Assembly (NCBI GenBank): GCA_943787465.1
Contig: CALSMN010000006.1
Coordinates: forward strand, 62,001-126,000
From: an uncultured Bacteroidia bacterium
GTDB taxonomy: Bacteria > Bacteroidota > Bacteroidia > NS11-12g > UBA9320
Reading direction: 5' to 3'
Length of the DNA: 64,000 nt
Both the position numbers and the translations under genes were made by a program. The notes beneath the pieces are model-generated. The model was not told the origin of the DNA, ran no database searches, and saw nothing but the letters and a program-made list of their open reading frames with translations. Shown here piece after piece: positions 1 to 64,000 of this stretch. Every line of letters starts with the position of its first letter. The stretch's first letter is position 1.

Positions 1-619
1 CCTCCTTTAAAGAGAAGTGTGATATGTGTTCTGATTTTTTAAGTGCATTTAAAACCAGTACCTTACTTCCTCTTATTTTTTCTTTTTCTTCCTCACTGAT
101 AAAATTGGCATCCGTAATGTAGGTAAAATCACCAATTCTAAAACCCAATACCGGAAGTTTATAATGCATCACTTCGATAGGAATAATGGGTGTTCCTTGA
201 ATTTCAAAAGTCTGATTATCAATAATATGTAAATTAAGACTAGGAACCCCTGGATATTTTTTTTCAGAAAAAGCGTAATGAAAATCTCTTTTTAAAGCAA
301 GTTCTACTTGCTGATTTCCATATACTTCCATGGGCTTTTTATCTTTCCAATTAAACCCTCTTATATCATCAAATCCAGCCATATGATCTTTATGTTCGTG
401 GGTAAATACAACCGCATCCAATTGAGTCACTTTTTCTCGCAACATTTGTTGTCTGAAATCAGGACCTGTATCAATAATAATTTGAAGATCATTGTAATGA
501 ATTAATACACTGCTTCTTAAACGACGATCTCTTGGGTCCTTGGAGTTACACACTTCACAATCGCAAGCAATTATGGGCACCCCTTGTGAGGTACCTGTTC
601 CAAGAAAGGTAACTTTCAT
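1..619 (-). CDS. MBL-fold metallohydrolase (PhnP/RNase Z-like), truncated by window edge
   Basis: The reading frame is open from an ATG at 619 to the window edge (about 206 residues), so the C-terminus is missing. The N-terminus reads MKVTFLGTGTSQGVP, followed by a Cys cluster (C19, C21, C24) and the metal-binding THEHKDH motif (H74, H76, D78, H79). These are hallmarks of the metallo-beta-lactamase fold. The early Cys-x-Cys-x2-Cys resembles the structural zinc site of PhnP-type phosphodiesterases. Small cytosolic MBL proteins of this kind are common in Bacteroidota, but the substrate cannot be told from sequence. A perfect -7 box lies 6 bases upstream of the ATG, which supports the start. It is transcribed divergently from the tRNA operon at 737. 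Confidence 0.85.
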   Translation of the reverse strand, partial: MKVTFLGTGTSQGVPIIACDCEVCNSKDPRDRRLRSSVLIHYNDLQIIIDTGPDFRQQMLREKVTQLDAVVFTHEHKDHMAGFDDIRGFNWKDKKPMEVYGNQQVELALKRDFHYAFSEKKYPGVPSLNLHIIDNQTFEIQGTPIIPIEVMHYKLPVLGFRIGDFTYITDANFISEEEKEKIRGSKVLVLNALKKSEHISHFSLKE

Positions 620-625
620 TATGAA

Positions 626-633
626 CAAATATA
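626..633 (-). promoter_or_regulatory. -7 box TATATTTG for the MBL hydrolase
   Basis: A perfect match on the minus strand to the Bacteroidota -7 consensus TAnnTTTG, 6 bases before the ATG at 619. It implies a very short leader. No clear -33 TTG was seen. Confidence 0.55.
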
Positions 634-736
634 CGGCGTTAATAACGATTATTTAGATCTGATTTAGAATGATTTATTCTAAGTTATTTGTTCAATTTTA
701 TATCAAAAATTATGACTCCCGTATTACTTTCGTGAT

Positions 737-2143
737 GTGATACCGTACGACCTTTCTCATCCTATTTTTAGAGTTGTATCCGAAGAATCCCAAAAATTGG
801 GATTTGAGAGTTTCATTGTAGGTGGTTATGTCCGGGACTTACATCTTAACAGAAAGTCAAAAGATGTAGATTTTGTGACTATTGGAAGTGGTATTACACT
901 TGCTAAAGCAGTCCAAAAACGATTAAAAAATGCGTCGCTTAGTATTTTTAAAAATTTCGGTACAGCCCAAATTAAAACCGATTATTGGGAATTTGAATTT
1001 GTAGGCGCCCGAAAAGAATCATACGACCGTAAGAGCCGAAAACCAAAGATAGAGGATGGTACTTTTGAAGAGGATATTTATCGTAGAGATTTTACAATAA
1101 ACACATTAGCTATCAGCCTGAATTCTGAAAATTATGGTCATTTAATTGATACATTCAATGGTATTCATGATATTGAAAATAAAATCATACGTACTCCACT
1201 TGATGCATGTGTAACTTTCAAAGATGACCCATTACGAATGATGCGAGCCATTCGATTTGCAACCCAACTCGATTTTGAAATTGAAGAAAAAACAAAAAAT
1301 GCACTTCAATCAGAGGCAAAAAGTTTATCGATGATCTCACAAGAACGCATCACCGAAGAATTAAACAAAATTATAGCATCCAAAAAACCAAGCATCGGAT
1401 TTAAATTACTATTTGACTCAAAACTTCTACACGAATTTTTTCCTGAGTTAGTTCAATTACAAGGGGTCGAAGTTCGAAATGGAAAAGGACATAAAGATAA
1501 CTTTTATCATACCCTTCAAGTGTTGGACCAGATTGCTGTTAAAACGGAGGATCTTTGGTTGAGGTGGGCAGCTCTATTACACGACATTGCTAAACCTGCT
1601 ACAAAACGATTTTCCAAGGATGAGGGATGGTCTTTTCATGGTCATGAAGATAAAGGGTCCCGAATGGTAAAACCAATTTTCGCAAGGCTCAAATTACCTT
1701 TGAATGCCTCCATGAATAAAGTCCAAAAGCTAGTGCAACTCCATCTTAGACCTATCGCCTTAACAAAAGACAATATAACCGACTCAGCAGTGAGAAGACT
1801 TATTTATGATGCTGATGAGTATTTGAATGATCTTATCACCTTGTGCAAGAGTGATATCACTACTCAAAATAAAGAAAAAGAACAGCGATTTCAGAACAAT
1901 CTTATTAATGTAGAAAAGAATATTGCTCGGGTGGAGGAACGTGATCGAATTCGAAATTGGCAACCACCTATAAAAGGAAATGAAATTATGGATTTATTTA
2001 AAATCAACCCTGGGCGTGAAATTGGAATAATCAAATCAGCTTTAAAAGATGCTATTTTGGATGGAATCATTGAAAATGATTATAATGAAGCACATAAATT
2101 TGTGCTTGAACAAGGAAAAAAATTAGGTTTGCAAATTCAATGA
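737..2143 (+). CDS. cca: CCA tRNA nucleotidyltransferase with HD domain
   Basis: This enzyme adds or repairs the 3'-CCA end of tRNAs. The class II nucleotidyltransferase signature is clear: GGYVRD at residues 29-34, the metal-binding DVD at 43-45, RRDFTIN at 116-122, and the RNA-binding/neck motif DPLRMMRAIRFA from 164. An HD phosphohydrolase domain follows (H282-D283 in ALLHDIAKP, with HGHED at 301-305). The length of 468 residues is normal for the HD-containing bacterial form. The start is taken as GTG at 737 because an in-frame TGA sits at 713 and no ATG precedes the conserved region. The stop overlaps the next gene's ATG by 4 bases, giving an operon with the pRiA4b-like gene and miaA. Confidence 0.95.
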   Translation: MIPYDLSHPIFRVVSEESQKLGFESFIVGGYVRDLHLNRKSKDVDFVTIGSGITLAKAVQKRLKNASLSIFKNFGTAQIKTDYWEFEFVGARKESYDRKSRKPKIEDGTFEEDIYRRDFTINTLAISLNSENYGHLIDTFNGIHDIENKIIRTPLDACVTFKDDPLRMMRAIRFATQLDFEIEEKTKNALQSEAKSLSMISQERITEELNKIIASKKPSIGFKLLFDSKLLHEFFPELVQLQGVEVRNGKGHKDNFYHTLQVLDQIAVKTEDLWLRWAALLHDIAKPATKRFSKDEGWSFHGHEDKGSRMVKPIFARLKLPLNASMNKVQKLVQLHLRPIALTKDNITDSAVRRLIYDADEYLNDLITLCKSDITTQNKEKEQRFQNNLINVEKNIARVEERDRIRNWQPPIKGNEIMDLFKINPGREIGIIKSALKDAILDGIIENDYNEAHKFVLEQGKKLGLQIQ

Positions 2144-2757
2144 GTAATTTGGTATTTAGATTTCGAGTCCATTTTGAAGATGTAGATGATGTAGAACGAA
2201 TCATCGATGTATCAGCAAAAAATACATTCAAAGAGTTTCATAATTTAATTCAGAATTGTATCAATTTTGATAACAAAAAACCAGCTTCATTTTTTAAAGC
2301 AAATGATAGTTGGAGAGGTCATGAAGAATTTTGTACCGAACCCAAAGAAAGTGCTAAAGCAGCAGGTGCTAGTGAACTTGGTAAGTTTATTGATGACCCG
2401 CATCAAAAATTTCTATATCATTACGACGTACAAGAGGGAAATTGGCACTTAAGAGCTGAAATCATAAAGTTACTCCAAGCTGAACCAGGCAAAATATATC
2501 CGAATGTTTTTAAGTCTGTTGGTATCGCACCAAAACAATTTGTAGACCCCAAAAAAATAATCACCGATCCCAATGCTAAACTTCTTCAAGAAGCTGATGA
2601 TTTGATTAAAGGACTCACTGATGATATGGAAGAAGAAACTGACGATGAAGATCATGGAGACGACGAAAATCAAAATGAATTTAACCTTTTCGGAAATGAT
2701 ATTGATGAATCTGAAATTGACGAGTCACAAATAAATGATGGAACACCAACCGATTAA
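2140..2757 (+). CDS. pRiA4b ORF-3-like (PRiA4_ORF3 family) protein
   Basis: A 205-residue soluble protein resembling the plasmid pRiA4b ORF-3 / IS1096 TnpR-passenger family (FRFRVHFEDVDDVERIIDV at the start; FLYHYDVQEGNWHLRAEI near residue 90). The molecular function of this family is unknown. The last 45 residues or so are very acidic (runs of E and D from about 158), probably disordered. It starts inside the stop of cca (ATGA overlap) and runs 23 bases into miaA, so it is translationally coupled to two tRNA-processing genes. Despite the family name I see no transposase, inverted repeat or target duplication, so I treat it as a resident gene. Confidence 0.8.
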   Translation: MSNLVFRFRVHFEDVDDVERIIDVSAKNTFKEFHNLIQNCINFDNKKPASFFKANDSWRGHEEFCTEPKESAKAAGASELGKFIDDPHQKFLYHYDVQEGNWHLRAEIIKLLQAEPGKIYPNVFKSVGIAPKQFVDPKKIITDPNAKLLQEADDLIKGLTDDMEEETDDEDHGDDENQNEFNLFGNDIDESEIDESQINDGTPTD

Positions 2758-3625
2758 AAAACTCATTGTACTAGCAGGACCAACCGCTGTTGGAAAAACT
2801 TCTTTTGCAATTCAAGTTGCTAAATATTTCAATACAGAGATTATATCCTGCGACTCAAGACAAATCTATAAAGAGTTAAATATTGGGGTTGCGAGACCCA
2901 ATGAAAATGAACTTTCTGAAGTAAAACATCATTTTATTGCAACCCAAAGTATATTTGATCCTTATGATGCAGGGATATATTCCCAAGAAGTAAATCAACT
3001 CCTCAGAAAACTATTTGAAATACACGATGTAGTGGTCATGACTGGAGGCACTGGTCTTTATATAAAAGCAGCCACCGAAGGATTAGATATTCTTCCTCCA
3101 AAAAATGAACAACTTCGGCAGCAATTAAATTTCATTTTAGAAACGGAGGGTTTACAAGCCTTGCAAGCCATCGTTGATTCGTTAGATATCGATCAATCTA
3201 AAACTGATTTAAGTAATCCTCAACGTATTATTAGAGCAATTGAAATAAAACAAGGTGTTACTGAAGGACAAAAACCATTAGATACTAGTTTCTTTACCCC
3301 TTCCTATTACTTTTTAAATAGAGGTCGGCAAGAACTTTATACCCGAATTAATCAACGCGTAGATCAAATGCTCAAAGATGGCTTTGAAGCCGAAGCAAAA
3401 AGTCTTCTTCCTTATCGTAAACTAAATGCTCTTAATACCGTCGGATATAAAGATTTCTTTTCCTTTTTTGATGGTGAAATATCCAAAGATATTGCCATAG
3501 AAAAAATGAAACAGCATACTCGTAACTATGCAAAAAGACAATTAACTTGGTTCCGAAATCAAGGTAGTTACAGAGAAATTTCAACAGATGTTGAACTTTT
3601 TTTGAATATTATGAAATTAGGTTAA
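2735..3625 (+). CDS. miaA: tRNA dimethylallyltransferase MiaA
   Basis: MiaA transfers a dimethylallyl group to N6 of A37 in tRNAs that read codons beginning with U. The P-loop GPTAVGKT is at residues 15-22, the substrate-contact DSRQIY at 40-45, and TGGTGLY at 103-109. NPQRIIRAIE (about 161-170) and NTVGYKDF (about 228-235) are also typical. The length (296) is normal for the family. The start overlaps the end of the preceding gene by 23 bases; ATG codons at 2735 and 2738 are equally good. The upstream genes (CCA addition and an acidic pRiA4b-like protein) suggest a tRNA-maturation operon. It converges on the FKBP gene with one base between stop codons. Confidence 0.96.
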   Translation: MMEHQPIKKLIVLAGPTAVGKTSFAIQVAKYFNTEIISCDSRQIYKELNIGVARPNENELSEVKHHFIATQSIFDPYDAGIYSQEVNQLLRKLFEIHDVVVMTGGTGLYIKAATEGLDILPPKNEQLRQQLNFILETEGLQALQAIVDSLDIDQSKTDLSNPQRIIRAIEIKQGVTEGQKPLDTSFFTPSYYFLNRGRQELYTRINQRVDQMLKDGFEAEAKSLLPYRKLNALNTVGYKDFFSFFDGEISKDIAIEKMKQHTRNYAKRQLTWFRNQGSYREISTDVELFLNIMKLG

Positions 3626-3626
3626 C

Positions 3627-4085
3627 CTAATTCACTTCAAATAATTCTATGTCAAATATTAATACTGCATTTTTAGGGATAGATCCGCTTGGAGGATTTG
3701 CTCCATAGGCTAAATGTGAAGGAATAATTAGTTTACATGACCCACCCTCTTTAATTTTGGGTATACCCATTTGCCATCCTTTGATTACTCCACTTAGTGG
3801 AAAAGTAGCCCGTTGTCCTCGATCATAGGATGAATCAAAAATTGTACCGTTGGTTAAGTAACCACTATAATGAACCGTCACACGATCAGACACAGTGGGT
3901 CTATCTCCAGTTCCCTCCTCATTGATAATATAATATAAACCCTCAGATGTTTTCTCAGCCTGTAAATTGTTTTTGGATAAGTAATCATTTATTTCTTCAT
4001 CATTTAGTTTCACATAATCTTTTTGACAAGATGATAAAAAAATGAAACCTAAAGAGATTAAGCAAGTAAATATAATTTTTGACAT
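3627..4085 (-). CDS. FKBP-type peptidyl-prolyl isomerase lipoprotein
   Basis: A 152-residue envelope foldase that catalyses cis-trans isomerisation of prolyl bonds. The internal ATG at 4085 is chosen because it gives a lipoprotein signal (MSKIIFTCLISLGFIFLSSC, lipidated C20), and because it lies one base after the stop of the upstream gene; a longer frame to 4142 has no signal sequence. The FKBP core is complete: VTVHYSGYLTNGTIFDSSYD, then GVIKGWQMGIPKIKEGG, LIIPSHLAYGANPPSGSIP and a C-terminal VLIFDIELFEV strand. It is the last gene of a three-gene envelope operon and may help fold the two proteins encoded upstream; that link is inference. Confidence 0.92.
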   Translation of the reverse strand: MSKIIFTCLISLGFIFLSSCQKDYVKLNDEEINDYLSKNNLQAEKTSEGLYYIINEEGTGDRPTVSDRVTVHYSGYLTNGTIFDSSYDRGQRATFPLSGVIKGWQMGIPKIKEGGSCKLIIPSHLAYGANPPSGSIPKNAVLIFDIELFEVN

Positions 4086-4086
4086 G

Positions 4087-5436
4087 TTACAATTTTGTAT
4101 TTTTCTTTTTTCCAAAGGTATGGTTCCATCCGAAATGAACACCTAAGTTTCGTGTATTATTGGTTATAGATCCCAGTGCATTATCTGTAGAGATATAAAA
4201 TTGTTCGGGACCTAATTTTAAGGATGCACCAAAACCAACGTTCATAAAGCTCTCTTTGAAAAGTGTATAACTAACACTTAGCCCCAAAACTCTTCCAAAT
4301 TGAGAATTCCATGATAATGTAAGTGCAGGATAAAATTCTTTTTGATAAAAACTACCGTACATTAAAGCTCCAAGATTATGGTTTGCTGTGATATTAATAT
4401 TCGCTCCAACGTAAAATTCGCCAAGTAAACCTGTAGTGAACAAATTGCTGGATGAATCTAAGGATAAAACATCCACCAATGTATCTTTGAAAGACTGAAA
4501 TCCAGATATTCTACCCGAGGAATCTTTAGAAAATTCTTGGATATCCATCCCTTTGTATTCATAAGTTGTATTGGGTTTGCTAGAAAAAGTAGATTTCGTA
4601 TTTTCTTTCCAATGAATAATTCCTAAGTCGACAACACTAGCTGAAAGTGATATTTTTTTATTGAGTTTCAATTGAGCACCCATATCTATTCCAAAACCAC
4701 TATTTTTGGGATTACCAAATAACACATCATTTAAAGTGGTATTTGAATCCAGCTGCATTAACGAACTATTAATTTTCAAATCTGACTTTACTCTGTACGT
4801 AAATGCTTGATTAGTAGTTGTAAAAGATATATCATTACGTTCTGTTTGTATGGCATTAAGTCCTATAACATATTTAAATCTTCCACCCAATCTTAATTTA
4901 TCATTGATGAAGGAACGATTGAAACCTAATGCAAATTCCCTGGAATGTATTAAATCTATGCCAAATCCTAAATCAAATTTTTCTCCCACATTTGCCCCCC
5001 CATTACCTTCAAATACTAACTTAAAAAAATCTGTAGGAACCAATAATCTAGATTTAATTTTTTCATTAATGCTGAGGGTCCACATGCTTTTTCGAATCCT
5101 AAACCCCAGATTAATCCATTCCTGATTTAATCCAGTTCGAATGGATGCACCGTTATCAAACACAGAAGATAATTTTGTCATATCTAGCGTATATTTATCC
5201 CCATTAGGAACCAATGAACTAGACAATTCATTTAAAGCTAATGCACTGCTATTAAATGAGAAATCCACAGAAGAAAGAGCAGGTGTACCAAAATACCACT
5301 TACATGTAGGAGCCATGGCTGGATTAATTGCCAACCTTTGCGGTACTGCTTTCATATTATAGAGCGTCAAATTACTTTGAGCCTGAACTATATTTAAAAA
5401 AGCGATAATAAAACCGAGTAAAACTATCTTTCTCAT
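4087..5436 (-). CDS. DUF5723-type outer-membrane protein
   Basis: A 449-residue secreted protein with a signal peptide (MRKIVLLGFIIAFLNIVQAQ) followed by alternating hydrophobic beta-strands ending in an aromatic residue, consistent with an outer-membrane beta-barrel. The phrase PQRLAINPAMAP near residue 33 resembles the start of DUF5723 and PorP/SprF-like Bacteroidota proteins. The role of the family is not known to me. It shares a 4-base overlap with the lipoprotein gene upstream and is followed one base later by the FKBP lipoprotein, so all three are probably co-transcribed and may act together in the outer membrane. Confidence 0.75.
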   Translation of the reverse strand: MRKIVLLGFIIAFLNIVQAQSNLTLYNMKAVPQRLAINPAMAPTCKWYFGTPALSSVDFSFNSSALALNELSSSLVPNGDKYTLDMTKLSSVFDNGASIRTGLNQEWINLGFRIRKSMWTLSINEKIKSRLLVPTDFFKLVFEGNGGANVGEKFDLGFGIDLIHSREFALGFNRSFINDKLRLGGRFKYVIGLNAIQTERNDISFTTTNQAFTYRVKSDLKINSSLMQLDSNTTLNDVLFGNPKNSGFGIDMGAQLKLNKKISLSASVVDLGIIHWKENTKSTFSSKPNTTYEYKGMDIQEFSKDSSGRISGFQSFKDTLVDVLSLDSSSNLFTTGLLGEFYVGANINITANHNLGALMYGSFYQKEFYPALTLSWNSQFGRVLGLSVSYTLFKESFMNVGFGASLKLGPEQFYISTDNALGSITNNTRNLGVHFGWNHTFGKKKNTKL

Positions 5437-7055
5437 AACTCTTGATTGATTAATACTTCTGCTTGAACACCCAACTGAAATGCAATTTGATCAAAACTGT
5501 AGATTCTGATATTGGGTTGGTTGCCACTATTTCCAGTAAAAGTAGAAAGAATTGCTTTTATCCTCACCTGATTTGCACTCCGTACCCGATCTACACGGTT
5601 GGCATCTAAAATAATGTCGGTGGTTTTAGATGACTTAGCAATAGGTTTGCCATTGATATCTACAGGAGCTGATTCAAAAATTGTTTCTCCAGTAATTAAT
5701 AGAGAATCAATCACTATGTTAGTATTACTATCTTCAAAGTATAGTTGGGCATTTACATCAACCGGAAAACCATTTTCTGTATATAATCGAACTAGTACTT
5801 CTTTGATTTCTTCAGCATTTTTAAGGCTTAACTCAAACGAACTCGTTTTTTCTAGTAAATAATCTTTGAGGGTACCAAATAAGGGTAGGGTTAATTTAAT
5901 ATTACTGGAAAGCCGTGATGTATCAAGTAACCAATGCCTATTATTAGAGGGGTTGGGCTGAATACTAACGCTATAGGAATTATTAATAGGTCTATTGGAA
6001 ATGTAATTCACTAAATTACTATTGGTATTATTTAAAACTAATGAATCATCAGCTACTGCCCCAATCGTGTCAATTTTAGGTACTTGTATTACAATGGATC
6101 CAGAATTCGATGATAACGGTACAATGGTATTCGAATTATTTTTTCCATCAAATTGTTTCATAGTTATATCTAAAGGGATACCTAAACTACTACTTGAATA
6201 AAAATGAATAGTAGGTTCTACTATTCCAATAGAACCATTAGTACTATTCTCAAAGAATGGAACACTAAACTGCCCGGATACATTATCAAATTTTAGTTGA
6301 TCAAAATACCCAGTAATTTTACTAAACTTCTGATTTTCAATAGCCATTGCATACGTTATTGACTCAGAAGACTTAATCGTATTAGTTGGAATCTTGGTTA
6401 TAGTGAATTCGAATTCCAAAGTCAGTTCTGAATGTCCTTGAGCTGTTTTTGTAAAATCAATTTCTGCATTTGCCAATTCATAAATCGATGATGCATCAAT
6501 AGGTGTACCCAAATAATTTGCATCAAGATTTAAAGATATAGGTGTACCCCCTTTTTTTGAATCTGGTATATTAAGAATACAGGCAATATCATGCTCAAAA
6601 GTGCTTTCAATACCCAGGTTTATCTGACCTTGTTTAAACCATATCTGATCCAATTCATTACCATCTCCATCATAAGAAATGGTTCTATTAATTATTACTT
6701 TAACCTGACCTAACGTATTCAGTGCATTCAATTGCTCACTTGTAAATGTAAATGTCTCACCGTAATTCTGAGCGTCTAAGGTTAGAATATCCTCGACTTT
6801 ATCTGAAATATATTTATCTTCATATACTAAAGTAATTAGACTATCATCCTTTATTTGAATATACTGACTTGCATTTGTTCCACCTATAAAATCTCTAAAG
6901 CTCAGGTTGGCATGGGTTAGTGGGATAGCTATGGATGGATTCCATCTTACAGTATTAATATGACTGGCCTTTTCAATGGTTTCCGTGATATCTTTGATAC
7001 AAGCACCAAATAAAATCATTAAAATAAATAGCAGAATAGAGATTCTTTTTTTCAT
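5433..7055 (-). CDS. Large envelope lipoprotein of unknown function
   Basis: A 540-residue protein with a clear lipoprotein signal (MKKRISILLFILMILFGAC, lipidated C19). The rest is rich in Ser, Thr, Asn and Ile, with the look of all-beta extracellular domains. Phrases such as VRWNPSIAIPLTHANLSF near the N-terminus recur, as I recall, in Bacteroidota lipoproteins encoded beside DUF5723 genes. I recognise no catalytic motif. The stop overlaps the start of the DUF5723 gene by 4 bases. It heads the operon and has a -7 box 16 bases upstream of its ATG. A surface-exposed partner of the barrel is possible but unproven. Confidence 0.7.
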   Translation of the reverse strand: MKKRISILLFILMILFGACIKDITETIEKASHINTVRWNPSIAIPLTHANLSFRDFIGGTNASQYIQIKDDSLITLVYEDKYISDKVEDILTLDAQNYGETFTFTSEQLNALNTLGQVKVIINRTISYDGDGNELDQIWFKQGQINLGIESTFEHDIACILNIPDSKKGGTPISLNLDANYLGTPIDASSIYELANAEIDFTKTAQGHSELTLEFEFTITKIPTNTIKSSESITYAMAIENQKFSKITGYFDQLKFDNVSGQFSVPFFENSTNGSIGIVEPTIHFYSSSSLGIPLDITMKQFDGKNNSNTIVPLSSNSGSIVIQVPKIDTIGAVADDSLVLNNTNSNLVNYISNRPINNSYSVSIQPNPSNNRHWLLDTSRLSSNIKLTLPLFGTLKDYLLEKTSSFELSLKNAEEIKEVLVRLYTENGFPVDVNAQLYFEDSNTNIVIDSLLITGETIFESAPVDINGKPIAKSSKTTDIILDANRVDRVRSANQVRIKAILSTFTGNSGNQPNIRIYSFDQIAFQLGVQAEVLINQEL

Positions 7056-7062
7056 AATAAAT

Positions 7063-7070
7063 TAATTTTG
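7063..7070 (+). promoter_or_regulatory. -7 box TAATTTTG for the DUF423 gene
   Basis: Perfect TAnnTTTG, 11 bases before the ATG at 7082. It sits beside the opposing -7 box at 7072-7079, so the two divergent promoters share DNA. Confidence 0.5.
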
Positions 7071-7071
7071 A

Positions 7072-7079
7072 CAAAGATA
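7072..7079 (-). promoter_or_regulatory. -7 box TATCTTTG for the lipoprotein/DUF5723/FKBP operon
   Basis: Perfect TAnnTTTG on the minus strand, 16 bases before the ATG at 7055. Confidence 0.55.
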
Positions 7080-7081
7080 AC

Positions 7082-7474
7082 ATGATTAAAGAGAAAGTTA
7101 GAAAACACCTCGTGATTGGTTCATTTATTTGTGGATTATATGTCCTTCTTAGTGCTTTTGGTACCCATGGACTAGATGGCAAAATCACCCCTCAACAACT
7201 CAATACCTATCAAACAGGATTGCGCTATTTGATCATTCACGGAATGGGTATAATTGCAATAGGCACCTTATTTATATTTCTCAATCGATATCAAGTATGG
7301 ATATTTATTATGCTATATAGCGGAATGATCATGTTCTCTTTGAGTCTTATTCTTCATGCTACTAGGAATTTATTGGGGATCCCATTTCATTTTTTTGCGT
7401 TGATTGCTCCAATCGGAGGTCTATGCTATGCTGGAGCTTGGTTTTTATTAGCTGTTTATTTATCAAAAAAATGA
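7082..7474 (+). CDS. DUF423 family small membrane protein
   Basis: A 130-residue integral membrane protein with about four transmembrane helices (roughly residues 10-28, 45-67, 72-92 and 100-127). The DUF423 signature is visible in LSAFGTHGLDGKI and the HGMGIIAIGTL segment, and the length is typical for this family (E. coli YgdD). Its function is unknown. It is coupled to the next gene by an ATGA overlap (7471-7474), so membrane protein and SixA-like phosphatase are made from one message. Confidence 0.88.
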   Translation: MIKEKVRKHLVIGSFICGLYVLLSAFGTHGLDGKITPQQLNTYQTGLRYLIIHGMGIIAIGTLFIFLNRYQVWIFIMLYSGMIMFSLSLILHATRNLLGIPFHFFALIAPIGGLCYAGAWFLLAVYLSKK

Positions 7475-7956
7475 AAACAATCATACTCATGCGTCATTCC
7501 AAAACGGAACCTACAAATAATAACACTATTGATTTTGACAGGAAACTAACTCAAAATGGAATACAAGACGCAAAAAAAATGGGTAAATATTTGGCTAACA
7601 AAGTCAAGCCAGATGTGATGCTGGTTTCCAGTGCACAAAGGACTCGTCAAACCTGGTCAAATATCCACGAATGTTGGGGAAATATCCCCACTAAGTTTGA
7701 TTCCAATCTTTACCTTGCGTCATCCGAATTTATCTGGAATCAAATTCAAAATCTTGATTCACTTTTAGATACTGTTCTCATTTTAGGCCACAACCCAGGC
7801 ATCAGTGAGGTCATAAACCGTATACCTAAATTCCGAATAGATATTCTACCTACTAGTGGAGTGGTATGTATTGAATTCAACACTGATACCTTTCAAAACA
7901 TCCCCAAATGTGAGGCAGAATTAGGATTTTTCAGTCATCCATCCATTCTCGACTAA
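7471..7956 (+). CDS. SixA-like histidine phosphatase
   Basis: A 161-residue member of the histidine phosphatase (phosphoglycerate mutase-like) superfamily. The catalytic RH is at residues 8-9 (LMRHSKTE) and the second catalytic His at 107 in LGHNPGISE; SSAQRTRQT around 53-61 supplies the phosphate-pocket arginine. This is the SixA subfamily, whose E. coli member dephosphorylates phosphohistidine on PtsO, but substrates in Bacteroidota are not established. The start at ATG 7471 overlaps the DUF423 stop; an upstream in-frame ATG at 7423 would only add DUF423-overlapping sequence. Its end overlaps by 4 bases the convergent lipoprotein gene. Confidence 0.88.
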   Translation: MKTIILMRHSKTEPTNNNTIDFDRKLTQNGIQDAKKMGKYLANKVKPDVMLVSSAQRTRQTWSNIHECWGNIPTKFDSNLYLASSEFIWNQIQNLDSLLDTVLILGHNPGISEVINRIPKFRIDILPTSGVVCIEFNTDTFQNIPKCEAELGFFSHPSILD

Positions 7957-8801
7957 TAATTCAAGAATGTACGTTTTCCGTTGACCGTTAATGAGATAAG
8001 ATTGTCACAACCAGAGTCGCTGTATGGGTCAAAATCAATAACCATATTTTCAATGAATGGATTAATAGCGATATGACCACTTAATATGTGACGAATACAG
8101 GAATTATCTGATTTTTTAAGCAATGGAGACACAATCGTATAATCTTGTTTTTCTCCATCATTTGTTAGTTGCATATTCCCATTGATTGAGATAATTTTTG
8201 AAGATTGATTCGTAGATCCAGTTTCTCTCTCATGAATTATGATATCAGTGCTTAACTCTATATGACCCTGTGTGTTTGTAATCTGAATATCATCACCCGT
8301 TACTATCATATTTTTTTGAGAATCTTGCTTTAAAACTATACGTCCTTCTAGTTGAGTCATTTCTTTACCATCTCCCGAATAAAACGGGTGGTCTGAGGAA
8401 AGAACTATGGTCATTTCTGAGGTATTCAAATAATTTTGATCTAAATAAACATGTAACACTCCTGCTCTATATTTAAAATCTTTGCATAATGTTCCAAGTG
8501 GTAAATTTCCTAATTCACCAAAGTCAATCAAAAATTCGTAACCATCACCATCAATTAAAGAAGTATCTACAGCTAAAAATCTAGTACCTAAAGGTAGGGA
8601 TGGCGGATTATCAGAAGAAAAAAGTTCATTTGAAGAAATAAGATCAGATATTAAATCGTAGGTAGATAAAAATTCTGAAATCGAGGAGAGCCCTAATACT
8701 GTAGATGTATATCCATCTTTTATTTCAATCGGGTATTCTTGATTATTACACCCTAGAATTGTAAGCAATAGAAATAGTATTATAAAAAATTTAAAACGCA
8801 A
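7953..8801 (-). CDS. Hypothetical lipoprotein
   Basis: A 282-residue protein with a lipoprotein signal beginning MRFKFFIILFLLLTILGC (lipidated C18 in this numbering). The mature part is beta-rich and polar, without a motif I recognise; Asp-rich segments such as DPYSDSGCDN occur near the C-terminus. An upstream TTG at 8831 gives a longer frame, but that codon overlaps a perfect -7 box at 8829-8836, so the TTG at 8801 is preferred; it also gives a better signal peptide. Convergent with the SixA gene (4-base overlap) and divergent from priA. Confidence 0.65.
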   Translation of the reverse strand: MRFKFFIILFLLLTILGCNNQEYPIEIKDGYTSTVLGLSSISEFLSTYDLISDLISSNELFSSDNPPSLPLGTRFLAVDTSLIDGDGYEFLIDFGELGNLPLGTLCKDFKYRAGVLHVYLDQNYLNTSEMTIVLSSDHPFYSGDGKEMTQLEGRIVLKQDSQKNMIVTGDDIQITNTQGHIELSTDIIIHERETGSTNQSSKIISINGNMQLTNDGEKQDYTIVSPLLKKSDNSCIRHILSGHIAINPFIENMVIDFDPYSDSGCDNLISLTVNGKRTFLNY

Positions 8802-8828
8802 CTGCCTCTGATTTTTATTGATTAATTG

Positions 8829-8836
8829 CAAATGTA
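8829..8836 (-). promoter_or_regulatory. -7 box TACATTTG; decides the lipoprotein start
   Basis: Perfect TAnnTTTG on the minus strand. It covers the TTG at 8831 that would otherwise be taken as the start. Transcription should begin a few bases further on, leaving TTG 8801 as the first good start. Confidence 0.5.
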
Positions 8837-8859
8837 GTATCTTGTTGTAAGTTTTAATT

Positions 8860-8867
8860 TAGCTTTG
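8860..8867 (+). promoter_or_regulatory. -7 box TAGCTTTG for priA
   Basis: Perfect TAnnTTTG, 28 bases before the predicted TTG start at 8896. A TTG at 8842-8844 lies upstream, but at shorter spacing than the usual -33 element. Confidence 0.45.
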
Positions 8868-8895
8868 AACATTATTACATCTATTTTTACACTAT

Positions 8896-11361
8896 TTGGA
8901 CAATCATGATTCCATACATACTCTTTTTGTGGAGGTAATTCTTCCGCTCAATCTCAAAAATTCTTTCACATATAGAGTGCCTCAAGAATTGAATGAGGAA
9001 GCTGTTATAGGAAAACGAGTTAGTGTTCCATTGGGTAAAAAAAAGATTTTAGCTGGTCTTATCCTTTCTATCCACGAGCATCCTCCGACAGATTATCAGG
9101 CACGATATATTATTGATATTATTGATAATGAACCCATTGTAGACAGCAATCAACTCGAATTATGGAAATGGATTTCAAATTACTACATGACTGCGTTAGG
9201 ATTAGTATACAATGCAGCAATGCCTGCAGGTTTGAAACTAGAAGGTGAAGCAAAAATCATAATTAACCCAGATTTTGAACTCACTTTTTCTGAACTAGAT
9301 GAAAAAGAAATTATTTTATTGGATTCCGTTCGATCGGGAAAAGAGTTGACTATTACCCAAGCTGCGATAGTGATTAAAACTCCAGCTATTCATAAATTTA
9401 TAAAATCACTTTATATCAAGGGAGCAATTCTAATAAAAGAAGACATTAAGGAAAGCTACACCGCTAAATTCACAACATTTATTCGACTGCACGAAGAAAT
9501 AATATACGAGGAACAGCTAAACCACATTTTTAATACCCTTGAAAAAAGAGCAAAAAATCAGCTCAAAGCACTCATGATCTTTATTTCTAATAATGGAATA
9601 AATGGCGAATGTGAGAAATCTTCCTTGGTAAAATTAAACGTAACAAATGCAGCGATCAATGGATTAATTGATAAACAAGTGTTCGTTCAAGAAAAAAGAG
9701 AACAATCTCGGATTCAATTTTCTACAACTGAAAAAGAAATTGAACGATTGAACTCCGAACAAGAAAAGGCAATAACCACAATTAAAGATGGATTTAGGTT
9801 AAATAAACCAGCACTTATTCATGGGGTGACGGGTAGTGGCAAAACACATGTATATAGTCACTTAATCCAAGAGGTTTTAGACCAAAAAAAGCAAGTGTTG
9901 TTTCTGCTACCTGAAATTGCTTTAACCAGCCAATTGATCACCCGATTGGAGAAAAATTTCGGGAAAAGACTTCTAGTATCTCATTCTAAATTTACCAACA
10001 ACGAACGCCTAGAAGTATACCAGGCCATTGCTCGAGGAGAATCCTATTTGATAGTTGGCACAAGATCTGCAATTTTGCTTCCATTCAAAAATTTAGGCCT
10101 GATTATCGTAGATGAAGAACATGAGAACAGTTTTAAGCAACATGAACCTGCACCACGATTCAATGCTAGAGACACTGCTTTATATCTTGCCTCAAAAAAT
10201 ATCATACCTATTGTTTTAGGAAGTGCCACTCCCGCCATTGAAAGTTATTTCAATGCTAAAAACCAAAAATATCAGTTAGTTCAGCTCAAACAGCGATTTA
10301 ATGATTCTCCTCTGCCTACGTTTGAAGTGGTGGATATGAAAATTCAGAAAAAGCAAAAAAGAATCAAAGGCATATTCAGCGATACACTTCTAAAAGCCAT
10401 TGAGGAGACTAAATTAAAAGGCAAGCAAACCATCCTCTTTCAAAATAAAAAAGGATATGTTCCTATTTTAGAATGCAATGTGTGCGCTTGGACACCCAAA
10501 TGTCAAAATTGTGACATTTCGCTAACCTACTACAAATACCAAGAAAATTTACGCTGTCACTATTGCGGATACAAACAAGAAGTAGTAAACCAATGTGTCA
10601 CATGTGGGAATACAGGTATTGAATTAATTGGATATGGAACAGAACGGATTGAAGATGAACTTTCTCTTTATCTACCCAATCTCAAGATTCAGCGGATGGA
10701 TTATAATACAACTCGGTTAAAAAATGGCCATAAAAAAATCATTGATGATTTTGCTTCCAAAAAAATTGATGTTCTCATTGGTACACAAATGGTTGCAAAA
10801 GGATTAGATTTTGAACATGTAACTACCGTTGGTGTTTTGAATGCTGATCACATCATCAATTTTCCAGACTTTAGATCCAATGAAAGAGCATACTCTCTCA
10901 TTACTCAAGTTGCAGGAAGAGCAGGAAGGAAAAAAGACAAAGGTACTGTATACATACAAACATCAAAACCTGAACACAATGTCATTCAAAAAATTACAGA
11001 ACATGATTATACCGGTATGTTCGAAACAGATCTACAAGAACGTGAACAATTTAACTATCCTCCCTTCTACCGATTAATTCAAATCACAATAAAACATCGA
11101 GATGCCCTTGAATTATACAAACTTGGAAGTATTGCCAAGGATGCATTAACCACTCCATTTGGCTCTGCACTACTTGGCCCTGAAAAACCATATATAGGTA
11201 AGATTAGAAATTGGTATATGCTCCATTTTGTACTCAAAATTGAAAATAAAGGGAGTCAAATTAAATTACAGAAAAACAAACTTGCCATAGTTATTCATGC
11301 ATTACAGAAGATGAAGGATTTTCAAAAAGCAAAGGTGATTATAGATGTCGACCCATTATAA
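8896..11361 (+). CDS. priA: Primosomal protein N' (PriA helicase)
   Basis: PriA is the 3'-to-5' helicase that reloads the replisome at stalled forks. The Walker A motif GVTGSGKT is at residues 310-317, the DEEH box at 406-409, and eight zinc-binding cysteines lie between 527 and 570 (CNVC, CQNC, CHYC, CVTC), matching the two zinc sites of PriA. GSATPAIESYF, GTQMVAKGLDF and VAGRAGR mark the later helicase motifs. The length of 821 is typical of Bacteroidota PriA. The start is given as TTG 8896; an ATG at 8906 is out of frame, and GTG 8929 just before the conserved VEVILPL segment is the main alternative. Confidence 0.95.
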   Translation: MDNHDSIHTLFVEVILPLNLKNSFTYRVPQELNEEAVIGKRVSVPLGKKKILAGLILSIHEHPPTDYQARYIIDIIDNEPIVDSNQLELWKWISNYYMTALGLVYNAAMPAGLKLEGEAKIIINPDFELTFSELDEKEIILLDSVRSGKELTITQAAIVIKTPAIHKFIKSLYIKGAILIKEDIKESYTAKFTTFIRLHEEIIYEEQLNHIFNTLEKRAKNQLKALMIFISNNGINGECEKSSLVKLNVTNAAINGLIDKQVFVQEKREQSRIQFSTTEKEIERLNSEQEKAITTIKDGFRLNKPALIHGVTGSGKTHVYSHLIQEVLDQKKQVLFLLPEIALTSQLITRLEKNFGKRLLVSHSKFTNNERLEVYQAIARGESYLIVGTRSAILLPFKNLGLIIVDEEHENSFKQHEPAPRFNARDTALYLASKNIIPIVLGSATPAIESYFNAKNQKYQLVQLKQRFNDSPLPTFEVVDMKIQKKQKRIKGIFSDTLLKAIEETKLKGKQTILFQNKKGYVPILECNVCAWTPKCQNCDISLTYYKYQENLRCHYCGYKQEVVNQCVTCGNTGIELIGYGTERIEDELSLYLPNLKIQRMDYNTTRLKNGHKKIIDDFASKKIDVLIGTQMVAKGLDFEHVTTVGVLNADHIINFPDFRSNERAYSLITQVAGRAGRKKDKGTVYIQTSKPEHNVIQKITEHDYTGMFETDLQEREQFNYPPFYRLIQITIKHRDALELYKLGSIAKDALTTPFGSALLGPEKPYIGKIRNWYMLHFVLKIENKGSQIKLQKNKLAIVIHALQKMKDFQKAKVIIDVDPL

Positions 11362-11376
11362 TTCATTATCACCTCT

Positions 11377-11384
11377 TATATTTG
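11377..11384 (+). promoter_or_regulatory. -7 box TATATTTG immediately ahead of the DUF1573 gene
   Basis: Perfect TAnnTTTG with only 4 bases between the box and the ATG at 11389. At normal Bacteroidota spacing transcription would start at or within a base or two of the ATG, so the transcript may be leaderless. Confidence 0.5.
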
Positions 11385-11388
11385 TTGT

Positions 11389-11823
11389 ATGCGAAACTTT
11401 TTAATCCTTACTACACTCCTTTTTAACACTTTAGTATGGGCACAAAACAAACCCGAAGCCACTTTTACTGAAAAAGGAAAACAATTGGGAGAAGTAAAAG
11501 AAGGAACCCTTCTTAAAACCGTATATATGTTCACCAATACTGGAGATCGTAATTTGATTCTTCAAAAAGTAGAACCCAGTTGTGGATGTACCGTTGCTGA
11601 ATATCCAAAATACCCCATTCAACCCGGAGCAAAGGACTCTATTGTGGTAACTTTTGATACGCATGACAGAGTGGGTTATCAGGCTAAAGGTATAAATATA
11701 GAAAGTAATGCTGGTCCTATAAATCTTGTTTTTGAAGTCATGGTAATTCAAGCTACTATTAAAACTTATATAGGAGAACCATTTATTAATGAGGAAAGTC
11801 ATGAAGGGCATAATCATAATTAG
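11389..11823 (+). CDS. DUF1573 domain secreted protein
   Basis: A 144-residue exported protein: signal peptide MRNFLILTTLLFNTLVWAQ, then a single DUF1573 immunoglobulin-like domain marked by TNTGDRNLILQKVEPSCGCTV and YPIQPGAKDSIVVTFD. DUF1573 proteins are abundant in Bacteroidota, and the paired SCGC cysteines are a family hallmark. The His/Glu-rich tail (ESHEGHNHN) could bind metal, which is inference. The function is unknown. It lies 27 bases after priA but has its own -7 box. Confidence 0.88.
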   Translation: MRNFLILTTLLFNTLVWAQNKPEATFTEKGKQLGEVKEGTLLKTVYMFTNTGDRNLILQKVEPSCGCTVAEYPKYPIQPGAKDSIVVTFDTHDRVGYQAKGINIESNAGPINLVFEVMVIQATIKTYIGEPFINEESHEGHNHN

Positions 11824-11869
11824 ATGAATATTTAAATCATTTTTTTGAGAAACATATTATTTTTAATTG

Positions 11870-12685
11870 ATGCCTAAACCAAAATTAACTGCAGAAAATT
11901 ATAAAGAAATAAATCGTACAGCATGGAACAGTAGAACACCCATTCATTTGGAATCAGAATTTTACAACCTTAACGGTTTTTTAAATGGGGATAATTCTTT
12001 AAATGAAATTGAACTAAATCTGCTTGGAGAAATACAAGGTCAATCAATTTTACACTTACAATGCCATTTTGGACAAGACTCGTTATCCTTGAGTAGATTG
12101 GGAGCAAAGGTAACTGGAATGGATATATCAGACCAAGCCATCAGTAAAGCAAAACAATTAGCAAAAGATCTTCAACTAGATACGAAATTTATTTGTTGTG
12201 ATATCTACGAACTACCTCAATACTTGGATGAAAAATTCGACATTATTCTCACCAGCTATGGAACCATTGGCTGGATTCCAAATCTGGATCAATGGGCAAA
12301 AACAATCCATCATTTTTTAAAACCAGGTGGACAATTTGTATTTGTAGAATTTCATCCTATCGTTTGGATGTTTGATGATAACTTTGAAAATATAGGGTAT
12401 CGATACTTCAATTCTGGAGCAATCATTGAAACATTAAATGGCACATATGCAAATCATGAAGCCGAAATTTCACAAGATTATGTGATGTGGAACCATGGAT
12501 TGAGTGAGGTTATTACAAGCTTGATTCAAAATGGACTTGAAATCAAATCGTTACAAGAATTTGATTATTCCCCTTACAACTGTTTTCAGAATACGATTGA
12601 ATTTGAACCAAAAAAATATAGAATAAAGCATTTGGGTAACAAAATACCTTTGGTTTATGCTGTCAGCGCAACAAAAAATAACTAG
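11870..12685 (+). CDS. Class I SAM-dependent methyltransferase
   Basis: A 271-residue soluble methyltransferase. The SAM-binding motif I is HLQCHFGQDSLSLSRLGA (about residues 64-81), followed by VTGMDISDQAI, where the acidic residue contacts the ribose, and FDIILTSYGTIGWIP as motif II. The His-Phe-Gly variant of the glycine motif is common in the Bacteroidota version of this family. The substrate is unknown. ATG 11870 is preferred to the overlapping TTG at 11867. A hairpin at 12701 probably terminates the transcript. Confidence 0.85.
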   Translation: MPKPKLTAENYKEINRTAWNSRTPIHLESEFYNLNGFLNGDNSLNEIELNLLGEIQGQSILHLQCHFGQDSLSLSRLGAKVTGMDISDQAISKAKQLAKDLQLDTKFICCDIYELPQYLDEKFDIILTSYGTIGWIPNLDQWAKTIHHFLKPGGQFVFVEFHPIVWMFDDNFENIGYRYFNSGAIIETLNGTYANHEAEISQDYVMWNHGLSEVITSLIQNGLEIKSLQEFDYSPYNCFQNTIEFEPKKYRIKHLGNKIPLVYAVSATKNN

Positions 12686-12700
12686 GAAATCACTCAAATG

Positions 12701-12722
12701 ATACCGTTATTTCGGTATTTTC
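12701..12722 (+). terminator. Probable intrinsic terminator after the methyltransferase
   Basis: A short stem ATACCG/CGGTAT with a TTATTT loop, followed by a T-rich run. It sits 15 bases after the stop codon at 12685. Confidence 0.5.
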
Positions 12723-12810
12723 TCGAAATAATTTACTTAACAGTCATTTTATCGCCTGAAATAACGCATCCATATTTTCAACTATTCATCACACCTCACC
12801 AGAATTTTAT

Positions 12811-12818
12811 TAATTTTG
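12811..12818 (+). promoter_or_regulatory. -7 box TAATTTTG for the second methyltransferase
   Basis: Perfect TAnnTTTG, 20 bases before the ATG at 12839. Confidence 0.5.
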
Positions 12819-12838
12819 AACTATAATTTACAAATCTT

Positions 12839-13717
12839 ATGGCTATGAAACCAGGCTCAAACCATTACACTCGTTCAAAAAATAATACAATTAGTAAAAT
12901 CAATAAGCATCTTCAAATAATGAAGAATCGTGTATTATTTAAATCATATATTAACCAAATTAGCGCTTATGATAATCCCGTATTAACGCAAGTAATCAAT
13001 TCAATTCTTAAAGTTAAAAATAAATCCTATGCTATTTCTGATCAGCACATATTTAAATCTATTGAAAATTATCGAAAAGAATTGACTCTCAATACTAAAA
13101 CTATATCGTATGAAATATTTAATTCAAATGCAAAAAGCCAAGTACATGAGATTTATAGACTGGCAGCATCTTCCCCTATATGGGGAGAATTATTGTATTT
13201 TTTAGTTCGTGATAATCAATCTAAAAAAATTCTTGAAATTGGCACAAATGTGGGTATTTCAGGCACATATATTCTACATGCAATGAAACAAAATTTCGAA
13301 CACTTTAAATTCATAACCATGGAGGGTTTGGTTCAGTTGTGCGACTTATCTAATGAAAAATTTAAAAGCATTACAAGCGAACACAATTTTGATGTGATAT
13401 CCGGGTTATACGAGGATACATTTCCTGTAATTATAGAAAATGAGCGTGATTTTGACTTGTTATTCATTGACGGGAATCACCAAAAAGAACCAACCATAAT
13501 GTACTTCAATGAATTGAAAAAAAGTATGAGTAGTAAAGCGATTTTTGTCTTTGATGATATTAACTATAGTGAAGAAATGAAAGAAGCATGGAATTATATC
13601 AAGACAGATGAAAAGGTAAATTTTTCTATCGATCTATACAAATGGGGTATCCTCATCATTGATGAATCTGAAAAAATTAAAAATAAAGCTTTCGGGATAC
13701 ATCTATCCTATCATTAA
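12839..13717 (+). CDS. O-methyltransferase-like SAM-dependent enzyme
   Basis: A 292-residue class I methyltransferase of the type found next to O-methyltransferase family 3 in databases. Motif I is ILEIGTNVGISGTYILHAM; the metal/SAM motif FDLLFIDGNHQKEPT and VFDDINYSEEM follow in the expected order. The N-terminal 90 residues carry helical sequence that probably forms the substrate lid. The substrate is unknown. It stands alone with its own promoter and converges on the small membrane-protein genes at 13799. Bases 13718-13798 show nothing recognisable. Confidence 0.75.
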   Translation: MAMKPGSNHYTRSKNNTISKINKHLQIMKNRVLFKSYINQISAYDNPVLTQVINSILKVKNKSYAISDQHIFKSIENYRKELTLNTKTISYEIFNSNAKSQVHEIYRLAASSPIWGELLYFLVRDNQSKKILEIGTNVGISGTYILHAMKQNFEHFKFITMEGLVQLCDLSNEKFKSITSEHNFDVISGLYEDTFPVIIENERDFDLLFIDGNHQKEPTIMYFNELKKSMSSKAIFVFDDINYSEEMKEAWNYIKTDEKVNFSIDLYKWGILIIDESEKIKNKAFGIHLSYH

Positions 13718-13798
13718 AAATATCTTATAAATACAATCCTGATTTTACGCTAACCTAGAATACGTTTCCAATAAGGCTGTAATAAAATATTTAAAGGA

Positions 13799-13957
13799 TT
13801 AGTCATCTTTTTCTTTTTTCCCAAACACCGGTTTGAAAATAAAATATACGCCAATAAAAACAATAATTGTGACCAAAACCTCTGATAAACCCCACAACCA
13901 AATGGGTGCGTCAGGAGCCCGTTGAATTGAATCAGATATCGCTTGAACCAATATCAT
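13799..13957 (-). CDS. Small single-pass membrane protein beside an NSS transporter
   Basis: A 52-residue reading frame from ATG 13957 to TAA at 13799. The N-terminal 20 residues are polar and include APDAPIW; one transmembrane helix follows (LSEVLVTIIVFIGVYFIF, about 24-41), and the C-terminal tail is charged (KPVFGKKEKDD). It begins only 3 bases after the stop of the other small gene and shares strand and spacing with the NSS transporter gene, so it is very likely in the same operon. I recognise no family. A second accessory subunit of the transporter is inference. Confidence 0.6.
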   Translation of the reverse strand: MILVQAISDSIQRAPDAPIWLWGLSEVLVTIIVFIGVYFIFKPVFGKKEKDD

Positions 13958-13960
13958 ATC

Positions 13961-14104
13961 TTATCGTGGATCATCATCATTTTCTGAATATGAATCAGGT
14001 TCTGGTTTTGGAGGAGTAACCAAAACTCTGTAAAAAAAGTACCCAGATATCAGCGTAACCGAAACTTGTACGACTATCATTAGTATTAATGCAGAATTAC
14101 TCAT
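13961..14104 (-). CDS. MetS-like NSS transporter small subunit
   Basis: A 47-residue protein from ATG 14104 to TAA at 13961, one base after the transporter's stop codon. It has one transmembrane helix (residues about 5-27) followed by VLVTPPKPEPDSYS and an acidic tail. This fits the MetS-family small subunit, first described as MetS of the corynebacterial methionine transporter MetPS, where the small protein is needed for transport. Family membership is from pattern and context, not from an alignment. Its short length means automatic gene callers can miss it. Confidence 0.75.
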   Translation of the reverse strand: MSNSALILMIVVQVSVTLISGYFFYRVLVTPPKPEPDSYSENDDDPR

Positions 14105-14105
14105 A

Positions 14106-15737
14106 TTATTTATTTAATTTTTGTTTACGTAAATTAGATGCATGACGGACCATTAAAGCCAGGCCTATAAAAGTACCAAGTAATAACAAACGAGACATAT
14201 CTACAAAGAAAACCGACGTTAGCTTATCATTTATCATCCAACTGGCATCCTCCTCTTCGATATGAAGAATCTTACCTATTATACTACTTTTATCTAAAAT
14301 CCATTCACCACTAAGTGCAGCTTGCCAATCATTATCTTTGGGCGTAAAGAGAGAGGCCAGAAATATCACAAGTATAAATAATGGAGTCACCCACTTGATA
14401 ATGAATTTATATATTTGAGGTACTTTCATATCTGCACCATAATTGATCTCATCCCAACCTTTGTCCATGCCAAACACCCAAGCAAACAGAATTACTTCTG
14501 CCAAAGCAAATACGACCAAAGAAACGGTACCCGTCCAGTAATCATATTCATCAAATACGCCATATTCAAAAAAGAAAATCGTGGGCAATGCTAATATAAA
14601 TATAAATATACCCAAAGTCCAAGAAGCTTTATTCCTCGACCAGTCAAACTCGTCTTGAACAAACCCCATCCAGGGTGTTCCCATAGCGAGAGAAGAAGTA
14701 ATTCCAGCAAAGAAAAGCAGTCCAAACCATGCTACACCAGCTATTACAGAAATGACATGGCCCCATTGATCAAATAAATACGGCATGGTCTTAAAAGCCA
14801 TCATAAAACCTGCATTTTCTTTAACCCAATCTAATCCTAAGAAACCTACAGCTATTGGAATTACAACAGATGCTCCCAATACAATCTCAACAAAACCGTT
14901 CATCCAACCCGCACTCATAGCATTTAGGGCTATATCGTCTCGTTTTTTAACATAAGAAGAATAACAAACAATGGTTCCCATTCCCACAGAAAGGGTGAAA
15001 AATATTTGCCCTGCAGCCTCTAACCATACTTTTGGATTCCACAAACTATCATATTGAGGTGACCATAAAAAATCCATACCAACATGAGAATTACAATCTT
15101 CACACCGACCTGTATCCCCCATTGTTATGGCCATTATAGCTAGAAATGCACCAAATCCAATTAGCATTGGCATAGCAATTTTAGCCACTTTCTCAATACC
15201 ACCACTTAGGCCTTTAGATAATATGTAAATATTAATGACCAAAGTCAACGTAAAAGCCATCAAAGCAATAATGGGAATATTAACACCTCCAGAGCCTCCA
15301 TTGATATCTACATATTGATTAAAAACTTCACCGACTTTAGTAATATCCATGCCAAAAAAATCTCCTTTTAAAGATTTGATGGTATAGGTCAGTGTCCAAG
15401 ATTCGATATACGTATAATAGGACATCACACCAATATTGGTGAAAATACCAAAGACTCCAAAATACTTCCAAAGTCTCTTTTTAGTCATATTATCTAAAAT
15501 AAAAGGGGTACTATGATCACCTCGTGACCCACCATACCGACCCATACTCCATTCTACCCACAACAAGGGAATACCCATTAGCAAAAAACTAACAATGTAT
15601 GGGATAATAAAAGCACCCCCCCCATTTTCTACCGCTTTTACTGGAAATCGAAGAAAGTTACCAAGTCCAACTGCATTTCCTGCCATGGCCAAAATTAGTC
15701 CTACCCTAGTTCCCCAAGACTCTGTTGATTTGCTCAT
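14106..15737 (-). CDS. Sodium-dependent transporter of the NSS (SNF) family
   Basis: A 543-residue inner-membrane symporter of the neurotransmitter:sodium symporter family, related to LeuT. The sodium/substrate loop of helix 1 is conserved (GNAVGLGNFLRFP, residues 20-32), as are WVEWSMGRYGG at 60-70 and GQIFFTLSVGMG in helix 6. About 11-12 hydrophobic helices span the protein. Substrates are usually amino acids, but the particular one cannot be read from sequence. It is followed directly by two tiny membrane-protein genes (gaps of 1 and 3 bases), at least one of which looks like a MetS subunit. Confidence 0.93.
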   Translation of the reverse strand: MSKSTESWGTRVGLILAMAGNAVGLGNFLRFPVKAVENGGGAFIIPYIVSFLLMGIPLLWVEWSMGRYGGSRGDHSTPFILDNMTKKRLWKYFGVFGIFTNIGVMSYYTYIESWTLTYTIKSLKGDFFGMDITKVGEVFNQYVDINGGSGGVNIPIIALMAFTLTLVINIYILSKGLSGGIEKVAKIAMPMLIGFGAFLAIMAITMGDTGRCEDCNSHVGMDFLWSPQYDSLWNPKVWLEAAGQIFFTLSVGMGTIVCYSSYVKKRDDIALNAMSAGWMNGFVEIVLGASVVIPIAVGFLGLDWVKENAGFMMAFKTMPYLFDQWGHVISVIAGVAWFGLLFFAGITSSLAMGTPWMGFVQDEFDWSRNKASWTLGIFIFILALPTIFFFEYGVFDEYDYWTGTVSLVVFALAEVILFAWVFGMDKGWDEINYGADMKVPQIYKFIIKWVTPLFILVIFLASLFTPKDNDWQAALSGEWILDKSSIIGKILHIEEEDASWMINDKLTSVFFVDMSRLLLLGTFIGLALMVRHASNLRKQKLNK

Positions 15738-15784
15738 AATTATATAAGGTGCAATATGGCTAAAATTTGAGGAAAGCCCAAATT

Positions 15785-16471
15785 TTATCGTATTCGCTTA
15801 GCAGAATGATAGGCGTGGGATTGTTCTTGAGTTTGAACATTCAAAATACCTTCTTTTTGGATTGAATCCATGCGAACCATTCCATGAGCATGAATGATTT
15901 GACCATCACCTATGAAAATACCTACATGAGTAACACGATTATTATTTTCAAAAAAGACTAAGTCCCCTTCAAATAAATCAGCAAATGGTACAGCTTTACC
16001 TTGTTTTTGTTGTTGCGATGCATCTCGTGGTAAAAGAATATTAACGCATTTATAGACGACTTGCACAAAACCTGAACAATCAATTCCAGAAAAATGTCGA
16101 CCACCCCAAAGATAAGGCGAACCTAAAAATTTTTTAGCTATCTCGCTAATACTCTGAGTCGATATTTTTTTTTCAATAACCAATTGAGAGCCCATTGAAC
16201 TACACAATGGCTGATTACATAAATCACTTATAGTGTGTTGGAGAATATCCAATTGAGTATATCGAGGAACTTCCTGAGTCCAATGATAAATACTTGCATT
16301 GCTTATCCAACCTTCATAACCATCATAATCCATAGCAATAAAAGACCAATCATTTTCGGATTTTAAAATTCTGTAGGTTTCTCCATATAATAATTGAGAA
16401 ACCATCTCAGCATTACTAGCCGGATGTGACCGAATAGGAATCTGAGACACATGACAAATTCCGTGAGTCAT
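15785..16471 (-). CDS. NlpC/P60 (C40) peptidase with SH3-like domain
   Basis: A 228-residue cell-wall peptidase. An N-terminal bacterial SH3-like region (about 1-65, with VSQIPIRSHPASNAEMVSQLL) precedes the NlpC/P60 domain. The catalytic residues are C132 (IDCSGF), H182 (THVGIF) and H194 in IIHAH. Homologues cut the D-Glu to diamino-acid bond in peptidoglycan peptides. There is no signal peptide, so it may act on recycled cytoplasmic muropeptides like YkfC-type enzymes; that is inference. The gene starts 3 bases after the ferredoxin gene, suggesting co-transcription. Confidence 0.92.
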   Translation of the reverse strand: MTHGICHVSQIPIRSHPASNAEMVSQLLYGETYRILKSENDWSFIAMDYDGYEGWISNASIYHWTQEVPRYTQLDILQHTISDLCNQPLCSSMGSQLVIEKKISTQSISEIAKKFLGSPYLWGGRHFSGIDCSGFVQVVYKCVNILLPRDASQQQKQGKAVPFADLFEGDLVFFENNNRVTHVGIFIGDGQIIHAHGMVRMDSIQKEGILNVQTQEQSHAYHSAKRIR

Positions 16472-16474
16472 CGT

Positions 16475-16822
16475 TTAAATATGAAGTTTTGCTTTACGTG
16501 CCAATAGCACATCTTCTGTTTCTTGTCGATCTGGATCTGGAACACAGCAATCCACGGGACAAACTGCAGCACATTGGGGCTCCTCATGAAACCCTTTGCA
16601 TTCTGTACATTTATCTGGTACTATGTAATAAACTTCATCTGATATGGGTTGTTGGATTGAATCAACTACAACCGTTTCTCCGGACTCAAGCGTGTAGTTC
16701 CCAGTAACACCTGTGCCATCAGCTAATTTCCACTCAGCTCCTGCCTCATATATAGCTGTATTGGGACACTCAGGTTCACAGGCTCCACAGTTTATACACT
16801 CATCGGTTATGATAATTGCCAT
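16475..16822 (-). CDS. 2x[4Fe-4S] ferredoxin
   Basis: A 115-residue ferredoxin. The first cluster motif is C9-x2-C12-x2-C15-x3-C19-P; the second is C72-x2-C75-x8-C84-x3-C88-P, with extra C92 and C93. The insertion of about 50 residues between motifs and the x8 spacing are typical of the long Alvin-type bacterial 2[4Fe-4S] ferredoxins. It is a soluble low-potential electron carrier; its partner is unknown. The cytochrome c gene lies 47 bases upstream and the NlpC gene 3 bases downstream, on the same strand. Confidence 0.93.
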
Positions 16823-16869
16823 GGTACAAAGGAAAACTTTTATGATTAAATTAAGTAGCCATTTTGCAC

Positions 16870-18804
16870 CTAATCTTGAAGAATGTCTAAAATTTGTTCG
16901 ATCTGTCTGGAATTCAAATGCGACACTTGGGATGTTTGAACTTTATCAAACCAAAGTTTAACCGCTTTAGTATCATTTTTCTGAATAGCAAAATTCAATT
17001 GAGTAAGCCAAATAAGTGGTTCAAAAGGATTTAGTTTGTAGGCTACATCAAGTTGATTTTTTGCATTTACTAATTCCTTTTTCATCAAATAAAGCTTTGC
17101 CATTTGGTTTAAAATTAAGGCATCTTTAGGGAATTCATTTATAATTATTTTACCATATTTATATGCTTCGATAAGCTTTCCATGAGAAATTGAATAATTT
17201 AAAAAACGATGGCTAATATCACGATTTGTAGGCTCAAGTTCATACGCTCTTTTCATATAAAAGTATGCCGATCCGTAATTTTCAAGCTTACCATAACATT
17301 CTGCTAACATGAAATTCTGCCATGCGGAGAGAGTTGCTTCATCCAATAATAATCCTGTAGCTTCTTTGTATGATTCTGTTAAATAAAAATATTTAAGCCA
17401 TAATTCAGGTACATTATTTTTTTCCAAAAGCTCCTTCGCTTTTTTGAGGTAAAACTGATTTTTATCAAATTTCTCCCAATACTCCAAGTAAGCTAAAATT
17501 TCATATTTTATATCTGGTTTAGCATTGTTTACAGCATATAAACCCACTAATTTTTGCATTTGTTTTACATCTGATTTTGATTTAATTGGCTTTCGGATAT
17601 AGTGATCATGAACACTGACATGAGGGATATCTTCTGAGCTGTTAGCTGGCATATGACAGGACACGCAGTTGTTTTTTGCTATTTGTAAATGTTCAGGTGT
17701 ATCTGAACAGTCTTCCTTTTTATGGCATTGGATACATGCGGTATTATAAACTTCTTTTCCTGTAATTTTAACGCTCATATGAGGATTATGGCAAGAAATA
17801 CACGTAAATTTTAACTCCTTTTCATTAGAAGAAACAAAACATTTACTCATTTGAAATCGTTGCGAGTGGTTGGCCATATCAAAAGAGGATTGATTACCCT
17901 CATATAGAGGTAAATAAATTTCAAATACATCGCTGAGTTTCATCCCTGGTCTGTAGTCTGTAAATTTCTTACCTTCTTTAAGTATATTTAGACCTTGTAA
18001 ATGACAGCGTTGACAAAGATCAATCTGTCTTTGCCATGAAAGTTTTCGTGGATTTACTATAGTTGGATCAATCTTTTTCTTTACGTCAACACCCTCTCCT
18101 TTTAATCGTTGATTTACATGTAATTCACCGGGACCATGGCATCTTTCACAGTCAATTCCGGTTCCTATCTGAGTGAATTTAAATTGAGAATTATCAGCCA
18201 ACTTAGGCATCGAATTGTGACAACTGATACATTCGTCATTCAAAATTCTAGTAAACCTTGAGTTATTACCTCCTTCAAATCCTGGTGCTAAATCCCATCG
18301 ATTCTTTTGTACATAATAGGTGATAGGTGCTTGATATAAATACCCATTTTTCTCCATAATATGAGAATTAGTGTGCTGACCACTTCCTACAATATAATTA
18401 ATTTTCTCATCCCTTTGATAAATAGTATCTGAGCCCTCTAGTTGATATTCTTTTATAAATAGCTCATCTTTAATCCAATAGGGGAAATAATGTAAATTAG
18501 ATATGGAATCATACACCTGATGTTCTTTCCCAAATATAGCAGATGATTTTTCAGGCGATGCATGATCAAATGAAAGCCCCATTCCAGTATGAACAAATGT
18601 TGAATGCTTATCTTGGTGACATGACGCACAAGTTTCCATTCCAACATAGCCCACATCAGGTGCATGATTTGCATATACGAAATCCTCATCTTTGGTGCCT
18701 TGAAAATATAATGTGAAAAAATAAAGAATGCCCAAACCTAGCAATATAGCAAGGATGGCTATATTTTTTCTATTTTTATATTTTAGGAGTATTTTGCTTG
18801 CCAC
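16870..18804 (-). CDS. Seven-haem cytochrome c with C-terminal TPR repeats
   Basis: A 644-residue membrane-anchored periplasmic protein. One hydrophobic segment (residues 15-34) anchors it. Seven CxxCH haem motifs begin at Cys 59, 192, 219, 264, 335, 357 and 380, and several distant His residues could be sixth ligands. From about 480 to the end the protein is helical with TPR-like repeats ([38 protein letters not shown]). This cytochrome-TPR fusion occurs in Bacteroidota and Planctomycetota, and I know of no proven substrate. It overlaps the upstream rhodanese gene by 22 bases, indicating translational coupling. Confidence 0.92.
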
Positions 18805-19085
18805 GCTAGCATACCTCCTAATAAATTGCGAACATTTGTAAATCCTTGTCTAGTCAAATATTCTTGAGCAGCTGCACTCCTACCTCCAGATTTGCAATGA
18901 ACAACTACTTCTTTGTTCATCCAATCATCTAAATCATCAACAGCTCCCTGTAGAGACCCCAATGGTATATGTTTTCCATTGATATTAAAATCTTGATACT
19001 CCCAGTCCTCTCTAACATCAATTAACAAAAAATCATCTTGATTATCCATCTTTTGCTTCAGCTCTTCTATCGTTATGTCGGTCAT
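18783..19085 (-). CDS. Single-domain rhodanese-like protein
   Basis: A 100-residue rhodanese domain with the active-site Cys64 in HCKSGGRS and the usual LLIDVREDWEY and LLGGMLAW segments. Rhodaneses move sulphane sulphur; the six-residue active loop fits sulphur transfer. There is no signal peptide, so it is cytoplasmic. Its last 22 bases overlap the start of the multihaem cytochrome gene, and the T9SS cargo gene ends 5 bases upstream of its start region. A link to sulphur chemistry by the cytochrome is possible but unproven. Confidence 0.93.
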   Translation of the reverse strand: MTDITIEELKQKMDNQDDFLLIDVREDWEYQDFNINGKHIPLGSLQGAVDDLDDWMNKEVVVHCKSGGRSAAAQEYLTRQGFTNVRNLLGGMLAWQAKYS

Positions 19086-19090
19086 TGTTA

Positions 19091-21016
19091 CTATTGTATG
19101 ATTAATTTGGTGGTGTAAAAACGCTTTGATTTATCCTCCAAATATAAAATGTAAATTCCTGCCTGCAAATTAGAAATTTTCAAATTAGTACTATTCCGAA
19201 ATTCTAACATTATATTTCCTTGAATATCTGCAATACTTACATGCTCAAATTCCTGGGATAAATACACCATGTCATGAGCTGGATTTGGATAAATGTAAAC
19301 TGTATTGTTTGGTTCAATTTGTTTAGATTGGGCTGTATATAAGTTTTTTTGACTGCCAAAATGTGGGCGCATCATGAGTGTTCCTCCTGGAATATCTGAA
19401 TTATTCCATGTACCAAAAGTTTTAAAATATATCCTTTGATTAATCTGGTTCGGTTTATTAGCATATCCATAGTTTTTATCCCATCCAACATTCAGATTAT
19501 ACATACTTCCTTGCCACCAACCAATATAATATCTTCCAGGGGTAAGGATAAGCGTTGTATCTAAATAATGAGGAGTAAATGTTCGCCAATTATTTTTTGA
19601 TGAATACGAAGGTGATAGTTCTTCTGATTCATAAATCAATTCATCCTCTATCATGTTATCTATACCCTCCAGTGACTTCCAAATTCTGTACTTAAAACGT
19701 TTTCGTGAAACATCATAAACAGCTTCATTGAAAAAGGTAGCTATTGCGTTTAACGTATCTTCCTTATATATATCAAATCCATAAGCGATCTCTCCTTGAA
19801 TATTACTTGGATTTGTATTTTGATCAAATCCAAAACCTTGTTCAGCAGATCCATCGTCATAGGCGTAAAAATCATGAAACTCCTGAGTAAATACTATACT
19901 ATCGTTTCGTTTATATTCATTGGCTACTCCATTTTCTCTAACTTCTACTAGTCGATTAATCACTACAGAGGAATTATTAGTAAGACCTGAAATATCTTTA
20001 TAATTTGGCAAATCTCGAATATCTGAAGTTTGAAATCCAATATTCTTTGTACTGTTTATAAAGGCTGAACTTCCAATTGTTGTTCCCTCAAAACTAGCCT
20101 CGTGTCTGAGCTGAAGTGCTTTTGGTTCTTTGTACAAATTTGACAATCGTATATATATAGAATCAGCCATATGACTAGATGGATTCACACTAAAATGTGA
20201 ATAGGGCATTTGAGTATACATCTTTAATAAAGGAGATGGAGTCGTTTGAATTGCATAATCATTATATGATTTATTGGAAGAAGATCTATCTTTATCCAAA
20301 TAAATATAATCTAAATGCCAATGATTTGCATTTCCAACTTGTCTAGTGAATGTGGTAAACATGAATTGAAAACTAGGGTGTAAATAATTTTCATCTACTA
20401 TGGGTATACTCACATGTATGAATTCATTCGATGAAAATTGTCCACCAACACTCCAAATTGGAATCCATATATGATTGGATGACTTAAACCATAATCGCAA
20501 CGAATCTTCATTATTTAAATGGTATCCAAGACCATTCGGTTGATAGAAAAAACTAAACACCATAGAATCTTGAAGTGTGTATGGTGTTCCTGCACTATCC
20601 TTTAGATTAATGGGTTGACTTATTAGACTATCTCCCGGTCCACTTTTATCCTTATTGATGGTGTTGTTATACGGTAATCCTTGGGCATTTAATCCATCAA
20701 ATGTAGCTACATTAATAGTGGGCGGATGGTATGGAAAATGGTTGTTCACATATACTTGATTATTTAACCACTTGGAACTATCTGGATATAAATGGGATTC
20801 TGAAAAATCATCAAAAAAGGGTAAATCTAATGTATCTTTTTGACCAAATTTATTTTTTGTTTTAGACTCGAATGAATATGAAGTGTTTGTTTCTAAAAAA
20901 GATCGAATACTAGCATTCAATGGAATAGGGTATGTCTTGACCTGACCAAATGATGTAAATGAGAAATATAAAAATAAAATGACAACGTAAACTCTTGGAA
21001 ATTTTAAAATCATCAT
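19091..21016 (-). CDS. Secreted protein with type A T9SS sorting domain
   Basis: A 641-residue secreted protein. An N-terminal signal (LFLYFSFTSFGQ, ending near residue 25) is followed by a large beta-rich region with many aromatic and Asn residues, then a C-terminal type A sorting domain of about 75 residues: VYIYPNPAHDMVYLS, then SIADIQGN, LQAGIYILYL and a final KLIIQ strand. The protein should cross the outer membrane through the type IX system encoded at 46063-51804 and be attached to the cell surface. The middle region resembles no enzyme I recognise. Confidence 0.88.
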   Translation of the reverse strand: MMILKFPRVYVVILFLYFSFTSFGQVKTYPIPLNASIRSFLETNTSYSFESKTKNKFGQKDTLDLPFFDDFSESHLYPDSSKWLNNQVYVNNHFPYHPPTINVATFDGLNAQGLPYNNTINKDKSGPGDSLISQPINLKDSAGTPYTLQDSMVFSFFYQPNGLGYHLNNEDSLRLWFKSSNHIWIPIWSVGGQFSSNEFIHVSIPIVDENYLHPSFQFMFTTFTRQVGNANHWHLDYIYLDKDRSSSNKSYNDYAIQTTPSPLLKMYTQMPYSHFSVNPSSHMADSIYIRLSNLYKEPKALQLRHEASFEGTTIGSSAFINSTKNIGFQTSDIRDLPNYKDISGLTNNSSVVINRLVEVRENGVANEYKRNDSIVFTQEFHDFYAYDDGSAEQGFGFDQNTNPSNIQGEIAYGFDIYKEDTLNAIATFFNEAVYDVSRKRFKYRIWKSLEGIDNMIEDELIYESEELSPSYSSKNNWRTFTPHYLDTTLILTPGRYYIGWWQGSMYNLNVGWDKNYGYANKPNQINQRIYFKTFGTWNNSDIPGGTLMMRPHFGSQKNLYTAQSKQIEPNNTVYIYPNPAHDMVYLSQEFEHVSIADIQGNIMLEFRNSTNLKISNLQAGIYILYLEDKSKRFYTTKLIIQ

Positions 21017-21061
21017 TATTTGAAAACGTGTTTTAGAAAATTAAAGTACAATTTCGTGGTA

Positions 21062-21685
21062 TTAATTAAAGTTGTAATCATCTGTATATAAAAGACTATC
21101 AGATCCCGTTTGAATCCATGCCCCAACTTCTAAATCTATATTAGAATGAATGTCAATTCTAGTACCAGGCAAAATAGGATTCTTCGTCCCGGCATAATAT
21201 TGAGCTAGTACGGGTTGATCGCTAGCCGATCGCACAAAAGGAGATTCTACTTTTAAAATTTTTCCAACTTTTAAACGACTTCTTTTGAGAATATTTTCAG
21301 CTTGAATTAATGAAGTTTTATTAGCTAAATCTGGCATTTTAACTTGAGGTAATTTATCTATATTCATCACTAAATAGACTTTCCTACCAGGCTTTACCTT
21401 CATACCTGGTTCAGGATTCTGTTTGATTATTGCTAATTTTTTTGCCCCATCTTCATAAACTGTATCTGATACAATTCCTTCTAAACCTGCTTGTTCAAGA
21501 AAATCCAATGCCTCTTGAACGTCCATCCCTTCAATAGAACCTACCTCAATCAATTCACTATCATGATTGGTGTAAAAATCAAGATACCAAAAAGTACCCG
21601 TTAAGATTAAAATACCAATAAGGATCATTGATCCAAGATGTATTAGTATATTTTTTTTAGTAAAATTCGTCGATAAATACTTCAT
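21062..21685 (-). CDS. PASTA domain membrane protein
   Basis: A 207-residue protein with a short cytoplasmic N-terminus, one transmembrane helix (about residues 15-37) and two PASTA domains outside (about 45-110 and 112-185). PASTA domains are recognisable by VQEALDFLEQAGLEG with QNPEPGMKVKPGRKVYLVM, then SLIQAENILKRSRLKVG. They bind muropeptides in Gram-positive kinases and PBPs; here there is no kinase or penicillin-binding domain. The ATG at 21685 is chosen over 21715 because it starts directly before the membrane segment. Its role is unknown. Confidence 0.85.
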   Translation of the reverse strand: MKYLSTNFTKKNILIHLGSMILIGILILTGTFWYLDFYTNHDSELIEVGSIEGMDVQEALDFLEQAGLEGIVSDTVYEDGAKKLAIIKQNPEPGMKVKPGRKVYLVMNIDKLPQVKMPDLANKTSLIQAENILKRSRLKVGKILKVESPFVRSASDQPVLAQYYAGTKNPILPGTRIDIHSNIDLEVGAWIQTGSDSLLYTDDYNFN

Positions 21686-21747
21686 ACACGATATAGAGTC
21701 GCAATATACAAGCAAAGGGTGATTTTAAATTGAAGAGAAAACTAGAT

Positions 21748-22221
21748 TTATCCTTTTTCAAGCATTTTTAGTACAGTCCAGGCTGCTTCTTCTCCTTTAT
21801 GACCGTGCTTGCCACCCGCACGTTCCAGAGCCTGGTCATGATCAAGAGTTGTCAAAACACCAAATCCAATAGGTATATTATATTTGATTGTAATATTAGC
21901 GATACCATTAGATACTGCATCACAAATAAAATCAAAATGAGGTGTTTCTCCTTGAATTACAACACCCAAACAAATAATTGCGTCTAATCCCCGTGAAGCC
22001 AATTTACTGGAAGCATAAATTAACTCATATGATCCAGGAACATCCCAAGTGATTATAGAATTTGACTTAATTCCATAATCTGACAAAACTTTTATCGCTC
22101 CTTTCTTAAGTGTTAGCGTAATATCACTGTTCCATAAAGCAGTGACTATTCCAATTTTAAAGTCATTGTGAGGCAGCTTTATCTTTTCATTTAGAAAAGT
22201 TTGATTGGAATAATCTGCCAT
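21748..22221 (-). CDS. ribH: 6,7-dimethyl-8-ribityllumazine synthase
   Basis: RibH condenses 5-amino-6-ribitylaminouracil with 3,4-dihydroxybutanone phosphate in the penultimate riboflavin step. The 157-residue protein carries the family motifs GSYELIYASSKLA, CLGVVIQGETPHFDFI (catalytic His in TPHFDF) and GFGVLTTLDHDQALERAGG. The length is typical for an icosahedral lumazine synthase. No other rib gene is in the window and no FMN riboswitch is visible upstream. It lies 8 bases after the TPR gene and is probably co-transcribed with it. Confidence 0.96.
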   Translation of the reverse strand: MADYSNQTFLNEKIKLPHNDFKIGIVTALWNSDITLTLKKGAIKVLSDYGIKSNSIITWDVPGSYELIYASSKLASRGLDAIICLGVVIQGETPHFDFICDAVSNGIANITIKYNIPIGFGVLTTLDHDQALERAGGKHGHKGEEAAWTVLKMLEKG

Positions 22222-22229
22222 TAAAATAA

Positions 22230-22901
22230 TTAGTTAGACTGTTTTGTTTTGTTTCTAGCTATTCGTGCTGGAGCATACTGGGCTTCTTCGGACTGAGGAT
22301 AATCAAGAATAAGTTGGTCATATGCTCGAATAGCACTCTCGAAATCTCCAGCTTCTTCAAAAGCTAATCCCGCTTTATTTAAAGCATAGGGTGTAGTTAG
22401 TAAATTATCTCTTTTTTGGGCAGCTTTGATATATAATTCGCCTGCTTTTTTGTAATCTTTCATTTCTGAATAACAATCACCTTGTAAAGTGATTACTTGT
22501 GCAGCTATGATTTCATCATCGAACGAAACATTTTCAAAATAATTCAAAGCTTCTTCAAATTTTCCTTGCTGAAGGAATATTCTTCCTGCATAAAAAGAGG
22601 CTTGTTCCCCAATTTTAGTAGAACCATATTCGTCAGCTATATCTATCATACCCAAATGGATACCATCACCCATTAGAGCTTTGTCTAATGAGTCTAGGCT
22701 GAAATATCGCTCAGCCATGAAAAAATTATCTGCTGCTTCTGATTCCAGTTCAGGTTTGTATGAGTTGTTGTAGTAATAAATTCCTCCAGCAGCAATAATT
22801 AATGCAATACCCACGAGGATAACGTTGTTTTTGTTTTTTTCAAAAAAATGAAGAAATGCTTCTATTCCTTTGTTTTCTGGTGTTTGTTCTTCTGTATTCA
22901 T
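22230..22901 (-). CDS. Membrane-anchored tetratricopeptide repeat protein
   Basis: A 223-residue protein with an acidic N-terminus, one transmembrane helix (about 28-46) and TPR repeats from about 60 to the end (GEQASFYAGRIFLQQGKFEEALNYF; GLAFEEAGDFESAIRAYDQLI). The layout resembles YfgM-type ancillary proteins of the secretion apparatus, and homologues beside ribH are common in Bacteroidota. The exact partner is unknown. A -7 box lies 14 bases before its ATG, overlapping the end region of pdhA. Confidence 0.85.
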   Translation of the reverse strand: MNTEEQTPENKGIEAFLHFFEKNKNNVILVGIALIIAAGGIYYYNNSYKPELESEAADNFFMAERYFSLDSLDKALMGDGIHLGMIDIADEYGSTKIGEQASFYAGRIFLQQGKFEEALNYFENVSFDDEIIAAQVITLQGDCYSEMKDYKKAGELYIKAAQKRDNLLTTPYALNKAGLAFEEAGDFESAIRAYDQLILDYPQSEEAQYAPARIARNKTKQSN

Positions 22902-22915
22902 AACTAAACGGGTTG

Positions 22916-22923
22916 CAAAGATA
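22916..22923 (-). promoter_or_regulatory. -7 box TATCTTTG for the TPR-ribH pair
   Basis: Perfect TAnnTTTG on the minus strand, 14 bases before the ATG at 22901, in the short gap after the pdhA stop. Confidence 0.5.
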
Positions 22924-22925
22924 TT

Positions 22926-23918
22926 TTAATCTACGATAAATGGATAGGCTGTTTCGTAAACATCCGTATATATTTCCTCTGGTCCTGGGAAAGGAGAATT
23001 ATCTGCAAATTCCACAGAGGCCAATACCTCAGCATCTACACTTTCTTCGATTTCTTCTAATTGTTTTTCAGTTAGGTAATTAGATTTAATTATCTGTTCT
23101 TTAACAACTTCAATTGGATCAACTTTTTTGTAGGCTTCAACCTCATCTTTCGTTCGGTATTTTGCTGGATCACTCATGGAATGTCCACGATAACGGTATG
23201 TTTTTAATTCAACAAATGTAGGACCTTCACCTTTTCTGGCTCTATCTGCAGTTCGTTTCATACATTCATGAACGGCCTCACAACTCATTCCATCCACTTG
23301 TTCTGCATTCATCTCATATGAAGATGCCATTTTGTAGATATCTGTAACGTTAGTGGTTCGCTCTACTGAAGTACCCATAGCATAGTTGTTATTTTCACAA
23401 ATAAAAATAACAGGTAAATTCCATACCATTGCCATGTTAAATGTTTCGTGGAGAGCACCTTGTCTCACTGCACCATCACCCATGTAACAAAAACATACAT
23501 TATCGGTTCCTTTATACTGCTCGGCTAGCGCTATACCCGCTCCAAGTGGAATTTGTCCACCTACGATGCCATGACCTCCAAAAAAGTTGTGTTCATTTGA
23601 AAACATGTGCATACTTCCTCCTTTTCCTTTACTGCAACCTCCTATTTTACCGAATAACTCAGCCATAACTTCATTAGCAGATATTCCCATTGCTAATGCA
23701 TGCCCATGATCACGATAAGCTGTTATTACTTTGTCCCCATCTTGCTTTGCAGATGCTAATCCAGCCACAACAGCTTCTTGTCCAATATATAAGTGACAGA
23801 ACCCTCTAATTTTGTTCTGACCATACATTTGTGCTGATTTTTCTTCAAATCTTCTGATCAATAGCATTAATCTGTACCAATCAATGTAAGTTTGTTTTGT
23901 TTGCTTTGCTTTTGCCAT
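22926..23918 (-). CDS. pdhA: Pyruvate dehydrogenase E1 component, alpha subunit
   Basis: The alpha subunit of the heterotetrameric E1 enzyme, which uses thiamine diphosphate to decarboxylate pyruvate and acylate lipoyl-E2. The ThDP/Mg motif GDGAVRQGALHETFNMAMVWNLP...ENN is complete, GHGIVGGQIPLGAG precedes it, and the TYRYRGHSMSDPAKYR loop, equivalent to the phosphorylation loop of mitochondrial E1, follows. The length (330) is normal. The beta subunit and E2 are not adjacent. A lipoate ligase is encoded at 60919, which could serve E2. The gene is divergent from recF. Confidence 0.95.
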   Translation of the reverse strand: MAKAKQTKQTYIDWYRLMLLIRRFEEKSAQMYGQNKIRGFCHLYIGQEAVVAGLASAKQDGDKVITAYRDHGHALAMGISANEVMAELFGKIGGCSKGKGGSMHMFSNEHNFFGGHGIVGGQIPLGAGIALAEQYKGTDNVCFCYMGDGAVRQGALHETFNMAMVWNLPVIFICENNNYAMGTSVERTTNVTDIYKMASSYEMNAEQVDGMSCEAVHECMKRTADRARKGEGPTFVELKTYRYRGHSMSDPAKYRTKDEVEAYKKVDPIEVVKEQIIKSNYLTEKQLEEIEESVDAEVLASVEFADNSPFPGPEEIYTDVYETAYPFIVD

Positions 23919-23920
23919 TT

Positions 23921-23928
23921 TATATTTG
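23921..23928 (+). promoter_or_regulatory. -7 box TATATTTG for recF
   Basis: Perfect TAnnTTTG, 41 bases before the TTG at 23970. It lies inside the leader of the divergent pdhA transcript. Confidence 0.4.
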
Positions 23929-23934
23929 GTGCCG

Positions 23935-23942
23935 CAAAAATA
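23935..23942 (-). promoter_or_regulatory. -7 box TATTTTTG for pdhA
   Basis: Perfect TAnnTTTG on the minus strand, 16 bases before the ATG at 23918. Confidence 0.5.
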
Positions 23943-23969
23943 ACATTTTTAATTGCTCAATTTAAACAT

Positions 23970-25034
23970 TTGAAAGTACAAAAATTATCATTGGTTTTTT
24001 TTAAAAACCACACAGACTTACACCTAGAGATGGATGAAGTAGTAGCTATAGCTGGGCTAAATGGTGTAGGTAAAACTTCTGTACTAGATGCTTTACATTT
24101 TTTGTGTTTAGGAAAATCATATTTTTCATCAACCGATATCCAGTGTATACAAACTGATAAAATTCAATCAGGCATCATTGCACAAATCATTACGCATGAA
24201 AACATTGACCTTAAAGTAAAACTTAAACGGGGATCAAAAAAGACTATTCAACGTAATGGAGTTGTTCGAAAAAAGTTAGCTGATCACGTCGGCGAATTTA
24301 TTGCCGTCATCATCGCTCCGAATGATATTGAACTTATCTATGGCACTCATGAAAAAAGAAGATCCTTCATTAATCAAGTAATCAGTCAAGTCAATAAAAA
24401 ACATCTCCAAGAATTACTGACCTATACCAAATTAATTGAACACCGAAATAAACACCTTAAAGAAGACACTATAGATAGAGCTCTTATTCAAACTATTGAT
24501 GAACAAATCTCACCAATCGCTCATTCTATTCACCAAGTGAGACTCGAATTTTTTAACGAATTTAGTACCTATTTCCAGACGAGATATCATGAAATTTCTG
24601 GACAAAAAGAAGAGATTAAACTCTCATATATCAGTCAACTGGATGATGATTCCTATCTAAACTTAACACCTCAATATTACACAAAAGACGTCACTCTTCG
24701 TCGAAGTTCATGCGGAATACATAAGGATGAAATTGAAATAGAACTCAATCATTTAAATCTGAGAAAATATGGTTCACAAGGACAAATAAAATCTGGTCTT
24801 ATTGCCCTAAAATTAGCCGAATACTCGTTTTTGTCAGATAAAATAAATACAAAACCGCTTTTACTATTGGATGATATTTTTGAAAAAATTGACGAAGAAC
24901 GAGCTAAAGTTCTCACTCAAATTATTAAAAATGATAACTTTGGACAAATTTTTATTACCGATACTGATTCTAGTCGCCTAGAATCATTTTGTGAAGAAAT
25001 TGGCAAACCATTCAAAACCATTACACTACATTGA
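23970..25034 (+). CDS. recF: DNA replication and repair protein RecF
   Basis: RecF is the SMC-like ATPase that helps RecO and RecR load RecA at gaps. The Walker A motif GLNGVGKTS is at residues 29-37, the ABC-like signature is SQGQIKSGLIALKLAE, and the Walker B is LLLLDDIFEKID near the C-terminus. The start is set at TTG 23970, giving the family-typical MKVQKLSLVFFKNH; an upstream ATG at 23892 lies inside pdhA and ahead of the -7 box. The length of 354 is normal. Its stop overlaps the DUF721 gene start by 4 bases, a pairing seen in many Bacteroidota. Confidence 0.94.
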   Translation: MKVQKLSLVFFKNHTDLHLEMDEVVAIAGLNGVGKTSVLDALHFLCLGKSYFSSTDIQCIQTDKIQSGIIAQIITHENIDLKVKLKRGSKKTIQRNGVVRKKLADHVGEFIAVIIAPNDIELIYGTHEKRRSFINQVISQVNKKHLQELLTYTKLIEHRNKHLKEDTIDRALIQTIDEQISPIAHSIHQVRLEFFNEFSTYFQTRYHEISGQKEEIKLSYISQLDDDSYLNLTPQYYTKDVTLRRSSCGIHKDEIEIELNHLNLRKYGSQGQIKSGLIALKLAEYSFLSDKINTKPLLLLDDIFEKIDEERAKVLTQIIKNDNFGQIFITDTDSSRLESFCEEIGKPFKTITLH

Positions 25035-25315
25035 AAGACGAACAATCCATCAAAGACATTATGTCTTCCGTATTTGAATCCTATAATCAAGGACACAAAT
25101 ACGAAGAAACAAGTGTGATCAATAGTTGGGAGCAAATTGTAGGCACTATGATTGCTAATAAGACAGATAAACTTTTTATAAATAAAAAAAAACTCTACTT
25201 GACATTAAATTCTCCTGCATTGAAAAATGAACTTCGATATCACAAACTAGTATTAATCGAAAAGATAAACACCTTCGCTAAACAAAACATCATTAACGAT
25301 ATACATTTTTATTAA
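25031..25315 (+). CDS. DUF721 (DciA-like) protein
   Basis: A 94-residue DUF721 protein. The family includes DciA, which helps load the replicative helicase DnaB in bacteria lacking DnaC/DnaI. NSWEQIVGTMIANKTDKLFI and KKLYLTLNSPALKNELRYHK are the recognisable family segments. The start is TTG 25031, overlapping the recF stop (TTGA). Coupling to recF puts two replication/repair functions together. Whether this short protein is a true DciA or only a DUF721 relative is not settled by sequence. Confidence 0.85.
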   Translation: MKDEQSIKDIMSSVFESYNQGHKYEETSVINSWEQIVGTMIANKTDKLFINKKKLYLTLNSPALKNELRYHKLVLIEKINTFAKQNIINDIHFY

Positions 25316-25318
25316 ATT

Positions 25319-25966
25319 ATGATTCATAAAATTGCTCCATCAATCCTAGCTGCCGATTTTGCTAATCTTCAAAAAGACATTGAAATGGTAAACGAAAGTG
25401 ATGCTGATTGGTTTCACATTGACATCATGGATGGAGTCTTTGTACCCAATATCTCATTTGGTTTTCCTGTAATGAAAGCCATTCAGAAATACGCTACAAA
25501 ACCACTTGATGTACATTTAATGATTGTTAATCCAGATCAATACATTCAACAATGTGCTGATTTAGGTGCAGAAGTCATTACCGTTCATTATGAAGCCTGT
25601 ACTCACCTTCACCGAACACTCAATGCCATCCGAGAAGTTGGATGCCTTGCAGGAGTTGCTATCAATCCGCATACACCTGTTCACCTTCTTAATGATGTTT
25701 TTAGAGAAATAGATCTAATATGTATCATGAGTGTAAATCCTGGTTTTGGAGGTCAATCTTTTATCGAAAATACTTACATGAAACTTCAACAAATTAGTCA
25801 AATTTGTATGGTTAAAAATCATAAACCATTCATCGAAGTAGATGGTGGAGTAAATTTAGAAAACTATCAAAAATTGCTAGAATGTGGTGCTGATGTTTTA
25901 GTTGCAGGAAGTGCAGTCTTTTCGAACCCCAATCCAAAGGAGACTATCTTAGCACTAAAACAATAG
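25319..25966 (+). CDS. rpe: Ribulose-phosphate 3-epimerase
   Basis: Rpe interconverts ribulose 5-phosphate and xylulose 5-phosphate in the pentose phosphate pathway. The TIM-barrel family motifs are all present: ILAADFANL, HIDIMDGVFVPNISFG with the catalytic Asp, LDVHLMIVNP, MSVNPGFGGQSFI and EVDGGVNLEN. The length of 215 is typical. It starts 3 bases after the DUF721 stop, so recF, DUF721 and rpe probably share a transcript. Confidence 0.96.
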   Translation: MIHKIAPSILAADFANLQKDIEMVNESDADWFHIDIMDGVFVPNISFGFPVMKAIQKYATKPLDVHLMIVNPDQYIQQCADLGAEVITVHYEACTHLHRTLNAIREVGCLAGVAINPHTPVHLLNDVFREIDLICIMSVNPGFGGQSFIENTYMKLQQISQICMVKNHKPFIEVDGGVNLENYQKLLECGADVLVAGSAVFSNPNPKETILALKQ

Positions 25967-25993
25967 TTCATTCGAAATAACGTTACTATCTTT

Positions 25994-28477
25994 TTGAAAT
26001 CCTATCTGCTCATATTTTCGCTGTTTTTATCTGCTTCAATAGTACAGGCTCAGGAAGCAATACTCAATGGAAGCGTATCCGATAAAGACAATAATCCAAT
26101 CGCCAATGCTTTTATTCGAGTAAAGGGATTCTCTTCATCCACCTATACATCTGTTGAAGGATTATATTCACTTAAAGTACCTGCAAATCAATATTTCACC
26201 ATACAGGTTTCCGTTGCTTCTGAATCCATAGAAAAAACACTTGGTACATTCCAGTATGGAGAAAAATATACCCAGAATTTTTCATTAAAAGCAACTGTAG
26301 CTCTGGACGCAGCATTGGTTGTTGGTGATAAAAATAGAGGCCGACCTCTCATTAAAATTGAACCTAAAAAGTTGGAACGATTTTCAAATACGGGAGGATT
26401 CGAACAACAATTAAAATTAATCGGATTAGGTATTGGTTCTAGCGGTGGCGAATTGTCATCTGGATACAGCGTGCGTGGCGGTAATTTTGACGAAAACCTA
26501 GTATATGTTAATGATATAGAGGTATACCGTCCATTTTTAGTTCGTAGTGGGCAACAAGAAGGGCTGAGTGTAATCAATCCTGATATGGTAGATTTCGTAG
26601 AATTTTCAGCAGGTGGTTTTCAAGCCAAATATGGCGATAAACTCTCCTCTGTTTTAGACATTAAATACCGTCAACCCGATACATTTTCAGCTACAGTACA
26701 TGCCAGTTTATTGGGAACGAGTTTACATTTGGAAGATCAAAGCTCAAACAAACGTTTCAGTTATTTAATAGGTGCACGATATAGATCAAATCAGTATTTA
26801 TTAGGTAGTCTGGATGTTCAGGGTGATTACAAACCCTTGTTTTTTGATATTCAAACACTCTTAAAATATAGACTAAAATCTAACTTAAGCCTCTCCTATT
26901 TGAGTACCATTTCCCGTAACCGCTATCTTGTATCGCCCCAAAGTCAACAAACTAGTTTTGGAAATGTAAATAATGCCATCAGTCTTTATATTGCGTTTGG
27001 AGGTTCAGAACTAATGGAATACACTACATGGATGAATGCATTGAGTTTATCCTATAAGCCAAATAAAAAACTAACCCTATTGTTTAACTCCTCCTCCTAT
27101 ACCACTTCAGAACGTGAACATTTCACCATAGAAGGAGCATACCGATTATCTGAACTGGAAACCAATTTTGGTTCGGACGATTTTGGCAATGAAAAAGCAT
27201 TATTGGGGTTTGGTTATTTTATTGATCATGCGCGTAATGATTTAAACGCTCAGGTATATTCAACTACTCACAAAGGAACATATTTCACCAAAAAATATAC
27301 CCTACAATGGGGTGCAGGGTATAAGTATGAGCGAATTGTCGATCGATTAAAAGAATGGCGGTATAATGACAGTAGTGAGTATAACATTACAACTATTCAT
27401 TCTTCTAATCAATCGGCTATAGTGTTGGATGAATTCTTGAAAGCAAACATAGATATGCAAAGCCACCGTATCCATGGATATATTCAAAGTAATCATTGGA
27501 TTAATACGGCTAATAATTCAAAAATAACCTACGGATTACGATCTAATTATTGGAGTTATAACATGGAAAATGTCATCAGCCCACGACTCCAATTTTCATG
27601 GGAGCCCAATAAAAAATTCAATGCAGTAAAACAGCTACCATCTACCACAGCAGATAGCATACCAGAAAAGCGAGATTGGCTTCTTAGGGTAGCCACCGGA
27701 TACTATTATCAACCACCATTTTACAGAGAATTGCGACGATTAGACGGTAAACTTAATCCCTCTATTCAAGCCCAACGATCCATTCATTTTGTATTTGGTG
27801 GTGACATGAATTTTGAGGCCTGGGGAAGACCTTTTAAGTTTATGAGTGAGTTGTATTTCAAACACCAAGACCGCATGATTCCTTATGTAGTAGATAATGT
27901 AAGAATACGATATTTAGCAGAAAATAGCTCCCAAGGCTACGCCACGGGCATAGATGCTCGTGTGAATGGTGAATTTGTTCAAGGTATTGAATCCTGGTTT
28001 AATTTTTCGATCCTTCAAACCAAAGAACGATTGTATTATACCAATGAAAATGGCAATGAAGTGCTCAGTGATTGGCTGAGAAGACCCTCCGATCAACGTG
28101 TAAATTTCTCTATTTTATTCCAAGACGAATTACCAAGCAACCCAAGCTATAAGTTAAATTTGAGCCTTATTTATGGTTCAAAAATGCCTTTCTTTTTTGA
28201 TGCAGAAAATCGACAAAATCCTGGATTTAAAATACCAGCTTACCGAAGAGTGGATATTGGTTTTTCGAAGATTATCATGGACGAAAATTCCAAAAATCGA
28301 CCTCATTGGCTTCGCAATGCCGAATCATTATGGTTCAGCATGGACATATTTAATTTGCTTCAAGTTAACAATACCATTTCTTATGTATTGGTCAAAGATT
28401 TCTCAAATAATGTCTATGGCGTTCCTAATTTCCTAACGGGAAGAAGACTCAACTTCCGTTTTATTCTTAAAATTTAA
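25994..28477 (+). CDS. TonB-dependent receptor with carboxypeptidase-regulatory-like domain
   Basis: An 827-residue outer-membrane receptor. A signal peptide (LLIFSLFLSASIVQAQ) is followed by an immunoglobulin-like CarboxypepD_reg domain (about 22-105: LNGSVSDKDNNPIANAFIRVKG), a plug domain with GYSVRGGNFDENLVYVNDIEVYRP, and a 22-strand-type barrel with aromatic strand ends to the C-terminus (LTGRRLNFRFILKI). The ligand is unknown; no SusD partner is adjacent, so it is not a glycan-type SusCD pair. The start is TTG 25994. Its last 45 bases overlap the convergent lipoprotein gene. Confidence 0.9.
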   Translation: MKSYLLIFSLFLSASIVQAQEAILNGSVSDKDNNPIANAFIRVKGFSSSTYTSVEGLYSLKVPANQYFTIQVSVASESIEKTLGTFQYGEKYTQNFSLKATVALDAALVVGDKNRGRPLIKIEPKKLERFSNTGGFEQQLKLIGLGIGSSGGELSSGYSVRGGNFDENLVYVNDIEVYRPFLVRSGQQEGLSVINPDMVDFVEFSAGGFQAKYGDKLSSVLDIKYRQPDTFSATVHASLLGTSLHLEDQSSNKRFSYLIGARYRSNQYLLGSLDVQGDYKPLFFDIQTLLKYRLKSNLSLSYLSTISRNRYLVSPQSQQTSFGNVNNAISLYIAFGGSELMEYTTWMNALSLSYKPNKKLTLLFNSSSYTTSEREHFTIEGAYRLSELETNFGSDDFGNEKALLGFGYFIDHARNDLNAQVYSTTHKGTYFTKKYTLQWGAGYKYERIVDRLKEWRYNDSSEYNITTIHSSNQSAIVLDEFLKANIDMQSHRIHGYIQSNHWINTANNSKITYGLRSNYWSYNMENVISPRLQFSWEPNKKFNAVKQLPSTTADSIPEKRDWLLRVATGYYYQPPFYRELRRLDGKLNPSIQAQRSIHFVFGGDMNFEAWGRPFKFMSELYFKHQDRMIPYVVDNVRIRYLAENSSQGYATGIDARVNGEFVQGIESWFNFSILQTKERLYYTNENGNEVLSDWLRRPSDQRVNFSILFQDELPSNPSYKLNLSLIYGSKMPFFFDAENRQNPGFKIPAYRRVDIGFSKIIMDENSKNRPHWLRNAESLWFSMDIFNLLQVNNTISYVLVKDFSNNVYGVPNFLTGRRLNFRFILKI

Positions 28478-29470
28478 GTCCGTAAAACTGCCCATTGGAC
28501 AAGTTGATTTTATTTTATTTTTCATAGTTCCAAAATGCTCCTTGGGAACATTAATTTTATATGCTGAAACAAATCGAAAAGGAGTAGAACGGGTTAGTTG
28601 CCAAAATCGGACATTTTGTTCAGCCTCATAGGTTCTCAAATAGATATTTTTTCTAGCTTTATTCATTGATTGGCTTACCGTAAAACTGAATAAATCATTG
28701 AAAATTTCTTGATTATTGATAACTATGTGAGAGTCTGTTCCAAAATAAATAGGCTTATCCGGTTTAGGAATTTTATCCATCAATAATGCATAGATACGAG
28801 CATCAAATAACCCTTTTTTAACATATGGACCTAATGCTTGATGAATTCGGTAACTTCTCCATTCTGAGTTATGTATGGCAATCACATGTATCGCCTTGAC
28901 TATATCTCCTGGCAAGTAGTTTGATTTTAAGAGTTGCTTATTGTTCAATAAAAGTAATACTTTCACCTCATTCAAACTATCTACCTTTTGTTTTGCTTGA
29001 ATACAAGCCGATGAATTATAAGCTATCCCCTCACATACCTCCAAATGTCTTACCTTTTGATCTTCATTCAAGCAAGAAGTCAGTGTATCCTTGAGAAAAT
29101 GATTTAATTCGGAAACATGACTCTCCATCGTATGTATTAAAGTATCTGAATTGATAGTATTTGACCGAAGGTATTTAAAAAAAGACTGCGTTGAGTTCGG
29201 TGTAAGATATCCGGATAATTGCAGGAAATAATCCAATGAAGAAGTATCTCCTCGTTCAATTTTTAAAATCATGGCATTCAAAACATCTCTATCAAAAGGA
29301 GCTTTTTTTAAAAAGGCCAGTTCATAGGCAACTGCTGCATCTTGAAATTTATTTTGAATAATATAATCTTCCGCAGCATAAACAAATTTATAATAAGATT
29401 TTACTTTCCAGGGATGACAACTCAAACATAATAACTCCGTAAAAAAAAGAAATAGAAGATGTTTTGGCAT
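28433..29470 (-). CDS. Unknown envelope protein, probable lipoprotein
   Basis: A 345-residue protein with a hydrophobic N-terminus (MPKHLLFLFFTELLCLSC) whose Cys18 could be lipidated. The rest is mainly helical with TPR-like character near the start (AEDYIIQNKFQDAAVAYELAF). I recognise no family and no catalytic motif. Its 3' end lies inside the TonB receptor gene on the other strand for 45 bases, so both stop regions constrain each other. The 126 bases upstream (29471-29596) hold no clear promoter match. Confidence 0.6.
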   Translation of the reverse strand: MPKHLLFLFFTELLCLSCHPWKVKSYYKFVYAAEDYIIQNKFQDAAVAYELAFLKKAPFDRDVLNAMILKIERGDTSSLDYFLQLSGYLTPNSTQSFFKYLRSNTINSDTLIHTMESHVSELNHFLKDTLTSCLNEDQKVRHLEVCEGIAYNSSACIQAKQKVDSLNEVKVLLLLNNKQLLKSNYLPGDIVKAIHVIAIHNSEWRSYRIHQALGPYVKKGLFDARIYALLMDKIPKPDKPIYFGTDSHIVINNQEIFNDLFSFTVSQSMNKARKNIYLRTYEAEQNVRFWQLTRSTPFRFVSAYKINVPKEHFGTMKNKIKSTCPMGSFTDLNFKNKTEVESSSR

Positions 29471-29596
29471 TTAGCGTATTATTTCATAGCTCAAGTTAAA
29501 ACGAGCATTCACTGCAAAGTTTATTTTTTTTATGTATAGGTACGCATAAATTAGGTCATTTTTGATACACTATTTGTTCCTATTTTAGAAAACATC

Positions 29597-30514
29597 CTAA
29601 TCCAAAAATGCCTCCATTCCCTCCTCATTTTTTATTACAACCTCACAAATTAGTGGATTACTTGGAGCATATTTCAAAATGGTATTATTTTCTGGTAATT
29701 TTACTATATCTGTAAAAGAGACCTCTATCTTCTTGACATATATTGTCAAACCAACTTCGTAGGTAACAACCAATTGATCTAATGAACTTTGATCAAAATT
29801 GATATGAGCAGTTGTATAAGCAAAATCATGTGAGAGTAAATCGTTTTTTCTCCACTCATTAATTAAAGTTACACCAACGATTCCCAGAATAAACATACTA
29901 ACAAATGATAAGGCAATATACCGCTCAAAATGAAAGCCTACAGGTTCATGAACAGATTTTGAGACGTAAAAAGTGTACACCTCACTTGCTCCCAAAGCGA
30001 GCGTTCCACCCAGAATAAAGTAACCCAGTACTAAAAGTAAATAATCATTAGAGTCATAACCTAAAAAATAATGAGAATACATCAATTGAATGCCCCAAAT
30101 AGAACCTATTGTAAAACCCAATATTCTGAGATATCTCGGAAAACGAGATAAACTTTTTTCGTATTTTTCTTTGATTCTTATTTTACGGGCTTCTTCCAAT
30201 TTGGCTTTCCGTTCGTCCCTAGATAAAGCATTCCAATATGGATTTTTAGATTTTTTTTGGGGTAATTTTGATTGTTTTTTGAGTCTACTAATTTCAATTA
30301 AATACGCAAGTTTTAATTGCTTATCGTACTCATTTTTAGATGCTGGAGTAGTTAATATTCCTTTAGCAATATTCAGATATTTAGTCATTTCTTCAGCATC
30401 TTCATCTGCATTTATATCGGGATGATACTGTTTGACTAAAGCTTTATAAGCGCTTTTAACATCCTTTATTGTAGCATAATTTTCAAGACCTAATATTTTA
30501 TAATAATTTACCAA
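29597..30514 (-). CDS. J-domain membrane protein
   Basis: A 305-residue protein beginning with a J domain (about residues 1-70: YYKILGLENYATIKDVKSAYKALVKQYHPD, with the diagnostic HPD), which stimulates Hsp70 ATPase activity. It lacks the Gly/Phe and zinc-finger regions of DnaJ. A basic linker (KKKSKNPYW...) precedes three or so transmembrane helices in the middle and a C-terminal soluble beta-rich tail. It probably recruits DnaK to the inner membrane. TTG 30514 is chosen as start because a perfect -7 box at 30526-30533 lies downstream of the longer TTG start at 30547. Confidence 0.82.
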   Translation of the reverse strand: MVNYYKILGLENYATIKDVKSAYKALVKQYHPDINADEDAEEMTKYLNIAKGILTTPASKNEYDKQLKLAYLIEISRLKKQSKLPQKKSKNPYWNALSRDERKAKLEEARKIRIKEKYEKSLSRFPRYLRILGFTIGSIWGIQLMYSHYFLGYDSNDYLLLVLGYFILGGTLALGASEVYTFYVSKSVHEPVGFHFERYIALSFVSMFILGIVGVTLINEWRKNDLLSHDFAYTTAHINFDQSSLDQLVVTYEVGLTIYVKKIEVSFTDIVKLPENNTILKYAPSNPLICEVVIKNEEGMEAFLD

Positions 30515-30525
30515 TGATGTTTGTT

Positions 30526-30533
30526 CAAAGGTA
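30526..30533 (-). promoter_or_regulatory. -7 box TACCTTTG; decides the J-domain protein start
   Basis: Perfect TAnnTTTG on the minus strand, 11 bases before TTG 30514. It lies inside the longer frame that begins at TTG 30547, arguing against that start. Confidence 0.5.
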
Positions 30534-30630
30534 GTATCGATTGTCAATTATTAGATGGATTGAAAAAAAATACATGATAGGTAGGACAAAAAAATATGAT
30601 CATTTATGCCCAACATACAACCCTGAAACC

Positions 30631-30638
30631 TACATTTG
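30631..30638 (+). promoter_or_regulatory. -7 box TACATTTG for the SDR gene
   Basis: Perfect TAnnTTTG, 7 bases before the ATG at 30646. Confidence 0.55.
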
Positions 30639-30645
30639 AAATTGT

Positions 30646-31521
30646 ATGAATTTACATCAAAAATCAATGTTAAAAGCAGGGTCATTATCAAATAAAGTGA
30701 TTTGGGTTACTGGAGGTGGTACGGGTTTAGGTAAATCCATGGTAAAATCATTTGTAGAATTGGGAGCTCAAGTAGCTATATCTGGTCGAAGAATTGATAA
30801 ATTGATTGAAACTCAACAAGAAATATCTAAAGATCATATTTTACCTGTGGTTTGTGACGTTAGAGAAAGTGGGCAAGTAGAGTCTTCCCTTAATCAAATT
30901 GTTGATCATTTTGGTAGGTGCAATGGGTTGGTCAACAATGCTGCTGGAAATTTTATCAGTCCTACCGAAAGGTTAAGTCATCGTGCTTTTGACATTATTT
31001 TAGATATTGTTCTCAAAGGAAGTAAAAATTGCACGCTAAGCTGTGGTAAATACTGGATTAATAATCAGATTCCGGGCCATGTTCTGAATATAGTAACAAC
31101 CTACGCCTCTACAGGCAGTGGATTTGTAGTACCCAGTGCTATGGCTAAGGCAGGAGTACTTGCTATGACAAGGAGTTTAGCGGTGGAATGGGCAAAATAT
31201 GGACAAAGACACAACGCCATTGCTCCAGGTCCTTTCCCAACAAAAGGCGCCTGGGATCGTTTATTCCCTAAAGAAATGTCTGATAAAATCAATCTTGAAT
31301 CTCGCATTCCTCTCAAAAGAATGGGCGAACATCAGGAGCTTGCCAATCTCGCTTCTTATCTGATGTCTGATTATTCAGCCTATGTCAATGGTGAAGTAAT
31401 AACCATTGATGGTGGAGAATGGCTCCAAGGTGCAGGTCAATTCAATCAAATGGACGCTATATCTTCCGAAGAATGGGATATGCTTGAAAAAGTAATCCGC
31501 TCAAATCAAAAAAAATCTTAA
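30646..31521 (+). CDS. SDR oxidoreductase, 2,4-dienoyl-CoA reductase-like
   Basis: A 291-residue short-chain dehydrogenase. The NADP-binding TGGGTGLG is at residues 22-29 and NNAAG at 97-101. The canonical YxxxK is replaced by S164-x3-K168 (VVPSAMAKAGV), the arrangement of mammalian-type 2,4-dienoyl-CoA reductases, as is the RSLAVEWAKYGQRHNAIAPGPF segment. It would reduce polyunsaturated enoyl-CoA intermediates during fatty-acid beta-oxidation. A thiolase is encoded at 51854 but is not linked. It is separated by 12 bases from the secreted protein gene downstream. Confidence 0.87.
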   Translation: MNLHQKSMLKAGSLSNKVIWVTGGGTGLGKSMVKSFVELGAQVAISGRRIDKLIETQQEISKDHILPVVCDVRESGQVESSLNQIVDHFGRCNGLVNNAAGNFISPTERLSHRAFDIILDIVLKGSKNCTLSCGKYWINNQIPGHVLNIVTTYASTGSGFVVPSAMAKAGVLAMTRSLAVEWAKYGQRHNAIAPGPFPTKGAWDRLFPKEMSDKINLESRIPLKRMGEHQELANLASYLMSDYSAYVNGEVITIDGGEWLQGAGQFNQMDAISSEEWDMLEKVIRSNQKKS

Positions 31522-31533
31522 AAATTATTTAGA

Positions 31534-34104
31534 ATGCTTAAAATATTTTCTCCTAAAAAAATTGTAATTGTCCTTTTATGCTCATTGCTTGTATTACTTT
31601 TTAAAGAAAGCTCAACCAATACAGGTGGTGCCCCTGGTGGGTACACCAATGCTCCAAATGAGGCCAATTGTACATCATGTCACGGGGGAACACTTCAAAC
31701 CAGCGGTACAAATTACAATAATATTAGCTTATCAAATAACCTCACTGGAGGTGGATATATCCCTGATAGTACCTATACATTTACGCTAAACTATACGCAT
31801 AGTGGCAAAAGTAAATTTGGCTATCAATTGACTTGTCTTGATAAATCAAATCAAATGGCTGGGAGCTTTAGTTTGCTGTCTGGCAATAATAAATCATCCA
31901 TTACTTCAACCAATATATCCGGAGCTACACGTAGTTACATGCGTCAAACAAGTGCTGGATCTTCTAGCTCAGGAGGTGCTTCATGGAGTTTTCAATGGAA
32001 AGCTCCAGCTTCTATTAAAGATACACTTACTTTTTATGTAGTTGTCAATGCGACAAACTCATCTTCTTCTAATACTGGTGACATCATTATAGCTAAGGAA
32101 TTTTTTATAATTCCATCATCATTACTTCCAGAAGCTAATGCATCGATCAATAATTCAAATGTTTGTCAAGCCAATAGTATACAATTACAAGGTTCAGGAA
32201 CAAACTCCCCGGTATCATATGCATGGAAGTTACCCAATGGTACTCCCTCTATTTCCAATGCTCAAAACCCTAATGTAGTTTACAATTTCCCAGGAAAATA
32301 TAATGCAATTCTTACTGTAACGAATGCAAAAGGAAAATCAAAACCGGATACTGTAACCATTAATGTTCTCAAATCTCCTGGTCCTTTTATCCCTAACGGA
32401 AATTCAAGAAAAATATGTCAGGGTGATTCTATTTTACTAAAATTAAACCCTGTAGAAACTGGGGTTTCTTATACCTGGAATACGGGTCAAAAAGGGGACT
32501 CTTTGTGGGTTTCTCAAAACGGACCCTATTATGTAACTGGACTAGGAAAAAATGGATGTTCAAGGAACAGTAACACCATACAAGTCAGTTTTTTTGATAA
32601 ACCCACATCTAATCTCAGAACTGAAATTCAATTATCGAATGATAGTATATGTCAAAACACGCTAGTCCGTTTGGTTTCAGATTCACTAAATAATGATAGT
32701 TTTTATTTTTACGCTTCAGGGTCATTAGTTCAAAGGACTACGGATGCATTCCATGATATTCTTGTCAACCAAACAACAACCTATGGCGTACAAGTGAGAG
32801 ATCAAAATTTGTGCTTAAGTGACACAGCATACTATACCCTATTTGCTCAAGAAAAAAGACCTGCGCCTAGGATATCCTGTTTCAATTCAACCGTTGATAG
32901 TATTATCTATACCTGGACCAATCCATCCATTCATAATGGATATCAAATCAGTATTAATCAGGGTAAAAGCTGGAGTACTTCAACCAGTGGTCTTAATGGC
33001 ACTCGCCATGAGATTGGTGGTCTCCAACCAGATGATTCCATAACGCTATGGGTCCGTGGTATCGATAACGGCCCATGTCTCTTCAGTTTGATTGGAACTA
33101 AAACATGCTATACCAAATCATGCTCACCACTTCAAGTTAATGTGAATGCAGATACATCTATCTGTGATGGTAACTTATGGCAGATTGAAATAAATGGGTT
33201 GTCCAATCAAAAATATAGCTTAACCATTGATAATGGAGATGCATTTACTGATACTTTATTTTCATTTAATCCAAAAGTTTCCAGAGATTACATCATAGAA
33301 ATTATAGACTCCAACCACCTTACTTGTCCTTCAAAAAAGATTGCACTTCCACTTCAAATTGACCAAAAACCAACGGCAACTTTAAGTCCTATAAAATCAA
33401 AAGCTTTTTGTGAGGGTGAGACCATTCAGTTTGAAGCAAATAATCTCATGGATAATTGGACTTTTGTTCTGAATACGATACCCGTTCAATCCGGTAATTC
33501 AAATAAGTACACCAACAATACACTTTCTGACGGTGACAGTCTGTATGTAATTGTGAATAAAGGAAAATGTAGAGACACTTCATCCATCGTTAGTGTGAAT
33601 ATTGAGTCTACTATTGATGCATCATTTGATTTTGTCCGTGAGCAATCCATATATACATTTACTCCATCCAATCTATTACACAGCAGTTATTCATGGAATT
33701 TTGGAGATGGTAGTGCTATTTCAAATGATGTAAGCCCAAGACACGATTTTATTACAAGTGAGGGAAAAGAGACATTTGTTCGCCTAGCTGTAGTCACGTC
33801 AAATGACTGCTTAGCAGATAGTGGACAACTTATACGATTGCCTCTATTTAGTCATGTAGACGAGCTTAAAAAAGATGGGATCGATGTTTTTCCTAATCCT
33901 ACTCAAAACTTATTAGTTATCAATCAGGAAATAGACACCGACTTAGTTGCAGAATTAAGAAGTATAGATGGAATACTCGTTCAACGAGTATTCATTAAAG
34001 ATGCCAATCATACCATTGATTTATCTCATTTAAAAACAGGTATATATACCCTAACCTTAATATCAAGGGATAAACAATGGAATACTCGAATATTCAGGAA
34101 TTAA
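31534..34104 (+). CDS. T9SS-sorted surface protein with CxxCH motif and PKD-type domains
   Basis: An 856-residue secreted protein. After an N-terminal membrane/signal segment comes a short NEANCTSCHGG motif (one CxxCH, a potential c-type haem site) and a beta domain of the choice-of-anchor V type. PKD-like domains follow (VSYAWKLPNGTPS...PGKYNAILTVTN at about 225-270; SSYSWNFGDGSAIS near 725). The end is a type A sorting domain (IDVFPNPTQNLLVI...LKTGIYTLTLISR). It should be exported by the type IX system and fixed to the surface. Haem attachment would have to occur in the periplasm before export. Confidence 0.87.
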   Translation: MLKIFSPKKIVIVLLCSLLVLLFKESSTNTGGAPGGYTNAPNEANCTSCHGGTLQTSGTNYNNISLSNNLTGGGYIPDSTYTFTLNYTHSGKSKFGYQLTCLDKSNQMAGSFSLLSGNNKSSITSTNISGATRSYMRQTSAGSSSSGGASWSFQWKAPASIKDTLTFYVVVNATNSSSSNTGDIIIAKEFFIIPSSLLPEANASINNSNVCQANSIQLQGSGTNSPVSYAWKLPNGTPSISNAQNPNVVYNFPGKYNAILTVTNAKGKSKPDTVTINVLKSPGPFIPNGNSRKICQGDSILLKLNPVETGVSYTWNTGQKGDSLWVSQNGPYYVTGLGKNGCSRNSNTIQVSFFDKPTSNLRTEIQLSNDSICQNTLVRLVSDSLNNDSFYFYASGSLVQRTTDAFHDILVNQTTTYGVQVRDQNLCLSDTAYYTLFAQEKRPAPRISCFNSTVDSIIYTWTNPSIHNGYQISINQGKSWSTSTSGLNGTRHEIGGLQPDDSITLWVRGIDNGPCLFSLIGTKTCYTKSCSPLQVNVNADTSICDGNLWQIEINGLSNQKYSLTIDNGDAFTDTLFSFNPKVSRDYIIEIIDSNHLTCPSKKIALPLQIDQKPTATLSPIKSKAFCEGETIQFEANNLMDNWTFVLNTIPVQSGNSNKYTNNTLSDGDSLYVIVNKGKCRDTSSIVSVNIESTIDASFDFVREQSIYTFTPSNLLHSSYSWNFGDGSAISNDVSPRHDFITSEGKETFVRLAVVTSNDCLADSGQLIRLPLFSHVDELKKDGIDVFPNPTQNLLVINQEIDTDLVAELRSIDGILVQRVFIKDANHTIDLSHLKTGIYTLTLISRDKQWNTRIFRN

Positions 34105-34111
34105 TTTGCTT

Positions 34112-35065
34112 CTAATGGGTTTCCATTCTTCCCATGATTTTATTTTTAGTCTGATGTAGGAGTGAGTCTAATGATGTGCCATTTTCTTTTGGCTCTATTT
34201 GTTTAAATGGTAAATCTGGCTGACCAGCATCTATCCATGCAGTATACCAGAAACTTCCTGTCATATGAATAGCTTGTTTCATCCTACGCTCAACCATACC
34301 ATTTAAGGCTAAATGATACGCTGCTGAAAATTCCTGACTGTATACTTTGACGGTTGTAGCACCTCGTTGTTCGAAAGCATATTTAACATGAGACATTTTG
34401 GATGACAATTTTTGCTCCAAATCCAAAACGGAATCTTTTGAAGCATGACTATCTTCAATGATTTTCCATATCTGCTCCAATGGACGATCTAAGTAAATGG
34501 CTTTCCCTACTAGAAAAACATAGTCCGAAGAAAAAATCTCGGGCAATCTAGACTCCCAAAGACCGTGAATTCCATGTTGATTGGTTAATTGTCCATTATA
34601 ATTTTGAGTCGTATGTAAAGGTACGTGAGCATCACCGATATAATGGCCTAAATCTGCACTTAATTTTATAATTTGTAAATAATCATGATTTTTCATTGCA
34701 TTAGTTAACCGAAATTTAATTAGATGGATATGCCATGGAATGATGCCGTGCTCTTTTAACATTGCTTCACCAAATATTGATATTGCACTATCCCAATTGG
34801 TAGGTATCGTATCGATGGGTAAAGAATTTTCATATTTATCAATATCTATGTAATGTCTTGGGGCTTCATCTTCCAACAGATATCTCCTTTGGTCTGGACG
34901 GATTGCCATCTCTTTAATTTGATCAATATTGGCTTTATAAAAACCAAACATTTCTGGAGGTAAGGTAAAGCATGCATGATAATTGATGGATTTATGGGCG
35001 AAGAAACCCCATGGATTTGCGTAAAAATAAAATAAAAGAGGTACAGCTAAAAATACAGTTCTCAT
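34112..35065 (-). CDS. Zinc-dependent phospholipase C / S1-P1 nuclease-like enzyme
   Basis: A 317-residue exported metal-dependent hydrolase. After the signal peptide the mature protein probably begins at or near W19 in PWGFFAHKSI; in the zinc phospholipase C/P1 nuclease fold, an N-terminal Trp and a nearby His (H24 here) are zinc ligands. Further ligand motifs are DEAPRHYIDID, IIPWHIHL and LGHYIGDAHVPLHTTQNY with HGLWESRL. Whether it cuts phospholipids or nucleic acids is open. The start ATG 35065 is supported by a -7 box 6 bases upstream; the frame extends to 35098, but that part precedes the box. Confidence 0.8.
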   Translation of the reverse strand: MRTVFLAVPLLFYFYANPWGFFAHKSINYHACFTLPPEMFGFYKANIDQIKEMAIRPDQRRYLLEDEAPRHYIDIDKYENSLPIDTIPTNWDSAISIFGEAMLKEHGIIPWHIHLIKFRLTNAMKNHDYLQIIKLSADLGHYIGDAHVPLHTTQNYNGQLTNQHGIHGLWESRLPEIFSSDYVFLVGKAIYLDRPLEQIWKIIEDSHASKDSVLDLEQKLSSKMSHVKYAFEQRGATTVKVYSQEFSAAYHLALNGMVERRMKQAIHMTGSFWYTAWIDAGQPDLPFKQIEPKENGTSLDSLLHQTKNKIMGRMETH

Positions 35066-35071
35066 CGTATA

Positions 35072-35079
35072 CAAAATTA
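35072..35079 (-). promoter_or_regulatory. -7 box TAATTTTG for the zinc hydrolase
   Basis: Perfect TAnnTTTG on the minus strand, 6 bases before ATG 35065; supports that start over 35098. Confidence 0.5.
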
Positions 35080-35118
35080 GGATTAATCCATGAATCATGG
35101 AATAAAAACACCAACTAG

Positions 35119-35820
35119 TTAAGAGTCTCTGTAGTGAAACTCTATAGGATACGTTGAATCTGTATCAGGCAAATCAGTCTTTATTCTCCAATAATCATCC
35201 TTATCCCGTTCGTCTTCGTCATCTTCAGGAGGCGGTATATCTTGAGGACCCTTTTTTCTATATAGAAACCCTACTAATACTCCTGAAATAGCCCCGGAAA
35301 GATGCCCCTCCCAAGAAATATTTTTACCTATTATCTTACCAAATTCAGGAAAAAGACCATAAATCAAACTGCCATATAAAAATATCAAGACGAAAGAAGC
35401 GGCTAACATTTCTTTATTTTTAGTAAAAAAACCGTGTGTAATGATGAAAAAAACAAGTGCATAAACTAAACCACTAGCACCGATATGATTTGTCTCGGGT
35501 TGACCCATAAAAAAGAGGATTCCACCCGTCAAAATCACATTTATACAAATAACAGAAAATCTCTCTTTTTCAAAATTAACAAAAATAAAACCCATGGAGA
35601 GAAGTAAAGGTATCGAGTTACTTAACAGATGATCAAAATCACCATGTAGGAATATCATAGTAATAATCCCATGTAACTGACTTAAATCGTGAGGATGCAT
35701 GCCAAATTTATTCAGTTCCAGATTATACCCTAAATTGATAAAAAACACAAACCAAATCATCAAAACGAAAAGTGTTGGCCAAACGATGGAATCTATTAAT
35801 CGAATAAAAAATGATAACAT
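35119..35820 (-). CDS. Rhomboid-family intramembrane serine protease
   Basis: A 233-residue integral membrane protease with about six helices. The catalytic dyad is Ser116 in GASGLVYA and His173 in WEGHLSGA; HLLSNS at 64-69 holds the oxyanion-hole residues, His and Asn. The C-terminal 45 residues are charged and cytoplasmic (EDDEDERDKDD). Rhomboids cut membrane-spanning substrates near the outer leaflet; targets are unknown. It is upstream of the zinc hydrolase on the same strand with its own start. Confidence 0.93.
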   Translation of the reverse strand: MLSFFIRLIDSIVWPTLFVLMIWFVFFINLGYNLELNKFGMHPHDLSQLHGIITMIFLHGDFDHLLSNSIPLLLSMGFIFVNFEKERFSVICINVILTGGILFFMGQPETNHIGASGLVYALVFFIITHGFFTKNKEMLAASFVLIFLYGSLIYGLFPEFGKIIGKNISWEGHLSGAISGVLVGFLYRKKGPQDIPPPEDDEDERDKDDYWRIKTDLPDTDSTYPIEFHYRDS

Positions 35821-35948
35821 TTAAAAAACTACTTCAAATTACGTACCTAATATTTCAACTGACAATAGTTCTTTTTCATTACCCATAAAACAGGAAGTCT
35901 TTTGAATGCGCTTCAAAATAGATTAAAATTGCACCAAAATAGAAATTC

Positions 35949-37043
35949 ATGGCTTTACAATGTGGAATAGTGGGCTTGCCCAATGTAGGAAAATCAACAC
36001 TTTTTAACTGTCTTAGTAATGCTAAAGCTGAAAGTGCAAACTATCCTTTTTGTACGATAGAACCCAACGTTGGAATGATTACCGTTCCAGATGAACGATT
36101 ATATCAAATATCTGATTTGGTAAACCCACAAAAAATAATTCCAACAACAGTGGAAATTGTAGATATCGCTGGATTAGTTAAGGGGGCTAGTAAAGGTGAA
36201 GGGTTAGGGAATCAATTCTTGGGAAATATTAAAAATACAAATGCTATACTACATGTAGTACGATGTTTTGATGATGATAATATTACCCATGTTGATGGAA
36301 GCATTAATCCAGTTAGAGATAAGGAAATTATTGACACTGAACTACAATTGAAAGATTTAGAAGCTGTGGATAATAAGATATTGAAAGTCAAAAAACTGGC
36401 AGAAACAGGAAATAAGGAAGCTAAATCTGTCCATGAAGTTCTTTCCAAAATAAAAGGTGTATTAGAACAAGGTAAATCTGCTAGAACCTTAGAACTTGAC
36501 GAAAATCAACGACAAATTATAAAAGATTTGAATTTACTCACACTTAAACCCGTTCTATACGTCTGTAATGTTGACGATACGAGTGTAGTTAGTGGCAATC
36601 ATCATACTCAAGCCTTTGTGGAGGCAATAAAAGAAGAAGGTGCTCAGGTCATGCTAGTTTCTGCTGAAATTGAAGCAGATATGGTGGACATGGAGGAGGA
36701 AGATAAAAAATTGTTTTTGGATGATATGGGACTTAAAGAAAGTGGAGTAAATCGAATAATTAAAGCTGCTTATCAACTTTTAAACTATCAAACATACTTT
36801 ACTGCTGGTGAAAAAGAAGTGAGGGCGTGGACCATTGAGGCAGGATATACAGCTCCACAAGCTGCTGGAACAATTCATACTGATTTTGAAAAAGGATTTA
36901 TTAGAGCAGAGGTAATTGCTTTTGAAGATTATTTAAAACTAGGATCTGAATCCAAATGTAGAGAAGCTGGGAAACTTAGAGTAGAAGGAAAAGAATATAT
37001 CGTTCAAGATGGAGATATCATGCACTTTAGGTTTAATGTGTAG
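35949..37043 (+). CDS. ychF: Redox-regulated ATPase / OBG-like GTPase YchF
   Basis: YchF is an Obg-family P-loop protein that binds ribosomes and hydrolyses ATP in preference to GTP. The G1 motif GLPNVGKST is at residues 7-15, G3 is DIAGLVKGASKGEGLGNQFL, and NVDD replaces the NKxD guanine-specificity motif, in line with ATP use. A coiled-coil insertion (about 120-200) and a C-terminal TGS domain complete the 364 residues, a typical length. It stands alone. Confidence 0.95.
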   Translation: MALQCGIVGLPNVGKSTLFNCLSNAKAESANYPFCTIEPNVGMITVPDERLYQISDLVNPQKIIPTTVEIVDIAGLVKGASKGEGLGNQFLGNIKNTNAILHVVRCFDDDNITHVDGSINPVRDKEIIDTELQLKDLEAVDNKILKVKKLAETGNKEAKSVHEVLSKIKGVLEQGKSARTLELDENQRQIIKDLNLLTLKPVLYVCNVDDTSVVSGNHHTQAFVEAIKEEGAQVMLVSAEIEADMVDMEEEDKKLFLDDMGLKESGVNRIIKAAYQLLNYQTYFTAGEKEVRAWTIEAGYTAPQAAGTIHTDFEKGFIRAEVIAFEDYLKLGSESKCREAGKLRVEGKEYIVQDGDIMHFRFNV

Positions 37044-37052
37044 ATTATTTAT

Positions 37053-37060
37053 TATCTTTG
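37053..37060 (+). promoter_or_regulatory. -7 box TATCTTTG for the Cys-rich lipoprotein
   Basis: Perfect TAnnTTTG, 21 bases before ATG 37082. It overlaps the upstream alternative start at 37058, which is therefore unlikely. Confidence 0.5.
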
Positions 37061-37081
37061 ATACTAACTTTTTTAATAATT

Positions 37082-37399
37082 ATGAAAAATTCATTTAAAC
37101 TATTTAGCCTTATTTTTTTTATCAGTATAGCTTCCGTTTCTTGTCAAGGTAACAAAGAATGTACTGAAAATTGCAAGAAAGAATGCTGTACAAAAAAGGA
37201 TACCTCAAAATGCAAGCCTGATTGTGAAAAACCTTGTTGCAAAAAAGAGGAAAAGACATGCAAAGCTGATTGTGAAAAACCTTGTTGTAAAACAAAAGAT
37301 TCAGAAAAAAAGGACAGCACTACGAATGTTAATCCAGACCATGTATGTACAGAATCTTGCACTACTAATCCTGATGCTTGCCCTCATCACTCAAAATAA
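37082..37399 (+). CDS. Cysteine-repeat lipoprotein
   Basis: A 105-residue lipoprotein: signal MKNSFKLFSLIFFISIASVSC with the lipidated Cys at 21. The mature part has 15 further cysteines, arranged as three C-x3-C-x3-CC units (CTENCKKECC, CKPDCEKPCC, CKADCEKPCC) separated by Lys-rich spacers, then CTESCTTNPDAC and a PHHSK end. This suggests metal binding, such as copper or zinc, at the cell envelope, or many disulphides. I do not recognise a named family. The two better repeats are also alike in DNA (37211-37306), so recent duplication is likely. Confidence 0.75.
   Translation: MKNSFKLFSLIFFISIASVSCQGNKECTENCKKECCTKKDTSKCKPDCEKPCCKKEEKTCKADCEKPCCKTKDSEKKDSTTNVNPDHVCTESCTTNPDACPHHSK
37211..37306 (+). 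repeat. 48-bp tandem repeat inside the Cys-rich lipoprotein gene
   Basis: Two adjacent 48-base units begin at 37211 and 37259. Their first 30 or so bases are nearly identical and encode CKPDCEKPCC and CKADCEKPCC. A more diverged unit precedes them at about 37160. Confidence 0.7.
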
Positions 37400-37418
37400 T
37401 TGACAAATTCATGCATCT

Positions 37419-37450
37419 AAATCCTGATAATGATGTCATTATCAGGATTT
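37419..37450. terminator. Perfect 15-bp inverted repeat, likely transcription terminator
   Basis: Two 15-base arms (AAATCCTGATAATGA and its complement) flank a two-base TG centre. It sits 19 bases after the lipoprotein stop, between that gene and a convergent glycosyltransferase. The T run after it is short, so termination strength is uncertain; the symmetry would let it act in both directions. Confidence 0.55.
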
Positions 37451-37541
37451 GTTATCATGAGCTAAAAATTGACTTACCGTACATAATTATCTATCTTTTT
37501 TGCTCACATAAAAGACCAAATCTAACTCATTTGCGAACTAC

Positions 37542-38300
37542 TTAATTAGTATCCGATTCGTTTAAATCTTTAATCTTTAAACTTCTTATAAAAACTGACA
37601 TACTTGAGAGTATACATATAATAAATCCTGTGATACCGTCAAGAAAACCAAGTTTCAGAAAATAATCTCTAAAGAATCTGAATATCGGCTTGAAAACAAA
37701 ATGATAAAAATTCACACTTTCTCCTTTTGAAAATCTTTCGTTGGCACCCCATGTAGTATATCTATCCCATTTTTCAAGATAATGTTTTATATCCTTGAAA
37801 GTATAGTGTATTAACTTTTCATTTAAGACACCAATTTCACCATCACAAATCATTTCAGCGTGGACGTTTTTGTCCTCGTATACACATTTATCCTTTCTAA
37901 ATAATCGAATAACCTTATCCCCTTGCCAACCCGAAAATCGGATTTTCTTTCCCATAAAATAGTTTTGTCGTTTAATCCAAAAAGCACAATATGTTGGATC
38001 CTGATCAAGAACATTAATCATTTCCATTTTTAAGTCCGCTGTAATTCTTTCATCTGCATCAATCAAAATCACCCAATCATGTGAAGCTTGAGGTATGGCC
38101 CAATTTTTTTGAGAGGCCGAATATTCATAATTCCTTTGAATAACTTTTACACCTTTACTTTTAGCAATTTCTACTGTTGAATCTGTGCTAAATGAATCAA
38201 CAACAATAATTTCATTTGCCCAAGATACTGATTCTATAGCATCAGCAATATTATGCTCTTCATTAAATGTTGGTATCAATGCTGTTATATTATAACTCAT
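37542..38300 (-). CDS. Family 2 glycosyltransferase (WaaE-like)
   Basis: A 252-residue GT-A-fold glycosyltransferase: ALIPTFNEEHNIADAIESV at the N-terminus, ILIDADERI as the DxD-type metal motif, and a hydrophobic segment near the C-terminus. It matches the WaaE/KdtX-like subgroup that adds sugars to lipopolysaccharide core; the donor and acceptor are unknown. ATG 38300 is used; the frame runs open to 38501, but that part overlaps the divergent gene and lies beyond the -7 box at 38318. Confidence 0.87.
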   Translation of the reverse strand: MSYNITALIPTFNEEHNIADAIESVSWANEIIVVDSFSTDSTVEIAKSKGVKVIQRNYEYSASQKNWAIPQASHDWVILIDADERITADLKMEMINVLDQDPTYCAFWIKRQNYFMGKKIRFSGWQGDKVIRLFRKDKCVYEDKNVHAEMICDGEIGVLNEKLIHYTFKDIKHYLEKWDRYTTWGANERFSKGESVNFYHFVFKPIFRFFRDYFLKLGFLDGITGFIICILSSMSVFIRSLKIKDLNESDTN

Positions 38301-38317
38301 TAAAATAGATAGTATGT

Positions 38318-38325
38318 CAAAGGTA
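38318..38325 (-). promoter_or_regulatory. -7 box TACCTTTG for the WaaE-like gene
   Basis: Perfect TAnnTTTG on the minus strand, 17 bases before ATG 38300. The opposing box at 38335 is 9 bases away. Confidence 0.55.
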
Positions 38326-38334
38326 TCATTTTTA

Positions 38335-38342
38335 TACTTTTG
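38335..38342 (+). promoter_or_regulatory. -7 box TACTTTTG for the second glycosyltransferase
   Basis: Perfect TAnnTTTG, 25 bases before ATG 38368. Confidence 0.5.
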
Positions 38343-38367
38343 CCTATAATATTTAAAATAGGGTCCA

Positions 38368-39345
38368 ATGAAAATAAGCGGATTTACCTTCATTAAAAAT
38401 GCCGAAAAGCTATATATTCCTGCAAAAGAGTCTATACTTTCTATCTTACCTATATGTGATGAATTTATCATTGCAATAGGTGATAATGATATCGGTGACA
38501 ATACCCTAAAAATTATTCAATCTATCCAATCAGAAAAAATTAAAATCATTCATACTAAATGGAACACCAAGGACTACCCTAAAAACACCATATTTGCGCA
38601 TCAAACTGATATTGCAAAACAACATTGTAAAGGAGACTGGTTATTCTATCTTCAGTGTGATGAAGCTATTCACCAAAATGACTTGGAAACTATAAAGAAA
38701 GCATGTGATGATCACCTTGATGATAAAAGTGTAGATGGTTTTTTATTCCATTATTTACATTTTTGGGGGGACTACAATCATTTTCACAACAGCCATTCAT
38801 GGTACAAAAAAGAAATCAGGATTATTAGAAACTTACCTTCCATTCATTCATGGAAAGATGCTCAATCGTTCAGAAAATTTACAAAATGGGAAGGTGGAAC
38901 ATTCAACGACTACACAACCAAGAAATACAATGCTAAATTAAATGTTATTGAGCTAAACGTTCATGTTTTTCATTATGGTTACGTAAGACCACCTAAGTTG
39001 ATGTCTACAAAGAGAAAATCAAGCTCAACTTCCTATCACGGAAAAAGTGCAAAAAAAATCATATCTCAAATTGCTCAAGAATATGACTACGGACCTTTAA
39101 ATAAACTAAAAAAGTACCAAGGAACACATCCATCTGTTATGAAAGAATGGATAAGCAAATTCAATTGGTCGTCACAGTTACAATATACGGGAAACAGAAA
39201 TAAAAAAAGAAACCCTCATAAACACGAAAAATTCAAATACCGATTGCTTTCCTTTATAGAGAATACATTTCTGAATGGAGAGGTAATAGGGGGATTTAAG
39301 AATTACACCATTATAGAGAAATCGGAAATCAGAGAGGAAAAGTGA
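38368..39345 (+). CDS. Glycosyltransferase family 2-like protein
   Basis: A 325-residue cytoplasmic protein with a GT-A start (ISGFTFIKNAEKLYIPAKESI), CDEFIIAIGDNDIGDNT and LFYLQCDEAIHQND, the place of a DxD motif (here QCDEA). The rest is rich in His, Tyr and Lys (HYLHFWGDYNHFHNSHSWYKKEIRIIR). It is divergent from another glycosyltransferase, so the two may act on the same polysaccharide or lipid-linked glycan. The donor sugar is unknown. Confidence 0.75.
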   Translation: MKISGFTFIKNAEKLYIPAKESILSILPICDEFIIAIGDNDIGDNTLKIIQSIQSEKIKIIHTKWNTKDYPKNTIFAHQTDIAKQHCKGDWLFYLQCDEAIHQNDLETIKKACDDHLDDKSVDGFLFHYLHFWGDYNHFHNSHSWYKKEIRIIRNLPSIHSWKDAQSFRKFTKWEGGTFNDYTTKKYNAKLNVIELNVHVFHYGYVRPPKLMSTKRKSSSTSYHGKSAKKIISQIAQEYDYGPLNKLKKYQGTHPSVMKEWISKFNWSSQLQYTGNRNKKRNPHKHEKFKYRLLSFIENTFLNGEVIGGFKNYTIIEKSEIREEK

Positions 39346-39367
39346 AATGATACATTAGATTGTAAAA

Positions 39368-39886
39368 TCATTCTGCTAATTCTGAAACTAATTTTGAAAT
39401 ATGATCCTCTAAATCATACTCATCCCCTTCCACATAGCCAGTGTGGGTATATACAATTTTACCTGATTGATCTACTAAAAAAGTGACTGGAGGGTTGGCT
39501 ACATTCATCGCTCTCTGGACTTCCCCATTAGGATCTAAAAGAACATCAAAATCCCAATTTAGTGCATTGGCTGTAGGCTTGACTTTTCCCGCATTCCTCG
39601 AATCATCAACGCTAATAGCAACTAACTCTAAATCATATGCATCCATCCAATCATCCAATAAACTATTTATATTTTTAAGCTCTTTTATGCATGGTTTACA
39701 CCATGTAGCCCAAAAGGAAACAATAGTTATCTTATCATTTCTGCCATAATCAGCAAGATTAACATCTTTACCTTCTGTATTCTTCATAGATATTTCGGGT
39801 AGTGAGGATAAGCTAGAAACATCTTCTTGAGCATTTACAATGAATCCTGTGAAAATAAGTAGTAAAATGGATATATATTTTTTCAT
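39368..39886 (-). CDS. TlpA-like thioredoxin-fold protein
   Basis: A 172-residue exported protein: signal MKKYISILLLIFTGFIVNAQ, then a thioredoxin fold with the active site WATWCKPC (C63, C66). VAISVDDSRN and NPPVTFLVDQSGKIVYTHTGY (cis-Pro loop) are typical of the TlpA/ResA group, which reduces disulphides in the periplasm, for instance in apocytochromes. The substrate is unknown; the c-type cytochromes in this window are possible clients by inference. Confidence 0.92.
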   Translation of the reverse strand: MKKYISILLLIFTGFIVNAQEDVSSLSSLPEISMKNTEGKDVNLADYGRNDKITIVSFWATWCKPCIKELKNINSLLDDWMDAYDLELVAISVDDSRNAGKVKPTANALNWDFDVLLDPNGEVQRAMNVANPPVTFLVDQSGKIVYTHTGYVEGDEYDLEDHISKLVSELAE

Positions 39887-39925
39887 AAATTATTTGGTAT
39901 TACCATTTACAATTAGTGTGCCAAG

Positions 39926-40540
39926 CTAAAAAAGACCATTAATTTCGGCATCAATTTTATTGATAATTGATCCTAAGTGTTCAGGATTATTCTCAAAATC
40001 GATATCATCGACGTCAATTATTAAGAGTTTGCCATCTTTATAGGTGCTTATCCATGCCTCATAACGCTCGTTGAGTCTTTTTAGATAATCTAAACGAATG
40101 CTATCTTCATAATCTCTTCCTCTTTTTTGAATTTGACTAACCAAATTGCCAATGGAACTTCTCAAATATATAAGTACGTCAGGTGCATTAACACTTATTT
40201 TAATATTAGAAAATAAAGATTGGTACGTATCAAAATCTCGAGTACTCATTAGTCCCATTGCATGCAAATTGGGTGCAAAAATATAGGCATCTTCATAAAT
40301 AGTTCTATCTTGAATAATCGTTTTTGAACTATTCCTGGCAGCGATCAAACTACTAAAACGTGTATGAAGGAAATAGATTTGCAGATTAAAAGACCATCGG
40401 GTCATATCATCATAAAAATCGGTAATATACGGATTGTTATCCATGGCCTCATAATGAGGCTCCCAATCATAGTGATTAGAAAGTAATTTAGTTAAGGTAG
40501 TTTTACCGGATCCGATATTACCTGCTATTGCTATATGCAT
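39926..40540 (-). CDS. Deoxynucleoside kinase
   Basis: A 204-residue kinase of the deoxyadenosine/deoxycytidine kinase family, which phosphorylates deoxynucleosides for salvage. P-loop GNIGSGKT is at residues 7-14; substrate-binding elements include RWSFNLQIYFLHTRF, IIQDRTIYED and the lid arginines in QKRGRDYED. The length is typical. Substrate preference, deoxyadenosine or deoxyguanosine/deoxycytidine, is not clear from sequence. It precedes trpS downstream on the same strand by 26 bases in the map but in reverse order of transcription: trpS is transcribed first. Confidence 0.92.
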   Translation of the reverse strand: MHIAIAGNIGSGKTTLTKLLSNHYDWEPHYEAMDNNPYITDFYDDMTRWSFNLQIYFLHTRFSSLIAARNSSKTIIQDRTIYEDAYIFAPNLHAMGLMSTRDFDTYQSLFSNIKISVNAPDVLIYLRSSIGNLVSQIQKRGRDYEDSIRLDYLKRLNERYEAWISTYKDGKLLIIDVDDIDFENNPEHLGSIINKIDAEINGLF

Positions 40541-40566
40541 AGTTTTATTATAGTTTATAGTTTTGT

Positions 40567-41562
40567 TTAAAATTGTTTAAAGCCAATAATTTCTCGAACT
40601 TCTTTCAAGGTTTTGCTGGCACTTTCGTTCGCTTTTTCAGCTCCTATTCTTGCAGCTTTCTGAAGTGCATGTGTGTCTTGTTTAAAATGTGAAATTTTTG
40701 CACGAATAGGTTCAATAAATTTAACAACATCATCTGCTAATTGCTTCTTTAAATCTCCATATCGAATGGTAGCCTCTTGATGTAAATTATCAAAATACTG
40801 AATTGTACTTTGGTCTGAAACTAATTCCATGATATCAAATAAGTTTTGCAAACCCTCTGACTTAGGCATCCCTGGTTCTGAAGGCCCATTATCTGTGACT
40901 GCTCTCATTATTTTTTTACGTGTAACTTTTTCATCTTCATCAAAAATTAATGTATCTGTATCTCCACTGCTTTTACTCATTTTTCCTTGAGCTGTTAGAC
41001 CGGGAACTTTAATTAATTTTCCAGTATTACTGTATGCTTGTGGTTCTTTAAAATAGTCTGTCTGATACATATGATTAAATCGATTAGCAAATGTTCGAGT
41101 CATTTCTAAATGTTGCTGTTGATCTTTGCCCACCGGAACAACATCCGCATGGTGAGCAAGAATATCTACAGCCATCAAAACAGGGTACGTTAATAGACCT
41201 GCATTAATATTATCTTTTTGTGAACGTATTTTATCTTTGAATGATGTACTTCTCTCCAATTCACCTATATAAGCATTCATATTCATATAGGTATACAATT
41301 CACTAATAGCGGGCACATCACTCTGAACAAAAAGAGCACACTTTTCAGGATTTACTCCCATAGCTAAATGCTCCGCTAAAACTTGTTTTACATTACTATG
41401 AAGATCTGAGGGGGTGGGATGTGTAGTCAACGAATGAATATCAGCAATAAAAAAATAGCATTCATGCTCCTCTTGCATTTTTAGAAAACTTTTTACTGCA
41501 CCAAAATAGTTACCTAAGTGCAATTTCCCTGTGGGTCTAATTCCTGATACAACTCGTGTCAT
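40567..41562 (-). CDS. trpS: Tryptophanyl-tRNA synthetase
   Basis: TrpS charges tRNA-Trp. The class I signatures are HLGNY at residues 15-19 and KMSKS at 194-198, with DIHSLTTHPTP and PVGKDQQQHLEMTR between them. The start ATG 41562 gives the usual MTRVVSGIRPTGKLHLGNY; the frame runs on to 41607 but lies beyond the -7 box at 41577. The length of 331 is typical. Confidence 0.96.
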   Translation of the reverse strand: MTRVVSGIRPTGKLHLGNYFGAVKSFLKMQEEHECYFFIADIHSLTTHPTPSDLHSNVKQVLAEHLAMGVNPEKCALFVQSDVPAISELYTYMNMNAYIGELERSTSFKDKIRSQKDNINAGLLTYPVLMAVDILAHHADVVPVGKDQQQHLEMTRTFANRFNHMYQTDYFKEPQAYSNTGKLIKVPGLTAQGKMSKSSGDTDTLIFDEDEKVTRKKIMRAVTDNGPSEPGMPKSEGLQNLFDIMELVSDQSTIQYFDNLHQEATIRYGDLKKQLADDVVKFIEPIRAKISHFKQDTHALQKAARIGAEKANESASKTLKEVREIIGFKQF

Positions 41563-41576
41563 ATTTAATGAAGCCT

Positions 41577-41584
41577 CAAAAATA
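41577..41584 (-). promoter_or_regulatory. -7 box TATTTTTG for trpS
   Basis: Perfect TAnnTTTG on the minus strand, 14 bases before ATG 41562; rules against the longer start at 41607. Confidence 0.5.
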
Positions 41585-41668
41585 GAACGACAAGTAGATT
41601 TTACCAATGTTGTGGATATTTATCGTAACATAAATTATAATCAGCTTAGTAAAATTCAAGACTATAAA

Positions 41669-43441
41669 TTAATCCATCTTCGATTTATATTGATTTTCAA
41701 ATAAAGTATAATAAGTACCTTTTCGATTTATTAACTCATCATGACTACCTAGTTCTATGACTTTACCCTGATCTAAAACTAATATTGAATCCGCATTTCG
41801 TATGGTGCTCAGTCGATGAGCTATAACAATTGAGGTTCTGTTTATCATTAATTTATGAATGGCTTGCTGAATAAGACCTTCTGTTTCTGTATCAACACTT
41901 GAAGTTGCCTCATCCAATATTAAAACAGATGGATTCGCCGCCATGGCACGAATAAAACTTATCAGTTGGCGCTGACCGCCAGATAATGAAACTCCGCGCT
42001 CCTTAACATCATAATTTAAGCCACCCTCCAATTTATCAATGAAAGATAATGCACCAATTGAAGACGCAGCTTTTTTGATTTGATCTTGATCTATAGAATT
42101 GTTCTTCAATCGAATGTTTTCTTCAACACTTCCAGCAAACAAAAATACGTCTTGAAGGACTACACCAATTTGATTTCTTAAATAATTCAATTGAATTTTT
42201 TTGACATCAATGCCATCTATCAGAACCGCTCCTTTTTGGCATTCATACAAACGAGTTATAAGACTAATAATACTCGATTTACCTGCTCCAGTTGCTCCAA
42301 CTATAGCTAAACTATGCCCTGGATTTACATTAAAATCTACCCCCTTTAAGACAAAATTTTCTTCATCATAGGCAAACCAAACGTCCTTAAAAGCTAAAGA
42401 GCCTTTTATTTTCTTGATAACTTCAGTGCCTTCATCTTCAACATCTGTAATATCATCCAGTAAAGCAAAAATACGCTCACTACTAACTATACCCATCTGC
42501 ATGGTATTAAATCGGTCTGCTATAAAACGTATTGGTCTGAAAATTAAATTCACATAAAGTATAAAAGCGGTGATTAGTCCAGCACTAGCTTGGGTTGAAA
42601 AACCAATGCTCCACCAAATGATTAATCCAAGTGCTAGACTACTCAATATTTCTACTATAGGGAAATAAATGGCATAATAAAAAATAGACATTTCATTGGC
42701 TTTCCTATGCTCTCTGTTCATGATTTCAAATTTTTTAAATTCTTGATCATGTTTTCCGAAAATTTGAACGACTTCCATTCCAACAATCTGTTCTTGAATA
42801 AATGAGTTCATTTGGGATACTTTAGATCTTACTGTCTGAAAAGATTTCCTGACACCCCTTCTAAAAAAATCAGAAGCTATCAATAATACTGGTAGAACAG
42901 ACAAAGAGATTAAAGTTAATTGCCAGCTCGTCAGAAACATAACCACAAGAACAGCAAAAATCTGAGCTAAATCTCCAACAATCGAAATAAATCCCTGTGA
43001 AAAAAAAGAAGAAATAGTCTCAACATCAGAAACAGAGCGGGTCACCAGCATCCCTACCTTACTTCGATCAAAAAAACGACTTTTTAACGATAAAATATGC
43101 TGATAAACTCTTGATCGAAGATCTTTTATTACTTTTTGTCCCAACAGATTAGTTACATATGTACTTGCAAAAAGAACTATGCTGTTTAATAACAGATGTA
43201 TGAGTATCAATGCAGAATAAAAAGTAATACCCTCAGTATCCTTATTCATAATTGGATGGTCAATGGTGTATTGAACCAAAAGAGGGCGAATTGGAGCCAA
43301 GATAGTTAGTAGTATAGTAAGTATGATTGAATATACAACCAAAAGCTTGTGAGGTCGAGCTAAAGAAATGATTCTCCCAATCAATCTGACATCAAGAATG
43401 AACTTACTACTAGCTTCTGTACTCATCCCAATTGTATTCAA
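41669..43441 (-). CDS. ABC transporter, fused permease and ATPase (exporter type)
   Basis: A 590-residue half-transporter with an N-terminal six-helix membrane domain (about 30-330) and a C-terminal ATPase domain: Walker A VGATGAGKSS, Q-loop VLQDVFLFAGSVEENI, signature VSLSGGQRQLISFIRA, Walker B SVLILDEATSSVD, and the H-loop IAHRLSTI. It resembles MsbA/MdlB-type exporters of lipids or drugs; it should work as a dimer. The start could also be ATG 43426. The gene overlaps the end of truA by 32 bases, so it is co-transcribed with it. Confidence 0.92.
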   Translation of the reverse strand: MNTIGMSTEASSKFILDVRLIGRIISLARPHKLLVVYSIILTILLTILAPIRPLLVQYTIDHPIMNKDTEGITFYSALILIHLLLNSIVLFASTYVTNLLGQKVIKDLRSRVYQHILSLKSRFFDRSKVGMLVTRSVSDVETISSFFSQGFISIVGDLAQIFAVLVVMFLTSWQLTLISLSVLPVLLIASDFFRRGVRKSFQTVRSKVSQMNSFIQEQIVGMEVVQIFGKHDQEFKKFEIMNREHRKANEMSIFYYAIYFPIVEILSSLALGLIIWWSIGFSTQASAGLITAFILYVNLIFRPIRFIADRFNTMQMGIVSSERIFALLDDITDVEDEGTEVIKKIKGSLAFKDVWFAYDEENFVLKGVDFNVNPGHSLAIVGATGAGKSSIISLITRLYECQKGAVLIDGIDVKKIQLNYLRNQIGVVLQDVFLFAGSVEENIRLKNNSIDQDQIKKAASSIGALSFIDKLEGGLNYDVKERGVSLSGGQRQLISFIRAMAANPSVLILDEATSSVDTETEGLIQQAIHKLMINRTSIVIAHRLSTIRNADSILVLDQGKVIELGSHDELINRKGTYYTLFENQYKSKMD

Positions 43442-44153
43442 TTTCAGTCAAATATAGTCCAACAGGTGAAACACTTTTACCTGCTCTACTTCGCTCTTTA
43501 TTCATAATGATATTTTGAAATTCTTCAATTGAAATTGACCCATAACCCAATTCTAATAGTGTTCCTACTAAAGCTCTTACCATATTTCTCAAAAATCGAT
43601 TAGCCTTTACTCGAAATTCAAAATTTCCATCTTGATATGTCCAATTAGCTTCCATTAAATCACACAGTGTTGTTTTATTATCCGCCCCTCGTTTACAAAA
43701 AGAGGCAAAATCATTGTGCTTTAATAATTCAATACAACCTTGATTCATTAAAATCAAATCTGGTTTTTTGTACAGAAATAAAGATTGAAATTCCATAAAT
43801 GGATTTTTTAAAGTAGTGGCTTTGTATAAATAAGTACGAGACAAAGCAGAAAATCGAGCATGAAAGTGATCATTGACAGATAAAACTTGTTTTATTGCAA
43901 TACTTTTGGGTAACATTTGATTTAATCGAAATAAAGATCCTACAGGCAACGATTCATTGAAATCAAAATGTAGAAAAAATTGCAATGCATGAACACCTGC
44001 ATCCGTTCTGCCACAACCCATGACAGAAATCTTTGACTTTAATAATATACTTAAATGCTGTTCGATAACTTCTTGAACAGTAATATTATTTAATTGAGAC
44101 TGCCAACCGTGAAAATCAGTACCATTATATGCTATTTCTAATGCGTATCTCAA
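43410..44153 (-). CDS. truA: tRNA pseudouridine(38-40) synthase TruA
   Basis: TruA converts U38-U40 in the anticodon arm of many tRNAs to pseudouridine. The catalytic Asp is in GCGRTDAGVHAL, the N-terminus reads RYALEIAYNGTDFHGWQSQ, and NRFLRNMVRALVGTLLELG is also characteristic. TTG 44153 gives the family-typical start directly before RYALE; an ATG at 44201 would add 16 residues without family resemblance. It overlaps the ABC exporter gene by 32 bases. Confidence 0.93.
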   Translation of the reverse strand: MRYALEIAYNGTDFHGWQSQLNNITVQEVIEQHLSILLKSKISVMGCGRTDAGVHALQFFLHFDFNESLPVGSLFRLNQMLPKSIAIKQVLSVNDHFHARFSALSRTYLYKATTLKNPFMEFQSLFLYKKPDLILMNQGCIELLKHNDFASFCKRGADNKTTLCDLMEANWTYQDGNFEFRVKANRFLRNMVRALVGTLLELGYGSISIEEFQNIIMNKERSRAGKSVSPVGLYLTEIEYNWDEYRS

Positions 44154-44250
44154 GAATAACCGCAAAACAATACTTTTTTGTTGAACTTTAGTTCCATTCA
44201 AAAAATAAAAATTCGATATAAATCAATCGCGAATTATCTATATCTAAGTC

Positions 44251-44258
44251 TATTTTTG
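44251..44258 (+). promoter_or_regulatory. -7 box TATTTTTG for ftcD
   Basis: Perfect TAnnTTTG, 20 bases before ATG 44279. Confidence 0.5.
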
Positions 44259-44278
44259 TTGCTTTAATAAATTAAAAA

Positions 44279-45967
44279 ATGAATCGAAAGCTAATTGAAT
44301 GTGTACCTAATTTTAGTGAAGGAAGAGATTTAAACATCATCAAACAAATTACTAATGAAATTGAAAGTGTGGATGGAGTTAAACTATTAGATGTTGATCC
44401 AGGTTCTGCTACAAATAGAACAGTAGTAACATTTGTAGGCTCACCTCAAGCTGTTATTGATGCTGCATATAAAGCTATTTTAAAAGCAAGTGAACTAATC
44501 GACATGAGCAAACACAAAGGTGAACATGCAAGAATGGGTGCAACTGACGTTTGTCCATTAATACCCGTGGCTAATATTTCAATGGAGGAAACATCGGAAT
44601 GGGCCATAAAATTAGCTCAAAAAGTTGGTGAAAATACAGAAATACCTATCTATCTATACGGAGAAGCTCAACCAAATAAAGAACGACATATACTGTCAGT
44701 TATAAGGTCAGGCGAATACGAGGGGTTTTTTGAAAAAATAAAAAATCCGAAATGGAAACCTGATTTCGGTCCTGCTGTATACAACCCAAAGTCAGGAGCA
44801 ACTACCATTGGATCTAGAGATTTTCTCATTGCATACAACATTAATCTGAACACAAAATCAACACGAATAGCCAACCGTATAGCTTTCGATGTTAGAGAAA
44901 ATGGTCGCGTAAAACGAATTGGGAATCCATACGTTGGGAAAATTGAAAAAGATGAAAATGGAAATAGTATACGAATACCTGGAAAATGTAAAGCTGTTCA
45001 GGCAGTAGGTTGGTTTATAGATGAATATGATGTTGCTCAAGTTAGCGCCAACTTGACTAATTTTAGAATAACTCCTATACATGCTTTTTTTGATGAAGTA
45101 GAAAAAAGCGGTATCAAAAGAGGAGTTCGGATAACGGGCAGTGAACTTGTAGGACTCATACCGCTTAACGCAATGCTAGATGCTGGAAGACATTTTCTAA
45201 AGAAACAAGGTCGGTCAGTAGGTGTAAGCGATGAGGAATTAATACACATAGCCATCAAATCAATGGGGTTAGATGAATTAGGCCCATTTGATCCACACAA
45301 AAAGATCATTGAGTATCAATTAAAAGATACTAATGATGAACGATTGATCAACTTATCAGCTGAAAAATTAGCACAGGAAACAGCCTCAGAAAGTATGGCG
45401 CCCGGAGGCGGAAGTATCTCAGCCTATGTGGGTACATTGGGCGTTTCGTTAGGAACAATGGTAGCTAATCTATCTGCTAATAAAAGTGGATGGGAAGAAA
45501 AAGTTGACATTTTCTCATCTTGGGCTGAAAAAGGACAAGCTGTTCAAAAAGAACTCCTATTTTTAGTTGATGAGGATACTCGATCTTTCAATCACATTAT
45601 TGATGCAATCCGAATGCCAAAAGATACCCCTAATGAAAATGCAATAAGATTGGATGCTATAGAAAAAGCCAGTAAATATGCTGCTGAGGTTCCTTTTAAA
45701 GTAATGGAGACGGCCTACAAAGCATATGAGTTATTAAAAGCTATGCAGGAAATCGGTAATCCAGCATCCATAACAGATGCTGGCGTTGGTGCATTATGTT
45801 GTATGACAGCCATTGAAGGTGCTTATATGAACGTAAGAATCAATACCAAAGATTTAAAAGACAAACCCTTTGCTGAAAACCTGAATAAAAAATCCCATGA
45901 TTTACTAGTTAGAGCTAAGAAGAACCTGGAAACCATTGTCCAACATGTCCACACTTCCATACAATAA
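44279..45967 (+). CDS. ftcD: Bifunctional glutamate formimidoyltransferase / formimidoyl-THF cyclodeaminase
   Basis: A 562-residue fusion enzyme of histidine breakdown. The N-terminal part (about 1-330) is the formimidoyltransferase, which moves the formimino group from formimidoylglutamate to tetrahydrofolate (ECVPNFSEGRD, MSKHKGEHARMGATDVCPLIPV with the catalytic His). The C-terminal part (about 345-562) is the cyclodeaminase that releases ammonia (ASESMAPGGGSISAYVGTLG). The fused form is the one known from vertebrates and some bacteria. No hut genes are nearby. Confidence 0.95.
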   Translation: MNRKLIECVPNFSEGRDLNIIKQITNEIESVDGVKLLDVDPGSATNRTVVTFVGSPQAVIDAAYKAILKASELIDMSKHKGEHARMGATDVCPLIPVANISMEETSEWAIKLAQKVGENTEIPIYLYGEAQPNKERHILSVIRSGEYEGFFEKIKNPKWKPDFGPAVYNPKSGATTIGSRDFLIAYNINLNTKSTRIANRIAFDVRENGRVKRIGNPYVGKIEKDENGNSIRIPGKCKAVQAVGWFIDEYDVAQVSANLTNFRITPIHAFFDEVEKSGIKRGVRITGSELVGLIPLNAMLDAGRHFLKKQGRSVGVSDEELIHIAIKSMGLDELGPFDPHKKIIEYQLKDTNDERLINLSAEKLAQETASESMAPGGGSISAYVGTLGVSLGTMVANLSANKSGWEEKVDIFSSWAEKGQAVQKELLFLVDEDTRSFNHIIDAIRMPKDTPNENAIRLDAIEKASKYAAEVPFKVMETAYKAYELLKAMQEIGNPASITDAGVGALCCMTAIEGAYMNVRINTKDLKDKPFAENLNKKSHDLLVRAKKNLETIVQHVHTSIQ

Positions 45968-46062
45968 TTTAATATATTCCGTTATTAGTAGCACACCACC
46001 TTTAATTAAAATATAGTATTATTGTACCTATCTGAATAATGAACAGACTTTTACCCAAATAT

Positions 46063-47121
46063 ATGAAGAAAGTAATCACTCTAGTACTAATCCTCACGAG
46101 CATATATTCCTATGCTCAACAAGATCCATATTACACCCATTTTAAAGATGTAATGCAAGCTTTCAACCCCGCAGCAGCAGGGCATAATGTAGGCGAGATT
46201 TGCATTAGTGGATTAACTCACCATCAATGGAGAGATTACACTGATGATACAAAACTACGTGGTACAGACGGTAATCCTGATGGTTCTATTCAAGATGTTG
46301 CTCCCGTGACCTACAATATGAATATCAATTCAATATTTAACTTAGGTAAGTCTGGAGAACAATTTTTAGGAGCTGGACTATCTATCGTAGATGATAAAAT
46401 TGGTTACACCAAGTCTACATCATTCATGGCTAACTTAAATTATAGAAAACAATTCCAAGGAGGATTTAACGAAATATCTGCTGGTATAGGTATTGGTGGA
46501 ACGCAATGGGGATGGGACAAACCTGACTACAAAGCCAAAGATGCCCTTGATCCTAATGTACCTATAAGCGGCGCTAACGAAATGAAAATGGATATGAACC
46601 TTGGTTTAATGTATAAACAACAACAATTGGGTATCGGTCCAATCAAAAACTTCTACGCGGGTTTTTCCATCACAAACATTAATCAAGCAAAATACGCTGT
46701 TCTTGTCAATACAGCTGATCAACAAACAAAAAACTTAACGCGATCCTATGTTCCACACTACTACACCATTGTAGGCTCCGACATTGAATTAGGAAATATT
46801 ACACTTGAACCCGCGATATTAGCAAAATACGGATTACTTGCTGGAGCATATAAGCCGCAAATAGATCTTAATATGACAGCATTGTTTGCAGAAACATTCC
46901 GTGGTGGTATAGCATATAGACAATGGGGTAACAGTGATGCTATTTCTCTACTTTTAGGGTATCAAAAAGATAATATAAAAATTGGCTATTCATATGATAT
47001 CACAGTATCAAACATACAAAAAGTCAGTAATGGAACTCATGAAATATTTGTTCGCTATTGTATTCCTATAGCAGTAGTGCCCCCCACTAAAATAATTCGG
47101 GAAAGTGTTCGTTTTCTATAA
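46063..47121 (+). CDS. porP: PorP/SprF family type IX secretion outer-membrane protein
   Basis: A 352-residue outer-membrane protein with signal peptide (MKKVITLVLILTSIYSYAQ) and the PorP/SprF opening QQDPYYTHFKDVMQAFNPAAAGH, followed by beta-barrel strands to the C-terminus. In P. gingivalis porP heads the porP-K-L-M-N operon, and this gene sits 126 bases before gldK in the same order. SprF-like proteins help export particular surface adhesins; true PorP is a core component. Sequence alone does not separate the two; position favours the core role. ATG 46039 is an alternative start with eight extra residues. Confidence 0.88.
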   Translation: MKKVITLVLILTSIYSYAQQDPYYTHFKDVMQAFNPAAAGHNVGEICISGLTHHQWRDYTDDTKLRGTDGNPDGSIQDVAPVTYNMNINSIFNLGKSGEQFLGAGLSIVDDKIGYTKSTSFMANLNYRKQFQGGFNEISAGIGIGGTQWGWDKPDYKAKDALDPNVPISGANEMKMDMNLGLMYKQQQLGIGPIKNFYAGFSITNINQAKYAVLVNTADQQTKNLTRSYVPHYYTIVGSDIELGNITLEPAILAKYGLLAGAYKPQIDLNMTALFAETFRGGIAYRQWGNSDAISLLLGYQKDNIKIGYSYDITVSNIQKVSNGTHEIFVRYCIPIAVVPPTKIIRESVRFL

Positions 47122-47247
47122 CAGCATTAAATAAAAATACTTAAACTTAAATTTCTGCGTTAAGAACATTAGTCAAAGAAAAATTATTTGTTTTTATTTA
47201 TAAACAATTAAATGTTAATTTGTAAACCTTTTTAAAAGTATAACCAT

Positions 47248-48510
47248 ATGAAATATACAGCTAAAGCATTAGTAATGATTGCATTCCTTACCTTAATTGG
47301 ATGTGGAATGGGAGACAATGGTGAATTAATAGGTGTTCAAGGAAGACGACCTTGGTTTCACCCACAACCATTTGGTACCGTATATATACCTACTGGAACA
47401 TTTCACACTGGTCAAAGTGATGAAGATATTTTTCATACCTACATCGCACCCAATAAGCAAGTTACAGTTCATGCTATGTGGATGGATGATACAGAAATAA
47501 CGAATAATGAATATCGTCAATTTGTGGCTTATGTTAAAGATAGTTTTATGCGTCTAGAAATGGAGGCAACCATAGAAATTGAGGATGAATATGACGATTA
47601 TGAGGTATTAGATTATGATGCAGACGTAACGGTAGAAGATTTTTACAATGAACATGGTGACCGCTATTACTACAAAGGTAAAGAGCGCTATGACCATAGA
47701 AAACAATGGGATATCCGAAAATTAAAGTATACATATACTTATGTGGATTTTCAATCCGCTGCTAGAGGAAGTTATTTAGAATCGAACAGAGCAGATTATT
47801 TAGTTACTAAAACTCGAGCAATATATCCTGACACATTAGTGTGGGTTAGAGATTTAACATACTCGTACAATGAACCTATGACGCGTCAGTATTATAACCA
47901 TCCAAAATATGATGATTATCCGGTTGTTGGAATTAACTGGCATCAAGCGAATGCCTTTTGTAATTGGAGAACGCGGTGGATGAATCGATATTGGGCACAA
48001 CAAGGTATGCCAATTACTGAAGATTGGCGATTGCCTACTGAGTTTGAATGGGAATTTGCAGCTCGAGGAGGTAGAGATAATAATATGTACCCATGGGGTG
48101 GGCCATATACACGAAATAGTAAAGGATGCTTGTTAGCTAACTTCAAACCTAATCGAGGTAACTATATGGCTGACGGTGGACTTTACCCTGTAAGAGCTGA
48201 TTCATACTTCCCCAATGATTATGGGTTATATAACATGGCTGGCAATGTAGCTGAATGGACCATCTCAGCATATGATGAATCAAGTATGCAATTCACACAC
48301 GATCTTAATCCAGACTATCAATATGATGCCGATGATGACGGTCCATTAACACTCAAGCGAAAAGTGATTAGGGGTGGTAGCTGGAAAGATGTAGCCTATT
48401 TTATTCAAAATGGTTCTAGATCATATGAGTATCAAGACACATCTAAATCATACGTAGGATTTAGATGTGTCCAAACATACATAGGCCGAAGCGCAAACGA
48501 TAGTAAATAA
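47248..48510 (+). CDS. gldK: GldK/PorK lipoprotein of the type IX secretion system
   Basis: A 420-residue outer-membrane lipoprotein, the ring-forming partner of GldN on the periplasmic face. The lipoprotein signal ends at LIGC (Cys about 19). A formylglycine-generating-enzyme (SUMF1) fold follows: VYIPTGTFHTGQSDED, MWMDDTEITNNEYRQF, DWRLPTEFEWEFAARGG, NDYGLYNMAGNVAEWT and VIRGGSWKD...SRSYEYQD. The fold is used structurally here, not for catalysis. A Tyr- and acid-rich insertion (about 108-150) interrupts the domain. The upstream 126 bases are AT-rich and lack a perfect -7 box. Confidence 0.94.
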   Translation: MKYTAKALVMIAFLTLIGCGMGDNGELIGVQGRRPWFHPQPFGTVYIPTGTFHTGQSDEDIFHTYIAPNKQVTVHAMWMDDTEITNNEYRQFVAYVKDSFMRLEMEATIEIEDEYDDYEVLDYDADVTVEDFYNEHGDRYYYKGKERYDHRKQWDIRKLKYTYTYVDFQSAARGSYLESNRADYLVTKTRAIYPDTLVWVRDLTYSYNEPMTRQYYNHPKYDDYPVVGINWHQANAFCNWRTRWMNRYWAQQGMPITEDWRLPTEFEWEFAARGGRDNNMYPWGGPYTRNSKGCLLANFKPNRGNYMADGGLYPVRADSYFPNDYGLYNMAGNVAEWTISAYDESSMQFTHDLNPDYQYDADDDGPLTLKRKVIRGGSWKDVAYFIQNGSRSYEYQDTSKSYVGFRCVQTYIGRSANDSK

Positions 48511-48590
48511 ATTTATCATTTATTAGACACTCATTAATAAGAAATGTTAAAAAATGACATTTCACTCTATTCTTATATCAAATAGCCTTT

Positions 48591-48598
48591 TATATTTG
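48591..48598 (+). promoter_or_regulatory. -7 box TATATTTG between gldK and gldL
   Basis: Perfect TAnnTTTG, 54 bases before the gldL ATG at 48653. It would allow gldLMN to be transcribed independently of gldK. Confidence 0.45.
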
Positions 48599-48652
48599 AC
48601 AAAAATTAACAAATTCATTAAACACTAACAATTAAAATAAACATTAAAAATT

Positions 48653-49306
48653 ATGGCAAATTTCTTTGAATCAAAAACAGGTAAAAAAGTAATGGCAATG
48701 GCCTATGGACTTGGAGCAGCAGTAGTTATTGTAGGAGCACTATTTAAAATACTTCACTTACCTGGAGCAGACCTCATGCTAATTGTAGGTATGGGTACAG
48801 AAGCATTCATATTTGCATTATCTGCATTCGAACCCTTACACGAAGAATGGGATTGGAGTCTTGTGCATCCTGAATTAGCAGGTATGGAAAGTGATAAAAG
48901 TTCAAAGAAATCAGGTGGATCCGTTTCACAACAATTGGATCAAATGTTAACGGAAGCTAAGATAGGACCAGAATTAATTGAGGGATTAGGTAGCGGTTTA
49001 AAATCACTGTCTTCAAATGTAAGTTCTATGGCTGATTTATCTGGTGCAACCGTTGCAACCAAGGAATATGCTGATAATATTCACAAAGCAAACGAGCAAA
49101 TGATAGGCATGAGTACTTCATACACTCGAGCCATAACAGCTTTAGATAGTCTATCTGAAACTACCGAAAACTTTAAAGAAACAACCTCTAAAGTAGCAAG
49201 CATAAACGCAACATTGAATGATAGTTTAATCAGTTTTGATCAAAACATTCAAAACTTAAATAAAGTTTATGGTGGTATGCTTAATGCAATGAGACCAAAT
49301 AATTAA
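48653..49306 (+). CDS. gldL: GldL/PorL inner-membrane motor protein
   Basis: A 217-residue inner-membrane protein; with GldM it forms the proton-driven motor that powers type IX secretion and gliding. Two helices (about 13-32 and 40-58) carry the family hallmarks, including E50 in GMGTEAFIFALSAFEP, the membrane-buried glutamate that is thought to bind the proton. EPLHEEWDWSLVHPELAGM follows, then a cytoplasmic helical region. The length is in the usual range. The 142 bases upstream contain a weak GAAATGT/ACATTTC hairpin (48541-48563) and a -7 box. Confidence 0.95.
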   Translation: MANFFESKTGKKVMAMAYGLGAAVVIVGALFKILHLPGADLMLIVGMGTEAFIFALSAFEPLHEEWDWSLVHPELAGMESDKSSKKSGGSVSQQLDQMLTEAKIGPELIEGLGSGLKSLSSNVSSMADLSGATVATKEYADNIHKANEQMIGMSTSYTRAITALDSLSETTENFKETTSKVASINATLNDSLISFDQNIQNLNKVYGGMLNAMRPNN

Positions 49307-49344
49307 TTTTAATCCTAAACATAGTAAAATAAAATAATTAAATT

Positions 49345-50922
49345 ATGGCTGGAGGTAAATTATCCCCAAGGCAGAAGATGATAAACATGATGTACCTTGT
49401 ACTCATGGCTCTTCTTGCACTTAATGTTTCAAAAGAAATACTTAAATCTTTTCACTTATTTGAGCTTAGTTTTAATAATGCAGCAATTAGTATTGATGCG
49501 AAAAATAAAGCAACAATTAATGCTTTAGAAAAATCAAATGATGAAAAGCCACTGAAAACTAAACCTTACATCGAAAGAGCTCGAAAAGCTCAAAAAATTT
49601 CTTCAGATTTTAACACCTACGTAGATCAACTAATTGTCAAAATAGAAGGACTCTATGGTGGTGCTGAAGCGAGAAACGAAGAAGGTGAAATGTTAGCTGC
49701 AGATCAAATGGAAAAGCACGCTAATCTATTTGTAAATGAAGGTGAAGGTAAAATATTTCAAGATAAAATTAACAGCACGCGCGAAGCATTGTTAAATATT
49801 GTTAAGCCAGATCCAACTGATACGGCATTTAATATAAAAAATAATGATGTTTATAATAACGTCCTTGCCTCTTGTCAATTGTGGGCAAAGGAACCTACAA
49901 GTGGTAAAGGAAATTGGGTGTCTCAAAATTTAGAACACGTTCCTGCGTCCGGAGTCATGGCTGTTTTATCTAGAATAAAAAATGATGCTAAATCATTAGA
50001 GGCAAATATATTAGAGCAATTAGCATCTAGAATCGACGCCACAGACTACAAATTTGATAAACTAGAGGCAAAAGTTCTGGCAAAATCAAATTATGTCATG
50101 CAAGGAGAGAATTATGAAGCAGACATTTTATTGGTAGCCTCTGACTCTAAAAGCGATCCGCAAATCATGGTAAATGGTAAAAGTATTAATGTTTCTGGTG
50201 GTGTAGGTAAATATACTGAAGGAGCTAGTGGTATCGGAATCAAAACATTTGCTGGTAAAATCATAGTAAATGGACCTGAAGGGGCACAAGAATTCAATTT
50301 TTCCGATGAATTTACGGTATTCAAACCTGCTGCAACCATTGCCGCAACGGAAATGAATTTATTATATAAAGGTATTGATAATCCTATGTCAATATCTGTA
50401 CCTGGATTTGCTGCATCTGAAGTGAAAATTTCTGCACCAGGTCTTCGTTTAACATCATTAGGTGGTGGTAAGTACAATGCAAAAGTACCTAGTAGTACGA
50501 GTAAAGAAGTTACTATCACTGCATCCATCACTAGAGATGGAAAATCTAAAGTAGTTGGATCTCAAAAATTTAGAGTTAGAAGTTTACCGCAACCTACTGC
50601 TCAATTAGGAGGTATTCCAAATGATGGTTTGCCTAAGGGAAAGTCTGCGGTTTCTGCACAATCCTCAATTATAGCATCAATGGGTGCTGGATTTGCCTAC
50701 AACTTAAACTACAGAGTTAAGGGGTTCAGATTAATTATGGCATACAAAAGAAAGCCACCTGCCATTGCTAATAGTAGCAGTGGATCTCTAACCAGCCAAA
50801 TGAAAAGCATGATAAAATCAGCAAGTTCAGGTGATCGTATTTTAATTGAAGGTATCAAAGCTAAAGAAACAAAATATGGTTTTGAAGCCAACTTAAGTCC
50901 AATCATTATCTCAATAAAATAA
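49345..50922 (+). CDS. gldM: GldM/PorM motor-coupled periplasmic protein
   Basis: A 525-residue protein with one N-terminal transmembrane helix (about 12-28: MINMMYLVLMALLALNVSK) whose conserved sequence couples to GldL, and a long periplasmic part of four domains ending in LSPIIISIK. The N-terminal LSPRQKMINMMYLVL is nearly diagnostic. The dimeric rod spans the periplasm and contacts the GldK/GldN ring. The length matches the family. Confidence 0.95.
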   Translation: MAGGKLSPRQKMINMMYLVLMALLALNVSKEILKSFHLFELSFNNAAISIDAKNKATINALEKSNDEKPLKTKPYIERARKAQKISSDFNTYVDQLIVKIEGLYGGAEARNEEGEMLAADQMEKHANLFVNEGEGKIFQDKINSTREALLNIVKPDPTDTAFNIKNNDVYNNVLASCQLWAKEPTSGKGNWVSQNLEHVPASGVMAVLSRIKNDAKSLEANILEQLASRIDATDYKFDKLEAKVLAKSNYVMQGENYEADILLVASDSKSDPQIMVNGKSINVSGGVGKYTEGASGIGIKTFAGKIIVNGPEGAQEFNFSDEFTVFKPAATIAATEMNLLYKGIDNPMSISVPGFAASEVKISAPGLRLTSLGGGKYNAKVPSSTSKEVTITASITRDGKSKVVGSQKFRVRSLPQPTAQLGGIPNDGLPKGKSAVSAQSSIIASMGAGFAYNLNYRVKGFRLIMAYKRKPPAIANSSSGSLTSQMKSMIKSASSGDRILIEGIKAKETKYGFEANLSPIIISIK

Positions 50923-50970
50923 TTTATTAATAATAAATTCGTTATTTTGCAGAATCAGATATTTAAAGAT

Positions 50971-51804
50971 ATGAGAAAATTAGTTTTAATATGTGCCGGT
51001 CTTATATTAATGACCACTACGACTCAAGCACAAATAAGCAAGTTTGAGGATTTTACCTTTCCCCACACTGCAGTTAAAGAGCGTAAGGCCGTTCCTTATC
51101 GTTATATTAGAGAAGCAAATGTAAAATGGAGTAAACGTGTACACCGCGTAATCGATGTTAGAGAAAAACAAAACAAGATCATGCATTGGCCAAGAAACCC
51201 ATTCTATTTATTAGTATGGAATGCTGCAATGAATGGTGAGGTTACTGCATATGCAAACGATTCTCTTACGTCTATAAAAACTCCGGAGGATATTACTAAA
51301 GAAATAAGCCTTGAAACTTCTGTACAGGTTCCAAACCCAGATAATCCGGATGATCCGTATGACTTAATAACAACAACTGTTACTGAGACATTAGATCCTT
51401 CAAAAATTCAGAAGTACCGAATTATGGAAGACTGGATTTTCGATTATAACTACTCAGATTTTAAATCTAGAATCATCGCTATTGCTCCACTTATAAAGCC
51501 ATTAACAGAATCTGGTATTGAACTCGGAGAAGTACCATTATATTGGCTCAAAATGGATGATTTAAGAGACAAATTATCTCAAGAAGAAATATTTAATCCT
51601 AAAAATGATGCCGCTAGAATGAGCTTTGATCATTGGTTTCAAATGAGACAATTTAGTAGTTACATCGTGAAAGAAAGTAACATGTATGATTTAGATATTG
51701 CCATGATGGAAGAGTTCCGAGATGATGGTGTTGAAGCACTTTTGGAGAGTGATCGTATTAAAAATGAATTATTTATTCTAGAGCACGACCTCTGGGAATA
51801 CTAA
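50971..51804 (+). CDS. gldN: GldN/PorN periplasmic type IX secretion protein
   Basis: A 277-residue exported partner of GldK. Signal peptide MRKLVLICAGLILMTTTTQAQ (ATG 50971; a TTG at 50947 is possible but leaves the signal internal). The family segments ANVKWSKRVHRVIDVREKQNK, YKIMEDWIFD-type sequence (here YRIMEDWIFDYNYSDF) and MEEFRDDGVEALLESDRIKNELF are present. The gene closes the porP-gldKLMN cluster and is followed by a strong terminator. No gldO paralogue is adjacent. Confidence 0.94.
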   Translation: MRKLVLICAGLILMTTTTQAQISKFEDFTFPHTAVKERKAVPYRYIREANVKWSKRVHRVIDVREKQNKIMHWPRNPFYLLVWNAAMNGEVTAYANDSLTSIKTPEDITKEISLETSVQVPNPDNPDDPYDLITTTVTETLDPSKIQKYRIMEDWIFDYNYSDFKSRIIAIAPLIKPLTESGIELGEVPLYWLKMDDLRDKLSQEEIFNPKNDAARMSFDHWFQMRQFSSYIVKESNMYDLDIAMMEEFRDDGVEALLESDRIKNELFILEHDLWEY

Positions 51805-51820
51805 AAAAGCATATAATTTA

Positions 51821-51852
51821 AAAGGGTCTGAAATTTCAGACCCTTTTTTTTT
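51821..51852 (+). terminator. Strong intrinsic terminator of the gldKLMN operon
   Basis: A perfect 13+13-base palindrome (AAAGGGTCTGAAA and its complement) followed directly by a run of nine T. It ends the gliding operon 17 bases after the gldN stop and just before the convergent thiolase stop. Confidence 0.85.
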
Positions 51853-51853
51853 G

Positions 51854-53053
51854 TTAACATTTCTTAAAAACTACAGCTACCCCCTGCCCTACTCCCACAC
51901 ACATGGTAGCTAAACCATAAACTGCATTAGGGCGGTTTATTAATTCATAAAGTAATGTATTTGTAATTCTTGCACCAGAAGCACCTAAAGGATGTCCAAT
52001 AGCTATTGATCCACCATTTACATTTATCAAGGAAGGATCTATATCCAAATCACGAATACAAGCAATAGATTGAGCTGCAAAAGCCTCATTCAATTCGATG
52101 AGGTCAATATCTTGCATCCTAATTCCTGCTCTTTTCACCGCTTTTCTAGAGGCTTGTACTGGACCAATACCCATAATTTCTGGTGCTACACCAACTGCAG
52201 CACTGGATACTACTTCTGCAATTGGTTTTAAATTAAAACGTTTTAGTGCCTCTTCTGAGACGATAATTAGAGCTGCAGCGCCATCATTTATACCAGATGA
52301 GTTACCCGCTGTGACAGTCCCATTTTCTCTGAAAGCTGGTCTAAGTTTACCCAATGTATTGACATCACTTAATCTAGGATGTTCGTCAGTATCAAAAATC
52401 AAGTCCACTGCTTTTCTTCGTGGAACAGAAATTGGTATAATTTCATTCTTAAATTTATCTAACTCAAAAGCAGTTTGATATTTTAATTGAGATTGATATG
52501 AAAATTCGTCTTGTTCAGTTCTTGAAATCCCATATTTTTCAGCCAAATTCTCTGCGGTTTCTCCCATAGCATATGGGGGGTACATTTTTGCCAGTTTTGG
52601 ATTGATAAAACGCCAACCTATAGATGTGTCAAAAATTGTATTTGATCGGCTGTATGCCGTTTCTGATTTTGAAAGTACGAACGGGGCTCGAGTCATACTC
52701 TCAACTCCTCCTGCAATAAAAATATCCCCATAACCTACTGCAATATTTTTGGCTACATCTGCAATCGCTTGAAGACTGCTAGCACACAAACGATTTATAG
52801 TAAGACCTGGAACAGTTACTGGTAACCCAGCTAGTAATGCACTCATTCTAGCAACATTTCTATTATCTTCTCCTGCTTGATTTGCTGCCCCTAGGACAAC
52901 ATCTTCAACTGCATTGGGATCAATTGATGGATTTCTTGCCATCAGTATTTGTATAACTGAAGCAGCAAGATCATCTGGTCTTATAGAGGATAATTGTCCT
53001 CCAAACCTCCCTACTGCAGTTCTTCCCGCATCAACGATATATGCTCTTTTCAT
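51854..53053 (-). CDS. Thiolase (acetyl-CoA C-acyltransferase)
   Basis: A 399-residue thiolase for beta-oxidation or acetyl-CoA condensation. The active-site Cys90 is in NRLCASSLQAI, His354 in GHPLGASGAR, and Cys385 in MCVGVGQG; VNGGSIAIGHPLG is complete. CASS is a known variant of the usual CGSG. FadA- and PcaF-type enzymes cannot be separated here. It begins after a -7 box 10 bases upstream of its ATG. Confidence 0.94.
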   Translation of the reverse strand: MKRAYIVDAGRTAVGRFGGQLSSIRPDDLAASVIQILMARNPSIDPNAVEDVVLGAANQAGEDNRNVARMSALLAGLPVTVPGLTINRLCASSLQAIADVAKNIAVGYGDIFIAGGVESMTRAPFVLSKSETAYSRSNTIFDTSIGWRFINPKLAKMYPPYAMGETAENLAEKYGISRTEQDEFSYQSQLKYQTAFELDKFKNEIIPISVPRRKAVDLIFDTDEHPRLSDVNTLGKLRPAFRENGTVTAGNSSGINDGAAALIIVSEEALKRFNLKPIAEVVSSAAVGVAPEIMGIGPVQASRKAVKRAGIRMQDIDLIELNEAFAAQSIACIRDLDIDPSLINVNGGSIAIGHPLGASGARITNTLLYELINRPNAVYGLATMCVGVGQGVAVVFKKC

Positions 53054-53063
53054 ATTTGTATTT

Positions 53064-53071
53064 CAAAAGTA
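53064..53071 (-). promoter_or_regulatory. -7 box TACTTTTG for the thiolase
   Basis: Perfect TAnnTTTG on the minus strand, 10 bases before ATG 53053. Confidence 0.5.
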
Positions 53072-53075
53072 ATTA

Positions 53076-53495
53076 CTAATTCATCGTTTTCATGATGAAA
53101 CTATACATAGGATGTTGTTTATTGAGTCTAGCACGTACAACTGATCGGTCATTTTTCATATGATTTGTATCTATCAACCATGAGGGAGCATTTTTTTCGA
53201 TCATATAACGATGATATCTATATTCTGCATTGTTTCTATACCTATTGATAAGTGCATTTAATGTACTATATCCCCTATTAAAAGAGGATAGTTTTTGATA
53301 CGGATTTATCAAATATTCTGCATTCATGCATTCAAAAACAGCTTTATAACATGATTCATCTGAAGTTAAATTTGACTTATTAGAGAGAACTTTAAGAGCA
53401 TATTTAACCCGATCTTCATCTTGAGATTTATATATTTCTCTGTAATCTTGAGTAGAAAATATTAATGGAAATAAGAAAGTAATAAATAGATTCAT
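53076..53495 (-). CDS. Hypothetical exported protein
   Basis: A 139-residue protein with a short signal-like N-terminus (MNLFITFLFPLIFS). The body is helical and basic (RVKYALKVLSNKSNL; SCYKAVFECMNAEYLINPYQKLSSF; RYRNNAEYRYHRYMIEKNAPSWL). I do not recognise the family, though the sequence looks like a conserved Bacteroidota protein and not a chance frame. It lies 10 bases after the CruF-like gene and may be co-transcribed with the carotenoid genes. Confidence 0.65.
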   Translation of the reverse strand: MNLFITFLFPLIFSTQDYREIYKSQDEDRVKYALKVLSNKSNLTSDESCYKAVFECMNAEYLINPYQKLSSFNRGYSTLNALINRYRNNAEYRYHRYMIEKNAPSWLIDTNHMKNDRSVVRARLNKQHPMYSFIMKTMN

Positions 53496-53505
53496 ATTTT
53501 AAAAA

Positions 53506-54132
53506 CTACATCAATAGTAAAACCCAGTAAAATAAGATGTGAACAAAAATGATACCGTAACTTCTTCCCGTAATTTTAGGAACGTTAGTGATAGACAACT
53601 GAAAAATAAATGATAATCCAAACCAACAAACATAATTAAATATTGGGATGTCAGGTTGATTCCAATTCCACCATCCAAAACGAATAGCAACTTGTTCAAG
53701 TAAAAAGTCATAGGATGTAATCACTAATGCTGTTAGAAAGACCGAAACTAAATACTGATTGGTCAGAAGATTTATTAATGATCTAGCTGAAATTGATAGC
53801 ATTACCCAAGTTATGGGTATAATAAGTGGTACATTTAAATATTTCAAACCCAGGGATTTACCATAAGTATAATCGCCAAATAAGTATCCATAATTTACGC
53901 CCACATACTCTGCTCCATAGGATAATATCAATATGAGTGATAATGGTATACTATTTCTCCCTATCCATTTACCCTCCTCTATAACTACCAGTAAAAAGCT
54001 AAATAAGAGCATATGTGGTGTGAGCTCTAGAAAAAAAGAACGACTTATGGGTAAAAGTATTCCAATTAATCCAACTAAATAAGGAACTAGCAGCAGGACT
54101 ATAAAATTAGTTTTAACAAATTTTGAAATCAC
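53506..54132 (-). CDS. cruF: Carotenoid 1',2'-hydratase-like protein (CruF, DUF422)
   Basis: A 208-residue integral membrane protein with about seven helices, fitting the CruF/bisanhydrobacterioruberin hydratase family, which adds water to the psi end of carotenoids. EYVGVNYGYLFGDYTYGKSLG, VPLIIPITWVMLSI and DFLLEQVAIRFGWWNW are the family-like segments. The stop of crtD overlaps its start by 20 bases. CruF with CrtD is the end-group pair of myxol- and saproxanthin-type carotenoids of marine Bacteroidota; that product is inference. Confidence 0.82.
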   Translation of the reverse strand: MISKFVKTNFIVLLLVPYLVGLIGILLPISRSFFLELTPHMLLFSFLLVVIEEGKWIGRNSIPLSLILILSYGAEYVGVNYGYLFGDYTYGKSLGLKYLNVPLIIPITWVMLSISARSLINLLTNQYLVSVFLTALVITSYDFLLEQVAIRFGWWNWNQPDIPIFNYVCWFGLSFIFQLSITNVPKITGRSYGIIFVHILFYWVLLLM

Positions 54133-55588
54133 GTTTTATTATATCAGTTGATGTTTTAGCAGATAACAAACATAATGGAATCCCACCACCAGGATGCACA
54201 CTGCCACCACAAAAATATAAACCTTTATGGTGTTTACTAAAATTGGGCTGTCTTAAAAAAGCAGATATCCTATTATTTGAACTTGATCCGTAAAGTGCAC
54301 CTTTATAACTGCCTGTTTTATCCCAGATCAACTGAGGTGTTAATATATGCTCCAACTCAATGTGTTTTTCAAGATTGACTTTAAGTATTTTAGAAATTTT
54401 TGAAATGATGTGGCGACGAGTATTTGTAATTAACATCTCCCAATCTTGATTTTTTACATAAGGAGCATTGACCATCACAAACCAATTTTCTTTATTTGGT
54501 GGTGCATCATTTTTTTTGAATTTACAACTAATTTGTATGTATACCGTAGGATCATCATCAATGGAATGATTTTTAAAAATAGAATCGAATTCTTTTTTAT
54601 AGTCACTGGAAAAAAAGATGTTATGTAGATCTAGATTTTCAAAAATTCTATTTATTCCCCAATAAAATATGAGAGCTGAACTACTAGGCGTATATTTTTG
54701 ATGATTTTTTATTAGGTGACTTAGAGGACCAGAGGAAGCAGTAGCTACATCTATATTGCAAATAGCAATGTCATAGCTTTTAGCATCATGGTTTATACCG
54801 TACTTATTATCCCGCTTTTGTAATTGATTAACTGGCGTGTTGAACTTAAAATCAACACCTAAATTCAAAGCTTTTTGATAAAGAGCATCTACTATGGAAC
54901 GCATCCCTTTCTTTGGAAAAAAGGCACCTATTCCAAATTCGTAATGAGGAATGACGTTTAATGTAGCTGGCGCATCGTATGGATTTGATCCATTATAGGT
55001 TGCATAACGATCAAAAAACTGAACTACTTTTGGGTTATTGAATCTTTTGGAATTTTGTTGATGCATTGAATGAAAAACCCCAACTTGTCCCATTTTTAGA
55101 AAACTTTTGAAGGTAGTCCAACTCATATAGGTAGACCATTTATGTAATGATTTTTCTAAAAAAACTGGATTAGTAATCTCATACTTTTGACGACTGTCGT
55201 CTAGAAATGCATCTATATTATCAGCCGACTCATTCAATTTTTCAATAAATTCTGATTTGAGTTTTTCACGATCATTATATGCTATCAATTGAGTGTCATC
55301 ATTCCAGAAATATTTACAAATAGTATTTAATTGATCGTAATCAAAATGAACATCTTTTTTACCATCAATCAATAATAGTTCCATTACATATTCAGGCATC
55401 GTGAATAAAGAGGGACCTGTATCAAAACGAAAACCTTTTTTTTGCCAAACTCCGAGTTTTCCGCCATACGTGTCCGATTTTTCAAAAACGGTAACCTGAG
55501 AACCAGCTGCTGCCATTCGAATCGCGGCAGCTAAACCTGCAACTCCAGAACCTAAAACAACTGTATATAGGGGTTTGTTTTGTATCAA
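54113..55588 (-). CDS. crtD: Phytoene desaturase-like carotenoid 3',4'-desaturase (CrtD)
   Basis: A 491-residue flavoprotein of the CrtI family. The dinucleotide-binding motif VVLGSGVAGLAAAIRMAAAGSQ opens the protein, GKLGVWQKKGFRFDTGPSLF follows, and the C-terminal FCGGSVHPGGGIPLCLLSA is the typical FAD-binding end. The position next to CruF suggests the CrtD subtype, acting on hydroxylated carotenoids, and not phytoene desaturase itself. The start is TTG 55588; no ATG lies before the FAD motif. No crtB, crtI or cyclase is in the window. Confidence 0.85.
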   Translation of the reverse strand: MIQNKPLYTVVLGSGVAGLAAAIRMAAAGSQVTVFEKSDTYGGKLGVWQKKGFRFDTGPSLFTMPEYVMELLLIDGKKDVHFDYDQLNTICKYFWNDDTQLIAYNDREKLKSEFIEKLNESADNIDAFLDDSRQKYEITNPVFLEKSLHKWSTYMSWTTFKSFLKMGQVGVFHSMHQQNSKRFNNPKVVQFFDRYATYNGSNPYDAPATLNVIPHYEFGIGAFFPKKGMRSIVDALYQKALNLGVDFKFNTPVNQLQKRDNKYGINHDAKSYDIAICNIDVATASSGPLSHLIKNHQKYTPSSSALIFYWGINRIFENLDLHNIFFSSDYKKEFDSIFKNHSIDDDPTVYIQISCKFKKNDAPPNKENWFVMVNAPYVKNQDWEMLITNTRRHIISKISKILKVNLEKHIELEHILTPQLIWDKTGSYKGALYGSSSNNRISAFLRQPNFSKHHKGLYFCGGSVHPGGGIPLCLLSAKTSTDIIKRDFKIC

Positions 55589-55649
55589 TTTTTAGGCAAT
55601 ATTGAGTAAATTCCTTATAAAATCAAAACGTACTACTTCTTAATATGTT

Positions 55650-55657
55650 TATCTTTG
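55650..55657 (+). promoter_or_regulatory. -7 box TATCTTTG for the DUF4293 gene
   Basis: Perfect TAnnTTTG, 8 bases before ATG 55666. The ATG at 55645 lies upstream of it and is unlikely to be the start. Confidence 0.55.
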
Positions 55658-55665
55658 AAAAATAT

Positions 55666-56139
55666 ATGTTACAACGTGTCCAGACTATTCATTTACTGCT
55701 AATGTTTATCATTTGTATTCTTTCAACCACCATTAATGTACCATTTTATGAAATTGAAAAAAATGAATTTTCGGAAAAAGTAATGGTGTATTTAAATTCA
55801 TCAGAAATGACATCATCCCAACAAACAACTTTTCAAAGTAATAACTACTTAATTTCTGTATTAGCTGGGATTGCCTTTTTTAGCCTAATTTCAATCATCA
55901 GCTATAAAAACAGGAAACTACAATTACTACTGACTTCATTAAATTACTTACTAATCGTCTTAACCATTCTATTGATGTATGGTTACAGCATTCAAATGCA
56001 TTATTTTGATACTCCATCAAGTACCAATTTTCATCTGGGTATTTTTGTCCCGTTGATGCTGATCATTTTTAATTTTTTAGCATTTAGAGGTATAAAAAAA
56101 GACGAGATGCTTATTCGTTCGATGGATAGACTTCGATAA
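55666..56139 (+). CDS. DUF4293 family membrane protein
   Basis: A 157-residue membrane protein with four helices (about 7-25, 58-76, 83-102, 118-138). MLQRVQTIHLLLMF at the start and LMLIIFNFLAFRGIKKDEMLIRSMDRLR at the end are the DUF4293 hallmarks, a family restricted to Bacteroidota as far as I know. The function is unknown. In other genomes this gene sits near rho; here it is followed two bases later by a peptide-ABC ATPase gene. Confidence 0.85.
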   Translation: MLQRVQTIHLLLMFIICILSTTINVPFYEIEKNEFSEKVMVYLNSSEMTSSQQTTFQSNNYLISVLAGIAFFSLISIISYKNRKLQLLLTSLNYLLIVLTILLMYGYSIQMHYFDTPSSTNFHLGIFVPLMLIIFNFLAFRGIKKDEMLIRSMDRLR

Positions 56140-56141
56140 TT

Positions 56142-57779
56142 TTGAGAATATTAAGTTTAAATAATCTTTCCGTAAAGTTTGTTCAAAAAGAAGGGTATAT
56201 AGAAGTTGTAAAAGGTATTGATTTAGCAGTACACCAAGGTGAAATAGTCGGATTAATTGGAGAAAGTGGTAGTGGAAAATCAGTTGCAAGTCAATCCATC
56301 ACCCAATTAATTAATGGAGCGATATGTTCTGGAGAAGTTATTTACAAGACAGATGATAAGGACATAGATTTACTTACCATTAACGAAAAAATTCTTCAAG
56401 AAGTTCGTAGAAATGAAATTTCTTATATTTTTCAGGAACCCATGACCGCTCTCAATCCATTAATTACTTGTGGAGCTCAAATATTAGAATCTGTTAAATC
56501 ATCAGGTGAATATTTAATAGAGGAATTATTACAAAAAGTTGAGTTACAGGATACACATCGCATCAAAAATAGCTACCCTCATGAATTAAGTGGTGGTCAA
56601 AGGCAGCGAATTATGATTGCTATGGCTTTAGCGAAGCAACCTAAATTACTCATTGCTGATGAGCCAACTACAGCTCTCGATATTGCAATTCAAAATGAAA
56701 TATTATGTTTATTAAAAAAACTAAGTAAAGATGAACACATGGGCATTCTGTTTATTACCCATGATTTACTCTCTTTAAAAGGTTTTGCCGATCAAATAGC
56801 TGTTATGTTTCATGGTAAAATTGTTGAACAAGGTAACACTCATCAAATTCTTAATCATCCAAAACACCCTTACACTAAAGCACTGATTGAAAGTAGAGCA
56901 ACTTATGATAAAAAAGGTACTATTCTTCATGAAATAGATGACTTATTAAAAGAAGAAAACGGACGATTGGTCTATAATCATCCTAAAACTAGACCATTAG
57001 TAAAACACAAATCAAATAATGATACGATACTAAAATTAAATCAGATTGGAAAATATCATCAGACAAAAACCTTATTTAGTAATTTAAAAAATCAAGTACT
57101 CGATTCAATTGATATCTCCATAAATCAGGGTGACATTATTGGTCTCATCGGTGAAAGCGGTAGTGGTAAAAGTACCATTGCTAAAATCATATTAAAGCTA
57201 TGGAAGGAAACATCGGGTCATATCGAATGGAAAGGGAAGAACATTAAAGAAATAAATGATTTGCCTGAAAAAATCCAACTTGTTTTTCAGGATCCATTTT
57301 CATCATTAAACCCAAAACATACTATTGGACAGGCCATATCTGAGGTGTTTTTTGCATCCAATAAACTATTAAAATCAAGCGATATCAAAATAAAAACAAC
57401 AAATTTATTAACCACTGTTGGATTAGATTTGAATGATTACAATAAATATCCTCATCAGTTCTCTGGAGGACAACGGCAACGTATCTGTATAGCCAAAGCC
57501 CTAGCTAAAAATCCACAATTCATTGTATTAGATGAGGCAGTAAGTGCACTTGATGTGAGCGTTCAAGCTAAAATAATCAATCTACTTAATCAATTAAAAA
57601 ATCAAAAAAAATTGACATATCTATTGATATCACATGATATGAATGTGGTAAGTTATTTTTGCAATAAAATTGTTGTTTTAAAAAATGGTTGTATTGTTGA
57701 ATCTGGTAATACGGATACCTTAATCAATTCACCTCGATCTGCCTATACAAAAAGTCTTTTAGGTAAGAGCATAAATTAG
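56142..57779 (+). CDS. Fused dual-ATPase subunit of a peptide ABC transporter
   Basis: A 545-residue protein with two complete ABC ATPase domains in tandem: Walker A GESGSGKS at 40-47 and about 337-344, signatures ELSGGQRQR and QFSGGQRQR, Walker B LLIADEPTTALD and FIVLDEAVSALD. It corresponds to OppD and OppF fused, as in GsiA/YejF, and would power uptake of oligopeptides or similar. No permease or binding protein is encoded in the window, so its partners lie elsewhere. The start is TTG 56142. Confidence 0.93.
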   Translation: MRILSLNNLSVKFVQKEGYIEVVKGIDLAVHQGEIVGLIGESGSGKSVASQSITQLINGAICSGEVIYKTDDKDIDLLTINEKILQEVRRNEISYIFQEPMTALNPLITCGAQILESVKSSGEYLIEELLQKVELQDTHRIKNSYPHELSGGQRQRIMIAMALAKQPKLLIADEPTTALDIAIQNEILCLLKKLSKDEHMGILFITHDLLSLKGFADQIAVMFHGKIVEQGNTHQILNHPKHPYTKALIESRATYDKKGTILHEIDDLLKEENGRLVYNHPKTRPLVKHKSNNDTILKLNQIGKYHQTKTLFSNLKNQVLDSIDISINQGDIIGLIGESGSGKSTIAKIILKLWKETSGHIEWKGKNIKEINDLPEKIQLVFQDPFSSLNPKHTIGQAISEVFFASNKLLKSSDIKIKTTNLLTTVGLDLNDYNKYPHQFSGGQRQRICIAKALAKNPQFIVLDEAVSALDVSVQAKIINLLNQLKNQKKLTYLLISHDMNVVSYFCNKIVVLKNGCIVESGNTDTLINSPRSAYTKSLLGKSIN

Positions 57780-57785
57780 AAAATT

Positions 57786-59897
57786 TTGAAAAAAAACAAT
57801 AGAGAGAGAAAAAAATCTGTGACATATTCAACAGTCATCGAAGTTTTATTGAATTCTCCCAATAGATCACTTAATCATATACAAATAAGTGCCCAAGTTC
57901 CTCATATTAAGAAAGATGAAGTTATACGTATTTTAAATCAACTCGTTGCTGATAAAAGAATAGTCAAACCAACTGTAGGTAAATTTATGTACGAAATAAA
58001 GAACACTAACGAAATAGAAGGCATTCTTGACTTTAATTCAAGAGGAGATGCTTACCTTGTAGCAGATAACTTAGATAAGGATATTAAAATAAAACAGGGC
58101 AACACATTAGATGCTTTTGATGGAGATTTAGTACGGGTCAAATTCACTTACGTAGTAGGCAAAACTAAACCTAAAGCATTTGTTAATCAGGTTATTAAAA
58201 GACATAGAGATAATTTTGTGGGAACAATAAGTAGCAATGGAAAAGCATTCTTTATTATACCAGATAATTCAAAAATTCATACCGATTTTTATTTACCCAA
58301 AGAATATCTAAAAGGAGCTAAAAATGGCGATAAAGTCAAATTTACATTTAGAGATTGGCCGGCAAAAGCTAAGAATCCATATGCAAAAGTGGTTGAAGTA
58401 TTTGGTAGATCTGGTGAAAATTCTGCTGAAATGCATGCCATAGTAGCTGAATTTGGTTTTGATACTCAATTTGATGATTCTGTAGAAGTTGCGGCCAACC
58501 AACTTCCTAAGAAAACTGAACAAAATGAAATAGACCAACGAGAAGATTACAGAAAAATAGCAACCTTCACCATTGACCCTGCTGATGCCAAAGATTTTGA
58601 TGATGCATTAAGTTACCAAGAACTCCAAAACGGAAATATAGAAATAGGTGTCCATATAGCTGATGTATCCCATTACGTAAAACCTAATGATACGATAGAC
58701 CAAGAAGCAATCAAAAGAGCAACCTCTGTATATCTTGTAGATCGAACTATTCCCATGTTACCTGAAGTATTGAGTAATGAGATTTGCTCCTTAAGACCGC
58801 ATGAAGAATCGCTTTGTTTTTCAGTAATTTTCGAATTTGATAACCAAGCAAATGTGAAGGATTATCGTTTTGCTAAAACGATCATTTATTCTGATCATCG
58901 GTTTTCTTATGAAGATGCTCAATCCATAATTGAATCCAAAGAAGGAACTTTTGCACGAGAAATTACTCAAATGAATTCCATAGCAGGATCCTTAAGAGAA
59001 AGAAAGTATAAAAACGGAGCAATCAATTTCGAAACCACCGAATTTCGTTTCACATTAGATTCTAATGGAAAACCTACATCGGTCATTCCAAAAATGCGTA
59101 AAGACGCACATAAAATGATTGAGGAATATATGCTTCTAGCTAACAAATATGTGGCTAAGCATTTGTATGAAAAAAACAATAAAATGCCTATTCCTTTCCG
59201 CGTACATGAAGAACCAAATCAGGAAAAATTGATTGAGTTTGCTGAAACAGCTAATAATTTTGGATACAAAATTGATATTAGCGATTATAAAAAACTCGCT
59301 GCCTCAATCAACGATATGGTTCAGCAAGTTCAAGGCACTTTAGAAGGAGATATACTCCAACCATTAGCCATTCGGAGTATGGAAAAAGCATATTACACCA
59401 CCAAAAAAACGGGACACTTTGGCTTGGGATTTGATTTTTATGCGCATTTCACCTCTCCCATAAGACGATATCCAGATTTGATTACACATCGAATGCTATT
59501 TGACTATCTCCAAAAAACAAAAACATTTTCCTACGAAAATGTTGAATCAATGGCATCTCACAGTAGTAAACAAGAACAAAAAGCAACAAGTGCAGAACGT
59601 GCTAGTATTAAATATAAGCAAGTGGAATACATGTCTGGTTTCAAAGGAGAAGAATTTGAGGGAATCATTAGTGGAATTACAGAATGGGGGATTTATGTTG
59701 AAATTATTGAAAACAAGTGCGAGGGTATGATTCGAATGCGCGATATGAAAAGTGATCAATTCCTTTTTTATCCCAAAAAAAGAATAGTAAGAGGTTCACG
59801 AACAGGAAAAACATACACCATGGGAGATAGAATTTGGATTCGTGTTAAAAATACGGATTTAACTAAAAGGAATATTGATTTCCAAATTGTTTCCTAA
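57786..59897 (+). CDS. rnr: Ribonuclease R
   Basis: A 703-residue processive 3'-to-5' exoribonuclease able to degrade structured RNA. The order is an N-terminal helix-turn-helix (about 10-70), cold-shock domains (about 75-240), the RNB catalytic domain with the metal-binding IDPADAKDFDDALS near residue 260, and a C-terminal S1 domain (EEFEGIISGITEWGIYVEI). FYAHFTSPIRRYPDLITHR is also diagnostic. The start is TTG 57786, 6 bases after the ABC gene. Confidence 0.95.
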   Translation: MKKNNRERKKSVTYSTVIEVLLNSPNRSLNHIQISAQVPHIKKDEVIRILNQLVADKRIVKPTVGKFMYEIKNTNEIEGILDFNSRGDAYLVADNLDKDIKIKQGNTLDAFDGDLVRVKFTYVVGKTKPKAFVNQVIKRHRDNFVGTISSNGKAFFIIPDNSKIHTDFYLPKEYLKGAKNGDKVKFTFRDWPAKAKNPYAKVVEVFGRSGENSAEMHAIVAEFGFDTQFDDSVEVAANQLPKKTEQNEIDQREDYRKIATFTIDPADAKDFDDALSYQELQNGNIEIGVHIADVSHYVKPNDTIDQEAIKRATSVYLVDRTIPMLPEVLSNEICSLRPHEESLCFSVIFEFDNQANVKDYRFAKTIIYSDHRFSYEDAQSIIESKEGTFAREITQMNSIAGSLRERKYKNGAINFETTEFRFTLDSNGKPTSVIPKMRKDAHKMIEEYMLLANKYVAKHLYEKNNKMPIPFRVHEEPNQEKLIEFAETANNFGYKIDISDYKKLAASINDMVQQVQGTLEGDILQPLAIRSMEKAYYTTKKTGHFGLGFDFYAHFTSPIRRYPDLITHRMLFDYLQKTKTFSYENVESMASHSSKQEQKATSAERASIKYKQVEYMSGFKGEEFEGIISGITEWGIYVEIIENKCEGMIRMRDMKSDQFLFYPKKRIVRGSRTGKTYTMGDRIWIRVKNTDLTKRNIDFQIVS

Positions 59898-59909
59898 AAA
59901 ATAGAATCC

Positions 59910-59917
59910 TACCTTTG
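59910..59917 (+). promoter_or_regulatory. -7 box TACCTTTG for the polyprenyl synthase
   Basis: Perfect TAnnTTTG. It covers the TTG at 59915 that could be read as a start, favouring TTG 59924, 6 bases after the box. Confidence 0.5.
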
Positions 59918-59923
59918 TTTACC

Positions 59924-60886
59924 TTGCAAAAACTAACAGAATTATACCATGAATTTGATGCTGCATTAGCACAAATAATTGAACAACCTGGGTCACCTAG
60001 AGAAGTATATGAACCCATCTCCTACATTTTAAAAATTGGAGGTAAACGTATTCGACCAGCGATGGCGATTGCTGCTTTTAAGCTATATCAAAACGAAACG
60101 AATACAGCTATCATTCAATTAGCTCAAGCCGTTGAAATGTTTCATAATTTTACTCTCCTTCATGATGATATTATGGATAAATCCCTTTTGAGAAGAGGGA
60201 AAGAAACGGTCCATATCAAATGGGATGAATCTACAGCTATTTTGTGTGGCGATTTGCTTCAAATTGAGGTGTATGAAAAATTGACATCCATTGGGAATTT
60301 AGAGATATTAACGTTATTTAACCAAATGGCCAGAGAACTCTGTGAAGGACAGATGAATGATATGAACTTTGAAAACCGAGATCAAATTTCTAATACCGAT
60401 TATCTACAGATGATCACTCAAAAAACAGCAGTTCTTTTGGGTTTTAGTATGCAGTCAGGTGCGCTATTAGGTGGAGCATCCTCAGAAGAAGCTAAAAAAT
60501 TATACAACCTAGGAATAGGCATAGGGGTTTCTTTTCAACTCATGGATGATTATCTTGATACTTTTGGAGAAAAAGCAAAAGTTGGAAAGCAAATAGGAGG
60601 AGATATTCTTAACCAAAAAAAGACATTCCTATGGAATGAGATGTGGAATCATCTGGATGCATCAGATCGAGATAAAATAACGAATATGTATGCTCACTTT
60701 TCAGATGAAGAAATGATTGCTCACATCAAACAAAAAATGATACAAACGGGAGCCGATCAAAAAACGCTTCAATTAGCTCAAGAACATACCATTAAAAACA
60801 CAGCTTTATTAGCCAGTATAAATGCCTCTGGAGATAAGACATATTTAGAAGAAATCATGAAAATGTTATCAGAGAGAGAGAGTTAA
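59924..60886 (+). CDS. Polyprenyl diphosphate synthase
   Basis: A trans-isoprenyl diphosphate synthase of about 320 residues that extends allylic diphosphates with isopentenyl diphosphate. The first Asp-rich motif is LLHDDIMDKSLLRRGKETVH, the second QLMDDYLDTFGE; GGKRIRPAM is the substrate-binding segment. Products could be octaprenyl-type side chains for menaquinone or geranylgeranyl diphosphate for carotenoids; the chain length cannot be read reliably. The -7 box overlaps the first TTG (59915), so the second, at 59924, is used. Confidence 0.93.
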   Translation: MQKLTELYHEFDAALAQIIEQPGSPREVYEPISYILKIGGKRIRPAMAIAAFKLYQNETNTAIIQLAQAVEMFHNFTLLHDDIMDKSLLRRGKETVHIKWDESTAILCGDLLQIEVYEKLTSIGNLEILTLFNQMARELCEGQMNDMNFENRDQISNTDYLQMITQKTAVLLGFSMQSGALLGGASSEEAKKLYNLGIGIGVSFQLMDDYLDTFGEKAKVGKQIGGDILNQKKTFLWNEMWNHLDASDRDKITNMYAHFSDEEMIAHIKQKMIQTGADQKTLQLAQEHTIKNTALLASINASGDKTYLEEIMKMLSERES

Positions 60887-60897
60887 TTATATAAATC

Positions 60898-60905
60898 TAC
60901 ATTTG
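60898..60905 (+). promoter_or_regulatory. -7 box TACATTTG for the lipoate ligase
   Basis: Perfect TAnnTTTG, 13 bases before the TTG start at 60919, which supports that non-ATG start. Confidence 0.5.
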
Positions 60906-60918
60906 ATTTATAAATACG

Positions 60919-61770
60919 TTGAACCCATTTGAATTATACATATCAACATCTACTAATGCACATGAAAATTTAGCACTTGAGGAGCATCTTTTGTTAAACA
61001 CTCAAAAGGATATTCTTTTGTTTTATAGAAATAAGGATGCCGTAGTAATTGGAAAGCACCAAAATCCCTGGAAAGAAGTAGATTTATCCTCTAATAGAAA
61101 ATATCAAGTAGTTCGCCGATTAAGTGGTGGAGGAACGGTTTACCATGATTTAGGAAATATCAATTTTTCATATTTGAGTAATAAAAAAACAGATTTTGTT
61201 AATTTCAAGGAACATATCATTCCCATTAGCAATGTTCTGACTGAACTACATATTGAAAATACAATTTCACAACGAAACGATATATTCACAGGATCTCATA
61301 AAATTAGTGGTAATGCAGAACATGTAAATAGCTCCATAAATCGAGTACTTCACCATGGTACACTATTGTATGACAGCAATCTTATCAATCTAAATGGGAG
61401 TATACGTCCCAAAGTAGCCCTAAATATTAAAACTCATGCAGTAGATTCGAAACGGAGTCCCGTCATTAATATTCGGGAGATATACGATCACGGAGATACC
61501 ATCCATTTTTTGAATTTACTAATCAAAAAAATCAAGCATTATATTCCAATCCAATGTATTCAAAATATTTCGCCCAGCACACTAAAACAAGTCCATAAAT
61601 TAGTTCAGGATAAATATCAAAACCAAGAATGGAATTATGGACATACACCTCAATTTTTGTTCACCGACCCATATAATAATCAATATAAAATTAGAAAAGG
61701 GAAAATTGTAGAGGCAACAAACCAAGAGTTAATTGGTGTTGATTTTGAAAAAATTTTAAATCATGACTAG
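60919..61770 (+). CDS. lplA: Lipoate-protein ligase A family protein
   Basis: A 283-residue lipoate/octanoyl transfer enzyme. NLALEEHLL, VVIGKHQNPWKEVD, RRLSGGGTVYHDLGNINFSYL and FTGSHKISGNAEHV are the conserved active-site segments, including the lysine that contacts the lipoyl-AMP. It would attach lipoate to the E2 and GcvH proteins, including the E2 partner of PdhA (22926). The small C-terminal domain of E. coli LplA is short or absent. The start is TTG 60919; the stop overlaps nth by 8 bases. Confidence 0.9.
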   Translation: MNPFELYISTSTNAHENLALEEHLLLNTQKDILLFYRNKDAVVIGKHQNPWKEVDLSSNRKYQVVRRLSGGGTVYHDLGNINFSYLSNKKTDFVNFKEHIIPISNVLTELHIENTISQRNDIFTGSHKISGNAEHVNSSINRVLHHGTLLYDSNLINLNGSIRPKVALNIKTHAVDSKRSPVINIREIYDHGDTIHFLNLLIKKIKHYIPIQCIQNISPSTLKQVHKLVQDKYQNQEWNYGHTPQFLFTDPYNNQYKIRKGKIVEATNQELIGVDFEKILNHD

Positions 61771-62398
61771 AAAAGAACGAGCCAGAGAAATTCATCAAAT
61801 TTTAGAAAAAGAATTCAAAGAAGTACCTATCCCACTGGACCATAAGGATCCCTTTACTTTATTGATTGCAGTTTTACTATCTGCTCAGTGTACTGACGAG
61901 AGAGTGAATAAAATCACACCCCTACTTTTTGAACAAGCTGATAATCCGTTCGATATGGTAAAAATGAGTGTAGAGGAAATTAAATCCATCATTAGACCTT
62001 GCGGACTATCTCCCATGAAAAGTAAAGGTATCTATGGTTTAAGTAAAATTCTTATTGAAAAATACGATGGTCAAGTACCACAAAGTTTTGAGGCATTAGA
62101 AGAACTTCCAGCAGTTGGACACAAAACAGCAAGTGTTGTGATGAGTCAGGCATTTGGAGTACCTGCATTTCCAGTAGATACCCATATTCATCGATTAGCC
62201 TATCGTTGGAAATTAAGCACGGGAAAAAATGTACAACAAACTGAAAAAGATTTAAAATCATGTTTCCCAAAAGAAAATTGGAACAAAATTCATCTTCAAA
62301 TCATCTTTTTTGGAAGAAAATATTGTACTGCTCGTGGACATAATCCTACCCTATGTCCTATTTGTAAGGATTTTGGAAGGGCCATATTGTTCAAATAA
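61763..62398 (+). CDS. nth: Endonuclease III with incomplete iron-sulphur loop
   Basis: A 211-residue DNA glycosylase/AP lyase for oxidised pyrimidines. The helix-hairpin-helix LPAVGHKTASVV includes catalytic Lys121, and Asp139 is in FPVDTHIHRLAYR, so the active site is complete. The C-terminal [4Fe-4S] loop is altered: E. coli Nth has C-x6-C-x2-C-x5-C, but here only C188, C198 and C201 remain with C-x9-C-x2-C spacing and no fourth Cys before the end at Lys211. The cluster is probably lost or bound differently. The gene overlaps lplA by 8 bases. Confidence 0.92.
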   Translation: MTRKERAREIHQILEKEFKEVPIPLDHKDPFTLLIAVLLSAQCTDERVNKITPLLFEQADNPFDMVKMSVEEIKSIIRPCGLSPMKSKGIYGLSKILIEKYDGQVPQSFEALEELPAVGHKTASVVMSQAFGVPAFPVDTHIHRLAYRWKLSTGKNVQQTEKDLKSCFPKENWNKIHLQIIFFGRKYCTARGHNPTLCPICKDFGRAILFK

Positions 62399-62431
62399 CC
62401 TGTAATCTATTTTTCTTACAATACATACACT

Positions 62432-62439
62432 TAACTTTG
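62432..62439 (+). promoter_or_regulatory. -7 box TAACTTTG for the RluA-family gene
   Basis: Perfect TAnnTTTG, 8 bases before ATG 62448. Confidence 0.55.
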
Positions 62440-62447
62440 TCCCATAA

Positions 62448-63146
62448 ATGAAACTTGAGGTCATATACGAAGACAATCATCTGATTGCAATAAATAAACC
62501 TGCTGGATTAGTTGTACAAGATAATGAACATGGGTTAGCATCACTCGAGCATCATGTAAAAAATTATATCAAAATCAAATACAAGAAACCGGGTGCAGTA
62601 TTTTTGGGTTGTATTCATCGATTAGATACCAATGTGACTGGAATTATTCTATATGCTAGAACAAGTAAGGCATTAATTCGAATGAATGATCAGTTTAAAA
62701 ATCGAGAAATTCAAAAAATATATGCTGCTTTAATTCGAAGAAAACCTCAACCAATGGCTGGAACACTCACACATTGGTTAAAGAAAGATCCTAAACAAAA
62801 TAAAACAAAACTTTATCATGAAGAACAAGAAGGAAGTAAAAAAGCAGTTTTACATTATGAATTTATAAATACTGCAAACCACTGTTTCTTATTAAAAGTA
62901 AATCCAATAACGGGAAGACCACACCAAATTAGAGTCCAATTAGCGCGTACATTTACCGGAATTGTGGGGGATGTTAAATATGGTCAGACCAAACCCACTG
63001 CAGACAAGAGCATCTATTTACATGCTCTAGGCTTAACCTTCATCCATCCTGTTACTAAAGAAAAATTAAATTTGCATGCGCCAATGCCTGAGTTTGGAAA
63101 TTGGAAATTTTTTAAAGACATCGAAAAAAACCTATTAGAAGAATGA
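62448..63146 (+). CDS. RluA-family pseudouridine synthase
   Basis: A 232-residue pseudouridine synthase. The catalytic Asp lies in CIHRLDTNVTGIILYARTSKA; ITGRPHQIRVQLA is the second family signature. There is no S4 domain, and the short length suits the small RluA/RluC-like Bacteroidota enzymes acting on rRNA or tRNA; the exact site is unknown. Its stop overlaps the next gene's ATG by 4 bases. Confidence 0.93.
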   Translation: MKLEVIYEDNHLIAINKPAGLVVQDNEHGLASLEHHVKNYIKIKYKKPGAVFLGCIHRLDTNVTGIILYARTSKALIRMNDQFKNREIQKIYAALIRRKPQPMAGTLTHWLKKDPKQNKTKLYHEEQEGSKKAVLHYEFINTANHCFLLKVNPITGRPHQIRVQLARTFTGIVGDVKYGQTKPTADKSIYLHALGLTFIHPVTKEKLNLHAPMPEFGNWKFFKDIEKNLLEE

Positions 63147-64000
63147 ATCAAATTGTTAAAATACCACACCCAAAAAACGAACCTGTAAAAGCATATGCAC
63201 CAGGTAGTCCAGAGACACTTCATTTAAAGAGTAAACTTCATGAAATGAAAAATACACAAGTGGATATTCCCATGTATATTGGAGGTCAGGAAATACATAC
63301 CACTGATAAAGTATCTATTCATCCACCCCATGAAAAAAAGCATAGTCTTGGAACTTTCAGCAAAGGAAACGCCATGCATGTAGAAGCGGCTATTGATGCA
63401 GCATTAAAAGCAAAAGAAAACTGGGCTACCATGCCTTGGGAAGCAAGAGCTGCCATTTTCTTAAGAGCGGCTGAACTGTTGGCAGGTCCTTATCGGGATA
63501 AAATGAACGCTGCGACTATGTTAGCTCAATCAAAAAATGCGATGCAAGCTGAAATCGATGCAGCTTGTGAAATGATTGATTTCTTTCGATTCAATGTGCA
63601 ATACATGAGTGAAATATATGCACAACAGCCGCCTGAAAATTCACCGGGTGTTTGGAATCAACTGGAATACAGACCTCTCGAAGGATTTGTATTTGCCTTA
63701 TCTCCATTTAATTTCACAAGTATAGCAGCGAATTTATGTTCTGCACCTGCCATGATGGGAAATACTGTAGTTTGGAAACCAGCCGAAACTCAAATTTATA
63801 GTGCTCAAGTGATAATGGAACTGTATAAAGAAGCAGGATTACCTGATGGAGTTATTAATTTAGTCTATGTAGATGGCCCTACAACGGGTGATGTAATCTT
63901 TAATCATAAAGACTTTGCAGGTATTCATTTTACCGGAAGTACTAGCGTATTTAGACAAATATGGAAAACGATTGGAAATAATATTGAGAATTATAGAAGT
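63143..64000 (+). CDS. pruA: L-glutamate gamma-semialdehyde dehydrogenase, truncated by window edge
   Basis: The first 286 residues of 1-pyrroline-5-carboxylate dehydrogenase, the second enzyme of proline degradation, which oxidises glutamate semialdehyde to glutamate. FVFALSPFNFTSIAANL, VVWKPAETQIYSA and IHFTGSTSVFRQIW (NAD-binding) are typical; the catalytic Glu and Cys lie beyond the edge. The full protein should be about 540 residues. The ATG overlaps the RluA-family stop (ATGA). Confidence 0.93.
   Translation, partial: MNQIVKIPHPKNEPVKAYAPGSPETLHLKSKLHEMKNTQVDIPMYIGGQEIHTTDKVSIHPPHEKKHSLGTFSKGNAMHVEAAIDAALKAKENWATMPWEARAAIFLRAAELLAGPYRDKMNAATMLAQSKNAMQAEIDAACEMIDFFRFNVQYMSEIYAQQPPENSPGVWNQLEYRPLEGFVFALSPFNFTSIAANLCSAPAMMGNTVVWKPAETQIYSAQVIMELYKEAGLPDGVINLVYVDGPTTGDVIFNHKDFAGIHFTGSTSVFRQIWKTIGNNIENYRS

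Follow-up and report, generated by a model that had tools for sequence, protein, structure and literature searches.

We identified a small cysteine-rich lipoprotein encoded in the window, a 64,000-nucleotide stretch of a contig from an uncultured Bacteroidia bacterium. The observation is real: the protein belongs to an inherited family, seen as such so far in one family of Bacteroidia. From its sequence we lean, by a little, towards reading it as an exported, lipid-anchored, metallothionein-like metal-thiolate buffer. The gene and its parts are as follows.

37082–37399, + strand: open reading frame of the Cys-repeat lipoprotein, 105 aa
37082–37144, + strand: predicted lipoprotein signal peptide and lipobox SVSC, with Cys21 as the predicted +1 residue (by eye)
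37160–37189, + strand: unit 1, CTENCKKECC
37211–37240, + strand: unit 2, CKPDCEKPCC
37259–37288, + strand: unit 3, CKADCEKPCC, 48 nt after unit 2 and 90% identical to it over 30 nt
37340–37390, + strand: C-terminal module HVC-x3-C-x6-CPHH, residues 87–103

The protein contains 16 cysteines in 105 residues, all 16 within the 85 mature residues, and includes three exact C-x3-C-x3-CC units that start at residues 27, 44 and 60. An earlier note on this DNA had claimed 16 cysteines in three repeats, and the translation of the reading frame and the unit positions bear this out. After the predicted lipid-bearing cysteine the mature chain has 84 residues, among them 18 lysines, 16 acidic residues and 15 cysteines, and the mature protein lacks F, W, Y, I, L, M and R altogether. 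Cysteine makes up 0.94% of the 46 ATG-started reading frames of at least 200 aa in the window, and at this baseline the chance of at least 15 cysteines in 84 residues is ~3e-15; indeed, the lipoprotein has the highest cysteine content of all ATG-started reading frames of at least 80 aa in the window. By eye, its N-terminus has no arginine and thus no Tat signal.

Structure prediction yielded no confident fold, with a mean pLDDT of 57 when only the window sequence was used and 43 when eight sequences were supplied, and the models are too weak to define a binding site. The window protein matched no Pfam family at E ≤ 1, its only two NCBIfam matches (E 0.51 and 0.74) were to other lipoprotein or membrane families, and no PDB sequence matched the family profile at E ≤ 1. 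The best Pfam matches of any family member were DUF4969 (3 of 17 sequences, best E 0.0011) and TIL (2 of 17, best E 0.004). Judged from titles and the start of abstracts, the open-licence PubMed Central literature holds no paper on this lipoprotein family.

Three units arose in only 5 of 200,000 composition-preserving shuffles of the window protein, a figure that overstates independence because units 2 and 3 look like duplicates. These two lie within a direct repeat of 42 nt (37210–37251 and 37258–37299) with 86% identity and a spacing of 48, just as the earlier note had described two repeats near-identical in DNA with a 48-base period; Tandem Repeats Finder at a minimum score of 30 did not report this repeat. 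Across the 17 aligned family sequences, the window protein included, the cysteine count ranges from 7 to 20 and the number of exact units from 0 to 3. The suggestion that repeat number may vary between strains therefore holds in the form of variation between species. Conservation of the cysteine spacing, which had been proposed as a check, is only partial: 12 of the 17 sequences keep at least one exact unit and cysteine is the most conserved residue, but 5 of 17 keep none. In one relative (L008) a pair of adjacent units reaches 93% DNA identity, compared with 83% for the best match elsewhere. Neighbouring units that are closer to each other than to other genes suggest that units turn over, as after recent duplication. 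The duplication of window units 2 and 3 is not clearly recent, because unit 2 matches the last unit of L002 at 93% identity, above the 90% it shares with unit 3.

The protein also carries near its C-terminus a second kind of motif, distinct from the C-x3-C-x3-CC units, which the earlier note had passed over. Its sequence is HVCTESCTTNPDACPHH and its general pattern H-x-C-x3-C-x6-C-P-x-H. In window numbering, H87, C89, C93, C100, P101 and H103 are invariant in all eight module-bearing genus members, which were chosen for carrying the module, and the module's conserved columns are also found in a set of seven sequences. The module is absent from 5 of the 13 genus sequences in the alignment and from 5 of all 17, and has apparently been lost in the sister clade of the window species. 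In some relatives, such as L003 (9 His) and L046, His-rich ends accompany the cysteines.

In its own genome (G000; 1.97 Mb, 10 contigs) the window protein as single query found one place; a second, weak place on contig C5 (E 6.5e-5) was dropped because L081, the locus there, has no Cys-rich reading frame. The same search detected the family in 13 of the 18 further genus genomes scanned, which makes 14 of 19 with its own. A match in G012 (E 0.22) was left out of these counts since it is a different protein, in L018, as were a profile match in G006 (E 7.9e-4), where L047 has no Cys-rich reading frame, and L064, whose match spans only query residues 1–26. The copy in G008 (L009, 1501–1803) is frame-broken, which could be due to a frame shift or a draft-assembly error. 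With a profile, the family was present in all five genomes of a second genus (g3), and a related Cys/His-rich protein was found in G023 of a third genus (g6; E 2.4e-5, locus L046). The alignment of 17 sequences, 13 of them from the genus, excludes the frame-broken L009 as well as L045 and L046. By eye, L057–L063 encode the same proteins as L004, L008, L007, L003, L012, L013 and L014, respectively, and so are not independent of these seven loci.

Beyond these genera the picture depends on the sample. In a draw of 395 genomes from the class, 19 passed E 1e-4, 16 of them outside the order, where 12 passed E 1e-5; 11 of the 16 out-of-order loci contain an ATG-started reading frame of at least 60 aa with at least 6 cysteines and more than 7% cysteine. 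In a draw of 395 genomes from the phylum, only the protein's own genome passed E 1e-5. The two draws disagree, which indicates that such draws are thin. A single-protein scan of a genome-contig collection found no relative, and a plasmid collection held no match to the window lipoprotein. The earlier note had called the arrangement rare for a surface lipoprotein. Rarity is true of the lipoprotein family within the genomes sampled, although other Bacteroidota repeatedly have small exported proteins rich in Cys and Lys. One genus (g65, family f43) has a recurrent small exported Lys/Cys-rich protein with KECC and CAGEKKE motifs (L065, L067, L068, L069, L072 and L078). Another family of the class has an exported protein without a clear lipobox (L073, 1495–1866) that contains CAPGCEKPCC and CKPGCEKKC and ends in a His-rich tail; by eye, its reading frame is followed by one for an MgtE-like magnesium transporter, and its likeness to the window protein could be convergence or distant kinship.

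Pairwise identity within the family under neutral scoring, taken from the 86 of 136 pairs that are 40–90% identical, was 0.79 for Cys, 0.66 for Lys, 0.63 for His, 0.54 for Glu and at most 0.46 for all other residues. All 17 sequences lack arginine and have at most one aromatic residue, and Cys21 is an invariant column. Comparisons among L012–L014 gave pN/pS values of ~0.22, 0.60 and 0.87 on few changes, indicating modest overall constraint, and revealed no difference in any Cys codon.

In the window the gene has the following neighbours.

35949–37043, + strand: ychF GTPase, the syntenic upstream neighbour
37542–38501, − strand: family 2 glycosyltransferase, the downstream neighbour (Pfam)
39368–39886, − strand: exported thioredoxin/TlpA-like protein outside the lipoprotein family, ~2 kb downstream (Pfam AhpC-TSA/Redoxin)

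In all genus loci of sufficient length, ychF precedes the lipoprotein gene. A further small lipoprotein gene intervenes in L007 and L008, and in L003 and L004 the two genes are 613 and 210 nt apart without a 70-aa reading frame on that strand. The intervening lipoprotein of ~175 aa is seen in several relatives (L059, 2053–2586; L058, 2433–2957; L046, 1778–2311), and the L059 protein has no Pfam match at E 0.01. A glycosyltransferase-like reading frame follows on the same strand in most relatives and on the opposite strand in the window (by eye, with Pfam matches in the window and in L060). By eye, each of the eight genus loci that extend so far downstream has a TlpA-like reading frame (L003, L006, L007, L009, L010 and L012–L014). 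The g3 neighbours differ and are CinA-like, a 127-aa protein and MurB-like, with a glycosyltransferase-like reading frame again following, and L046 adjoins a small lipoprotein reading frame and the end of ychF (both by eye). No metal gene adjoins the lipoprotein gene, the neighbours being ychF, glycosyltransferases and the TlpA-like protein. Elsewhere in the window, 31534–34104 encodes a large secreted protein whose end resembles, by eye, a type IX secretion sorting domain.

In two genomes, G006 and G009, the glycosyltransferase comes after ychF with no lipoprotein gene between them, and G009 has an unrelated 103-aa reading frame there. Because of its absence from this junction and the broken frame in L009, the lipoprotein gene is dispensable in some relatives. 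The gene was not found in G005, G012 and G016 either, but ychF was also not recovered in these three, so a copy may have been missed. A tree built from 18 YchF proteins places the window species with a five-member group whose lipoproteins lack the module; this placement has support 93/92 and the five-member group 92/86. G006 and G009 pair with each other (98/96). With these groupings, one module loss and one gene loss suffice within the genus, on a tree in which the strong threshold is reached by just 4 of the 15 inner branches and from which L002, also module-less, is missing.

Two possible expression signals flank the window gene.

37053–37060, + strand: possible −7 promoter element TATCTTTG, which fits TAnnTTTG, 29 nt before the start codon
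37419–37450, no strand assigned: perfect 15-bp inverted repeat, a possible terminator, starting 20 nt after the stop codon

The consensus of the −7 element is TAnnTTTG. The slightly looser TAnnTT(T/C)G occurs at most 45 nt upstream of 10 of the 17 family genes, that of the window included, with single-gene shuffle probabilities of 0.011–0.123 that are weak alone. The genes without it are L003, L004, L007, L008 and L012–L014, which lie farther from ychF or have another gene in between. A scan for sigma-70-type promoters found nothing above chance at the window gene. The inverted-repeat stretch folds at −24 kcal/mol (z −5.25); a simple terminator scan listed none at the window gene, and relatives within the genus showed no such 15-bp inverted repeat. 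The window gene probably forms a transcription unit of its own.

What might so many exported thiols do? The cysteines could join copies of the lipoprotein to each other or to other envelope proteins by disulfides and so stiffen the outer membrane, as proposed by analogy with OmcA of the Chlamydiaceae, a protein of similar size and composition (excerpt of PMC1403754). We consider this unlikely. The DsbB and VKOR families were not found in any of 38 family genomes (22 at least 90% complete; controls positive in 6 of 14 and 3 of 14), which would favour free thiols and tilts against wholesale disulfides, though other oxidants may exist. Indeed, Flavobacterium johnsoniae forms inter-protein disulfides at its outer membrane, SprF–GldK and PorG–GldK (excerpt of PMC12635249), which keeps wholesale disulfides in play. 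Cross-linking would also leave the His modules and His-rich ends with no obvious role, and sits poorly with a cysteine count as low as 7 in some relatives. It is likewise improbable that the protein is an envelope thiol buffer against redox stress or electrophiles, reduced by the nearby TlpA-like thioredoxin, with metal binding incidental. The TlpA-like gene does lie close by in the window and in the eight genus loci named above, but such a reading frame is also found beside the junction in G006 (L082), which lacks the lipoprotein at that place, and none is seen in the ~3-kb g3 loci L015, L027–L029 and L045. Furthermore, a redox sponge would have no need of the His and Pro residues that never vary in the C-terminal module.

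A role in metal acquisition, in which the lipoprotein would capture a scarce metal and hand it to an importer or metalloenzyme, seems quite unlikely to us: the named relatives seem to come from water, where metals can be scarce (habitat inferred from isolate names), and the Cys3-His module could serve as a hand-over site, but no importer or receptor gene adjoins the lipoprotein gene. We also considered a precursor of an MNIO-modified peptide, that is a bufferin, oxazolin or DAG-RiPP, since such peptides are exported, partly lipidated and Cys-containing, and several bind copper (excerpts of PMC12636315 and PMC12452194). The MNIO family PF05114 was not found in any of the 38 family genomes, the protein's own included (control positive in 2 of 14), and we rejected this copper-RiPP reading as highly implausible. 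By eye, the EGKCG and CPxCGxG core motifs are absent from the window protein; the looser CxxxxC is uninformative because C-x3-CC trivially implies it.

Taken together, the composition, the conserved cysteines, the Cys3-His module, the His-rich ends, the failure to find MNIO, DsbB and VKOR families and the lack of a confident fold make a metallothionein-like buffer the best reading. The protein would be exported by Sec and lipidated at Cys21, and its chain would hang from the outer membrane into the periplasm, unstructured until the thiolates and the C-terminal histidines bind soft or borderline metals such as Cu(I), Zn(II) and Cd(II). The low pLDDT is compatible with, and not proof of, a chain that folds on metal. 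Such binding would buffer metal ions in the envelope, and lineages could alter the binding capacity through gain and loss of units. Several points speak against the buffer reading: no metal gene lies next to the lipoprotein gene, the species has metal-efflux genes elsewhere, some relatives do without the gene, 5 of 17 sequences have no exact unit and 5 no C-terminal module, constraint among L012–L014 is modest, and the reading does not account for the linkage to glycosyltransferases. The earlier note had placed the lipoprotein on the surface, which was not borne out: residues +2 to +6 are QGNKE and fit neither K-(D/E)2 nor Q-A-(D/E)2, the minimal surface-export signals of Bacteroidota, which differ between genera and so are not decisive here (excerpt of PMC5080379). 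Because a published surface-export signal is absent, a periplasmic orientation is somewhat likelier on sequence grounds.

The window species itself need not depend on the lipoprotein, because it has a heavy-metal ATPase and CusA/CusB-like genes on another contig. This unlinked metal-efflux region (L100; G000, contig C4, 4000–23999) encodes, by eye, a CopA-like ATPase, CusA/CusB-like proteins and heavy-metal-associated domain proteins; it adjoins recombinase and integrase-like reading frames, and a second ATPase there is split over frames. Across the genus, a TIGR01525 match (E 0.001) was found in 7 of 14 lipoprotein-bearing genomes and 0 of 5 lacking it (Fisher p 0.11; many genomes incomplete), and scored above the curated cut-off in G000 and G013 only. 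In the near-complete relatives G003, G004 and G011 no heavy-metal P-type ATPase was found, and there the lipoprotein could therefore be a main defence. We hypothesize, tentatively and as the less probable outcome, that the family may be an outer-membrane-tethered, unmodified metallothionein built of interchangeable modules (C-x3-C-x3-CC units and Cys3-His) whose capacity is adjusted as units are gained or lost, and which would buffer metal in the envelope of Bacteroidota that have small genomes and are probably aquatic.

Several known systems resemble the window protein in part. Bacterial metallothioneins (SmtA/BmtA, MymT), which an excerpt of PMC7558416 reviews within the cytosolic copper pool, are likewise small, Cys-rich and aromatic-poor, and metal-thiolate clusters are proposed for both; unlike these cytosolic proteins, the window protein carries a lipoprotein signal (by eye) and repeats rich in Lys and Glu, and no Pfam family matches it at E ≤ 1. 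Csp1 copper storage proteins are also exported with many cysteines, but have a Tat signal where the window protein has a lipobox; they form a rigid four-helix bundle (same excerpt), and the window protein, with no confident fold predicted, gave models too weak to compare with that bundle. Bufferins, oxazolins and DAG-RiPPs share export, lipidation in some cases and Cys-based chemistry, several of them binding copper according to the excerpts cited above, but require the MNIO enzyme that was not found in the family genomes. OmcA, described in the excerpt of PMC1403754 as an SPII lipoprotein of 88 aa with 15% Cys that is cross-linked with OmcB and MOMP, is a small lipoprotein of nearly the same cysteine content (16 of 105 in the window protein; lipobox by eye); it is co-transcribed with OmcB, a large Cys-rich protein, and disulfide cross-linked, whereas the window gene has ychF and glycosyltransferases as neighbours. 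Within Bacteroidota, L065–L069, L071–L073, L075, L076 and L078 resemble the window protein in their signal peptide (by eye) and Lys/Cys-rich style, but have weaker scores (E 2.5e-8 to 1.7e-5), other neighbours and mostly no lipobox (by eye), a likeness of style rather than established descent. If the mechanism holds, the lipoprotein may be a Cys-rich metal buffer outside the families of Pfam and NCBIfam. Csp1 and enzyme-modified RiPPs already provide examples of metal buffering in the envelope (excerpts of PMC7558416, PMC12636315 and PMC12452194); a plain thiolate sponge held by a lipid anchor and built of units that can be counted would, if real, be a further route to it and a starting point for understanding a set of Cys-rich exported proteins of Bacteroidota that lack annotation.
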